Source of the DNA: Acholoe squamosa
Taxonomy: Eukaryota > Annelida > Polychaeta > Phyllodocida > Polynoidae
Reading direction: 5' to 3'
Assembly (NCBI GenBank): GCA_949317995.1
Contig: OX439045.1
Location: forward strand, 44,659,693 to 44,723,692
Length of the DNA: 64,000 nucleotides
Shown here in pieces: positions 1 to 64,000 of the stretch. Below the pieces are notes generated by a model. That model was not told the DNA's origin, searched no databases, and saw only the letters and a list, made by a program, of their open reading frames with translations. Position 1 is the stretch's first letter. The number at the start of each line of letters is the position of its first letter. Position numbers and translations under genes: made by a program.

Positions 1-1643
1 TGTAGCGGAAAGTGGGAGACGGAATGACTTAAGTCGCAATAGTAGCAAATAGGGAGTTGACAGCGTAACATAGTTGTACATAAGCGTAATGGAGTAGTGC
101 TATGGGCGTCTTGGAGTAAGAGGCTGGATGTGTAGTATGTGAATGGAGAGATAAAGGAGGAGGAGGGTGGGGGGGGGCTAAAAGGCTGGGGGAGGGAGGG
201 TCGTGGCCACCTGGGCGTCTTCGACGGGAGGTTAATGTAGTTGTGTTGTCGTGGCGTCAGGAGGCCCGTCATTGGGACGGACCTACTACCAACAGACTGA
301 GCACATGTTTTTGTGCGGCACAATTTCTTTTCCTTTTAGTCCTCCACTCCCACTACTTCTTCAGCCTCTCTCCAGTACCCATGATTACAACACACGGCTT
401 CAGAAATCACTTATGCATTACTGCAACCATCTTCTTCCATATCCTTGGTGTAGGTGCCTGAGGGCTTTTTACGGATCGGAAGAGCAAAGAAAGGGCTTCA
501 GTACAAGACATGGTTGACTGAAAGAGACGTGATGTGCGGGAGTGGTAGGGGATGTGCATTAGGGGGTAGTTGCTGAAGCAAGGGGAGTATATGGCGGGCG
601 TGGTTCCTTAGAGGAAGACAGCAGCATAGCAATTATATTCAGTCTTTCTGCACATAAGGAACTCTCACAACCCACCCATTGCCTCCCTCCTGGCCCCATA
701 GGCTGCCAAGCTGAAATCAAAATAATTACACCATCGATCGTCTCACAAAGCATCTCTAGGGGAAGTGGGAACGGAGGTATGGGGTAAGGGAATATGATGG
801 TATTGTTCAGACCACTCTTAAATTTCCAACAGTGGCCTGTCAATCTTGCCTGGCCCTCAGGCAAGGACACTGCTGCACAAACAGTGCCTTGGGTATCTGC
901 AGTTCGGCCCCTGCCTTTACGCAAAGCCTCCTCGTCTCTCCATGGCGAAGGATGGCGGAAACAGCAGGACAATAAATGTCAGGAATTAAGTCGTAGTCGA
1001 GACGACCGTCCCAGCCTTCAGCTCTCACAGTCTAATAGACATATCCGACGTTAGGGATTCTGTGGATAACGGAGCTGAGCTTTTAGTAAGGGGCCTGTTT
1101 GGCTGGCGGGGATCAGTTGCGACAGGCGGCCAAAAGGGGAGCATGCCTTGTCTAGTAGGCTTCTAAAGGGGGCTTGGGTAACAGAGTGTATCACTGAAGT
1201 CTTGAACTGAATCTGAGACTAAGAAGAATTCTTTGTGCTATTTGATGTCTATGTTGGTCATAGGGACAAGTCATTTCTTGAGGACAGAACACTGCTAGAA
1301 TATCCCACAGACGAGAAATAAAACACTCAAATAGGCCCCGACTCTACCCCTCTAGAAGAATCTATGAATTTATATAGCTCCTTTTTATGTACATATTTTA
1401 CATACGATTATTGTGTTCGAAACTCTCCTTTCCCCTAACTAATGTTGTCAAATCCTTGATCAAATTGTCCAACTAAACTCTGTCCAAATTGCGAAAGGTT
1501 CTGATCTTTTCCCAAATGTAGAGACGAAGCAACAACTTCCCAGTGAACAATAATCTCCAGGCCAATAGCACCAGTCACCTATCTCATTCGAATGTTCTGT
1601 AGTGGATAGTCACTCTTACATGTGGGTTTTTTTGGTCGCAGGT
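1..1643. other. Non-coding stretch, no gene recognised
   Basis: I see no protein family, splice-bounded exon or RNA gene here. Several open frames of 60-137 codons overlap on both strands, but none has recognisable domains or consistent exon borders, so I treat them as chance. Short G-rich runs occur near 160-200. Confidence 0.5.
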
Positions 1644-1718
1644 GATAGCAATTTTCCTTCGGCCGACTTTGGCCATAATACTTCCTACCAAAATGTCGAC
1701 CAAAGAGGCCCAGTGGAC
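1644..1718. repeat. 74-bp palindromic micro-element, copy 1 (degraded left arm)
   Basis: The right arm and centre match the copies at 37526 and 59032: CTTCGGCCGACTTTGGCC, then an ATACTTCCTAC-type centre, then AAAGAGGCCCAGTGGAC. The outer half of the left arm has diverged, so this copy is probably the oldest. No coding capacity. Confidence 0.7.
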
Positions 1719-1754
1719 TTTTGGTATAAAAAAACTCTACACTATAAAAAAAAT

Positions 1755-1959
1755 CCACTAAAAAATGGTGATTCACTGCACCCGCATTGCCAGTGAATCA
1801 CCATAAAAATATGGTGAATTCCCATTGAAAACTGTAGAGAATCCCCATAGTGTTAACCACTGTCATTATAGGGGAAATCATCGTTCGTTTAGATTATTGC
1901 GAATCACCGTAAACTGTTACGGAGTTTCAATGCAAAAGTTAGGGAATTTTTTAACAGTG
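1755..1959. repeat. Hairpin-bearing non-autonomous repeat (TGGTGAATCA family)
   Basis: At 1765-1804 a perfect 14-bp stem (ATGGTGATTCACTG and its complement) closes a 12-base loop. CACTA near 1756 and ACAGTG near 1954-1959 could be the ends. The motif AAAATGGTGAATCA recurs at 56.1 kb, so the repeat is dispersed. The hairpin is certain; family and limits are inferred. Confidence 0.5.
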
Positions 1960-2160
1960 TATTTTTACATCGGGAGCCATCGACCATGAAAAAATTTGAC
2001 CGGCTGGTGACTGGCGGAACACAAGAAATATATCTAACATGCTAGATATTTCCAGGCCCAATATTTGGCCAGTGGGAACTGACAAAAAATTGGATTACAG
2101 GAAAAGAATATCAGACAAGTGGCAGAGCTCTAGAATACACAGAAAAAAAGCATCTCCCAT

Positions 2161-2250
2161 CATCGGCCAGCATCCGACAACATCGCGCATGAGCAAAAAT
2201 CGGGCCGATAGCCAAATCTATGGCATCGGGATATCGAATCTGGCCGATAA
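2161..2250. repeat. Possible relic of Harbinger-type subterminal repeats
   Basis: Short GGCCGAT and CATCGG words recur in both orientations, like the subterminal blocks of the complete Harbinger element at 14.2-19.8 kb. I cannot find matching terminal inverted repeats, so this may be a worn fragment of a related non-autonomous element. Confidence 0.3.
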
Positions 2251-2290
2251 AATATCAACTGTAATGGGGGACCCACTTTACGGTAAATAG

Positions 2291-4230
2291 CCAAACCTGG
2301 AGGGGCACACCCATTAAGAACTTAAAACAACCAGTCAATTCTTCTGGCAATTCTGACTATTCTAATTACTTTCTTGATCTACACTTAGAGAAGACGGACC
2401 AAAGACTGAATATATAAATTCGATACACACAGTGCATGGCCATATTCACACAGAGAGGCTGACTTAAAACAGAGGCACACAGATAGCCCTTAGTCATGCC
2501 TTTGATGTATTTCTTTGCTCGTTGATTCAGACAGACATTGGCTATCATGCACGACCACATGCCTTGTCCATATCGAACGGCCGCTGAATATGCCAAGACG
2601 TTTTGCACATTATTCTCAAAAGTATGTAGGCCAGTCCTCTGTTATCGGCCGGCGCCAGTAGGCTACATGCCGGCAATATTGGCGCGTCTGGCATCCACCC
2701 CATCATACGCCTGGTACCCCGGAGGTCCTCCAGGGCGGGGCAGGACCATAACAGGGCGCGACAGGAAGCAGCAACCGGCACGACCGGGATATCTCTATTG
2801 CGTTAACGCGCCCATTCTGGTTTTTCATTTCGGCTAGAGAATATAATAGAGAAGACCCGTTTTGAAGGCTGATTCCGTTAGGATTCACTTTGGCCCCGAC
2901 TGGCTCTGGACGCGATCGATAGCTGTGGACCCTCCACGTCAACCTGATCTTCTCCTCGGCTAGGTTAATATACACATGCCGAGAGGAAGGGCTGGACCGT
3001 GTTTGGGGTGTGGGTGGTTTGGAGTGGAGAAGGGGTGAAGCATACAATCATGTCCATCCTTCACATTGAGCATAGTATAGGTCAGGCTACGCAGGAGGGC
3101 CTAGGGTACACTGCATATTGGTCCATGCAGGGCAGGGGCATACTATTGTGCATTACACACAGCTAGGGTACAGAATGAATTAAATTGGTACCGTGGTTTA
3201 GATATCAGTGTTAGCTGATAAAGATGACATATTGATTGGCCTAAGCATATATGTGCAGCGAAGATGTCGGCCCCTGAATATATTGATATAAACTAAACGT
3301 GAACATAACGGATCCTCTAAGCAGAACTGGTATGTTGCATGCCTTTATAAATCATATATAATGTGTGTATGTCTGTTCATAAGGAAAGGGGTGCATATGG
3401 TAGGGAAATAGGAGTCCATATTTGGCACTTAAATGTCTAGTAATCTCTTATAAGGTTGGACATGAAAACTTAGGGTGGGATTTTACCATGCTTACATTTT
3501 TATTGTGGCTCATGAAGTACAGACCATGCTACTGTTGCCAGAATAGGACCCGCATTTGCTTAAGACCATATTGGGTTTTAATCATGTACTTTTAATCTAC
3601 TATAGGGGATGAGCCACCGAAAAAGAATAAATCAGGGCCTACATGTGCAGTAGAATGGCCAAAGTGGTATGGTGAGAATACAACCAGAATGGCATGTGGA
3701 AACAGTAAGTAGTATATGGTAATGGCACTCTGGAACTGGTGCACAGTATCAATCTCAAGGGAAATGTCTAGAGAGATTGGGCGTGGCTCTGTATCTGTAA
3801 CCATAACGGTCTAGCATGTACCATGGCTTATTTAGGACTATACGTAAAGTATCATTTTCTAGTAAGATTAACATGTCCAGTACGTTATCAGCAGACTTAT
3901 TAATTAAACAATACTTAATAAAGACACATATAGTTAGCAGACAAACAATTACAAGTATTAGGGCGTTGTTTGATTGTGCTAATAAACGGCTGTAATGTGG
4001 ATGTGACTGTCAGCAGATTAATTACTGCACCTTAATACATTACAACTAAATTATGTAAATAACCTCTACCGGTAGTGGAGGGCATTGTCTGTAAATGGGG
4101 AATGAGAATTCAGAGCTATACTATTCAAACTCAAATAACTTTACATGCTCGAGGTTATGAGCGTGATTTATTAATTACTAGTTCTAGCTGACCCAATCAG
4201 CAATGGAGCATTGTCCCATGCTTGTCCATG
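2291..4230. other. Non-coding stretch, no gene recognised
   Basis: A CpG-rich patch lies at about 2570-2960 and an AT-rich block at 3840-4070 is listed separately. Open frames here (up to 114 codons) resemble nothing and are not bounded by convincing splice sites. Confidence 0.45.
3840..4070. promoter_or_regulatory. AT-rich block, candidate regulatory element
   Basis: Dense TTAATTA, AATTAC and ACAAT words resemble homeodomain and Sox binding cores, and the segment looks unique rather than repeated. This is only a compositional impression; AT-rich DNA makes such words by chance. Confidence 0.15.
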
Positions 4231-4284
4231 ATTGGCCCAATATAAGCCGACATTGGCCCAATGTAAGCTGACATTGGCCTAATG
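4231..4284. repeat. Short tandem repeat, 21-bp unit x 2.6
   Basis: ATTGGCCCAATRTAAGCYGAC is repeated at 4231-4251 and 4252-4272, with a third partial unit to 4284. The GGCCCAAT core recalls transposon subterminal repeats, but no terminal repeats were found around it. Confidence 0.65.
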
Positions 4285-7200
4285 TATCCTTGCTACCTGG
4301 AGAAATGCTGCAATAAGAGTATATGATATACATTTCTTTTAGAATTCCATGGAAGGGAGGAGGCTTTGTGTTTTGTGCAGGTGGCATATACTGCCATGTT
4401 TCTATTGTATTGCTTATGATAATCCATAGTTCTTTTATGCATACCATTCACAGAGGTCTCCTGCCTGCCTTAATAAATCATACATACTTCTATCCCACTG
4501 AGCCTGACTTATTAGATCCCGTGTGATTACGATAATCCTGAGAGTTATAATGTAAGTGTCATCCTACCAGGGCTATTGATTATGTTGTTGTTATACGTAC
4601 GGATAGATTTGGGGATTAACCTTATTCCAAGCATACTTTCTCCATCATTTAATGGGGGTAGAAAAAGGTGTGAACATGTTCATTTTTAACGTGAATAGTG
4701 GGGAGATTCGCCACAATACTGAATCATCTTCTGCTACCCTAGAAAGTTGTATTCATATCATTATATGTTTTTAACACTACCCAATATATACATTGTATCA
4801 CACCCCTTCTCTGCACCTCTGGGGAAGCCGCCGTAAGATGTCCAACAGAATTGGAACATTCAAATTGATATTAATGTATTTTGGTATGATTTCATGTCAT
4901 TTGAATATGTTTTCAAAGTGTGCTCCAGTTTACCGAGCAAAAGACATTGTGAAGTTGTGGACCTCATGGCAGCTACCATATCGTGCAGTAACTACGCACG
5001 ATAAATTCTTTACCTCCTCCCTTCTGGTGCATCTTTATGCTTGGAGTACAGACACTTCCTAGTCACGAGGGGAAATCCCCAATACTTAGCCACAATGTCC
5101 ACAACAGCCAATGACATGCACACCTCCACAGTTCCAGAGTCAACCTCCCAGCTTTCCCCCTACAAGCCTTATTTTAACTTTAATCACCCTATAACTCTGT
5201 TCAACTGGCTTGACTGTGCTGGACGTATCGGCCTTAAGGAAATCCAACAGCCCTAACAGGACAGCACACAGAGAGTTAGAGCGACAAAGTAGTTAGAGTG
5301 GAATTGGCTTTGGTAGGAAAATGGCTGACTTTTAATGGACGAAGGTCGTCTGCTGGACCCTATGTCGTCTGCTCCTATCGATCCTGACGCCGCCATGTTG
5401 GTCCCGACAGGGACATTGGCACTGACCAACTCCAGAAGGATAGGATGAGTAGTCGTGGCGAGGGGGGTGGGGAGGGGGCAGGGGGTGATGGCAGCCATTG
5501 GAGGAGCTGCACAGGCAGAGCTGGAGAGTCCATCCCTGACACATCGATCTCAGTATGTTGGCCGATTGGGCATTTAAATACAACAGTAAGGAGTCAGATG
5601 GGGTGGTGTAAGTGGGCACCGACCCCCCACCCTTAACACCCACCACCAACCACCCTCCACATACACAATTCTCCAGTATGAACATAGAGAGTATTCTGCC
5701 ATCCAGGTCCAGGAGGTCCCTCCAGGGCTGATGTGCCGTACTAACAGCTCACGACCCACAATTCTGTCTTGTTGGTCAGCCCACGCCAAGCGCGCTACAA
5801 CTCAGTGTCCACATGCAACATTCATAAGCCTACACTACCAGGGATGGTGCCCCCTAAACTATGAATCATCCAGACCCAGCCTTAGGGCCCTACCCTGTCC
5901 TGTATATTAAAACGTACGACATTGCGTCTGCAAGGCTAAACTAGGACCTGCGTCTTGTTAAAGCTAGGGTGAAAAGTAGCGTTAGTTTATTTAAGGAGCA
6001 TACCCCGGAGGGCCACCCGGCTCAGACCTTCTCAGTTTGATCACATTTTAAGGGCAGTCCACCTGGGGTGGGCGGGTGCAACGTTGGGACTAACAAGATA
6101 GCGCACTGATCGTTTGGCCAGGCTTGTCCTCAGTTCTGAAACTAAACCGTTCTTTTTTCTTACGCTTTACTTTTGCATTATTTCCTGTTTACTGCTATAC
6201 CTTCTTTGTTGCCATTTGGTTTCAAACCGCCATAGGTTTGGGGCAATATAAACCTTTTTATATTTCTTATGGAACATACCATTATGACTATTGCCATATA
6301 CTTTATGTTCTTTATACCTGAGCTTCCATACGATTCTGCGGCGGCTGGGCGGTTTTTGGAGATGAAGTATTTCAAACTAGATTGCATTGGGGAATTTGGA
6401 CCCAAAGTTTCACCTGGCTGCCCAATTGCATGACAAAATGAAGCAGTGGAGTTTTTGAACCATAGCATGTGTAAAGTCATTGACTTTGCCCATTTCCATT
6501 CGATTTACTCTTCATCCCTTTGACCCACAACGACAGCAGAGCACAGATTAAATGGATGTTCATGACTATTATTATATTCAAAGTCTGACTGCATTTCCTA
6601 CTCACATTTGATTCAGATTCTGAATAGGGCATTCTAGCAGCTTGTCCAGAGGGGGATGGTTACACAGTCAGTGTATTGGAATGCCTCGCAGTCCCATTCA
6701 TAAGTACCATTGTTATATCTGAAAGCAAATATATAAAAGGCTATGCCCGGAAGCTTTGGGAATGTATGGGGCCTGGCAATAATACTACTGAGCTTGTTAT
6801 TGATTTCTATTGTCAGCAATGACCCTGAATTGAATTTGAATCCAATTGCCTTTTACGCATCAAATTCTGATGGGCTTTAATTGGGTCATGTTCTGAGAAT
6901 GGAGAAAGTGTTTTTGGCAGGAGCATCTTTCCTCTTCCTCCAGTACCTTCTAGCCCGTCAAGTGCTATCCTGCATGGCTCTTGTCTTGTTCCATGGTACC
7001 AGGTCCAATCCTAGTGCATGCCTGGCTGAAATAGTTCCTGTATTTGTCCAAACCGTAATAATGCTGTGTCATCGCTTATCACTGACAGATGAGAGGTTTA
7101 GTATCGATCTTAGTCATTTCTTTATGACACATACTTGGTGTTGCGTGAAATATGGACATTGATTTAAGCATATGCAATTGGTTCAGGAGTTGGTGAACCT

Positions 7201-7399
7201 GTTTCCCAAAATTTAAATTAATAATAAATTATTACTGCATGCATGGAACGTACACATAAATGATATTATGGGGATGATTACCATAAACTGACCCAAATAT
7301 CAGAGTATATAGCAGTGTCTTTTATAACATACCTGTATATACAATACATCTGTTGTTGATTAACATAACCCCTTGGTGTATTCTACAATTCGAGTTTTT
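4285..7399. other. Non-coding stretch, no gene recognised
   Basis: I see no recognisable gene, RNA or mobile element. Open frames of 60-117 codons overlap on opposite strands and lack domains. Confidence 0.45.
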
Positions 7400-7762
7400 G
7401 TAATTTTACAGCAATGGTTGCTGGAACCTCAGTTGCCAGCAAAGGTTTCTGTAAATTTACAGTATATTTTATAGTTCATTTACATCAAAATTTGTTGTCC
7501 ATTCACAGAAAATATTCTGTTTATTTACAAGACATTTCTCTGTAATTTTACAACACATTTTGCTGTTTATTTACAGCATGTGTTTCTGTAGAACTGATTG
7601 AAGTCTTGCTGTATGCTTACAGTGACTGTTACTGTATGATTACTCCTAATTGTTCTGTAAAATTAGAGTGATTCACCTCCTGTAGATTTACAGCAAAATG
7701 TACTGGAACCAAAGTTGCCAAGGGATTTTGCTGTGAAATAATCCTGCCTACTTCTTACAGTG
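7400..7762. repeat. CTGTAAATTTACAG-rich repeat, probable non-autonomous DNA element
   Basis: TTTACAG and CTGTAA words recur about every 30-50 bp, including a perfect 14-bp palindrome at 7449-7462. A block of about 40 bp at 7400-7440 is repeated directly near 7682-7720 (shared ACAGCAA and CTGGAACC and AGTTGCCA). The right side ends in TTACAGTG, compatible with a CACTGTAA terminus. A matching left terminus is not clear. Confidence 0.5.
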
Positions 7763-8225
7763 TGCTGACACCATTAGCTATGTTTGGCATGTTTTCCATT
7801 TATCCTTAGAACATGTCGCTATCCCTTGTTATTGAGACCTACCCTTCGATCCTTAGAGAAAAGGCCTTTTAACATAAGCGTCTGATCCTACATGAAACAA
7901 GAATTACCCATACCTCCAAAGGCTGAGGTATCGGTGATAAATATGCATGACAAAGAGGGGGCTTTGGCATTAACTCTTGATCAGAGGCAGTCAATCAAGA
8001 TGGAATAGTGGTTAAACTTGCGACATGCATCTTCATGTTTCTTAATTGTTCTAGCATTATTGTTTCATGAAGTCTTCTGTCTATAGCGAGGAGAGTAACT
8101 TAATAATTCAACGATGAAATGCGAATCTGCAAAGGCCTGGTTAAATCTAGATTGATCAAAGAAGGTAGTTCGATACCCTTTCCAACCTCCCAGACTATAC
8201 CAAAGACTCTAGAACCCGGCAATAT

Positions 8226-8447
8226 CCCAGCAAATTGTCGTGAGTCCTCGTCAACCTGTGTGAAGTGGCTCACACATGTCGCTAGATGGAACACAACGTC
8301 GTTATAGCACAAGATCACCAGGAATTGCAATGACTATGCCACGTGAGTCTAACACACAGTGGCGAAAGATGACTGAATGAGTTATCACTCAAAAAGGAGT
8401 CACCATTGATGACCAATCATGGTGACAGATGACGACAATTTGCTGGG
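8226..8447. mobile_element. Short non-autonomous DNA transposon (unexpanded form)
   Basis: A 222-bp element begins CCCAGCAAATTGTCGT and ends with its exact reverse complement. It is flanked by AT on both sides (8224-8225, 8448-8449), fitting a 2-bp target duplication. The interior holds about one unit of each tandem repeat found amplified in the 1.85-kb relative at 30052-31901. It encodes nothing and would need a transposase in trans. The 2-bp duplication suggests a CACTA/CMC-like family, but this is inferred. Confidence 0.85.
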
Positions 8448-9099
8448 ATCCAGCAATTTCAATGCTTTACCAAAACTTAATTGGTCATAGAAGTGGTTTA
8501 GGAGTGGTTAGGAATTGATGAATGCTTTCCGATTGACAACCATTCCCAGCTAGTCCTCTCCTCTAATTCCCTGGCCTACCTACTATGGGGTAGCATTCAG
8601 GTGGAACCAATCACAGAACAAGTTCACCCGAACTTTTGACAATGCAGTCTAAATCAGAGCAAGTCAATCAATCACAGTATAAGGTAGAAATCAGTCTGTC
8701 AGGTTGGAGAATTGCTGGGACCTGGACTTTGTACTGGCTACATTGAGAATTTAGTTCCCAATCTTTTCGCAACGGCCTCCTGAAGGGTAGGACTCTGGTA
8801 TCACTGGCTATGAGACATGGGTATGCTATATATGGACCATATGCCTGTCGTGATCCATTCCTCTACATACTCCCTCTACGTGTGGGGGCACAGAGGTGGC
8901 CTGTTGGGAAGGCTATGCATGGGATCACTGCGGACATGTGCCCGGCCCTCCTGGCTTTAACGTAATTTCCCTGAATATATTGAAGCCACATCCAAAGGCT
9001 GATCTGTGCGGCAATGTATTTCTAAACCAATAAGAACTGCCTAGCCCCACCTGCTCCATTTGTTCCCCTTTCCCATACAGCCACGCACCTTCTTCCACC

Positions 9100-9260
9100 A
9101 GCACATGCCCTTCTCCGGGACTCTTCTCGCAAGATAACGTCGGTCCAGCGGGAGTTCCATTATTTATCTCGTGTGAGCCTACGAGATTGGCAACACGTGA
9201 CCTGACGTCACAGGACGTAACGGCCCACATGACCATTGCGACCCGTCACGGGCGTAGATA
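9100..9260. promoter_or_regulatory. CpG-rich patch with E-box and CRE
   Basis: CACGTG lies at 9194-9199, followed at 9203-9210 by the perfect CRE palindrome TGACGTCA, in locally CpG-rich DNA. Such pairs are common in animal promoters and enhancers. I found no exon attached on either strand, so function is unproven. Confidence 0.25.
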
Positions 9261-10029
9261 GTGTGGTGACACCTGTGTGACAACTGCATTCACCCACCCA
9301 CAGGGGACGGATAGATAGGATCCCTGGGTCAGATCAGTGTGGGTGATAGTGTCACGTCTAACCCTCCCTCACAAGCTAGCAGCACCATTTTCCTTTCACA
9401 AATATGGAAAGCGACCAAACTTACTCTTGGGGTAATTCAATATCTACGATGTGTTGCCTGAAGGATAGGATTACCAAAATAGCATAAAAGAAAGGAAAGG
9501 CAGCAGGAGCACCGGCAACAGCAGCGGATGAAATAAAAAATGTCAGCGGAAATCATGTGATGAAGCTAAGAACTGAAATGTTATTACTGATGTTTGATGT
9601 CTGGAAATCCTGATATGTGTTCGTGTAAAATGACAGCCATGTGAAGGCTTATTTTGAAAAATAATCGTAGAACACATGTGGAGATAACATTATTGACGTG
9701 TGTTATTGCAAAATGATTGTCCTATTTGGGCTAAGCTTGACATCATTATCGTGGAAAATACATGGATATAACATTGCGATTAATCTGGACTTGCTTCCAG
9801 CAAGATATTCTGTCTTAGTCTGCAGGCATATTGCCTCATGCATATGGAGAGTCATCTGTCAGGAAGTAGCCAAGGGTAGCCAAGGCCTACAGTCACTTCC
9901 TGACATGTATCCTTTCATTATTGATACATCCCTGCTCGTCCTTCTGTCATTATGACGGAGGAGTCAGTCAGCTTCACATAATCGGCTCATTGCTCAATCT
10001 CTAATACATTTTCCACGTCTTTCCTTATA

Positions 10030-10160
10030 CCCTGACTCCCAGGACGCCGCCCAATTGGTGCCGACGATGCCTAGGCGCGCACCGATTACGCCCGACCGGC
10101 GATCGTGATAACTTCCGGTCCGTCCAGTGCGCATGTCATCAACGTCGGCAAATCAGGTGA
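10030..10160 (+). promoter_or_regulatory. Candidate CpG promoter with possible tiny first coding exon
   Basis: The segment is strongly CpG-rich. It contains an ETS-like core (ACTTCCGG, 10111-10118) and a TGCGCATG word resembling an NRF1 site. An ATG at 10133 opens eight codons (MSSTSANQ) that run straight into a good splice donor, CAG|GTGAGC, at 10156/10157. This is the layout of a housekeeping-type promoter with a short first exon. No second exon was recognised, so it may be chance. Confidence 0.25.
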
Positions 10161-11115
10161 GCGGCTGATTGGAGCATTTTCCGCGCCGCGTGGCCTCTTT
10201 TGGTATGGTCAGAAATCGTGTCGGCGGCGGAAGACGAATGCTGACAAACTGCCTGGTGGCCTACGATTTGCTGTCACCATGCTATGTTTTCATTTAGACA
10301 GGCAGTCTGGGCGGAAGGAGGACGAAGGGTATGGGTATTATAGGACCGTGGGCACCTGGTGAAAGGAGAGCTCGGTGAGGGATGTGGTGTAAGAGCAATG
10401 GTTGGGAGCAGGCGACTTGAGGGTGGAAGAGGTAAGGTTAGGGAGTGAATGTATAAATATCATGTAAACGAGAAAATAACATATCGTAAAACAGGTGCAA
10501 GGAGCTGTTGGTATAATGTATAGCTTACAGGGTTACCACGATGACTTTAACAGGATTGACAAAGGGTACGCTGATAGAAGGATAGAGTATACCCCCTGCT
10601 TCATTTTCAGAATACAAGCATTTATGAGTGGTCTCAAGAGGACTACAGGAATGTAATATCTCATCTGGATTAGTCACCAGAATACAGCTCCCAATCCTTT
10701 ATAATGCCAAGAAATGCTTTACGAGGAGCAACCCTAACAACATGATTGATTAATCTAGTTATGAAATGCCTGACTAAACACACTTATTCTGTAGACTGCA
10801 TCTATAATACATGTGCTGCACAAACCTTAGGCTTACTATTGATACTGAGTCTTATCTAATAGCAATAATCCCCAGTACTTAGCAAATGCATTCGATCCAA
10901 AATAAGCCAGCAAAATCCCATAATATCATACAAAAAAAAAAAACAACCCACTAATGAGACCTCTAGAGGCTTTTCATTTGCTTAAGAACGACATGTTTAA
11001 TAATTGAGCTCCGGTTTATTAATTAATTGCAAGTAGCGTCAAGATGAGATTGGTTCAAATTGGGACTTTTTTTATTAGTAGAGAAATTTAAAAAAAAAAG
11101 CATTCTATAGGTTAA

Positions 11116-11806
11116 CCCTTTCGTGGCCAGAATTATTTTGAGAAAACTGATTTATTCAACAAACTTGATATAGTAGAGGCTATTACCTATATTATGTCCT
11201 GATTAACATACTGATTCAAATGATATCAAAGGGGACAGTAAAATAGCTTTCAGAAAATTTAATATGAAGCATAAGTTTGAATATTATATGAGTCAGTAGG
11301 GAGTGATAATGGAATAAGATGTTGAAATAGGCTGATTTGGATGAAGGTGCCCAGATTTTGGTGGGGACTAGGTTATTTTCAATTCATAAAGCATTATTTT
11401 GACATTTCAAAGAAGGCTACATTGATGGAAAAAAATGTATAATAATTGGACTCCTGAGAGAAAATCACAGGAAAAATATTTCATTAATATTTTTGGTATT
11501 TTTATCAATACTTTTGTGAAATTAGTGAATTTTCTGTGATTTTCCCATTATTGTCATGGCTAGAGCATGCACTTTTCATGCATATTAAGCCTATTATCGA
11601 TTCATTATTTTCTTCAATTGGATCTATTAATAATTATTTGCCTAATGCACCATGACAAATTTAGTATCGTTAGAAAGCCCTTGATATTATGAGTCTTCTG
11701 GTCTTAAAAGCATCCTAATCTGATAAATAATCAATCCATGGTGTTCTATTGAACATATTATATACATGCTTAAGAGTGCTCTTTTGCTAATGTGGGCACG
11801 TAAGGG
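11116..11806. mobile_element. TTAA-flanked non-autonomous element (piggyBac-like MITE)
   Basis: TTAA at 11112-11115 and 11807-11810 flanks ends that are inverted copies: CCCTTTCGTGGCCA on the left, and CCCTTACGTGCCCA as the complement of the right. TTAA duplication with CCC-starting termini is typical of piggyBac-type elements. The AT-rich 691-bp interior has no coding capacity, so movement would need an outside transposase. Kolobok elements also use TTAA and are the main alternative. Confidence 0.75.
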
Positions 11807-11810
11807 TTAA

Positions 11811-14212
11811 GGGCATTTATTTCAAAATTATGACGAAATATTCAAGTCTGTGTTATTCGCAACAGCAGTGACCGTAGAACAGACCCTTAGAATATCAAGC
11901 TCACCTGTTGTGTGTTGACTATTATCATCTTACCATAAAATGGCTCGGGATACAGTTTTTAGGCACTGATGCATCTTTCTGTTAGTCTGTAGAGGTAATG
12001 CGATTAAGCAATCTGCGTTGAAAGCAGCAATCTATGGTGTGTAACCATAAATTGATTGATCGTGGTGTGTATATTGAGTGAGGGATCTTGTATTTATCCC
12101 TCACCACCCTTAACCAAATTACCGCTGATGCTGACATTAAGTCTTGGTCTAATCAGCCTCATTATAAACAGACCCTCCTGGATCTAGCAGGATCTGATAA
12201 GGCCTGCCACGTGACCAGTCAGCATCCTGCCTTAACCAAGGATCAACACTCATTGATTAACTTATTTGAACCTTCCTGTCCACACCCACATCCACACCTG
12301 TGCCATGTAAGGTCTGCTGTGGCAGGGACACATTCATAATGCCTTTACCTGGTATATGAGACCAATGGATGGTGATGTGAAGGCAGTGTTGGTGTAATGA
12401 GGATGGGCTCAGGAGGCAATTTCTCAAGCCCCTACGATCGCTCACAGCACTACGACTGCAAAATACCAATGTTATTCCTGTGAGAATGTAGGTACGACTA
12501 AGAGGGTGCAGTCGTAGCCTGTTGAGAAATATCATCCAGTAGTCAGGAGGAGCAGCTTTTACAGGCTTGTTAGTGGAAGCTGCAGGCAGCAAGTGTACTG
12601 TGTGTGTGTGGGCATATAGAGGAGGGTTTGGTAATGGGGGTGAAATGGAAGCTACATACACCTACATGGAAGCTCCCTTAGTGGGGTCATGCTATATAGA
12701 GTGACAAGGACAAGGTCTGCAGTGCCATCCTGATAACAAGCCAGGGTGACGTCACCACCCCACCCAATGGACCATCAATACCCATGCCTCTCCTCTTTTG
12801 TGATAATCTAATCAACAGACATACTATATTGAGCGTCATCGTATGATTCAGAAGTGATAAAACGATAAAGGAATGCCATTCTGTCTATCATCTTTTCTTG
12901 TCTTTAAAGGCATAACGTAGACAGCAGGCAACATGCTATACACGGAAAATCACTAGTTATAAAACTTATCTTAGATGTAGTATGTTTCTATGCAATATAT
13001 GCATTGCTTTCCCCAGCTATAAATGAAAAGCAATACCTGATTAAGCTTCTGTTAGATGTTCTATACATCTTAGATCCCACTATTGATATAATAGATTCAG
13101 CATGTAACATTGTTACCGATTGTATATTGACAGCTCAGTAAGCAGTGCCAGTGTAATCTTGCCCAGCAGTAGACATCGAAGCCACATGGGGGCATTTCAG
13201 TAGCTATGCAGACTTAATTACACCTTCTGCGTTCTTGTCACATCATGAAGATGCTGTAATCTGCTTACTCAAATCTTCCGACCTGCACACGCTCCTGCAA
13301 AGATAACAAGATAGCCCGTCCACTGCATTAAATGCAGAGCACCATCAAGATTATGCAAAGCTGTTCCTCGCCTGCTGCAAGTCACATTTCCATGTGCTAC
13401 TTCCAAACCCTAACACTGAGAGTGCCTCTTCCCACCGCGTACAGGAGACGGACTTAGATTTACATCAAATAAGTTGGCAAACAAGGAAAAGTTATCCCCA
13501 TCACGAGGTTCTATAGTGCTTCCATGTGCTACAATGCATGTTACAATGGATATGACATTTGCTATCGAAGTAGTCGTTACTCACACACTTTCTCACCTAT
13601 TTGGGTGTCATATTTTCAAATAATATATGTACTGCATTAATAAGATGGCAACATCATGACCCACTGACTAATATTTATTTCATAATTTATAATTTTTTTC
13701 TGGTTTACTAACGATCCGACTCGGTCTGCAAGCCCCCTCCTCGTCTACTCAGGCTCCGCTAATCCAACGGAAGAAGATTCTTGAGACTTATAGCGGCAAA
13801 GATTGTGAAAATGCAAAATCGTCACAAATAGTGGAAATAATAACTATGTGTACTCTATAGTAGACTCCAGATAACAAAATCAATCCTGATTGTAAAATGC
13901 TGAAATGACATCTCAGAACAACAACAGTATTGAGTCTGGGGAATTAAACGTTACATTATCCTGACCACGCCCCTTCTATTTACCGGCCTAGTCACGTTGG
14001 TTGCAGCTGGCTCTTGGCGATTGTATCAAGCATATTCACAGATTGTGGGCGCAGTCCGGCAATAATTGTCTGGATTAGGGCTGCTGCCATGGGAACTGGC
14101 GGCTAAGTCGGCCAGTCAGACACCGGATCCTGGCCAACGGCGCCAAGTCTCGCTGCTACGTGATCGGACGAGAATTCGCGAGATCCACCCGACAATGTTT
14201 GACATTACATAA
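11811..14212. other. Non-coding stretch, no gene recognised
   Basis: I see no supported gene or RNA. GC content rises at 13960-14200 just before the Harbinger element, with words such as GGCCGAT-like cores that could mark an older insertion. Confidence 0.4.
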
Positions 14213-14235
14213 ACCAGGATTCCACTGAAGCCGAT
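14213..14235 (+). repeat. Harbinger left terminal inverted repeat
   Basis: ACCAGG followed by the 17-bp core that is matched perfectly, inverted, at the right end. Confidence 0.85.
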
Positions 14236-14249
14236 GATTTTCCTGGTTT

Positions 14250-14460
14250 TTGTCGGGCCGACAGAGGCCCGATTGGCTCTTTTGAGTTCGTCGGCCTGTT
14301 GTCGGTCCGACAAAAACGTCGGCCCGATAACTGGCCGATAGTCCAAAGTTCCACAATCGGTTACCCTACCCCTACCCGATTTCTGCTCTTCCACCAAACT
14401 GGCATACTGTCGGATACAGTCTCCGACAGGTGTCCGACAGTCGTCGCCGATATCTAGGCC
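14250..14460. repeat. Harbinger left subterminal repeats
   Basis: Clustered GCCCGAT, GGCCGAT and TCGGNCCGAC-type words in both orientations, mirrored at the right end. They are probable binding sites for one of the two element proteins, by analogy with other Harbingers. Confidence 0.7.
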
Positions 14461-14472
14461 AGCTCTTCCACT

Positions 14473-14484
14473 GATCACGTGATC
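14473..14484. promoter_or_regulatory. E-box palindrome upstream of transposase
   Basis: GATCACGTGATC, a perfect 12-bp palindrome with a CACGTG core, sits about 30 bp before the transposase ATG. A CACGTG also lies about 40 bp upstream of the MADF gene ATG (19451-19456), suggesting that a host bHLH factor could drive both genes. Confidence 0.4.
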
Positions 14485-14510
14485 GGCGATGACCTACTTT
14501 CAAGAACAAG

Positions 14511-16418
14511 ATGGAGGTCGAGGAGATCGTGCTGCTCGCGAACGCCACTATCGGTATTTTAGCTCTAGAGGAGGGAGACATCGATGTTATCCAAGGGGTG
14601 AAAAGGAAGCACAGGTACCATGCTGCACCCTACCTGAAGGACAGGACAGATGAGAGGCAAAGGAACACCTTCACCAAGCTCCATCGTGATCTGATAGCTG
14701 TAAGTATCTTGTATAATAAGGGCCCATCCATGTCGGAGGCAGACAGTGGGGAGGAGGGGGGGGGGTTAATCTTGAGCACAAATCGGTGATAAACTGTCCA
14801 GTAGACGGGTTATTATCCTTTTCTTCATGGACAGCCCCTGCATGGCAGGGGGGGGATGGCTCTTGTTCTGTTAATTTAGCTTTTCTCTTTTTTTCAGATG
14901 GGAGAGGACGCTGAATTCAAGCATACTTTGCGGATGGGGCCCGACTTGTACCACGAGCTGCTCGCCAAGGTCACCCCACTGATTTATCGGAGCGACACCA
15001 ACTTCAGGCCCTCTGTGAAGCCAGACGAGAGGTTGGACATAACCCTCCGATACCTTGCCTTAGGTAACTTGATATGTGTATTATCTGAGAGAGAGCATGT
15101 TTTATTCAATGTTGGTAAGGTTCAAATGAACCTCTCCCTTTTATTTTTATTAAAGCCGGAAAAAAAATAAAAGTCATCTTTATATAATTTAATATGTGCT
15201 TCAAAAACACTTATTTTTTTTTTTTTTGCAGGTGACAGCAGCCAGACACTCCACCATGGCCATCTGGTGGGCGGGTCTACGGTGTACCCTATTATCCGCG
15301 ACACGTGCATAGCTTTGACGGCTGTGTTGAGAGAAGAGTACATGAAGGTAAGTAAAAAAATAATTATTTCTTTCTTATAAAATAAAGACCTCGAGGAAAC
15401 TTTTTGGTTATGCTCCTGCTTGTCTATATAAAGTTCTTATCATTTTACAATAAAAAAAACAAAACTTATGGCCATCCAAGATGAAAAGATCTAAGATTTT
15501 TTTTAAATATTTTTGATGCAGGTACCTAGCACGAGGGAGGAATGGCTTGAGATAGCCGACGGCTACGCCAGTTCCTGGCAGGTGCCCCACTGCATAGGAT
15601 CTGTAGATGGTAAGCACATACGCATCAAGAAGCCAAAGAAGAGCGGGGCCACTTACTTCAACTATAAGAAGTTTTACAGCATCGTGCTGATGGCCGTCGT
15701 GGACGCTCAGTACAGGTTCCTTTACGTGGACGTGGGCTCTGAGGGGAAGGCTGGAGATTCCAGGATCTGGAAGGAAGGTCCCATGCACAGAGATATGAGT
15801 GACCCCACTAACCCCCTTCAGATTCCTCCAGCCTCTGGGATCAAAGGAATGAGGGACCTTTTGCCCTATTTCATGATCGGCGACGATGCTTTCGGGCTTT
15901 CTACCCATCTGATGAAGCCATACGCCGTCAAGGACCAAGGTATGAAACAGGTGGCATACAACTACAGGATGTCCAGGGGTCGTAGGTGTGTTGAGAATTC
16001 CTTCGGCATCTGGGTGACCAGATTTCGCCTCTTCCTGAGGCAACAGGACATGGAACCCAAAGGAGTCAAGATCCTAGTCATGGCCTCCCTTGCCCTTCAC
16101 AATTTTCTACGCACCCGATCCCCCTCTGAGTATATACCTCATGGGGCTGTAGATTATGAAGACAGGGAACACAACCTTCACCCAGGAGAGTGGAGAGAGG
16201 AAGGGGGCCTGGAAGGTCTAGACAGGGCGGCGGCACCTAGGAACATGCCTCAGGACGCCAAGACCATGCGCCATAGCCTGTGTGAATGGTTTTCATCCAG
16301 AGCCGGCCGGGTCCCATGGCAGGACCGATACCTGCGGAAAAGGTATGGGTATCTGTTTGAGAGAGAAGCTGCCAGGGAGGCTGGTCCAGATGATGTCCTG
16401 GACGAGGACAGTGAGTGA
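14511..16418 (+). CDS. PIF/Harbinger DDE transposase (nuclease), four exons
   Basis: Joined exons 14511-14699, 14898-15063, 15232-15347 and 15522-16418 keep frame and give 455 residues. All three introns are short with good GT-AG borders and T-rich acceptors. The protein should cut and rejoin the element's ends in the nucleus. The C-terminal DDE_Tnp_4 nuclease is clear: SVDGKHI (Asp186), VGSEGKAGDSRIW (Asp236), GDDAFGL (Asp278/279) and CVENSFGIWVTRFRLF (Glu315), with the usual YFNYKKFYS after the first Asp. The N-terminal 150 residues resemble the helical DNA-contact region of the family. Length is in the family range. No stop or frameshift interrupts it, so it may be functional. The start is the first ATG, just past the left subterminal repeats; an upstream non-coding exon cannot be excluded. 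A poly(A) signal AATAAA follows near 16993. Known: Harbinger nucleases usually need the second element protein. Inferred: the MADF protein opposite is that partner. Confidence 0.92.
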
Positions 16419-17073
16419 AGCCTGTAAAGCATGTGTCTTCTGAAAGGAAATGTCGGACGTACTATGACCAAGAGAACATATTATTGAATATTTTTATGTA
16501 CCACAACCACAAGATGTTATAACAAATTATTTTTTTTTATTGACAAATCTGAACTAGAACTGTTATCTTCACATCCCTTTTGTCTGATACAATATGTATG
16601 GCACTGTCTGAGGTCTCATGCTGTAACATGCATGAAGTTGGATTGTACATAGAAATATAACCTGTGTGAATCGGGCGCAACATTATCGTACATGAACTAT
16701 CATGTGATATATTGTATCTGATAAAGGCACGATTTTACCTGAGAAGTGATGCATCGGATGAGGCAAGTTTTTTACCTTGAGTATACATACCTAAATCTAT
16801 ATGAAATATAAAAACATCTGATATGTGTTATGTCAGCATCTAGATATATCCTGGAGTACTTGACAGTATTGAGATCTTTACAGGTCCATTTTGATATATC
16901 ATTAGATCTTTACATGTCCATAGATATGAAATCATGTTACTACAATTGTGTCTGCTGCTACGGCAACACAACATATGCACGATGTCTTGCAAATAAAATA
17001 TCTTAACTTTCTTGTTTAAAAAAATAAATTTATTTATTCTTTAATCCAACCAGAAAGTTTTTATCATATGAAA

Positions 17074-17229
17074 AGACAGACTAGAAAACACAAATAAATA
17101 ATAATCGGCCGCGTCTCCGACAGTTTTATGATCAGAACATATCTCTAGCACGACCAAGACAGACTAGAAAACACAAATAAATAATAATCGGCCGCGTCTC
17201 AGACAGTTTTTCAGAACATATAGCACTAG
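17074..17229. repeat. Tandem duplication between the two Harbinger genes
   Basis: A block containing AGACAGACTAGAAAACACAA and CGGCCGCGTCTC is repeated with a period of 83 bp (from 17074 and from 17157). It lies just downstream of the MADF gene stop codon, so it may form part of the 3' untranslated region. The copies are nearly identical, which suggests recent duplication. Confidence 0.8.
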
Positions 17230-17235
17230 GTGTCC

Positions 17236-19411
17236 TTACTGTCCGTCCCATTCACCGTTCACAGCCTGCACGGCTGTCAGGTAAACATGGACCTTAAATT
17301 TGTCCTTGACCTTTTGGGTCATGCGTGCCATCTCCACCTCTAACATCTTGCACCACTGTGTGTCAGGAGAAACCTCCTTCTCAGGGGGGGGAGGATGGGC
17401 CTGAGCCTGGGTTCTGTTGCCCACTAAGGTCACAAGATCGTTCAAAGATTCCCCGTATGACTCATAAAACTTTTCTCTAGACTGGAGTATCTCTGAGACT
17501 GTCTTCTGTTTCTTTTCTCCAGCTTTAAGGTGTTGTGGCTCTCTCTTCTCCAGGTATTCTGCCTTGGCAGCTTCAGTAACCACATTTTTCTTTGGAATAT
17601 TGTAGTTAATAGTCTTACGTTTTTCACCACTGGTAGAAGGAACAGCACCTTTCTTAGAAGTTTTACCAGACCCCTTGCCCTTATCAAGAGAAGTCGGAGG
17701 AGCTGCATCTGATTTTGCAGACCCACCTGCAGAAGTGTTCTTTCTGTGGGGAGAAAACCTTGTCCTACTGGCGATGGAATCGTCGACGATCTCATCTCCA
17801 GACTCTGCTTCAGGATTGTAGTCCACATCCTTGACAGTGTCGTCTTCCTCCTCGTCGTTCACCTCAATCACCATCTCATCGGCCTCCTCGGATGGTTCCT
17901 CCAGGTGTTTGGGCCGTACGACCTCCTGCAGTGAAATAAATGGCTGAGTATCAAATAAAACAGAAAGAAATTTTCAGCCAGGTGTGTTGTTAAATATCAG
18001 GTAAAATCAGGAGCAGAATCGGTGAACTTAAAAATATTACATACAAATCGGGATGGAATCTATTAAACTTTTTAGACAGACAGAAATATTTAATGATTAC
18101 CTTTTTCTGTGGATAATTGGTGTCACTTTCAAGTTTCTTACACCATGGATCTAAGAACCCACACAGCCGTTTTATGAGGGCTTTCATGTAGGGGAGCTTC
18201 CCTTCTTCAGCAGATGACCCCGATTTAATTTTTCCAGACACGATTTTCTGGTAGTCCGATCTCAAAGACGTCTTACGGATGTTAATGAAGTAAGCTGAAA
18301 GAAAAGGGTTCTTTTTAATATCAGTAACAAAAAGATAAAAAGACTGTATTAAAAAAAATACATTCATATAAGAGTCTGTTACTAAAAACATTAAAAGATA
18401 GAATAAATAATTTTACTGCTATATTATACTCAGGTAGCAAAGACAACAGAAGAAAATACTGAAATTATTTTTACCTGGAATGTTGAGTTCATCCGAGATC
18501 TTAGCTAGAGCTGTCCATTTTGCAGTGGGGTCCTTGTACAAGGAGTGGCTCTTGTCATAAAGGTGGGTGCACTCCTGCCACAGCTCACACAATCGCTCCA
18601 GAACTTCTGGATCCTTGAAGAACTGCCTCCCGCTGCCAGCTGCTCCGGAAGGTTTCTTCTTAATTTCTCCTATAGTTTTTTTTGGGGTGACTACAGCCTG
18701 ACTGTCGTGGATGTCTGCTTCTTCACCCTCCTCACCATCGTCTCCCTGACCTTGACCTTCTTCTTCACTGTCGTCTTGGACCTGCTTGCTCCTACCAGAA
18801 AGGGTGTATGGAGGGGATTTAATACAGGCCTTCTTTGCAGGAGGGCCTGATGAACAGGAACTGTCTTGGGTTTTTTCTTGTAGGACCTTTTTCTGCTTCT
18901 TGGGAGGAGGTGGCGTCGGAGAACGAGGAGAAGGTGGAGGGCTGACTGACCTCTCCCCCTTTTCCATGTCGGGCAGTAGGTTACGCTTGGTACCCTTCTT
19001 GTTAAGGAGACGAGGCAGAGGACCTGAAGTACGGGCACAGGTGGACTCCTCCAACTTGTCAGGAGACACAGGAGTGGAAGATAGAAATGGTTCCTGTACA
19101 CTTAGGTCTAGTGCAGTGTCCTCTATAATGTCAATTTCATCGGAATCTTCGTCCACGACAGCCAGGTCTTTGGTAGTAGTATGTGTAGTACCGGTATTTT
19201 TTTTAGACATGGCCGTGCGAGCTTCTCCCAACTCATCTGGTGTCAAGTCGGGCAATCGAGCCTTACCTCTTGCAGAGAAACGTTTCGCTGGAGCCTTGGG
19301 TTCTTCCTGCGTCTCTATGACTACATCTGAACTGTCTTTTTTACTTCTAGGGGGTTTGAAACCCTTGTTTCCTCCCCTTCCCCGACGCCTCGAACCTGCT
19401 CTACCCGACAT
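17236..19411 (-). CDS. Harbinger second protein: MADF-domain DNA-binding protein, three exons
   Basis: Minus-strand exons 18475-19411, 18101-18294 and 17236-17925 join in frame to 606 residues; borders are GT-AG. Residues about 264-350 form a MADF (Myb/SANT-related) domain split by the first intron. It starts at FFKDPEVLERLCELWQ, followed by HLYDKSHSLYKD and KWTALAKISDELNIP, and continues in exon 2 with NIRKTSLRSDYQKI. The first 260 residues are low-complexity and charged (basic start rich in RGR, then acidic and Ser/Pro-rich), probably disordered with nuclear signals. The last 80 residues contain a helical segment (LEVEMARMTQKVKDKF) like a C-terminal oligomerisation motif. Known: Harbingers carry a second SANT/Myb-like protein that binds the ends and helps nuclear import of the nuclease. 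Inferred: this MADF protein has that role. It is convergent with the transposase and starts next to the right terminus. An upstream untranslated exon is possible. Confidence 0.85.
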
Positions 19412-19450
19412 CTTGTTTGTTTACGGCCAAAGCGAAGGTCACATGACTTG

Positions 19451-19456
19451 CACGTG
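19451..19456. promoter_or_regulatory. E-box upstream of MADF gene
   Basis: CACGTG about 40 bp before the minus-strand ATG at 19411, mirroring the E-box upstream of the transposase. Confidence 0.35.
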
Positions 19457-19499
19457 ACAAGCAGCCCGACAGCGGTACCCCAAGCGAGAGAAAAGTGAA

Positions 19500-19770
19500 C
19501 TATTTCTGTCGGCCCGACAGCGAAGTAACCCGACAGGTACCCGATTTTTTCTAATCAGTTAGAAAAAATCGGGTACTGTCGGGCACTGTCGGGGACCGTC
19601 GGAGATACATCTCCGATGGTTCCCGATGAAAAAAAAATAGGTCTTCCACCGAAGACGATTTAAGCCCGATTCTTGCCCGACAGAAGCCCGATAGTGCCCG
19701 ATAGCTGCCCGATAGTTCCCGATGCTGCCCGATGCGTCCCCAATGCAACCCGATGACAAAATCGGACAAC
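19500..19770. repeat. Harbinger right subterminal repeats
   Basis: At least seven CCCGAT words, several as GCCCGATAG or GCCCGATGC, recur every 10-15 bp at 19660-19760, and related CCCGACAG words lie further in. Part of the block (19545-19575) is a strong inverted repeat around TTTTCTAATCAGTTAGAAAA. These are likely transposase or MADF-protein binding sites. Confidence 0.8.
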
Positions 19771-19771
19771 T

Positions 19772-19794
19772 ATCGGCTTCAGTGGAATACCCGC
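19772..19794 (-). repeat. Harbinger right terminal inverted repeat
   Basis: Complement of the left terminal repeat; 17 of the core bases are identical. Confidence 0.85.
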
Positions 19795-22254
19795 TTATAT
19801 AGTCATAGTATATCGGAAAGCGCGCGTGATAGCTTATAATATGCTCTTATCTTTTCTCTTTACAAAATATAACTCATATTTACCAATGAAAAGAAAGCAC
19901 CCAAAGCATCAAGACGAGTATGTAAGCTAGAACTACACCAGAGAATATGTAAGCACGTCTAGATTTGACTCAGCCTCGTGCTAGTAAAATTACATGATGT
20001 GAGCATGGGAAGCTTTGGTGGTTTGAATATTCAATGGTAATAGATTCCGACAGTTGGTCAGATAATAGCTATCGAATATTGCTATATCTAGCGAAACTAA
20101 CGTCCTATTATATTCTCATTGTACTTCATTTTGACCAAAAGTAATCACCTCGTAATCATCCCACTCTAGACCTACTAGTAGGCCTACCTCCCATATCTAA
20201 CAACAAATGCCAGCCGTAAATGCAATAAGACTCCCACTGACTCACACAATTTCAAGTCCTCATAGATCCTAATTTCATATGAAATAGCTGTGATGGAATC
20301 ATGATCATCTATATGGGTGGATGACTTACGTCTGACGCACCAATGAAACTACAGTGAAAGAACCAAGTCAATGCCTATTCCATATTCATGATTGAATTAA
20401 ATGAGAGATGGCTGGCTATTTAGCGAGACATATGAAACAGAATTAAGTATAGCATTGCAGTATGATTAGATTTCCATTCCCTGATTGGGACTTTTTGTCA
20501 TGATCAGTGAGACAATTCTGTATACTAATAGGAAATGTCTTGTCGACTTTTTCAGTTTTGAGTCAGTATTTAGAACTGTCTTATTAAGATGAAACTGAGT
20601 TGTATCTCTATGCTTACATTCGTATACGTTTAGACTACACATTAATTTTACTGTCTAGGATCAGCTTTGAAAAATATGCAACTATTCCCATGGGTACACC
20701 GTTACTGACTCAATGATATAGACCTATCACAGGCAAATGGAAATTCCCTCCATTGGATATGTTTTAATTAACAGAATTAAACTTTGATGTTTTGCTACAA
20801 CCCATCTGTCTTCTCTCTATACATATCCCTTAAAAAGACCCAACTCCAATTCCCAAACGCAATTAGCGTTTGACAAAGCTGTATATGACACTAAGCGAAA
20901 CCTAATTTACTTCAAAGTATATTCAAATCTGCAGGGGATATGTCGCTAGTAAAACAGCCTTTTTTTCTGATTAACATCATCAACGACATCAAAAGAAGCC
21001 ATGCTTTACTATTTAAAAGAAGTGATGACTTCTTTTGATCTCATATGTATAATTATGTAGATTATACATCACCGCAGGGTATGTTCATCATTCGACCCAA
21101 CTGTTGCTGACCCCCTCCCCCACCAGATGGACCTATGGATCTGGTCTAATGACGGCAGAGTTTTATAAAAGTTAACTCGTTACATTGACATCATTTGAAG
21201 GTTTTATATTCTTTTCTGCTCTGCACTGATATCGAGATGTCGTTACTAATTAATCTCTGGGTTTAGGACAACATAGTGAATGCAAATACAAAAGGATAAT
21301 TATTTTCAAGTAAGCGATACATTCAACAATAGACCTCCACTCCTTGATACAGCAGGACAAAACTTCTATGGAGGCACAGGAGGCCATTTCTCAACATGGA
21401 ACGACTGCACCCAGCCCCTACGACTTGAAAGCTTCAAAATTAGAGTGTGTGATCGTATATGATGTCCCACAGTTGCTCTGCACGATCAGAACTTTGGTAG
21501 GGCAGTTGTACCAGAGCAATCATGTGTGAGTATTAGACGCAGGGCTGTAATGTCATAAGAGTGAGGGATCCCGCTACAATTTGAAGAGGGTCTAGTCATA
21601 CCATCTTGAGGAATGCCTTTCTGGTGTAATGCTCCGCTATTCAAAAAAAGTACATTTGCCAGCTACAAGTTCCAAGGAGCTTATTCGCGCTGTTTATTCC
21701 ATTTGAGAAATATAGATCCAGAGTCAGTCCAGCATGACCTCCCTGAAATGCAGCTATTTTGGCTTACTTGGAACTGTGGCAGTAGATCCGCAATACTCCA
21801 TTGCATCAGCACTTGTCTGAATTGGCTGCGATTTGTGGAGATTACACTAAAATAGACGACCAAACTCGATTCGCTTCCTTAGCTGGGCCAATCACCATTC
21901 AGTACTCCCAGTTCGGGTCGCTGAAGGAGGCAGACAACTACTATGGGTGATGGGATCCAAGAATGGGAGACTCAGAGACTGACTCCCATGCACTGAGATG
22001 GATTCAAGTGGATGATGTGTTGGATGGGGCGGGGGCAAGACTTTTCGTGATCCGTAGAAAGCTCCTACTCTAGTCATCCTGTAGACTATTTTCCATCTGA
22101 GGAGGTCCCTATCCGTTTTTTTTGTTTGTTTTTTTTGTCTCTTTTTTTTACTTTATTTTCCTCGCTTCACCTTATCATGATTTTACTATTTCCATATCTT
22201 CTAATGCCATCACTTATGGACTAAAATAAAGACCAGATTGCTTAACATTTCATA
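19795..22254. other. Non-coding stretch, no gene recognised
   Basis: AT-rich DNA with no supported gene. Near 21000-21040 a small inverted repeat brackets AAAAGAAG and CTTCTTTT words. Open frames (60-80 codons) are taken as chance. Confidence 0.45.
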
Positions 22255-22407
22255 CACTCTCAGTCCGAATTGTAAATAGGCAGTACCACTGTACTTCGTA
22301 CACAGCAAGCTACTGTAGGGTCATTAGATTTGTACTAACGGCAGTCCTTACTGTTTTCCAAAAATAAAAGCAATGTACTGTAAATAGCCTGGTGCAGTCT
22401 GACAGTG
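22255..22407. mobile_element. Small CACTG-ended non-autonomous element
   Basis: The 153-bp element begins CACTCTCAGTC and ends with the complement of CACTGTCAGAC. Both sides are flanked by TA (22253-22254, 22408-22409). It has no coding capacity. The inverted ends are short and imperfect, so this is less certain than the other elements. Confidence 0.55.
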
Positions 22408-22409
22408 TA

Positions 22410-25400
22410 TCATCCCATCTAGTTATGGTAGTGTAATGTAGTTATAACTGGTTTGTATACTTCTATTATACATGTAAAATTCTATTTACAACTAGCGTTC
22501 TTTGGAAATGTCTGAGTAACTCCTCGTGAATCCCCCCCCCTCCCCACACACACACACTGGTCGGATATCCACTTATTCCGACTCGATTCCCTGGCCGTGC
22601 CTCTGTACCACAGCTTTGTATTCCCAAACCACTGACTCTATATATCTCACTATATCACAAGGTGCCTGGTTCCTGAAACTCAGCCTTATGCCAATCAGTG
22701 CTGTACTGCCAAAGAACCCATTGCCAACTGATTCCTTGCCTTGCCAAGTTACTCATCACTCTGACCGAAATTAGCCAATTGTGTCTTGTTCTACGCACAC
22801 ATAACATTTCTGTTATTGGTCGGAGTGATATTGCGAAAATTTGTATATTGTATAAGATCTGTGAGCTAAATGGACCAATTAAATAAAATATAAGCTATAG
22901 ATGTTATGAGTATCCAACTCTTCTCTGTTGAACTACTTTCAGATCCGAGGCGTCACTTGTATATAAACTGCCCTTAGCTTGGATGGATTCCCATCTCCAG
23001 TCTGCCTTCCGGGAGCCATTTAGCCCAACCTCCCCATTCCCCATTCTCCTTACCCCACTGCATCCTTCTTCTCCCATTGCACCCCATCTCCTCCCCTCCC
23101 AAAAGCATCCACCCCCATACATCCCCCCAACCTAACTGGAGGCCTTAGTGTCTTTCGGGGGCCATTTTCTGTGTAGAGGAGCGATTTTCCAGCGGAGCGC
23201 CAGTCGGATGTAAGATTCCTAGGATTGCTGGAGCCATTGAATTACCGGGGGCACTGAAGCATTGGGGAGGGCTGAGTTTTGAAAAGAAAGCTTGCACTGT
23301 TTAGGCCTCCCAACCAACATTCTGTTCAACCAGCCAACCACTCAGATGGTTTTCCAGTACCAATTGGATTTGGCTGAGTTGGAATGTTGAAGGGTTATTG
23401 TGAGCTTAGATTCCTGTATGTCTGTATGTGCTATGTATATAACCAATACAGGGCAGGAGCATGATTGCTTTATCTTTTCCATGGCAACCCACCCGGTTAC
23501 TATTATCATAATTCACTAACAATCTGTATACATGTTCATGATAATGAAAAGGTAAGCAAGCACCGGCAATCACTACTAAGCAACCACCATTATGTTGTGT
23601 TCAATGTTTTTATGTTGTCTTTCATTTCCTTTCTGACAGACAGTTTATGTACACCCTCCCCTAAAACAATTCCTAAACACAATACAAGCTCGTCAAAGAG
23701 CCCCAGCTCTGTGTGACAACCGCTCACAACATAGACTGCAGGTTGTATTGGCTGTTGGAGATTGATGCCACCTATTGAACAGTTGCTGCCCATTAATTCT
23801 ACCGTGGGATATGATATGAAAATATCCCTCGATTATGACTGTAGCTGAAAGCTGTGTTGTAGACAGACCATTGTATGCAGAACCACAGAGGCCCAGCTGC
23901 CAGCATAATATACCGGACATGACTGCCTTTGCTTTGGGCTGGAATGGAGGCTTTTGACGGGCCATATTAAAGGGAGGTGTACGACAATGGGCGTGTTTGG
24001 AGGGCAAGCAGGCCTACTGAATAGTCCTTGAATGCTGTATGGTTAGGCTTTATGTGCAGTGTGGACATAGACTATGCCTTGCTATATGTACCATCAATTG
24101 CATACTCTACATATATGATGCGCTCTATTTTTCTTCCTATGGTATTTCCATTCCTCTGTACTATAATAGCAATATAGCACCGTAGTCACATGGGGAATCT
24201 GTCTGGTGAGCATGGTAGAGCCAGACTGCATAGAGGTACAATCAGACCAGGAGACTTTTTCCCAACAATGCTAACGTGCATTATGAGAAATAAACCCCTG
24301 ATGAAGAATTTCTAATAAAAAACGGTGCTAAGACTTGAGATTCACAATACTTCCAGTGCAGCACAACGGTTTAATTATAAGAGTCCAGAAACTGCTAGAT
24401 TTCCATCTCAAACCAAAGCTCTTGAGGCCTATGCTAAACATAGGAATGTAGACGGGCAATTCTTGTAAGAAAAGAATCATTCATGAATGGAATCACTGAT
24501 AGAATTCGAGATCGTTTTCTAATCACCCAGCGCCTTCTTGTAGGGATCAGGACCCCCTTTACGAGCGTACATCCCCTTGTTGACACACATCCCCAAGCAG
24601 TACAAGGTCCAAGGCTGAATGTGAGTGTGCCTATCAGGCAACACAAAGCGTTAAGACCACTGCATCTATATTCAGAGCGTGCCTCTGTCGATACAACTAG
24701 CAGTGGTGTTTTCCTCTAGCCCCTGGCTAAATCCTAACGGGCTGCTGCCGAGCCGGAAGCAATCCTGGCTCTTTCATGGTGTATATGGGGGTCTAGGGGA
24801 GGGTAGGGGCATACAGGAAAACAAGTAGAGGGTCTGTACTCTATATGTAAACGGTATGTGTACGTAGTATATGTGTCACTGTGTATTGATTTCCTGTTGT
24901 CGAAGATGGATGAATGTACGTACGCTCGTGGTACATCAAGTCAGAAACTAGTCAGTCATCCAGCAAAAGTGAAAACATTTCATCTATAGTCTGGTCTTTT
25001 ACAAGGGCCTATGTGCCCTCCGGTATCTAGACACGCGTAATTCCCTGTCCATCAAATAAGTCTTATATTAGACATAGACCACTTATCTATCTACCAATTC
25101 ATGTGTTTGTGATACGTCTATGATTAGTATGTTATGAGATATTCATCTAATAATAATGCATCGTTGCTCATAAGCAGGTCCGACCTTCCTATATATATAT
25201 AGCCCATCAATTAAAGCATGATTAACCAGCAAGACTTGTTTCACTAGTGACGCATACATCAGTGAGCTAATAAAGATTCTCCGCCACTGTGCCATGTCAG
25301 TAGTATATGGAAACAGGGCATTGCAACTGGAGCAATATCACCGTAGCAATTGCTTTGACTGTCTACGAGAGTTTTTCTCTCTGAATGTACACAATATGCA

Positions 25401-26838
25401 TACTGATTAAATGCCTATTATGTACATGCATTGTCTTTTCCCTATATCAGGAATATCGAAAAAAAAACATATATTGCTAAAGTGTTCATGTCTTTTGGGA
25501 ATCAAAACACAACTTATAAGCACGGGTTCCTTGGAAAGTGACACCACGTCGGCAGTTCTTATAGATATGGTCTAATACCCTGCTGAACATTACCAGGGCA
25601 TAAAATTGGGCTTTGGACATTGGGCACTTTGCCCACGGACGTCTATTGGGTGGCAGACCAGAATATGGCAACCCCTAATCCCAGGCAGATGATGCGAGCT
25701 TGCACCGAGTCAACACGACCACTAGGGCCGGTTTAATTGTCACGAGCCATTACCGCATGGCAAATAGTGACGGCCAAGGGGAGCAGGGGAGGCTGAAGGA
25801 GGGATGGATATGGGGCAGGAGGGGAGGGGGTAGAAGAGGTGTACTGCGATCAGGAAGTAAGCCATGAATAAGGCCGGCGCCACCATCGATTAGTGCCGGC
25901 CATGACAGACGCTATCCGCCGGCCGCCCAGGCTCGATAAGGAGGGCCCCGGCCGTGCACCGAAACACCCGTATAGGCTGTGTGGGATGTTTACTGTACGT
26001 GGAGGAGGGTGATGGGAGGATGGGAGAAGGGCTGCTGCTGGGATGTGTGTTCATGTGGAGCGTCTTGGGAAAGGACAACATGGTATGCTAACACGCCATA
26101 TGATGCATCCCGGTGTGACACTTTGCTGAGGGTTTATGGAGATATTTTCTGGGGTTGCACCATTAGTTGGAGAAGTGCAATAATGCGTGCTGCTCTAGAG
26201 TAGTGTGGGTTGTAGATGTAGGGTATGGTAACAGGAGGGAAGGTGGGGGGAGGGATGGTGTTATTGGCATTGCTACGACGTCTACTCCCAAACGTGATAG
26301 TTTTAGTACTGACATATAAAAAGTGAGATTCGGGAGAGTTTTGAGCCAAGATTAGGTGGTTATCGACAGAAATATTAACTGGTGTGCATCTAAGAGACGC
26401 CATATATGGAGTCCGACACTCCAGCTACCCATGAATATGGTTTTACATATGGAAATACTAAGTTGCATAAACATGGTGTCATGTCAGATAGGGCAATAAT
26501 AGAGGGTATACACGTGGAGATAATTATCCGATTGTATGAAGTATGGAAGGAACGCCGGCAGGAAGTCATTATGCTATGTTTAGGGTCCAAAATAGTACTG
26601 ACCTGGTTTCAATCGTAATTTTTGAGTGTACAGGGTCAATCACTACGACTGGTGCATATATAGATGGAAAAGGCATGCATGTGTATCGGCAATCGGCAAT
26701 ACAGGGTCAACGCTTCCACCTGCCTACTAATGGACTGGATCGAAGGGGGGGGGGAGGCCCTTGGAGATCGTAGTGTTTGAGAAATACCTAGCTGGGAGTC
26801 ATTTCTTAATAATGTATTATTCAGTCCAGAGTGACGAC
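22410..26838. other. Non-coding stretch, no gene recognised
   Basis: Includes C-rich and CA-rich simple sequence near 22535 and a short AT run near 25190. No exon, RNA gene or transposon with support. Confidence 0.45.
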
Positions 26839-28290
26839 CCTACTAGAGGTTACCATACTAGAGGTGTCACCTATAGTAGCCATGACCATTTCACAATGAG
26901 CAATAGTACAGATAACGTTTTATACCTTTAGTAAGAGACACTACTATTTACTTGTAATCTTTTGCCTCTAGTAGATCATAAAGAAGTGAATAGAACAGAT
27001 GACCCAGGAGTAGCACGAAAATTTGGAAGAAAGATACAGAAATACCCTCTATAGAATCTTTCTACTAAATACCCTTGTTACTATAATATTTCACATAGAA
27101 GGCACACCTCATGTATAAGATGTAACCAGAGTTTGAGGAGAACCTATAGGCTTTTGACCATTTTGATACTGATCTAATAAATGATGCCCCTACCCATAAG
27201 ATGCACAGTCAGAGATTCTATAATGTGGAGGAAGGGCTTGATGGGGGTCGCCAATTTCCAATGTCGATTTTAAGAAATTCACATGTCACATATGTTGATT
27301 TACAGAAATGTCCATGTCATTGTGTCGATTTTAAGAAAATGCCATGTCCCCATGTCAATTTTAGAAAAATGCCACTGTCCCATGTCACTCTGCTCAAAAA
27401 TACCCATGTCGCTATGTCAATTTTAGGAGTCTAGAGCCATGCCTATGCTTGGGTATGTATAAGCTGCACCTTATAATATCTAGAGTATTACTTATATCAT
27501 GTTGGGTTCTTTGTTCCATTGGGGGGGGGCTACTTTGGGTTGATGGGGTAAGTTACAGTTGGCTCCTTGCAATGTCACTGGGTGGTTAGCTGTGGGGCAA
27601 TCTTTACCAACCATTAGAAGATTCCAATGATTTAACCCACAGAAAAAGACCTGGGCCACAGTTATCTTAATCTGTGGTGATTGCAAATGATTGAGATATT
27701 GTCACCTTACCCTACACACAAATATAAGGTCAATGTAGTTCATTGGTATGTTTGTCTGCAGAGGCATATCATATAGGAGCAATCAGTAAATTGTACCTGG
27801 TTCATGAAGTAAGTGCATATCCATTCTAGATGGCACCAAAGACTAATGAAATTATGCAAAAATCCCTTTGATTGGTAGATCATCTCAAGGAGCTCTACCA
27901 TCACACAAAATTACCTATATCTGTGTTTATGCAGTTATTTCAAATAAAGAAATTACCTTCTTAAGATAAGATGCCTCACACTAAATTTGCCACAAACAAT
28001 GTTTATGAAATACATAGACATGCACCTGAGATTATAAAACACCCATTACAGGAGATTGAGATGACCTCTGAGGATGTCTCAGCTAAGTGCAGCCATATGG
28101 GACCTACTAGAGGGAAGATGGCAAAGCATATAGTATAATGTTGTACTATTTACCTCTACTATAACATTGTGAAATGAGTAAAGTTCAGCCCTACTAGAGG
28201 CTCCAACTGTTATCTTTGCACTAAAGTTGGAGTCCTTCTGTTCAGCCATATTCTTCTACTAGAAATGCTAATCACCTCTAGTACTGACCT
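26839..28290. repeat. CTACTAGAGG-bounded repeat region, possible mobile element
   Basis: The word CCTACTAGAGG or its complement occurs at 26839, 26965, 28103, 28190 and, degenerate, 28275, in clusters at both edges. Both clusters contain CATTTCACAATG, in opposite orientation. This looks like a non-autonomous element with complex inverted subterminal repeats, around an interior that holds the 30-bp tandem array. Exact ends and target duplication were not found. Confidence 0.5.
27261..27432. repeat. 30-bp tandem repeat (ATGTCAATTTTAAGAAA family)
   Basis: Six units begin at 27261, 27292, 27322, 27352, 27382 and 27414, a period of 30-32 bp. Because 30 is a multiple of 3, the plus strand reads as a repeated 10-residue peptide, but there is no other sign of coding. 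The same unit occurs at 33.8 kb, so the array belongs to a dispersed family. Confidence 0.75.
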
Positions 28291-30051
28291 GAACCTATAG
28301 TTGGCTATCAAGAAACGCCACCCTGGTCTTGTTAGGACCAGTGTGGGTGCTAATAAGTACATACATATATATGTTGTCTGAAGAGTAAGATATTCTTTAC
28401 ACAATGCTTCTAGGCTCGTGTCCATATCAGGGTGCATACTCTACGTTATTTCTACAAGTGAGTTAATGCTTATCAGCTTTCTTCACGGCAAACCTAACCA
28501 AGTGCCTTTCCGGCAACAAAAGACACAAAACTATTCCCCATAGCGTTGCCCTTTTTTTTGTCTCAATATCACTCTGAAAAAATTCACCATGTTATTCTTC
28601 ATTCAATGCGTCCTTCAAAAGAGAACCCAGGGTTATGTTGCATTTAAGTGTCTGTTATTCTCTAGCATCTTTGGAAAAAAAAAGTCATTGTAACAGGCTT
28701 GATGTAAGGAACTGACCCCCCCCCCCAAAGTCGTCCTCTGCAAAAGGCTTGCCAAATTATAGGTCTCACTAAACGGCATTAAAAGTACAGTGGTGCCCTG
28801 TATTTTGCGGGTTAGGAGTTAAATTACATCTAAACATGTCACCAGCCTCTAAGAATAGGCGTTTTACTATGTAAACTAAACGTAGTAGGCATGAAAATTG
28901 CCTTCATGTCAAATCAAACCACACTGACTTAAAGCGGGCTTTGAAACTGGGCAGTGAAATGGAAATGGATGTCTTCTTATGAGGAAAGGTAAATTTACAG
29001 ACAGCAAATAGGACCCTGGGGGAAGATTTCTCAGTCATATGACAGACACATTGAATGACCTATTTGTAGGGAGAATCACCCACCAGGGAAGACATGTAAA
29101 ATAGCCATAGGAGTCTACAAAATGGAGTTTAGAGCGGTGAAGCCTTGTTGGAGCAGTAGTAGTGATAGCAGGTCTCTAGGCATGACTCACTACCCCAAAG
29201 ACCTGGTGAGTTCCTACTATACTCTGGAGGTTTGTAAGGTGGTCCCTCTTACAAGTGAACCTACCATCCAGTCAGGCAATCATGAAAAGCCCGGTCTTTT
29301 AAAGGTGAAAAGGGATGACTGGGCGTGTGGCCTCTGACGTTGGGTTGGCATCTCTTCAATCTTCCAATAGTACCTTTTTCAGATAGTGTAAAAGTACCTG
29401 CCTCTATTTCAGGAAGAATGCCGTTGTTGGTGGTGAAAACTTACTAGCAATGTAAGTACATTTTGCTTCAAGTCTGCCTTTGATAAATACCACCAGATGT
29501 ATCGGATTGTAACCTAAATTATTGCAAATTTACATTGGTAGGGTAAACAGGCAAACATCTGCACCAGACCTGACAGCCATTTTCTCTGACCAAATCGGGG
29601 GCCTATGCAGATCTATATGGATTGTACTCTCTGTATGTTTTTTTAGTCTATTGTCTTTCTGTTTTTCTTCTTACCTTAATTGAGGGTTCAGAGAAAAAAT
29701 GTGGCTTGAAACACTTGACAATATCGCAATTAGTGAAAATATTACTTCTCGGGATGCATCCCAGATCCTTATCGCAAGTTTACGTTGACTGGGACTTCTT
29801 GCCGATTCCTTCAAACATTTTAATATCCAAGCAGTCCTCCTAGAGAAAGAAGGTTCTATAAGGTGAAATTCGCTATACTTTGACAGGGACTGGCTTTATC
29901 TGCATGGCAACCCCTGACAACAAAATGGAATCGTGAGGGAATTATATTCCGTCACCATTTCAGAATTGTGACGGAATCGTGACTGACGGATAGGGTGACG
30001 GCAATGAAAGTGGGACTTTACGTCTATAGGAATCAATGGTGACGGAATCTC
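28291..30051. other. Non-coding stretch, no gene recognised
   Basis: A 10-bp inverted repeat (ATTCCGTCAC and complement, 29946-29977) and further GTGACGG words at 29960-30045 suggest another small repeat just beside the 30052 element. A poly-C run lies near 28719. Confidence 0.4.
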
Positions 30052-30110
30052 CCCAGCAGATTGTCGTGACTCCTCGTCAACCTGTGTGAAGTGGCTCACA
30101 CATGTCGCTA

Positions 30111-30790
30111 GATGGAACATGATGTCGCTATAGCACAAGATCACCAGGAATAGCAATGGTGGTGATCACATGGCCTCACCTCAGATAGCGAGGATGGTGA
30201 TCACTCAGACTCACCAGGGATGGCGACGCGGGTGATCACTCACCTCGCCAGATGAAACACGCACCTCGTCATAGCACATGTTCACCAGGGATGGCGAGGA
30301 TCGTGATCACTCATCCTCACCAGGGATGGCGACATGAGTGATCACTCATCCTCACCAGGGATGGCGACATGAGTGATCACTCACTTCGCTAGATGAGACG
30401 CACACCACGTCATAATGCACATTCACCACGGATGGCAAGGATTGTGATCAGTCACCTCGCTAGATAAAACGCGTACCTCGTGATAGCACAGGTTCACCAC
30501 AGATGGTGAGATTCTTGATCACCCACACTCACCAGGGATGGCAACACGAGTGATCACTCACCTGGCTAGATGAAACGCACACCATGCCATAGCGCATGTT
30601 CACCACGGTTGGCGAGGATCGTGATGACTCACACTCACCAGGGATGGCAAGGCGGTTGATCACTCACCTCGCTAGATGAAACGCGCACCACGTCATAGCG
30701 CAGGTTCACCATGGATGGCGATAGTGGTGGTCACCCAGACTCACCAGTGATGGCGACCCTGGTGATCACTCACCTTGTTAGATGAAAAGC
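30111..30790. repeat. Internal tandem array 1 of the 30052 element
   Basis: Seven units marked by GCTAGATGAAAC-like starts at 30111, 30251, 30392, 30473, 30569, 30675 and 30781; spacing is 81-141 bp and settles at 106 bp. Each unit contains one or more CACCAGGGATGGCGA and GTGATCACTCACC sub-repeats. TGATCA palindromes recur throughout. Confidence 0.85.
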
Positions 30791-31160
30791 TCATGATCAT
30801 CGACATTGGTAATCATGCAGCCTCACATATGCCAGATCAAAGTATGTTTTGCCAGAGAAGGTATTGCCATATGTATCTTCTCTCTAACCACAGACAAGGT
30901 GTTCCTGTTGATATTTCCTTATGTATTTTTCCTGTAACCAGAGAAAAGGTGTTTATGGATAGTTGCTTTCATTTTAGAGATACCTCTATCTAAATTCAAT
31001 TGATATTCTCTCTATATAATCTTGTTTGATTCAACTCTGACATATTACATGGAAATCAGTGTGAAACAAAGCACAATTGATACATATGGGACTTATACTT
31101 CATGCCCACACTTCCTAGATAGGCTACATGTTGAACAGTGGTGCTGTCTCAACAACTTTG

Positions 31161-31835
31161 GCAATGGTGGTGATAAGTTGCCACTGTGAGTGAGAGCGAG
31201 TGACAGATGATGCAATCCTCAGAGAGCATTGACTTGGAGTGACACAAATTCACGTATTGAGTGAGACCAATGTTGGCAATGGTGGTGATAAGTCGCCATT
31301 TTGAGAGATTAACTAGGAGTGATACAAACTCACGCAGTGAGTGAGAGCCAGGTGGCAATGCAGGTGAAAAGTTGCGATTCTGAATGAGAGTTGACAAACA
31401 GTGGCACATATTGACAGAGTGAGTGAGATCCATGTTGGCAATGGTGGTGATAAGCTGCCATTCTGAGTGAGAGTTGACTGGGAGTGGCGCATAATCACGC
31501 AGGGAGTGAGGTCCATATTAGCGATATTGGTGATAAGTCGCCATTCTGAGTGAGAACTGACTGGGAGTGGCACATAATCACACAATGAGTCAGATCCATG
31601 TTGGCGATGGTTGGGATAAGCCGCCATTCTGACTAAGAGTTGACAGGCAGTGGCACATACTCACGCAGTGAGTTAGATCCTGTTGGCGACTGTTGTGATA
31701 AATCGCCATGCTTTGTGAGGGATGACAAGGGGTGGCACATACTCACGCAGTGAGTGAGATCATGTTGGTGACTGTTGTGATAAATCGCCATGCCATGTGA
31801 GACTGACACACAGTTGCAAAAGATGACGCAGTGAG
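31161..31835. repeat. Internal tandem array 2 of the 30052 element
   Basis: Eight units marked by GGCAATGGTGGTGATAAG-like starts at 31161, 31276, 31355, 31438, 31521, 31604, 31686 and 31768. After the first, spacing is a steady 79-83 bp. The last unit runs into the conserved right end of the element. The 8226 copy holds only the terminal part of one such unit. Confidence 0.85.
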
Positions 31836-32179
31836 TTATAACTCAGAAAGGAGTCACCATTGATGACCAATCATGGTGACAGATAACGACAATTTGCTGG
31901 GTCATACTTTACTGACAGGGACACATGATTATCCATGTAGAAACACTGTGGTGTTTATCGAAAAATAAACCATTTCTGTGATGTAGGCATGTTAGCAAAT
32001 GGTAGTGCTACCCTTAGGCATTTTGTCACATCTCACGGCATTTCCTTCATCTAGAATGTAACTTTTCCCACTGTTTACTGTTAAGAGACTGTGGTCCCAA
32101 GAGGAAACGATGGACCCCCTCAAGTTGTTCTGCTGATATAACTAAAACAATAGCTACAACGTGTGCACGTGTTAAGTCA

Positions 32180-32640
32180 ATAAGGCTAATTTTACAACCC
32201 AGTAATTTGACGCAATAAGCTTCAATGGAAATACCAATTTCCAGACTCGGGCTGATAGAGGCACCCTATAATTAATTCACATGCTCTGTGATATGCCTTT
32301 AGCCATGAACGCCTACTGTGATCTAATCATCCCGCAGGCACACCAAGGTTTAAATACCACTTAAAGGCGACTAAACAAGCGCCATCTAATTTCAATTACA
32401 ACGGGCGTGCACAGTATGCTTGCTACTGCCCTCATGCAGCTAGATTGGAATATACATATATAAATTTATAATTTAATGAAATCGTACTGCCTTCTAATAA
32501 AGATTAGCAGCAATATTAAAGACCAATGCATTAAGTTTGATATCTAAGGAGTTATCGATTCTAACTACACTGTATTAAATATTCGCATTCTCTTTTACAC
32601 GTTTCGTTTGCAGAACAATTAATGCACTGTTCAATAGATA
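32180..32640. promoter_or_regulatory. Candidate regulatory block
   Basis: Unique-looking AT-rich sequence with TAATTA, AATTAATGC and CAATTA words and little simple repeat. It resembles conserved non-coding DNA near developmental genes, but this rests on composition alone. Confidence 0.15.
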
Positions 32641-33429
32641 TCCAATGTTAAATCTATTATTTTATATGGATCACTTTTTCATACTTTGGTCATTATGTCT
32701 GGAAGGAGAATGTGTATCAGGTCTATTTATCATCCATTTTTAACCAAATCCCACTTTATTCCACATGGGAGAACCCCACTCTACATTTACACACCCGGGT
32801 GGACAACTCCTGGAGGAGCTACCTTAGAGGAGCTGAAAGTAACCCTGTACCATTCATTATGGACACAGGAAGGGGAGACTAGTCCAGCTAATACGGTGAA
32901 ACTTGAGCCTATAGATCAAGACCAACGTCCATCCATCAGGTCCTTCCGTTCTGCCAAGACGACCACCATCAGTAAGGCAGTAGTAGTAGGCCGAGTAGAA
33001 GATGGGTAGTAAGAACCAGTTTTTAACGCCTGAGTGGTCTCATGTTAACCTACAACCAAGGCATTTACTCTTACTATGGTGCTCGTAGGCTTAAGTGTAG
33101 CCTGTGTGGCAGCACTATTAAAGACTTGATCCAGAATGCTGACAGGGATTGTTGTACAGTGCATTGCTGTCAGATCACCATCAAGCACGGGCGCAGAACT
33201 AGTCTGCGACCAGATTCTTTGTGTTCTTCATGGTATAGGTCCAGGGTCTGCCACTGACCATGTACCCTCTCTCCCCTGTGGGTAAAAGTAACCCTTCTCC
33301 TCTGTGTCAACATGACTGCGGTCCTCAAAGCACATGGCTATGGCTATAATTAGCTGCATAGGTCCCAAACTGCCAGCTCACCACTGAGGTTACACTGGAG
33401 CCCTTGATGGGGGGTCCCAATGTCATACA

Positions 33430-33905
33430 TAGGATTTTAAGACATGCCCATGTCCCATATCAAGAGCAATTCCCAGTGTCACCAGCATAGCTAATCCAAA
33501 AAGAGTACCAGTATGATGATGTGGATTCCCTTTTTTGTCTAGATCATGGCCCTATCCAGTGAAATACCTATTTCCATTATAAATTCAGTACTCTATATTT
33601 TGAGTAAACTTATTCTGACAAAATCTGTAATACATCTGCTACCATAAAGGCAGGCATTCATCTTATATACTCCAAAAACCTTTTTTGGTGACATGTATAC
33701 ATAAAAAAAGACATCTTCCCTTTCCTTTATACCCCCTAATAAAATAAGTAATATGCCCTATTTTTTTGTCACTAAGTCCCATTTCACATGTAGAATTAAA
33801 AAAATAGCCCTGACACATGTCACTAGCATAGCCATGTTCCATGCCAATTTTAAGAAATGGCCATGTCAACATGTCAATTTTAGTGGTGTAGGGCCACAAC
33901 AGTAG
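33430..33905. repeat. Second copy of the 30-bp repeat family
   Basis: GCCCATGTCCCATATC near 33450, CATGTCACTAGCATAGCC near 33825 and two 30-bp units at 33841 and 33871 (ATGCCAATTTTAAGAAATGG, ATGTCAATTTTAG) match the family at 27261. Both loci end in a similar TTTTAG-GTSTAG-GCCA motif, then TGCACC. Confidence 0.55.
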
Positions 33906-34680
33906 CTTGCCAGGCACTGGCTGTAGTCAATTGGACTCAAGGCTGCACCCACAGAGGGTGCAGTGTTGGAAATTGGTTTAGAATAAACAGAAGCTGTAAA
34001 ATTATGAAAGCCTTACAAATAATTCCCATAAATCAGAATACTTGCATATAAAGATTCCGGATATATTTTGGAGACCGGAAGATTTTATTCATGAGACAAG
34101 GCAGAAAATAATTTACTAGAGTTCTGATAGATGGCAGCAATAGGAAAATGACTAGTGTCACACACTGGGCTCTCTACACCGCCTCTCAGCTTGGCGATTG
34201 TACTAACTTAGTTCTTGCGTGTGCCATCAAGATGTATCGATGAGGTTTATATATTTTACTGACATACTGTCGTAGATTCTAGGCAAAGTAGTAGGTAAAG
34301 AGTCAATAAATTGACAGTATATTCCAAATGTGGATATGACCAGAGACATGAAAATGCTTAACATCCATATGATATGATCATTCACATCATCACTGATAAT
34401 GTTCAGTATCGCCTTTGCAATGGGACTTATATTCATGTAAAAACCTTTTTAGCTTAGCCTCCTTCACACGTACCTCTTGGAGCTAATTTTCGCAAATTCC
34501 TGAACTTTAAATAGGTGTTCCCTTAGTAATAGCATTTTATGAGGGGTATTACTAGCTGCTTTGGATCTCAGAGCCCCTTAATTTGCCGACTTGTTGTGAT
34601 AGGCCTGCGGAAATAGCAGCAGCTCCAAAAGCCGTAACACAGTGACAATAGGTCAGGCTCTTTGATACCTTATTACAGAG

Positions 34681-35043
34681 CAGGAGGGTGTTGCTCCTAT
34701 TGTAAAAAGAGCTGTGAGTATTTGCCCTCTTTTCTAAACAAATCGTGCACTGCTTCACCTAAGTACTTGCACTCACCACATTAGTCTGAAAAGTCACCTG
34801 CCTTGTTTAAAATAGAGAGAGCTGCACTACCAGGTACCTACTCATGTCACACCCTCAATAGTTTATTATACTGACTGACTTCTCCCAACTAGGTACCTAC
34901 TCAAATCCCCTTTTTAGCACCATACTTGAATGACCACTGTGAGCAACAAAAGGGACAAGTTATAGCTACATGAAAAGAAAGGACTGGAAATGAGGGCATT
35001 TTTAGCCAGCTCTTCCTGTTACTATAGGAGCAACACGCTCCTG
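34681..35043. mobile_element. Inverted-repeat element CAGGAGG family, copy 1
   Basis: The ends are inverted copies: CAGGAGGGTGTTGCTCCTAT at the left, and CAGGAGCGTGTTGCTCCTAT as the complement of the right. A near-identical copy lies at 47094-47447, which fixes both limits. Interior CAGGTACCTACTCA is repeated twice. No coding capacity; target duplication is not clear. Confidence 0.85.
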
Positions 35044-37525
35044 GATTTAGAGGTGTACGGAGAAAGCGCTGCTCTCCTCAATACCAACACTGACATCTGT
35101 ACCTGATGTTAAGTAAAGAGATTGTGTTACCAAGCACGCATGATTTACTTTTACGTTTTGTGCTCTTCATCATTTGGAAGTTCTGATCGATTGAAAGAGA
35201 AGATAACATTTCGTTCGTTTATTTAAATTCCCATCGTTATTAAATTATTAGATGTTCCAAAGTCACAGAGCAAAGTTGGTACTAAGTGTCTATCATTCTA
35301 CCTGTATGCTTTTTTTTACCTGTGTTCAGTTAGATTACATGAGACACGGCGTTTTAGTGTTGCTCTACCACGTCACCACATTAATCACCAGGTGTAGCTA
35401 TATAATATTGTATTCATTGTACTAATAGCTTGTGTCAGCTAATGAACCTAAAGTCATGGCTATATGTGTATATGAGGAATGCCTATAAATTCTGGGCACT
35501 CTACACATCAGAAGGTCCGACGAGATGGAAGAGAGTCCTCGATACTCTGTGGATCGAATGTTATTTCGGATTACAGCTGTTTGGATCAAAGGCAGAGCTG
35601 GCCTCATATGTTGGTTCTGGATTTTGGTCAGAATCGATCCAGCACGTAGTGGGCGTACATCTACTTAACCTATAGAAGCTGTGGCCTTGTGTCCTGCCAG
35701 GACCAGTTGGCAGGAAGCTCATTTAGTCAGATCTAACCTCAGCATCATAATGCACACAGCTTTGCAAGAGCTCCAGGCTATCAAAGCGCACATTATAAAC
35801 ATGAAAGTGATCTAGCTCTGTCATATGATGTATGATGTGGGATGAATTACGATTTGTGGCTGTTTTCCACAGAAATAGAGTAGTAGTGCTTTGAGATTTG
35901 GCCAATTCTGTGGTTGAGCAGAACAGCACTGGCGTATGTTTAGTCCGTTGGAGTGTTGCCAGTCTGTAGTGTGTGCTATAGATAACATTGTAACATATGG
36001 GTAGAAGTCATGTTGCGGGCATGAAACAACAGCAACACTCCATCTGATTAAAAGCAGACAAGTTCACCTAAACATGTGGTGACGTGCTGCTACTACTGAT
36101 GGTGTTGTGATAAGCCTTTATTGATACATGTGATTCCCAGGTTTTCCTATGTTAGCAAACATGGGCTGAAGAACAGAGAAAATCGATCAGTATTAATTGT
36201 CAATTAATGTAGGTTGGTGTGTGCATTAATGGATGTACGTACTTGGGAAGCCATCATCGATCGAATTATCATACGTGTAAAAGCAGCACCGACACACCAC
36301 CTCCACAATGATAACTATCGAAGTGTCCTTGGGGGAGGGGAAGATATTGGATCAGATAAGCTGCACAGGCACTATCTACCTGTCATACCTAAGGCGCGCC
36401 TTATGCTTATAGATTTATGTCTTGGTTCTTTCTGATCCCTTGTCTGCTATGTCAGAGCCTGGTGCTCTGTACCAGCTTACTGACTCTGTGCCGCCTCAAA
36501 CAAGGCTACGTATGTCCACACACGTCCTGCCTGATGTCTCATATTGTTAGGTTTCATCCCTTAAGATCAGGTCCAGACACTGTGAAACACCACTTATGTT
36601 AGCTAGGATTCTGCTTGAGGAATTCCCAATTTTATTGCACTTGTTGTGGGTGACAGGTATAATGGGGAGGTATATGATATTGATTTTGACCTCCAGATGT
36701 AGGTTAATCATCAATAAGAGTGGACAAACATGGCAGTGTTTACCACATAACACAGCATGTTGACTGTAGCACAGTGCCATTGATCTAATAGTCATGGTCA
36801 TGAATTATGATGCATGATTGAATGTACAGTTGGTATTGAATTTACCTTAAGTTGTATCAGTATGCAAGCCATTGGGAGATATTTCCAATTCAAAATATTT
36901 CTTAAACACTCAGTAATCATTAAACAACCGCAAGCCTTCATTGTAAGTAGCTGAGAGTATATTTTTGTATGTTGCCCTAGGCGTGGCTCCCTAACTTTAA
37001 ATACGTCTGAGCAGCCCTTAATGGTTCACCAAGCTAGTGAGCAGCTCGCCTGGCCTCAGACCATGAGCTGCTCGAGACACGACGCGTTCAGCCTTTTACA
37101 ACACCCAGCTGGGTCCACATGGTGCTCGGCTTCTCTGTTATGTCCGCGCTTTGCTATGTGTATTGAACCTCTTTCTTTTTAACAAAAGAAAAAACACGCT
37201 CACCAGGTCTTGTTCCATTTACCAAATGAGAAGTTGTAGCGGTCCGCTGTTTTTCACAGCCAGCAGTAATGGAATCTGGGCGTCTTCTTGTCAATACCTT
37301 TAAAAGCATTGGCATCTTGGGCTGATTGAGACCGATAAGGGGCCGGGTATGTGGCTAGATCATAGGCCCCCTTTATGTGGTAACTGGTGGGCAAACAGTC
37401 CCTACTCTACCTGCCTACAGATGTGTGTCGTGACTGGAGGCATTTCCCTCCTCCAAGCCAAGCACGTGGATCTGGCATTGGTCACCTCGGCTCACCACAA
37501 GATCTGAGGGCTGCTTAGACCCATG
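35044..37525. other. Non-coding stretch, no gene recognised
   Basis: No domain-bearing open frame or RNA was found. GC content is raised at 36970-37520. Confidence 0.4.
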
Positions 37526-37599
37526 GTCCACGGGGCCTCTTCAGCCAACTTTGGCCATACATTTCCTACACAAAAGTCGGCCGAAGAGGCCCAGTGGAC
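37526..37599. repeat. 74-bp palindromic micro-element, copy 2
   Basis: Starts GTCCACGGGGCCTCTTC and ends GAAGAGGCCCAGTGGAC; the arms are near-perfect inverted copies around TGGCCATACATTTCCTACAC. The palindrome extends a few bases further (ACCCATG before, CTATGGGT after). Same length as the copy at 59032. Confidence 0.85.
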
Positions 37600-38054
37600 T
37601 ATGGGTATTAGAGATAGGCAAGAGTAGCTGGGGGATGTCGGGCCTTGTATGTTCAAAACGCGGTCTGTAGAAAGCAGAAAAGTCCTAGTCGGGACTGCTA
37701 TAGATACACTCTAAGGCTAAGAGGGGACCTAGGGGTCTAATTGGAGATCCGAGGTAGCCGGGGAGGAATGAAGCTAATGGAAAGGGATTTGGTCAGTAAC
37801 TGGCGCTTATTAGTCTACGCAGAGTTGTTGGGGGAAACGGGGTACTAGTTGCATGGCAGTGCTGGCGGAGGTAATAGTGGCATGGTGTGCACCATAAGTG
37901 GAATGCATGTGAGAAAAGGGGCAGTTAGTATTTTTAGCATACATTATCCTTCATTAAATCCCTAAGTGCGATTTATATACATATTTCTCCATATTCAGCT
38001 AGAAGGTACAATTCAGTAAATGTTATCATTGGTTACTGTATCCTCCCAAGAGAA

Positions 38055-38057
<3 letters not shown>

Positions 38058-38109
<52 letters not shown>
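38058..38109. repeat. (AT)n microsatellite
   Basis: About 26 uninterrupted AT units. Confidence 0.95.
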
Positions 38110-38111
<2 letters not shown>

Positions 38112-38192
38112 ATTAATAACCAGGCCACATTGAGATATAAGCAGAGAAGGGTGTTTCAACAAGATGTAACATCTGTATGAGGAGCACTTTAT

Positions 38193-38321
38193 AAGGAAGT
38201 GACTCACCTTTGGTATCTCACCTCTCTTGTGTGTTTCCAAAAGCTGCTTCCTGAGGAAGTTGCTCCAGAAGTGGTCAGTACTTCTGAAGTAAGAACCCAA
38301 CTTCCAGGAAGTCACTTCCTT
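38193..38321. repeat. Inverted repeat AAGGAAGTGACT, possible tiny MITE
   Basis: A perfect 12-bp inverted pair (38193-38204 and 38310-38321) bounds 129 bp. Related GGAAGTGACT and AGTCACTTC words recur at about 38768 and 38845, so a larger inverted arrangement is possible. Confidence 0.45.
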
Positions 38322-39194
38322 CAGTACTCTAATCTGAGTAGGTATCCAGGTCTATTTACTAAATAGCTGTTATATTCCCATATTTTCGCCCATTTGAGCC
38401 TAAAATTTCTATTTTTTTCAGTAACTATGCAACTTTGAAGAACTCTGCTGTAGAGCTTAATAACTGAAGTATCAACTAAAAAAAAAGGGCTCCAGATATT
38501 AACTCCAAAATTAGTGTCCAACCATTAGAGCTGAACAAGACATTCAAATTCTACCCCATAAGCCTGTTCAAAGAAAAGAAGCTGAAAAAGAACGTTTTTG
38601 TTCCATTCAAATTCCAAGCCTAGCAACAGCTTGTAAAAATTAGCCTATTTCAAAGAGTCATAAAATAAAATCATGTTGGTATCTGATATATGTACCTGCA
38701 ACCTATTTGTGTAAATTTATGAATGGAAATATGTTCAGCACAAATACCGTGTACACATCCCTTAATGGGAAGTGACTACTTTTTCAATATAGGGTGATGA
38801 GCGTACTAGAGTATGGCAGTGGTAAGTGAGGTACCTGCCATGAGAAGTCACTTCTCAACCTTTTTGAAACAGCCTCTTTGATCTTCATAGTGTTAGCAGA
38901 ATGATAGTACGTATGCTTTATTATCGTGGTACTATACAAGTGTGCAGCCATTACCATTGTCGAAAGGAAGGTTAAAAGAAACTGCTAGCGGTGTGTGATA
39001 GTGGTCTGAAAGTTAACTATGTAAGACTGAAGCAGGTGGAAAAGGATGCTACGGCGCCTGGAGGGAGAATATTTTTCAGGTAGTGTTACAATCATTAAGG
39101 CAGGTGTGGCAAACAGCTACTATGGCCCAGTGGAATGGGCACAGGTGTGGTCTGGATATATTGACTGTCAAAGTAGGGCGAACTGGTAGACTAG

Positions 39195-39203
<9 letters not shown>

Positions 39204-39225
<22 letters not shown>

Positions 39226-39232
39226 AAAAACT
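39204..39232. repeat. A-rich simple sequence
   Basis: Poly-A broken by single C residues. Confidence 0.8.
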
Positions 39233-39275
39233 TACATGTGATGATATGAGTGAGCGTTTTCCAAGGCCTATACAA

Positions 39276-39498
39276 CACTGAGAAAAAAAGGTTACTCACT
39301 CGAGTCTAGATCCAGACTCAGGCAATGTCGCCAGACTCACCCTGATCCTTGCATGATACTCAGGCAGACCCTGAGGCTGATCCTTGGTTGATACTCTGGA
39401 TTTGTCTGATTATCATGCAAGTCTCAAATGATACTCATTCTGGCGACATTGCCTGAGTCTGGATCTAGACTCAAGTGAGTAACTTTTCTTTCTCAGTG
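39276..39498. mobile_element. CACTGAG-ended non-autonomous DNA transposon
   Basis: The 223-bp element has long inverted ends (about 60 bp) that match almost completely: CACTGAGAAA, then GTTACTCACT, GAGTCTAGATCCAGACTC and AGGCAATGTCGCCAGA. The flanks are AA on both sides, a possible 2-bp duplication. The ends contain their own palindrome (GAGTCTAGATCCAGACTC). No coding capacity; CACTA/CMC-like by end sequence. Confidence 0.85.
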
Positions 39499-42400
39499 AA
39501 TAAACACCTCTGTGTACCTTTATGAGTCGGAGTGCTGGGGACGCATTGTAAAAGAATGCATGCTCTTGAGAAAATGCTCTTTAATTTTATCAGTTAAGTC
39601 TTCAAAAGTATTCAGTTTTCAGCTTGCTAATGAAAAAATTCCATTTCCTACATTATTTACTTGGTATTAGCATTCTGTTTCTAGATGTTTTTTTTAGTAT
39701 TTTGTTAATCTAGAACAGCATCATCCCTACATGACCCTGTAATTGTGGTCGTGCAAACCATACCCAAAGCCCATTGGTGTCTCGTTAAACCTTTTCACAG
39801 CCTGCCATATTTTGATTCATGTATTATGTATCTCCATGGCTCATCAGCACATACGGCCCTCCCTCATTTATCTCAGATAACAAAGGGGTTAGGTTCCCAC
39901 TTATGACGACTCCTCTGTATCATTGGGAGTCTGCCCTTCCTGCTCATACACAGTAATGCCTACATCATACCCATTTTACCCATCATGCACTGTTCCTTGT
40001 CCCTTGGGACGCTAGCCAACAATGCTAGAATGGCAGTTGGCCGCAGGGTGAATGTAAAACTATAATTCTCGAGGAAGAGGCGGTGTATTCGCCTATACAT
40101 CTCCCTATGTGATCCACAAGAGAGAGAGAGAGCGCATGGCTGGGGTTGCCTCGGCAGCGCCCTATTCAAACTCGGATTAGCTATGTCAGAGTTGGCATCG
40201 ATACTAATTTGCCACGCGGCAGAGGGTTGGGAGGCTGATGGCAACGGAGGAGGCCCAAAGCCTGGTGCAATGACGGCGCGCCGGGCTGGAAGAGATGGGA
40301 TGGCTCAGAGACGGGGACGCGAGGCATTGGGGGACATCAAACGTGGGCCACTGCTGTCTACTGGAGGGGATCAAGGCGGTCTGGAGGTGGGAGTTGGGGA
40401 AGCGCTCCAGGGAGAAAAGAGAGCAGGGAGGAGAGGTTGGTTAGGGGGTCGTCTCAGAACTTTGTCACTGGCACCCTGCACGTCATTAGGCGGACCCTAT
40501 ACTGGCCCCGGCACCATATCAAGAGGAAGGTCCCCTCCCCACACCCACTTTAGTTTACCAAGGATACCCACCATTGATTACTAGGCTACCCAACCTCGTA
40601 ATATATTGGAAAGGAATACTTTGGATTTTCATCTTTTCGCCCTAAACCTTTTCATTCCGCCTAAAGTATAGTCATTGCCTAGTTATAGCCTAAGGTAACC
40701 ATACTATTATGCTGTCACTCAGAAAGGGACATAGCCGCTAGCTTTGGATAATCAGACCTTACAAGCAAATAATTAGGGCCCCCTTAGCGTAAGTCCTCCT
40801 GCACGACAATGACACTATGATGAGATCTAATTATACATGGGGCTATAATTCCTGAGGTAGCCATTGCATTCCTTTCTTCTGTGAACCTTGCAATTGACTA
40901 AGGTATATGAGAGTATTCAAAATAGATATGGATCTGTGAAAACTTCACATCATATAGGTAACATGTGTTAGCTAGTCGAATTGATGAGGGAAGTCCGCAC
41001 CCCCACATCCTTTTTGCAGGGGAGTATGTATTTGACGCCCTAGCTTGGGTTCACCTATGGTTCTACAAAACAGAACTTTGAGAAAATATCTCAGCAAACA
41101 ATGAGGCTATTCTAAAGATCTGGGCATACCCCCACCCCCAATCCTTTATGGAGTTAACATTAGTTGAATGTTAAAGAAACGCCTATGTCTCGGGTTCTGG
41201 CTAGTGGATAATTATTATTTCTGACTCCATCTAACACATGTATGTTTAACACCAAGTGGGTTGGAGCTGGGAGATTGCCAGTGATACCCTACACCATCCT
41301 TTGCCTACAAGATCTACAGGATAATATACATAGCACTGCTTGCCCTGCACCTCTTCGTAAGACACCGTGGACTGGGTTCCAGCCATGCTGGTTAAATGTT
41401 AAAGTGGAGGCGCCTGTATTCCCCTCCACATGCAAATTCTCCAATGACATTCACGCCTGGTCTTACCCATCATTGAAGCTGCTGGAGGAATTGCTGCCAA
41501 CAACATACATTGTCTTCCAGTAGCCTTCATCAAATTAGTCTGATAATTCAACACTGGATTCATGCCATTGATATGCCTTACCACTGCAAAATAATGTGTT
41601 TAGGTTTAAGATATGTAGAGTCCTAAATGTCATTATTGTTCTGTCCCAGTAGGAGCTTATATTCAACCATCTGTTTAGGTTTTAAATTATGCGTTTTATA
41701 TATCCACACCACACCATGTGGCAGCTTTACCATGAAAATGAATTTCTATATAAAGTTGTCTGCTAAGGCTGGGTCAAAATGTGTTGAGGTCTTCATGCAA
41801 TTCACAATTTCTCACGATAAAACATAAGGGCAATCTCAACTACAATGGATCATACTGTTAAACCCTATGATATTATTACCGGTATAGGTCATAATTAATA
41901 ACCTTCCCACGCCTGGACATCCATTTTATAAAGTTCAGGGATCCATGAAGCAATACTGTCCCCGTTATTCTTCCTGGATAAAGGAGCAGTATATGAAGTA
42001 AGCATAGCTATTTTATTTTAGTAATATTCATCTAAACCTATAATAAACACCGTTCCAGCTAGGTTCATATACACAGTTTTTATATCAATGATCATTAGCT
42101 GTAAAGGACAGGGATTGTGTATTGCTCAGATGGCCTAGTCTGTCAAGGTATTGGATGTCCTGAAAGTAATCTTGTACCATAGACATTAATACATATAGTA
42201 TTCTATGCTCGCAACGAGGGCTAATGCATGAGGACGCTAGCCCTAAACAGCTCCTATTTCTTTGGCTATAATCTCAATAACATCCCCCACCATATCATGT
42301 ATACCTTATCTATAAGCTCGTAAACTGTTTCTTTTATGGTAAGCAACATCCATAAGGGGATCATACCTACAAACATGTAAGGATTCTCCTATATGTAATC

Positions 42401-43109
42401 TCTTAAGCACATGATGAATAATACAACTGAGGAGAGGACACATAGGTGCCAGTTATTCTCACCACAAGGTTCTATTTCACTTCTCCTGCCAGTCAAACTA
42501 GTTAATCCCACGATCCAATTTAAACGACATTGATGGATGTCAGCAGGGACTGATGGAGAAACACGGTAGTGAGACCTGAATACAAACTTCATTGAGAAGT
42601 TTTCCAATTGAATAAAGACGCAAGGGCGAAAGGCTGCTTATCTCCCAGCTCATCTGATTGAAGCTCCCATTAATGATAGCAACCCATAGCAGCTTATATT
42701 AGCGCTCCAAAGTAGCATAATTCATAGGAGAGTTGGGAATGGAAGCTCTGTCAAATTCACTGGGATGAAATCGAACAGGACGGAAAGACTTGACTCCTAA
42801 AAGCCTTCGGTCTTGGTGTTGCCATGAACACTGCCCCTCGAAAAGAGCCCCTTTAAGGCTGCTAACGTGGGTGTGACGACTCTCCTCATCTCGTGACACT
42901 GCTGACAGCGGAGACTGTCAAGGTGTGACAGAGGCCGACATCCGGTGTTTTCACCTTGCCGGAAGCCGTTCCGTTCACGACCGTCATCACGACATCATTA
43001 CCGGTGCTCAGGGCCCCCTAGCGGTGGAAAATGGCGTCACGTGCAACCAAGAGTTAGTCTTGAGCATATACGTTACACACTCACAGTAGAGTCGAGATTC
43101 ACACGAATG

Positions 43110-43200
43110 TCTACATTCTGCCTACATTGTCTACATTCTGTTCCTACATTCTCTACATCCCTGTCTACATTCATATGAACCAAGTACTGTCTATATTCAT
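43110..43200. repeat. CTACATTCTG-type short tandem repeat
   Basis: TCTACATTC words repeat seven times with irregular spacing of 9-16 bp. Confidence 0.75.
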
Positions 43201-43859
43201 GGTAAATCTTGGGTAGTATTTAGAACCACAGGCACCATGTGCCCTCTATATACATTCAGATGAATTCAGAACATGACATGGTACTTTTGCACCATATCCT
43301 GTCTGCATCGATATTCATGTGAATACTGTACTACTTGTGGAAATTCAAGAATATCATTATGTTGACAACACATCACTCACAAATAGATTGCTGGGGTAAA
43401 ACATGTCTTTATTTACATCAACCCTAGCCCAGAGATACTTGTGATGAGAGATGGGGCATTCCTAGTTGATTAGACTATGCGGTGACTATAGACACAGAAG
43501 CACAGCATATATATATATATACCTAAGAAAAGAAATCAAAGTTTTTCACAAACCGCTGACTGTTTGAAAGTTAACCAAACAGAAAATCAATCTGGCAGGG
43601 AAAGCGCACCGAGACCGTTGATTGACACTAGCTAGGTACACTGTAAATTGGATATGGCACGCTCCACATGATTCTGATGTGAGAGGATGGTATTTACCCT
43701 TTTCTGTCCGGAGAAGGGGTTAAGTAAAATGTACCAAGTGTATGTACGGGCAGAAGATGATGGGAAGCTGTTTCTAATCATAAGGCACTGCCTTCCTATG
43801 TCACGTTCACACACCTATGTAAATAATATATCAAATAAACCTGAGTTCATATGAGCTTC

Positions 43860-44330
43860 CTTCCTGCTTTCTGCTCTGCGTTGCGTTCAGTTTAAATGGG
43901 TATTATCTCTTCTTTTCTACCCCCTCTTTGTTCTGGTACCTATATGCATAAACATAGGCAAGAAGAACCATCTATCAATGTAATGCTTAATCATGCATAT
44001 GTATCCTTCCTAGATGAAATTTGTTTTGGCAAGGTGATATCGACTTTGATGAGCGGAGAAATAAGCATGTCAACTTCATAAACACCTGGCGTTGGATGCA
44101 AATAGAGACATGCATAATTGAGTGCGATCTTGCAAGAGAAACATCGCATTTAATGTTGATAACTTGTGAACAATAGTTGTCGTTGCTGCTCTTGCAAACT
44201 GGAATTAATGGGTGTATATCTCATGCCACTACATTAAACCTTCTAGCTATCGTCTGCTGTGTTTTCTTTTCATGAGTACTCTCGCATGTTCCTTACCAGC
44301 TGTTTACTGAATGTTCTTGTATTTACTGCT
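43860..44330. promoter_or_regulatory. Candidate regulatory block
   Basis: Unique-looking sequence with POU-like ATGCATAAT, Sox-like AACAATAG and GATAAC words close together. Speculative; based only on word content. Confidence 0.15.
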
Positions 44331-44811
44331 GCTGCTTTTTAGAACAGAATTTCAGCCTCAGGAGTTGGCACTGACAGATCACACTGAAGTCACACTAAAG
44401 GACCACCTGTTGGTAATATATGTGGACCTGCTAGGCGTGAGACAGACAACTGAGAGATAGGAAAAAGAAGTGTGAGTGAGTATATCCTACTGATGTAAGC
44501 TGCAAATCACAGAAAGCTCTCCAGCTCTGCTGTCCTGCACTTGGCTTCAGCTAACATATACTACTGCTCTTTGATGAGCAGCAGATTACGGTATGGGTTA
44601 CTTGCTCTCTTGCGTGACACATCCTGCCATAATATCATGTAATATAGGGAAGGGCCTTCTATAGTTGTCGAAAAAGGATCAAGGCATCGCTCTTTCGTCT
44701 CCAAGGTACTTGGTGAATTACATTCAAGTCACTTTGGTATAGTTCATATACGTGTCTATTATCAATTATATATTAATAAAAGACATACAAATGAAAAGTA
44801 GGTTGTAATTT

Positions 44812-45835
44812 CACAGAGAGACGAAATGGAGTCATAGCATTGGGAATGGAGTCAAAATGGGGGTCAGCTCGGCAGGACTCTATATTGACTCTCTGTTTAT
44901 AGGAGTCATGGGTGATAGACTCCAGACTGATGAACCCCATGTTTGTACCATGGAGTGAGTCAGTGAGTAATAGATGTTTAACGCCATTTCGACAACTAAG
45001 GTCATTTTCATGGTGAGATTGTACTATGGAGTCCTACTGAATTGACTCCCCATTGAACGAGAGTCACAGCTTGGTGGACTCCCAGAGCGGTAGTCACAAG
45101 GACCCAGCTCAATGTGGAGTTGAACTCAGCCGACTCCGCATTGACTCCCTGCAATGTTTGACCCATTTACACTTTACACAGAGAAGACATGGAGTCAGAC
45201 AAATAGAAAGGGAGTCAATACAGGAGTCAGTGGATCTTCCACCAGAGGACCCCACAATACAGTTTGTTCGGTTTTGCTCATCATTATTATTATGGTGTTT
45301 TATTTTGTTTAATCATGAGTATTACCAGTGATCTGGGGAAGTTGGTACTAGGGTATCAGAACACTAGTAATTGTCCACACATGAAATATAAGGTGGTATG
45401 ATCAACTTTGTGAAAGAGGTAAACAAAAGCTTCAGTACAGCAAAGACACCATTTCTGTGGCTTAAGTGTAAATTCAAAGTATTCACAGTGATTGCTTTGG
45501 TTATGTTAGAGTGACTTGGATAACTAAGGTGAGGTAAGAATCATCTTTGGGCATGGCATACTCCAGCCCAGGAATAAACATTGATGTACACAATAAATAA
45601 CCCAGAAATCATGAATATTGCTGTTTCAATAAAATACTCAACAAATCCTGACTCCATTCACAAAGCACTCAACATGGAGGGTCAAACACACTTGACTCTG
45701 TATTCCTATGGCGTCAATTATTGACTCCCTATTTCTAGGGAGTCACAAAGGAGTCGCAAAAGGGGTCGGTCATCTGAGTGATAGAAGCTGGACTCCCAAT
45801 TCGGAGTCCTGGTGACTCCATTTCTTCTCTCTGTG
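44812..45835. mobile_element. CACAGAGAG-ended non-autonomous DNA transposon with GGAGTCA repeats
   Basis: Left end CACAGAGAGACGAAATGGAG and the complement of the right, CACAGAGAGAAGAAATGGAG, match at 19 of 20 bases. TT flanks each side. The 1-kb interior holds more than fifteen GGAGTC or GACTCC words in both orientations. An internal copy of the end (ACACAGAGAAGACATGGAG, near 45177) suggests nested or rearranged growth. No coding capacity. Confidence 0.85.
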
Positions 45836-47093
45836 TTATAGAGAAACTTATCATTGCATATTTTTCTCATATCTTCTAAGCTGCACGAAAGAAGTCAATA
45901 ACAAACGGTTTTTCTACCCTTAATTCTGGCACACGTCCTTTACCTTTTCCCGTGATAATTGCAATATAGGTCTCTGCCCAGAAGAAGCTATAAACGCAGC
46001 CGTATTATACAAACTCCTGTGGTCCATTTTCAAGTTATTTTTCCCTCTCAAGACCATGTTTTTTATCTACAATCAGAATTCCTTAGCGTTTTCTCCACTG
46101 GCCCTCCTGTTATGGCCCTGTTATACATAGGGTGTACCGTGCTACGTCATTTGATTAACTTGTGGACAATAATTAAGGCGATTATGTGGCGTGTGTATCT
46201 TGAATTGGATCTTCAATTACCCGATCTGGTGAGAGAAAGCCCTCGTTAGGTGAGCCTGTTATATCTTCTATCTGAGCCCATGTATCCTCCACAAGATGCA
46301 TCAGAGTGGGAAAGTGAATACCTGAGATAAAATGTCATGTATTAGTCAGCACAAATTTGAGTAGTATACATGATTATGGTTGTATAAGGATTGAAAGCCA
46401 CTGTGTATTTTCACTGTGGATTATGATAATCCTTTTTGGTGAAACTATATAATAGACCTTTTACGGTCCTTGGTCCCTAGTTAGTGTTTTCTATAATCTT
46501 TCTGACCACATGTGTTGAGCACTGCTCAATAAGATGGAATGAATTCGTAGCAAAAGTCAAGGCTGAGCTGAAAATAGGGCCTATACCCGAGCTTATGGGG
46601 AAACAACAGTGTTTTGACCAGACAAGAAATCTACTCGTATCTTCCATTTTGCTGAATAAATAATGTCCATCGTATGCCCTTCCTTGTCAAAGCAGTTGAA
46701 AGACCGAGGCATCAATGTGAGTTCCTCCTAATTAAATCAAGTATAGTTTCAACATCCATTATGTTGCTCGAATGGATTCTGCAAGGGATTGCACTGGTAA
46801 TAGGAATCGTGAAACTTTAATGGAGATGACGAGTATTGATGGTTCTGGATGTATAAGATGTCATATTTCTCAGTGTGAAAGACGGTGAAAGACGGATGGT
46901 CTTGTTCACAGGCTAGTTTAAATCTCTATTTGAACTAAGGAAAGGACATTATGACTGCATCGCTCTCAATCATCAGGTTTGCTCCAGCTGGTAATTGGAG
47001 AGTGTAACAAACTGCCTCCAGGTTAATTAGGTCCCCTTGATCAACAGAACAACCCGAAGCCAGTTATTTATGCCTACTCTGCTCAGGAGGGTG
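45836..47093. other. Non-coding stretch, no gene recognised
   Basis: No gene, RNA or repeat with support. Confidence 0.45.
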
Positions 47094-47447
47094 TTGCTCC
47101 TATTGTAAAAAGAGCTGTGAGTATGTGCCCACTTTTCTAAACAAGTCGTGCACTGCTTCATCATTCAACTTGCACTCACCACATTAGTCTGAAAAGTCAC
47201 CTGCCTTGCTTAAAATAGAGAGAGCTGCACTACCAGGTACCTACTTATGTCACATGCTCTATAGTTTATTATACTGACTGACTTCTCCCAACTAGGTACC
47301 TACTCAAATCCCCCTTTTTTAGCACCATACTTGAATGACCACTTGTGAGCAACAAAAGGGACAAGTTATAGGTACATAAAAAGAAGACTTGGAAACGAGG
47401 GCATTTTAGCCAGCTCTTCCTTTTACTATAGGGGCAACACCCTCCTG
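47094..47447. mobile_element. Inverted-repeat element CAGGAGG family, copy 2
   Basis: Near-identical to the copy at 34681-35043 over its whole length, with small insertions and deletions. The ends read CAGGAGGGTGTTGCTCCTAT and, as complement, CAGGAGGGTGTTGCCCCTAT. High identity points to recent movement of one source. Confidence 0.85.
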
Positions 47448-48448
47448 CCAACTTGGCATTTTGGAGGACATATAAAAGTAATTTAACAAAGCCATCCTAG
47501 CTCCCTTGACCACGTCCTACCTTGATAATGAAATAATGCACACTGACTTGCTGGGTATACTATGTATAAAGGTACTGTACATAGAGCGTGGTCTGGTATT
47601 GATTCTGTACGTAATTGGGGTGTGTACATATGTGGACACGTGTCATTGTACATCTACAGAGGTCGGATGCAGGCCATCTCAGCCTCTCGTGTGGCACAGA
47701 GGCCCCCCATGAGCCTGAAGCCACCTGGTGCACAATTCTGAAACGAGAGCTGCACTTTGCAGGTGGCACCCACCACAAAAGAGCAAGCACACAAGAGGCC
47801 TCTCAGCAGGGACTGAAGGGGTGGCATGGGCATGCGAAGGGGAATGGATGGAGAGGATTGGAAGGGAGGGAGAACTATGGAGGGATTGAACAAGGATGGG
47901 GGCCGGGTGAAGCAGCAGGAGTGGGTATGATGGATAGAAACATTTCACTTATGGGGAAATGGAAGGCTTGATAATGTGGGTATAGGAAAAGAGCAAGGCT
48001 AATGCAGTCTTTAATGTCTTTCTGTAGAAGGGAATATGGGTATGGCTACACTGGTACATTGGTCAGTGTGTGTATGTGTGAGAGAAGATTGACATGGGCG
48101 GAGTGGTAACCAGAGACCCTGTTTTGGCCACTGGTGATCCGGTGGACGCTGTTATACTTCAGGTGGCCAAAAAGGGACAAGTGTTTCCGGCGGTTGCCGG
48201 CAATGTCCCCTAGTGTTGTGTGAGCAGCAAAGATAAGGTGGCCGTCCATTTTTTACATGTCCCCAGAGAGCTACTAGCTGACGGAGATCAATACCACCAG
48301 TCGACCAGGCCAGTCCATATTTATATAGTGGCTCACTTATGTATAGCTCTCAACTCGGAGTGATCGCCTGTGGAAGGACCCACCAGGTGCCGGAGGGTCT
48401 TGTACCCAGCCCATGGCCGTCAGTCATGGGGCCTACATTATTTAAGGC
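47448..48448. other. Non-coding stretch, no gene recognised
   Basis: Open frames on both strands at 47560-47971 overlap one another and have purine-rich low complexity; no domain is seen. Confidence 0.4.
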
Positions 48449-48650
48449 TAAGGGCCATTTTCCACCACCCGATGTGAGCCTTCTATCGGCCGATAGGCCC
48501 GCAGTAGTGGCTACCTTCGGTCAACAGAAATCTATACCCCACCATTGGATCCTATGGTAAAGGTCGGCAGCTCTGCTGGCCAATGGTGACAGTGTGGTTG
48601 GTCTCTCGGCCGCTACAGGCACAATATCGGGTGGTGGAAAATGGGCCTTA
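48449..48650. mobile_element. Small DNA transposon with 19-bp inverted ends
   Basis: CCATTTTCCACCACCCGAT at 48455-48473 is matched perfectly, inverted, at 48626-48644; just outside are TAAGGG and GCCTTA. GGCCGAT words in the interior and TAA/TTA at the ends recall the PIF/Harbinger style, so the complete element at 14.2 kb or a relative could have moved it. The ends are not the same as that element's, so this is only a hint. Confidence 0.7.
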
Positions 48651-49281
48651 ATTGATCGCGTAGCTAGAACCAATACGTCTATGGTGCATTATTAATGGTG
48701 TGGTCAACTCAACGTGCTTGATTCATTGTCGACAGTGTCTAGCTCGATACGTATGGAATCGGAATCTCATTGCGCTGTGGACTCCATATCAATTTATAAT
48801 GAGATTTCGATCTTTCGCTTGGCCAGGAATTCATTTTTTCACTTATAGGCTGAGCTATAGCCGTTAGATGGAGCATATGACCCAGAAAGTGCGTTGTGTT
48901 TCCATTAGATCGTATCTTAGTTCAGGGAATTTAACATATCGTCAGGCACTGAGTTGAGTAATTGAGCATGAACTATAAGTTCATAATTCAGAACATGACA
49001 TAATGATACATAGCCTAACCATAACTGGTAACAGAAGCACTGTATCGAACCCTGTATCACCCTAGCAACTCAAATGTTATTTATAGCCTTGGTAATACTA
49101 AATTGAAAACATGCCATCCGAAAAGACATAATGTATAGGTTAGTACCATGCCCTTCCTCTTTGAAGCCTTACAGAGACTAGGGTATTAAGCATCGGTATT
49201 AATCTGACTTCCACAATTACTGCACACAGTACACACATCGCAGAAACAACGCCAGCAACGTACAGGAAAATGCACACTTAC
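48651..49281. other. Non-coding; likely start of first intron of the 49282 gene
   Basis: On the minus strand this follows the splice donor at 49281/49280. No second exon was recognised here. Confidence 0.35.
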
Positions 49282-49459
49282 CATCTACAGACACCCATTT
49301 GGTGGCATCTCCTTCACACAGGGCGCCAACAAGCACGAGCAATGTGAGAAGTAAACGTCCAGTCATCCGGGGAACATATGACATGCGGCGCCCACCAGCA
49401 CGCCCTGACGCCCATGGGCGCCTTCTCCTCCTCTCTTGGAACAAAGTACATCCATCCAT
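49282..49459 (-). CDS. First coding exon of a secreted or membrane protein (partial)
   Basis: A minus-strand open frame ends at a strong splice donor, GATG|GTAAGTG (exon end 49282, phase 1). It encodes a typical signal peptide: MTGRLLLTLLVLVGALCEGD, then ATKWVSVDG before the intron. Three in-frame ATGs are possible: 49459, 49387 and 49369. The later two place the hydrophobic core close to the N-terminus and are preferred; the first adds an Arg-rich stretch that would be unusual before a signal sequence. Cleavage is likely near ALC or GDA. The upstream DNA is GC- and CpG-rich, as at a promoter. The mature protein cannot be identified, because no downstream exon was recognised in the 49 kb to the left; later exons may be short, or the gene may have large introns. 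This is the most credible host gene in the window. Confidence 0.6.
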
Positions 49460-50260
49460 AGCCTTATCACTCGGCAGCTAGCTGATCTCTGATCCGACGT
49501 GGTCGGGTCTTCTCTGCACGTGTGAGTGAGTCTACAGTGAGCTGCTCACACTCTCAGCCGAGCTGCTCCACTACTACCACTCAAGGCCACCATCAGGGGA
49601 AGGAAGGCACGCGCCGCCTTTATCCCCTCCTCACACTCTTTTCTCCCTATCACTTTCCTCCGATCTCGTCCTCTCTCCACTGCTATTGCTGGGAACCTTT
49701 TACCTTTCACACCTCCTTCATGAGGCACTTCCCTTCGCTCTGCCTCTCTGGATTATCCTCTCCAGTCACTCACTCATTCACTTGTACCACGCGAGCAGGT
49801 CATCTAAAGGCTGGAGTTTCCAGGCTGCACGAGAACAGCTCCAGTCACTCTGCAGGAAGGAGATCTTCTCTTTCCAAACTGTTTATCCGGAGTACAAATC
49901 TCAGTTGTGACAGCTTCTCTTTAGATGAAAGTGGATTAGAACACCTTGTGGCTTTTGGAAAGGAAACGATCTGTGATGCTGATAGCAATAAACTCCATTC
50001 TCTGTTAGTATGGTAGATATGGTTATCTACCCCACAGAGTGCCTCCAACCCGCTCCGCCTGGCTTTCTCTGTGCGCTAGGAGTGGCTCTGCTGGCTAACT
50101 GATTCGCTCAGTGAACTGGGCGAGTTGCTCAGACCCACAGGCATGGGAGGAGGTAGGAGGCGCGGCAGGCGCGCGCCTTGGCCAACTACCAGTACGTTAC
50201 TACTACAGCAACAACTGGGGCTACGCTACCAGCCCAGGAACAGTGAGCAATGAGTGAAGG
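49460..50260 (-). promoter_or_regulatory. Probable promoter and 5' region of the 49282 gene
   Basis: The segment is richer in GC and CpG than its surroundings, with GGCGCGCGCC-like words near 50160-50180. A plus-strand open frame at 49522-50016 is Ser-rich and antisense, and I do not regard it as a gene. The transcription start cannot be placed. Confidence 0.35.
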
Positions 50261-53208
50261 GTTAGAACTACTGCTGTAGCCGCCTGAAGGCACTGTGGCT
50301 TCAGACTCTCCTGGGTGCCAGTCTACAACCACTGGCACTGAATACTGCGTAAGGAGAGACTAAAGCCAGCAGTGTGGGTTTTCTCACTGCTTTTTATCTG
50401 GTACGCCCATCCTATTACGTCGCCGTCCGTAATGTAGTGGGGGTAGGTAGGATGGTTTGCCTCTGCCAGTGCCGCCCACCCTGGAGGCTGTTCCCACTGT
50501 TTCCAGCTGCCCAGATCCCATGACCTGTCACTGGAGGAGTCATGCTTTATCCTTGGAGAGACGGACAACAGAGAACAGACGTCCTAGCCCCGAAGCCAGA
50601 ATGCTTTTACAACCAAATGCAATCATTGATGTGTTTTCTTTCATGCAATTGTGCTTCCGTGATCCCTTGACAAGCCTTTTGCTTTTCTTTTCATTTTTGA
50701 ACCTATCAGTGATTGTGTAACCTTAGTGGTGTTTTCGTTTATTTTTTGTGACAATCTCTAGCGCTCATTCCATCCTCTCTACCCCTCAACCATCCCGCCC
50801 CTTAAACTTCCTCTCTCCATTTACACCTGACCTCCCCCTTCCTGTACCCCACGATTAGCTTCCTATACGTATCCAATACAAGCACTCATCTCCCTATACA
50901 TTCCCTTACGCATTCCCTTACAGGTTCATCTTACATCGGCTCTGCTTCCTTCCTCCTTGTCCCTTGGGGGACAGAGGGGATTGGGTGAAAGCCCGGGGTC
51001 TGTAGCCGTGGGCCCCTGCTGCCAGCCCCTGCTGCCGTCTTGCAGAGCCGGAGGCGCCCAACTAATGAGCGATCATTTTCTGAGCCGGCCTATTCTTGTA
51101 CGAGGTCAACTCGGACTGTGCTCACCCACGCCAACAAATAAGACGGATTCAAGCAACTACAGCTCCTGTTAGTGTCCGTCTTCACCCCCCCCCCCACATC
51201 AACCCGCCCAGCAATGCTCAATGCAAGGCCAGAGAATAGCAGTAGGCGATGGAGTGATCGGGTCCTGCCCATCCTTATGGCTGCAATTGGGAATTAAAGA
51301 TTCTCAAGTTGGGGGGGGGGGGTGTGTGACCGTTGGGTTGAGTGGTTCTGGAACTGTTGGGGCCTGCCAACAACACTAGGCAGTCAAGAGGGACAGGCCG
51401 GTCAATAGTTGCAGTTGTAGAGTCGGTTTGGTGAGGGAGGGGGTACGTGAATGACCTGGAGTGGGGGAGGTCACTTTGGTGGCGAATATGAATGGGAGGG
51501 TCAGGAGGGGGGATCAGGGTGGGTAGAGGAGAAGTGGAGACTGCATGTCTGACAGGCCACTGGACAGCCGGCAGGAGCCAGAGGCTGTGGCACCAAACGT
51601 CGATGCTGCAAGCCAGCACTTGGTATTAACAGGATAGCAAATGCAGAGTGCCTTACTTGAAGGCAATGTTCTTTAGTACTTGTTTTTTTTTCTTAACATC
51701 CCCTTTCTCATCCACCCTGTAGCCATGACCACACAAAGTATTGCACCCCATAATAGATACTCATTATGGGATGGACGAGACCAGTGTGTATACACAAAGC
51801 TATCCGCCCACTTGAAACCTGAGTATGTTTGTTTCCCCACCCACAGAGTATATTGAGCTTCATATCAATTATCTTCATGGTTTGCTCATTTCATTCAATC
51901 TATTTGACACGGGAAGTTTTGAATTACCTTAGTATTGCCTGTTTCGATCTCTAATGCCTTGTTAATAATGTCACGTAGATTCCTGTATTTAAGTGTATGT
52001 GATTGTTCCCCCATGCACCTGAAAGCATTTCACAAGAAGCATTTTAAGAGAGAAACGTGTCAGAATGATCCTGCCAGCTATTGCAAATGAAGATTTAACA
52101 AATATAATTATTGGCAAACAACACACCAGTATTCCTCGTTATTTATCAACCAAGTGACATCTCCTCGACATAGATCCTATCCAAAAATCTATATATATCC
52201 CAAGATATACGATTTAAATGAATGATTAACATAAATACAATATAAAAATCTCCAACAGTGACAAATTATATATTGATGAATTGAATTCAATAAAAAAAAA
52301 ATATTGTTTATAGGTAACACCACTAGAGGGACAGAACATTGATATTGAACAGAACACTGGATAGCAACAGTGATAATTGCTTTCCTAGATGAATATTTAT
52401 CTCCCCGATATCAGCTGTCAAGTGCTCATTGTCCAAGATGTCCCCTGTTCTTTTCCACAAATCTTCTCAGATGAGGAAGCTCAATTTTTCAACGGTGACA
52501 GACTACCAAATGCCTCTTAGTTGTTCAAACATTGTATTTACCTAATTCCCCTAGGGGATCCTAGCACAATCATTGAACCAGCAGCAAATACAGTTATTTA
52601 ACCTGCTTAGTAATAGCTGCAGTGGTGGCGGGATGCTGATCAATTACCACATGTTGTCATTAATAATGATTCCGAAGTAAAATCTGTCTGAGCTGTCCTG
52701 GTTTTTATTCTAAACTTTGGGTCCTGTATCTTATCTCACTACAGTAGCCATGTCAGAAACATGACATGTATTCAAACTAGGTTGATAACTCATTACGTAG
52801 CTGTCTCCTGCTATGGGTGTGATGTTTCGGCGACACGATTCTCCAAGTAGATTGCCCAGGTATTGAGCTATAGCAAGATTAGACTGTTCCCTACAATTGG
52901 CAGGCTAGCAGGTGGGTCTGACAACTGTCTTCAGGCCCCAATGCATATCAAGGTCTGGATGCTGACAACAAATTACACACAGAAAATGAAGGTCTTCTCT
53001 GAGAACGACGGAAGACAGGCTGTAACAGCAAGCGTTAAGTTTGGTTTGGCCATTGTAATGCCTATTGACGACTACAATGGAAATAATTGCAATCAATGGC
53101 ACCTGATTGATATTTTGAATCATTGTGTAATTCAGTTCCTTTCAAAATGTTCTGATCAAAATACCAAACCAAAAGGGATGGTGATTTTCTCATAAATTGA
53201 ACAGGGTA
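50261..53208. other. Non-coding stretch, no gene recognised
   Basis: G- and C-runs occur near 51190 and 51310. AT-rich DNA at 51960-52660 with TTAATAAT and CAATTA words might be regulatory, with weak support. An open frame at 52863-53195 has no known domain. Confidence 0.4.
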
Positions 53209-53872
53209 CACTGATGATAAAACCTATAGTCAGTAGTGACTATACTCACATATTCTGAGCCCCATAGTCACATGACTATATACCTTAGTCACATATTAGT
53301 CAGAAAGATAGTCAATTTGACTATATGTAGAGCTCACAGATTGATGATGTCACAGGTTTCTGTGCACAAAAACCGTCATCCAGAAAGAGGACATATTTAT
53401 GGTTGCCTGGACTAAGAGGAGACAATTATAATCAGGCCAAATCATCATCTTAACCTGTCCATCCATGGAAACTCAATATGTCTGGCCATTAATGGATAGG
53501 TAAGTTAACTATTTGTTGTCATATTTGTGGCCATTGCAGTATAACAATAGTTATTTTGGGTTCAAACTGTTCATCAATGGGAAGGCATATGGCATCCATC
53601 TTTGATTAGATGAATGTTTGCTTGCAGGTATAGTCAGTACTGACTGTATATATTAGTCATATTTACTAACTAAATGTTGCTTAGCAACAAAATGATAGTC
53701 ATCTGACTAAGGACTATTTCAATAGATTAAAGGCATGACTATGTGTTGACTATATGACTAACTTAAGTTAGTCACAGGTGACTATAGAGGGATAGCCAAA
53801 AATCGCACTATCATTTGACTATCTTAAGTTAGTCACTACTGACTAAGATATTAGGCTCTATTTTTATCAGTG
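53209..53872. mobile_element. CACTGAT-ended non-autonomous DNA transposon with TAGTCA palindromes
   Basis: The left end CACTGATGATAAAACC and the complement of the right, CACTGATAAAAATAGAGCC, are followed on both sides by TAGTCAGTAGTGACTA, itself palindromic. TA flanks the element (53207-53208, 53873-53874). The 664-bp interior is dense in TAGTCA and TGACTA in both orientations, able to fold into many hairpins. No coding capacity. TA duplication allows a Tc1/mariner origin, but the ends and the neighbouring families fit CACTA/CMC as well. Confidence 0.8.
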
Positions 53873-53874
53873 TA

Positions 53875-56121
53875 GATGGTTCACCTGGCAATCATTTGGG
53901 ATGGTTGGTCTCCACATCATCTATCGTCAACAAAGTGACTTATGACAAAGTAAGAATAGTGAGAATGTACATTTAAGTCTGCCGATAAGATAACCATAAA
54001 CCTTCATTTCTGCATCACTAAAAGGATCCCTTGATATTGATCTCCACACACAGCCACACTTTCAGCCCAGCGCACCAGTTTTACAGTGGATTGCTTATTA
54101 TTCAGGACTACAGGGATAGTTGATGTTACAATACACCCAATGTCCTGATTTGGGTTCTAGTGTATGTACTACAGCGGTATGTATTGCCCATTTACAATCG
54201 CGGCTGAGAGTGCATGTAAAAAAAGGACTAAGTGGATCACTAATTACTTCTTATTTCTATCCTTCTTGATAGGGCCATGTAAACAACTGAGATACATTTA
54301 CCCTGTTTCACCATTGGGATTCGAAATCAATGCAGAATTATAAATCTTGTAATATGAGATGAAATAAGATAACCAACAAATAATTATTGCAATCGAATAG
54401 ATGACGATAGTTACTTGTAAAGGAATGTCTCACACCAAGTACAACTAAATGTATTTGGTAACTACATGACAGCTAGATGAAGGAAGGACCACTAATCTAA
54501 TGCTCTTCAACTATACTGGTTGCAGAGTAAATGGATCCCTCAATACCAGACGCATGCAAGTAGATGTGGCCAAGAGATACACAGAATTAAGAGCTAAATG
54601 CCCAAGGGGGACTGCCAACATTAAACGCGGTTTGAAGTAGTGTGCTACAATATTGAAGCTGATGTTCACATGGAGAAGCCCATGTCAGTACTTGCATGCC
54701 CTTTAATGTCTCCAGTTTAAGTACAGTTGACCTTCTGGAGTTTGAGGGACATTTAGACCAATTTCGTACTCTTTGTTTTTCTCGAAATGGTTATCAAAGG
54801 CTCATACAGGATGTCAAAGGATATCATAAAAAAGGTAGAAAACTGCATTAGCAAAATGCCCTGGCAGGTATACAATGTCATATAACATCCTCTCGCTATA
54901 TTCACTCACGCTATTGACACTTGAGGATGTTTTTCATATTCAATTTCACCTATAACAATGGGCATGCAATAATCGTACTGACTGCGTTTTATTATCAGGT
55001 TATTGTATTGTGTACAACTTCCCCTTTAATGCACTTATGCGTACACTCCACTGATGCCCTTTCTGTAATTTCCTGTTTAGAAGCTGGCCTGGTTTTAGGA
55101 CTATTAAGGGTCTGTCCCCAAAGGTGGATTATCACACGTAAGTGTGTTTTCGTTTCTGAGCAGAGGAAGATGTTCCATTTAGGCAAACCACGTGTGGATA
55201 GAAAAGATTCCCCATCGGCCCTACTCCCGTATTGAAGCATTTCCCTGGTAACCAAGCTACAATATTAATGGAGGAAAACGTAAGTTTGGCTTGCTTTCCT
55301 TTGAACAGGACTATGGGGTAGAATTTATGTATATTTCTGAGATCTGATGAATTGAAATTGAAAAATTATGTCATTTCTGGAGGCGCCTTTTTTCTTTAGC
55401 TACGACTCTAACTATCCAGCTCTACAGACCTATTTGAATTTCCATATTAACTCAAATCTGGTGAAAAAATCTTTAAAAGTCACTATAGTGCTCCCCTTTA
55501 ACTTTCCTTAATCAACAAGGTAAAGGGTGCGGACAAGTTACATCAGTGTGCAATAGGTCGCAATCGCTTCCATGATATATAAAAAAGAGAAGAAATCTCC
55601 TTCAAACTGATTTTTGTGCACTTACCAATGATTTGAAAATGGTACTGTGCTTTCCATGTCATGTGGGGACAAAGAGAGTGATATCCGTTCTAATCAGAGA
55701 CTTTAAGGTTCATCTATAAAGTTTGTATCAGTTTCCCAAGAATGTGTATTTATCATGAGTGCTCTGTTAATTTAAGTTTATTTTTGAGTTGGCGTTAGGA
55801 GTATCTATGGTTTGTAGTGAAATATAACGTGTACAAGAAAGGCACTGGAGAGCGATTATATTGCATGTTATATAAAGGTGACCTTTGTAATATGTGATAG
55901 AGTTGAAGGCAATAACGTAAATAACTACTTGACTGCATTGCGCTGAGTCAGCCCGTTTTCAACATATACTCAAACAATGACCCATTATTATACACGAACT
56001 TAAGCTTTTAGCTACGGTATATTCCATGTTCGAGAATACATGTATATGTCATTGATCCATTTTTAAAGTTTTTAACCTCTGATCATAGCCGCCATAAGTT
56101 GACGTAGATTATTGGCACCTT
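53875..56121. other. Non-coding stretch, no gene recognised
   Basis: No supported gene or RNA. Open frames at 54921-55255 overlap on opposite strands without domains. Confidence 0.45.
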
Positions 56122-56258
56122 CACAGTAAAAGATCATTCATTAAAATGGTGAATCAGTGGCGGGTGCCGGTGGTTCCCCGTTATTTTAGGGTTTAACATA
56201 CAGTGAATGAGGATTCACCATAGATTTTCTACCGGCTTTCACCATATTTTAACAGTAT
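56122..56258. repeat. Second TGGTGAATCA-family repeat
   Basis: TTAAAATGGTGAATCAGTGG near the left and the complement of TTAAAATATGGTGAAAGCCGG at the right form imperfect inverted ends. The motif is shared with 1755-1959. Short, non-coding. Confidence 0.45.
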
Positions 56259-56989
56259 AACCATTTATTTAGTATGATGTTAGGGTTGTTCAGGGCAACC
56301 CCCCCCCCCACATATCCTTAAATCACTGTCAGTAAAGATCTGTGCATGTTTCAATTGAGATGGCTGCTTGGATCCTACAGTCGCTCTCTACATTCAGATA
56401 TTACTGTAGAGATGAAATAATTATAAGCACACCAATTTCATACTCAGTCCGCCATGTCCAGGACCAGACACTGTACATCAGTTGCTAATGTATAGCCTAG
56501 ATTCTTGGCCTTTCATTGTATAGACTGGTTTAGGTGTACGTTTATGATAGACAATACAATACAAATTCCTATAAGACTGACGAGTGTGGTTCCAAAATGT
56601 AATCTATAAACGCCATTTTGAAAAGGGATACAGCCAGGAGATGGTTGCATGTAATAGTTATTGATTCATTTGGTTGAGACTCTTGATGAGAATAGGAGAA
56701 ACTATTCACTACAACCATCGTTCATTATAAATATCATTATATCAGCCTATCAACTATAAACCAGCTTACCAAAAGTACCACTCAAATTAATCGTCGTTAT
56801 TATCACTTCTTCATTTAGTCGATCGATTAATAAAGAAAGTTTTTTCTCTAAAAAAATAATCGTTTTCACCTTTCTAGAGTCTAGCAAGTGGTTTTATGCG
56901 TCAGAACAGTGGTTAGAAATAGGCTATATGCTGAAATTATAATTATAATGGATTTATTGCGGTTTGGACACAAACTCTTCAGAGACCCA
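56259..56989. other. Non-coding stretch, no gene recognised
   Basis: AT-rich DNA with a C-run near 56300. No supported feature. Confidence 0.4.
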
Positions 56990-57680
56990 TTAAATGAAGA
57001 ATAGTTATGGTAAAAGAGCTACCACACCGTTAAATGAAAAAAGGTACGGTAAAAAGGTAAGGTAAGCCGCTCGTAAGTTCATTTCTCATAAATCAGGGTA
57101 CGAGACCCTTCTTACCCAATTGTTAAATAAAGAAATATGGCACCCACTTCTTGTAAATGTTTTGAACTTACAAGAGGATAAAAGGTGTTAAATAAATGAG
57201 ATTTATATCAACCAAAAATGTATTACACAAATAAGAAACAAATATATAAAACAGAAAAGACACTGGAGGTGTGTGGGGTATTGAATGGACATTGCATTGA
57301 CCAAATTGTGTAGGCTTCTCTTACATACTTTCTATTCCCTCTTTGTCATGTTTGTTATACGAGACCCTTCTTCTTGTAAAAAAAATTATGATGCCCCCTC
57401 TAAAAGACAAATTTCCCCTCAACAATACCCTTAAACTGATCATTACATAATGACCTCTTGTAAATAAGACTTTACAAGGGGTCGCAAGTCAGAATTATGA
57501 TATCTTCTTTATTTAATGATTTGTAAAGAGCTGCCGTAGTATTTTGTAATTTACCTCTCACAATCGCAATTTACCTCGCGCAAAAATACAATCTGTGGCA
57601 TGGACTGCAAGAAGGGGTCTTAGGGCCCCCTGCACTAAGACCCCTTTTCGCAGATCGTGTGTCATCTTTATTTACCGGGT
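56990..57680. repeat. Repeat-rich segment of unknown type with a strong hairpin
   Basis: GAGACCCTTCTT occurs near 57100 and 57360 in direct orientation, and AAGAAGGGGTC inverted at about 57609. TTAAATAAA and TTGTAAATAA words recur. At 57612-57646 a perfect 12-bp stem (AAGGGGTCTTAG and complement) closes an 11-base loop and can extend outward. The position of a hairpin near one edge recalls Helitrons, but no CTRR end follows it. Confidence 0.4.
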
Positions 57681-58314
57681 CTCAAGTGTATTTTTCTTAG
57701 AGATTCTGGGATTTTCTGTTAATCATTGATATTGTTTTGAGATGGAACCTTGAATGGGTATATGCCATCCTAGGGGTTTTCGTTTCTACCTGTTGAAAGC
57801 AAGTTTCCTTAGAGCCTCACATACTTTGCTGGTTGGAGCCTTTAAGAAACCAATCTGTTGTAATCTCGAGACCATCACGAGATGTACACATCAGGAGACA
57901 ATAGTGCCTGCACATGCAAGGCAAGGTACTGCATATTCTCACACTACAACGTAAGGATTGATTCAAGTCGGACCCATGTGCACACTTGAGTGTTTAGTTA
58001 TTCATGCATTCCTAGCCCACTATCTCTTGATGAGAGTTCATCCATAATCGAAAACACACACACCCACATAAAAAGAAAAATAAATCAGAAGAGTAACAGG
58101 GCGTGATAATGCATCTGGTTTTAATCAAAATAAGTCAATGTAAGTATGCATATGTGTTTGTATCATGGCAACATCTATTCATATCATGGCGAATCTCTGT
58201 ACTATGGAAGCTATAAATTCCCACACTATCAAAAACATGCACTTCAGAATCAGCATAATTTTCTTACTACCATCAAAATGATACTTGAAAAAATATTGAT
58301 GTCAAACATAATGA
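57681..58314. other. Non-coding stretch, no gene recognised
   Basis: No supported feature. Confidence 0.4.
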
Positions 58315-58740
58315 TTTTCTGTGTAAACTGTCAATTTTAAAAAAATGACTTGCTGCCAACATAGTATTATTTCCCCCCTGTGAACTGTCAAGTTAGAAAA
58401 ACATTTCCCCTGTCAACTGTCAAGTTAGAAAACACACTCTGAAAAAACCGGCAGCTGACAAGAAAACATGATATTTCCTCTGTTAACTGTCAAGTTAGAA
58501 TAGATTGCTGTCAACTGTCAAATTGACACTTCACAGAGGAAAAAAAACAGATTTTCTTGTCTGCTCTATTTCCCATGTCAACAGTCAAATTAGAAAAGAA
58601 ACTGGGAACTGTCAACTTGACAATTGACAGAGGAAAACTCATGCTGACAGCAGCCTTGTTTTCTAAAGGGGGGGGGGGAATCATATTGACAGCAAATGTG
58701 TTTTTTTTTCTACTTCGACTGTTGACAAGTTGCAATTTCA
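58315..58740. repeat. CTGTCAACTGTCAAGTTAGAA repeat cluster
   Basis: The motif ACTGTCAAGTTAGAAA occurs at least four times in direct orientation, and variants (GTCAACTTGACAATTGACAG) run inverted towards the right. TTTCCTCTG and CAGAGGAAA are also paired. Likely the interior of a non-autonomous element; its limits were not resolved. Confidence 0.55.
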
Positions 58741-59031
58741 AGTTTAAGAGTAGTTTGTTTGTTATGTTCCATTTGTGTTGTTTCCATATTGGGGATAAAA
58801 AAAGTTAAAGTTGAACTTTGTTGTACATGTTAATTGAATTCTTATTTAGACACATCATGAACATCAATTAATAAGACAGGCGTATTTCTGAAGATTGATA
58901 CAATCAAAGTCAATAGAATAACTTAGACATGGCGATGTTTCAGCACTTAACATTGTAGTACAAACCCCTGGTGCAAGATGGTCGCCGATAGCTAGATCGT
59001 GCGAAGTGGAGCTCCGACTTTCATTCCTATA

Positions 59032-59105
59032 GTCCACTGGGCCTCTTCGGTCGATTTTGGCCATACATTCCCTACACAAAAGTCGGCCGAAGAGGCCCAT
59101 TGGAC
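59032..59105. repeat. 74-bp palindromic micro-element, copy 3
   Basis: Starts GTCCACTGGGCCTCTTCGG and ends CCGAAGAGGCCCATTGGAC; arms of about 27 bp pair almost perfectly around CCATACATTCCCTACAC. Best preserved of the three copies. Confidence 0.88.
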
Positions 59106-59559
59106 CTTAGCTATTAAATTCTCATGCCAGACACTTCACAAGACCTACATAACGTACAGACAACATTATTAAGACCCCAGGAATCAACGGGAATCCAAAT
59201 AAAATGGACACATTCGTAGACTCTGAGTACAATCTTACCGAAAACTCATGACCCGAGCATAAACCCTGAGTTAAAAACAAACTCTCGCTATGCGAGATTC
59301 AATATGGCGACACCCATGAAATCCAACCGGCACGGAATTTGACTGCCACAACTGAACGTTCTATGAAAAAGACATAGCATTTGTAAGTGAATCCTATAGT
59401 CATCCACGAATAATAGGCTTACTTATCATACACTTAATCACAAGGCTAGATTATGCAGTAAACCATAGTGGCAGTGTGGTAACTGCGCTGACGGTCCCAT
59501 AGCTGAGCGGAACACTACATATGAATTAAATTGGAGGGACTTGATTTAGGCGAATTATA

Positions 59560-60286
59560 AAATCTACAATGTCAAAGACTTAATAGAAGCTTTCAATCAG
59601 CTGCAAGAAAGGGTCATAGAGCTCGAGTCTGAACATGAACAACCTGCGTTAAATGTCACAAAAGACACAGGTGATGCCTCTAACCTAACTACAAGATAAG
59701 GTACAGTAGAAAAAGATTCTCGTACTACCTCTGAAATACTTGAAAAAATTATGCAAAGGCAAGATGTGGTACAACCTATGGCAAACGATAGTGACACTTT
59801 GGTAAAATCACTCCAGACAAAAGTCAACAGTCTGGAGGATTCTGTTTCTAACGCCAATTCTCTTGCTAAACACTTGTTGAACACCAATCAGAAATTTGAA
59901 GAGGAAGACAGAAAGAAAACGTTGATCATGGAAGGTTTTCCAGAAATTTCTCGAGAAGACCTAACGCAAATCTGTGACCAACTTTTTCACGACCTAACTC
60001 TCAAATATGGTAATGAACGTGTAGATAGTATATATATAGGCTTGGCAAGTATGACCAGAACCAACAAAAACCAAGGGCTATCATCTTCAAATTGTCTAAT
60101 CGAGGCATTAAAGCTGATGTATACAGAAAAATCAGCAATCTCAAGGACGTACCGGCATGGAAGGGGGTCTCTCTGCTAGATGACCTTACCAAGAAGGAGG
60201 CCAGAGAGTATCATGACCTAGAAGCTCTCTATTTCTTAGCCAAGAGATGGGGGGTTCGAGATAATTACTATAGTATATTGAGCTAA
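59560..60286 (+). pseudogene. LINE ORF1 (L1-type RNA-binding protein), broken
   Basis: The reading frame begins before 59580 and continues through one in-frame TAA near 59697. It gives a coiled-coil-like stretch (DTLVKSLQTKVNSLEDSVSN) and then an RRM-like start (RKKTLIMEGFPE, then RVDSIYIGLA). A frameshift at about 60065-60100 moves the rest (AIIFKLSNRGIKADVYRKI, DLTKKEAREYHDL) to another frame. The order coiled coil, RRM, C-terminal domain is that of L1 ORF1p, an RNA chaperone that coats the element's transcript. It cannot make a full protein. Such ORF1s also occur in some CR1-group elements. Confidence 0.75.
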
Positions 60287-60399
60287 TATCATCATAGCCA
60301 ATTCTTGCAACACAAATTGGTAGCGACAGCCATAAAGGCATCAGTCTACTACCCTATATATCCACAGTTCCTTTGCATATATAGTAGTCATACTTTATT

Positions 60400-62665
60400 A
60401 TGAATGGTTATTCTCTGTACCGGTTAGATCGACAAAGAGACAAAGAAGCGGGCGGAGTATGTGCTTTTATTCATGATAATATATCTTGTGGTGACTTGAT
60501 ATATAGAAATCTTAATGTTAGCAATATTGATATTGAGACAGTGATCACCTACCAGTATATGTCATTTTAAATAGGCCCTCTTGCAAAATAAATGAGAGAA
60601 ATTTTAAGGGTCCATCATATAACAATTTCAATGATGAATTGTTTGTGAAATGATTCAAATATCTCTCTTGGTAACAATTTGACAATTTTGAAAGCATTGA
60701 ACAATGTTGGAAAGTGTTTGAAAACAACACCAATGTTATTTTAGATATATTGTGTCCAATTTTAATATCCGTTTTAAAGAAGACCCATGGCTAACCCCTG
60801 GACTTATTGCTGAAATTATTACAAAAAAACAACGCATTAAAAAAGGCTAAGAGAACAAATACCATTTTAGACTGGGATCTAGCAAGAACCCCAAAAAAAT
60901 AGATGTTCATCCAACTTAAAAAAAAGCCAAACAAGACTTTGTGGTTGATGAAATCACTAATAACATAAAATATTCAAGAAAGTTCTGGGCAGCCCTGAAA
61001 AAGATTAAAAAAGGACATTCATTTGGTAAATGTACCGATGTAAACAATTCTGACTCAGCGGATTTTATCAATGGTTTCTTCGCTAATATCGGACCTAATC
61101 TAGGAAAAAGAAATGTTGAATGGACTTTCAAAGGAACTGAATGTCATGAATAGATGCCTGAAATAGTTATATCAGAGGAAGATGTTATTTCAGCGGTGAA
61201 AAAGCTTAATTCTAGCAAAAGTTCTTTTTTAACCCATATATCTACCCATGTTTTTAAACTAGCTGTTCTAGCTCAAGTAACTCGTTTTACAAGACCATTG
61301 AATATTGCTGAAAGTTATATACCTGTATCATGGTAATCAGCCAAGGTCACTCCACTACCGAAAGGGGGGAATTAAAGAATGTTTTAAATTAAAGGCCCAT
61401 TAGTCAATTACCAATTCCTGGAAAAATCTTAGAAAGAATAATCCACACTGATTTAGACAAGCATCGTGATCAAGATAACATCTTGTCAAAATTTCATGGG
61501 GGTTATCGGAAAAATAGATCAACGATAGATACCATATCAATATTAACTGATGATATTCTAAGAAATAGGAATAAAGGTCATGTGACCTTGGATGGTTTCA
61601 TCGATACAAAGAAAGCTTTTGATTGTTGTAACCACCCACATTATATTATTGAAAACAAAAAACGCTGGAGAAATATGGAGTAAGAGGGAAAAAAACTCTA
61701 ACTGTAATAGCTAATGATATTATTTATAGTTCTCTTTCAATTATTTGTGGTGTGCCACAGGGTAGTATTTTAGGCCCTTACCGTTTTTAAATTATATAAA
61801 TGACGTTTTAGAAAATGAAACAAATATTAAGGTTTTATTATGCAGAAGATACAGTTGTTTACACCAGTGGCAAAACTGTTAATGGCACAATACCAGTACT
61901 ATAAAATGGTCTAAATAGATGTGCCGTATTGTCTGCATCAAACAAGGTAACAATGAATGAAAGTACAAAAAAGAAATAATAGCTTTTACCTCTGACATCA
62001 AATATAAAAAAAATAGAACCCTATTATTGTCAACGGAAAGACTCCAACTTCTAAATATTTGGGTGTTATTCTAGATAATGACCTGAACTTTAAAGCACAT
62101 TTTCGAGAATTGAAAAAATCTGTAATCTATAAAACTTTTCTATTGTACAAACTTTGATCTTTCGTACCAAGTGAAATACTGCTACGTATTTTTAAAACCT
62201 ATGTTGTACCGGTAATTGACTATGCTGATGTTATCTACGCTGGTGCTTCTAATACGGTACTTGCTGAATTGCAAACATTACAAAATAGATGCATCAAACA
62301 TTGTCTGAAAATGCCAGTAATGACATCTACGGATTTTATCCACCAGGAATCTAAACTTCCATATCTTGAATATAGACAGGAAAATCATTTAAGAGTGATG
62401 ACTTTTAAATTATCAAAAAAGCCGGAATATTTAAAAAAATATGATTAGGAACACACGGTTGAATAATGCTCCTATTCTATATTTATATGAAAGGTCAAAT
62501 TTAAAAGCATATGATAGATCTGTTGAATACTTGACGAGTCACATCTGGAATGCATTACCCATAGACTTAAGAAATCTCGATGAGGTTGATCAGTTCAAAA
62601 ATAAAAGTAAGGAAATTATGTGCAATACCATCCCAAAAGATGCCATCAATATTTATGCAGCGTGA
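60400..62665 (+). pseudogene. LINE ORF2 (endonuclease and reverse transcriptase), broken
   Basis: The endonuclease tail is visible as YRLDRQRDKEAGGVCAFIHD near 60420-60475. A linker follows (EDPWLTPGLIAEIITKK style, then KFWAALKKIKKG). Reverse transcriptase blocks come next: LNSSKSS, GKILERIIHTDLDKH, GGYRKNRSTIDTI, then FIDTKKAFDCCNH (first catalytic Asp) near 61600, CGVPQGSILGP near 61750, and YAEDTVVY near 61840. In the last the usual YADD reads YAED, so a catalytic Asp is lost. KYLGVILDNDLNFKAH and a C-terminal IWNALPIDLRNL follow. At least seven stops or frame changes interrupt it. In a live element this enzyme nicks the target and copies RNA into DNA; this copy is dead. Confidence 0.85.
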
Positions 62666-62690
62666 ACTTATATTTCACGTAAGACCAGAT

Positions 62691-63251
62691 TTGTGATAGC
62701 TGTGATAAAGAACATGTGATTATATTATATTGAAACATATAACAATGATTATCCTATTTTGTAAAATTATCTATACAGTATATACAAATCTACATCGACA
62801 AATAAGATGCCCTGAATTTATAGACCTATTTTAGATGGTTTTTAATCATTTTATTTTATACTTTGATTTTAGTGAATTAGATATATGATCAGTAATTGGA
62901 CAAATACACAACATACGTATCATCTATTTATTATTTGCCAAGTGGTAACAACTTCATTGAACCGTAATCTAATATTATCAAGTCACAGAAACATTGTGTC
63001 AAATATAACTTCTTGTATTAGGTGCGAGGGCGCAAGTACGATTTGTTATATAGGATGTATGTATCACCCACTTCAGTTCTCTTCAGCACTGACCTGTGAT
63101 ATTATGTATGCTGGATATCCTTATAAGCATATTTCTCCATAAATGACCCACATAAAAGCTATTTAAATACTGTCCTAAACGACAAATGGTTCACCAAAAA
63201 TTGAAAATTTCAATTGTCATGTGAAATTTTGAGTTATTATGCCACTAATCA
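62691..63251. other. Non-coding stretch, AT-rich
   Basis: May include the LINE 3' untranslated tail. No other feature. Confidence 0.4.
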
Positions 63252-63555
63252 CACTGAAAACATGGAAGATCCGAAACGAGTCAGCGGTGACCACTTTAGG
63301 TCCCCAAGTTGACAATACCTAAAACTACAACTTTAGGTAGTAAAAATGACAACTTTAGGTCATCATCCTGATGACCTAAGTCGTCAGTATGATGACTCTG
63401 TACTGTCAGTATTGTCATACTGACAGCTCAGGTTGTCAGGATGATGACCTAAAGTCGTCATTTTGACTACCTAATGTTGTAGTTTTAGGTATCATCAACT
63501 TGAGGACCTAAAGTGGTCACCGCTGACTAGTTTCATATCTTCCATGCTTTCAGTG
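63252..63555. mobile_element. Foldback element, CACTGAA-ended
   Basis: The 304-bp element is almost entirely an inverted repeat. Arms of about 130 bp start CACTGAAAACATGGAAGAT and, as complement of the right, CACTGAAAGCATGGAAGAT. Both continue with GTCAGCGGTGACCACTTTAGG and further matched blocks around a small centre near 63400. It would fold into one long hairpin. Flanks are CA and GA, so the target duplication is not clear. No coding capacity. Confidence 0.88.
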
Positions 63556-64000
63556 GACTTTTGATTACCTTTTTCTAATTTACTAACAAGGGGGTATCTT
63601 ACATCAGCAACGCTGACATACCCTCCTTACTTGTTTGGCACTATTGATTGAATTACTACTGATTGACTTCTATAAATGAAGATTTACCATGTTGTAACCT
63701 ATATTGAGTATGACCAGACTCAGAAGGATTACCTGTACTTGACATGAATTATAATGCCAAATAAATTTAAATTGTTCCTTAAAAAACATTCCTGTGTGTT
63801 TTAGGGGAAATAGACCTGATTCTCTCCCAAAGACACAAAAGCACTCCTTGATATAAGAAACGTTGTGGGCAAAGTTATCAAGTATTTCACTAGCTGTGTG
63901 AGAAAACCCCCAAAGTATGGCCGGGTTGGAAAAGTCCGGGATACAGTTCATGTTGTACATTAGCACATGAACAATAAATCTCACGTTCAGTTGAACATCA
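63556..64000. other. Non-coding stretch, no gene recognised
   Basis: A minus-strand open frame of 104 codons (63670-63984) has no recognisable domain. Confidence 0.4.

Follow-up and report, generated by a model that had tools for sequence, protein, structure and literature searches.

A non-autonomous DNA transposon with two internal minisatellite arrays, and its array-less short relative, in the polynoid annelid Acholoe squamosa

The 64,000 nucleotides of Acholoe squamosa DNA analysed here (GenBank assembly GCA_949317995.1, contig OX439045.1, positions 44,659,693–44,723,692 of the forward strand; below, the window) contain a 1850-bp and a 222-bp sequence that begin and end alike, the longer of which holds two tandem arrays. 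A preliminary description took them for copies of one DNA transposon in which two minisatellites had been amplified independently. The locus therefore raises the question of whether the arrays grew inside the element, how they change from copy to copy, and what part the element plays in spreading them.

Two forms of one transposon family

The features of the two window copies are as follows.

30052–31901, + strand: long non-autonomous DNA transposon copy, 1850 bp; both ends common to genome copies, with terminal inverted repeats (TIRs) and a 2-bp target duplication (TSD)
30050–30051, unstranded: left copy of the TSD (TC) of the long element, in its flank
31902–31903, unstranded: right copy of the same TSD (TC)
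30052–30067, + strand: left TIR, 16 bp; the family form, CCCAGCAAATTGTCGT, is exact in 35 of 38 copies
31886–31901, − strand: right TIR, 16 bp; exact in 20 of the first 26 copies
30105–30158, + strand: outermost left B+A half-unit, retained also in the 222-bp form
30141–30793, + strand: left array of 35-bp modules, 13 A and 5 B plus a partial B (Tandem Repeats Finder and module matching)
30862–30953, + strand: two-copy 50-bp tandem duplication in the middle region between the arrays (copies 30862–30903 and 30912–30953)
31170–31228, + strand: degenerate start of the right array
31229–31836, + strand: right array, 7 units of 80–83 bp (31229–31802) and a 34-bp partial unit (Tandem Repeats Finder)
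8226–8447, + strand: 222-bp array-less form (MITE) of the same family, sharing the 16-bp ends
8224–8225, unstranded: left copy of the TSD (AT) of the short element, in its flank
8448–8449, unstranded: right copy of the same TSD (AT)

The proposal that the two copies share both ends was borne out: their coordinates were exact, and the 16-bp inverted ends of both are CCCAGCARATTGTCGT, base 8 of the left TIR being G in the long window copy, a departure from the family form. The likeness does not stop at the terminal 16 bp, as it would between otherwise unrelated sequences. The short copy aligns with 107 bp at the left end and 112 bp at the right end of the long one, at 93.5% and 90.2% identity, over 219 of its own 222 bp. 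Elsewhere in the window the 16-bp end was matched only at four single sites, with 4 mismatches each.

We then searched the 1.48-Gb assembly (63 contigs) with the left end, the middle and the 222-bp form. This gave 623, 872 and 1509 first-look candidates, respectively, numbers that are loose and overlapping, as the left-end and 222-bp queries share the left end and the short query can also match long-copy ends. The scored places were the best 40 per query, all 97–100% identical to the query; those of the short form all matched over 222/222 positions. All of the best 40 of the 623 left-end places were read, the window included, and these yielded one 218-bp copy and 37 long copies in which both ends are present. 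The 218-bp copy and one long copy are extra copies met in the flanks of sampled places; in one of the 37, L148, the ends were paired via the terminal repeat alone. Four left-end places lacked an end pair (L152, L189, L190 and L195); the right ends of L189 and L190 are altered, and L195 has no right end within the stretch examined. The middle sample consists of 8 of its best 40 places. All copies were thus sampled as best matches to the window sequence, and older, more divergent ones lie outside the sample.

A 2-bp TSD borders 33 of the 38 copies of the left-end sample, all eight of the middle sample and 18 of 21 short copies, whereas pairing the left flank of one copy with the right flank of another gave agreement in 65 of 650 combinations (first 26 copies). 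A 3-bp match was found in just 1 of the 38. The duplicated dinucleotides among 22 copies were TT, TA, TC, CA, AT, AA, AG, AC, CG and TG. The 16-bp TIR and the TSD of fixed length are those of a TIR DNA transposon, as had been claimed. No two of 59 copies (the 38 and the 21 short ones; the eight middle-sample copies stood outside this check) have flanks that are alike at ≥80% over 20 bp on a side, and we therefore regard the 59 as separate insertions. Counted over two lists of best 40 each, the short form's joint is present at at least 74 distinct places (6 shared between lists) and long-form sequence at at least 78 (2 shared); both numbers are lower bounds and give no ratio of the two forms.

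Neither a transposase nor an autonomous copy was found among the copies examined. No open stretch in the long copies exceeds 147 codons, and the two array open reading frames of the window copy had no Pfam match. L148 and L152 had seemed to be longer coding copies; the first proved to be a 1184-bp copy with its right array nearly deleted and the second to be truncated, and a Pfam scan of 10 of the 15 open reading frames listed for the two gave no match. In L148 (201–1384, reverse strand) the deletion takes in nearly all of the right array and the right subterminal region, to about 21–23 bp from the end, and the matching TC duplication is kept.

The ends likewise offered no ready assignment. 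Tc1/mariner elements duplicate TA, and the mixed TSD sequences rule them out. ISL2EU elements, described in part of PMC4482050 as having an AT duplication and ends usually starting GG, are ruled out by the mixed TSDs and by ends starting CCC. The EnSpm/CACTA and CMC clade, for which an excerpt of PMC12730594 gives mostly CA..TG or CAC..GTG ends and a 2–5-bp TSD, fits in TSD length but, judged by the CCC..GGG ends, does not match. A foldback element was rejected as well, since the TIR is just 16 bp and the two arrays are not inverted copies (see below). We conclude that CCC ends with a 2-bp TSD of no fixed sequence fit none of the superfamilies tested. In prokaryote contigs the 16-bp end occurred in at least 118 stretches and in viral contigs in 15; none of these 133 loci has both ends, and we took them as chance matches. 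A longer end pattern had no match in viral contigs, and a comparison of the end strings with the literature returned a 12-mer in two unrelated papers.

The window holds other repeats. A Harbinger-like transposon occupies positions 14493–16418 and 17236–19420, with a DDE_Tnp_4 match at 15507–16418 (+ strand, E 3.7e-23); two long − strand open frames near it had no Pfam match. Retrotransposon remains lie at 59700–62448 (RVT_1 match at 61393–61683, E 1.6e-07), and the two frames neighbouring the RVT_1 frame gave no match. A small minisatellite of about 4 copies of a ~30-bp unit is found at 27261–27425. The left flank of the long copy (29930–30050) contains several clustered GTGACGG motifs, perhaps another repeat family, and has no second copy within the window. 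Both flanks of the short copy (within 7926–8747) contain, away from the element, a 37-column direct similarity with a score of 17, reached in 0 of 200 shuffles. Neither Rfam, at its gathering threshold, nor a tRNA search produced a match in the window.

Two arrays and their states

The left array had been described as seven units of about 106 bp. An array is indeed present, but its unit is a module of 35 bp, in two kinds, A (34–35 bp) and B (37 bp), ordered A3 B A3 B A B A2 B A2 B A2 and ending in a partial B. The 106-bp length (A-A-B) is the commonest higher-order period, with 5.8 copies. The modules score 22–32 matches against the two module patterns, compared with 20 for the best of 50 shuffles. 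For the right array, said to hold eight units of about 82 bp, the array again stood and the count did not: there are 7 full units, the partial unit and the degenerate start. Tandem Repeats Finder scored the two arrays at 547 (106-bp period) and 538 (83-bp period). The 222-bp copy, thought to have about one unit of each, has about half a unit of each instead.

Comparison of the left and right unit consensus sequences revealed a short direct motif in common, the score of which was reached in 5 of 1000 shuffles. An inverted relation between them was not found, its score being reached in 107 of 1000 shuffles, and the idea that the arrays are inverted relatives of one another is therefore unsupported. 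For the whole left and right parts, direct and inverted scores were reached in 14 and 76 of 300 shuffles, respectively. From these comparisons we regard the two as different arrays that may have a motif in common. In folding predictions for single-stranded DNA, the left array did better than its shuffles (z −5.6) and the right array did not (z −0.9; 20 shuffles each).

The 37 long copies range from 1184 to 2213 bp in length and display 24 distinct array states, defined by the left-module string and the right-unit number. There are 11–26 left modules and 1–9 right units per copy, counting the terminal right unit as one, and so both numbers vary, as the preliminary description had expected of an element-driven process. 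This variation sits between ends that are closely alike. The mean difference between ends (88 bp each) was 2.2% among the first 25 copies, where of 208 pairs that are at most 3% apart in their ends, 192 differ in their arrays.

Within a copy, by contrast, units have diverged widely. Right units differ by 33% within a copy, compared with 3.7% for the same type between copies; for left modules the values are 25% and 4.7% (first 25 copies; types a and b are omitted from the 4.7%). We conclude that the arrays are old, because divergence among the units of one copy far exceeds that of a given unit from copy to copy.

Were these states generated at each locus after insertion? Ordinary minisatellite instability, with the element as a passive carrier, is the strongest competing explanation, although we rate it at somewhat less than an even chance. 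It is in keeping with the 20 of 37 copies whose state was seen once, and with the chimeric units and block duplications described below, which unequal exchange or slippage anywhere would yield. Against it, the other 17 copies share five recurring states, and these sit at loci with unrelated flanks; those array changes therefore preceded transposition. The middle sample points the same way, since the 1499-, 1604- and 1854-bp states return in it and three loci share a 1625–1626-bp state. Left and right repeat counts also correlate (Spearman 0.63), which fits inherited subfamilies. For the states seen singly, the change may predate or follow insertion. The suggestion that the element is a route for spreading minisatellites is thus upheld in this sense: the arrays move as cargo, and five of their states have reached unrelated loci.

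Loss and gain of units

The right units can be followed individually. We sorted them into types by clustering (average linkage, cut at 11%; L150 was typed differently in two runs), with the typing anchored 9 bases into each unit, so that the final b comprises the partial unit and the right end. The window copy reads edgifcab. In 36 of 37 copies, and in 15 of 16 distinct codes, the code can be obtained from h j d g i f c a b by omissions alone, where e and o are counted as fusions, k and m as alleles of i and l as an allele of j, where n and untyped units are left out, and where one- and two-unit codes (e, _b) fit any order trivially. The sole exception, L150, carries a local near-identical duplication.

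The two fusions are chimeric units. Type e agrees with h over the first 12 informative sites and with j over the following 10, without exception; type o matches h at 8 sites and then c at 10. A weaker case is the d of edcab arrays, which follows the d of full arrays at 16 sites before switching to f for 3. Of the 14 copies concerned, 11 have all three f sites, L154 and L156 have two and L143 has none, and the full-array copies L145 and L150 (2/6) are partly f-like at these sites too. The switch in e is also noisier when judged against L185's own h and j, with exceptions on both sides. A scan of type triples gave 6 clean switches in 1716, e and o among them. Of the four others, one repeats the e event with o in place of h, and the remaining three (i, f and m) may be older exchanges or chance.

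The undeleted order is present in two copies, L145 (hjdgkfcab) and L185 (hjdgifcab), and L185, which was obtained after the e chimera had been recognised, carries the undeleted form that e implies. We also considered the reverse, in which e would be ancestral and h and j its duplicates. In that case the differences should spread over both halves of the unit, and they do not. The step from h-j to e is therefore most readily understood as a deletion produced by exchange within aligned units. Judged by the unit codes, then, the visible change in the right array of this sample appears to be mainly loss of old units, by blocks. The exchange part of the earlier proposal of repeated unequal exchange or slippage thus finds backing in the chimeric units; the growth part does not, as the right array mainly loses units.

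Gains were nevertheless found. Near-identical tandem duplications occur in three of the 37 long copies, two in left arrays and the third at the start of a right array. That of L145 is 249 bp long at a spacing of 281 bp, with one mismatch between exact stretches of 174 and 74 bp; in L151, exact repeats of 96 and 62 bp lie at spacings of 190 and 285, respectively, and in L150 one of 90 bp lies at a spacing of 115. In the remaining long copies of the 37 there were no exact repeats of 60 bp or more at spacings of 30–699 bp. With these near-identical duplications the left array grows as well as shrinks: it both gains and loses modules.

A further possibility is that array change is coupled to transposition itself, for example through template-guided repair of the excision gap, which would produce block deletions and duplications in both arrays. 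Such coupling seems improbable to us, and the preliminary description's view that array change is tied to the element finds no support as far as a link to transposition itself is concerned. If it were true, the family would be a transposition-driven maker and spreader of new minisatellite alleles, and the 222-bp MITE would be an extreme product of the same process.

Origin of the short form and meaning of the family

The 222-bp form is short, non-coding, multiplied and uniform in length, with TIR and TSD, and is on these grounds a MITE. Between a consensus of 21 short copies and one of the ends of 25 long copies, 102 of 107 and 105 of 112 sites agree. Short copies lie 1.0% from their own consensus and the ends of long copies 1.1–1.4% from theirs, distances that are lower bounds of age, both samples being best matches. 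The joint of the MITE consensus, ATAGCAATTGCTAT, is a 14-bp palindrome, which may record the sealing of an internal deletion.

The left half-unit of the MITE is 92.6% like the outermost unit of the long form. Its likeness to five inner units of the window copy is 68–82%, and that of the outermost long unit to the same five is only 66–78%. From this pattern of likeness the arrays seem to be older than the split between short and long forms, and the short form seems to be a deletion derivative. It is therefore best read as a separate, uniform MITE derived by internal deletion from an array-bearing ancestor, and not, as had been supposed, as an unexpanded one-unit form. Because this array-less form has multiplied, the arrays seem dispensable for transposition.

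Dispensability bears on the proposal that the arrays are subterminal transposase-binding arrays under selection, which we regard as unlikely. The arrays do adjoin the ends, their unit consensus sequences have the direct motif in common, and the repeats of Galileo have been proposed as secondary binding sites (parts of PMC3573991 and PMC4079207). Against this, the array-less form is known from at least 74 places compared with at least 78 for the long form, the arrays have no inverted relation to one another, and L148 keeps its TSD with the right array almost gone, although that loss could be later than insertion.

The opposite polarity would make the 222-bp form the ancestor and have both arrays expand out of its single units once the long lineage had separated; we consider this very improbable. 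The short form does hold a piece of the outermost unit of each array and is itself well multiplied. The left half-unit values given above speak against this polarity. In bootstraps the short copy lay closer to the outermost unit than did any inner unit in 1994 of 2000 replicates on the left and in 1975 of 2000 on the right, a reading that assumes that inner units evolve no faster; the right test is weak, as the outermost piece is short and 43–49% different from the inner units. FastTree support for the pairing was 0.71 on the left, in a tree that lacks one B module (30563), and 0.98 on the right. That the array lengths are assembly artefacts is hardly credible: tandem repeats are prone to collapse and the lengths are known here from the assembly alone, yet units within one copy differ by a third on average and are hence distinguishable, the same states occur at unrelated loci, and both chimeric units and the undeleted form they imply are present.

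We therefore favour, with a probability of about 0.8, a non-autonomous cut-and-paste transposon with two old arrays, dispersed in set states, with a right array that is mainly deleting and a MITE derived from it. Two internal arrays of different sequence, one beside each end, travel with the element, and the transposase would presumably come from an autonomous partner. In the copies read, the right array changes mainly by deletion through in-register exchange between neighbouring diverged units, which leaves chimeric units behind; the route, as for minisatellites in general, would presumably be unequal recombination, single-strand annealing or replication slippage. Array states would become fixed in source copies and then be amplified by transposition. 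The 222-bp form would have arisen through loss of both arrays and the middle, and then become a uniform MITE.

Non-autonomous DNA transposons with internal tandem repeats are already well known. Pearl elements, going by their descriptions, carry one core array, compared with two here. Two arrays in one element, which had been called unusual, have a precedent: Galileo, of the P superfamily, has tandem repeats in its inverted ends, near both ends of the element, and the repeat number is constant neither from copy to copy nor from one end of a copy to the other (PMC3573991 and PMC4168063). It has long inverted repeats and a 7- or 8-bp TSD, however (part of PMC4168063), as opposed to 16 and 2 bp in the present family. 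Tetris/DAIBAM of the Drosophila virilis group is similar in its variable internal tandem repeats, in a shorter MITE that shares its ends and in a transposase source that, according to an excerpt of PMC4079207, was not found there either; the TIR-220 repeats of Tetris lie inside long inverted repeats, whereas our TIR is 16 bp and the arrays differ in sequence. In Xenopus tropicalis, miDNA4 is a MITE whose internal tandem array varies in its number of units, but it is of Tc1/mariner type with one satellite described (PMC12628747, PMC9659126), and the present family has mixed 2-bp TSDs and two arrays. The bivalve pearl family (CvA, DTC84) resembles it in being modular and non-autonomous, with short internal arrays of up to six monomers (part of PMC5139131). 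Muta1 and other Aedes MULEs also have subterminal tandem repeats and non-autonomous derivatives, though with 9–15-bp units inside long inverted repeats and an 8- to 9-bp TSD (part of PMC5225508), and a bacterial MITE with a minisatellite is on record (PMC4596501).

What is distinctive here is the pair of unlike arrays beside 16-bp ends, the CCC ends with a 2-bp TSD, and a history that can be read unit by unit; the same anatomy was not found in titles and abstracts of the open-licence literature. One element disperses two arrays genome-wide, and a close, well-multiplied relative has neither. Many independent insertions with individually typable units thereby provide parallel records of minisatellite change, in which gains, losses and breakpoints are readable per copy and datable against the copy's own ends.
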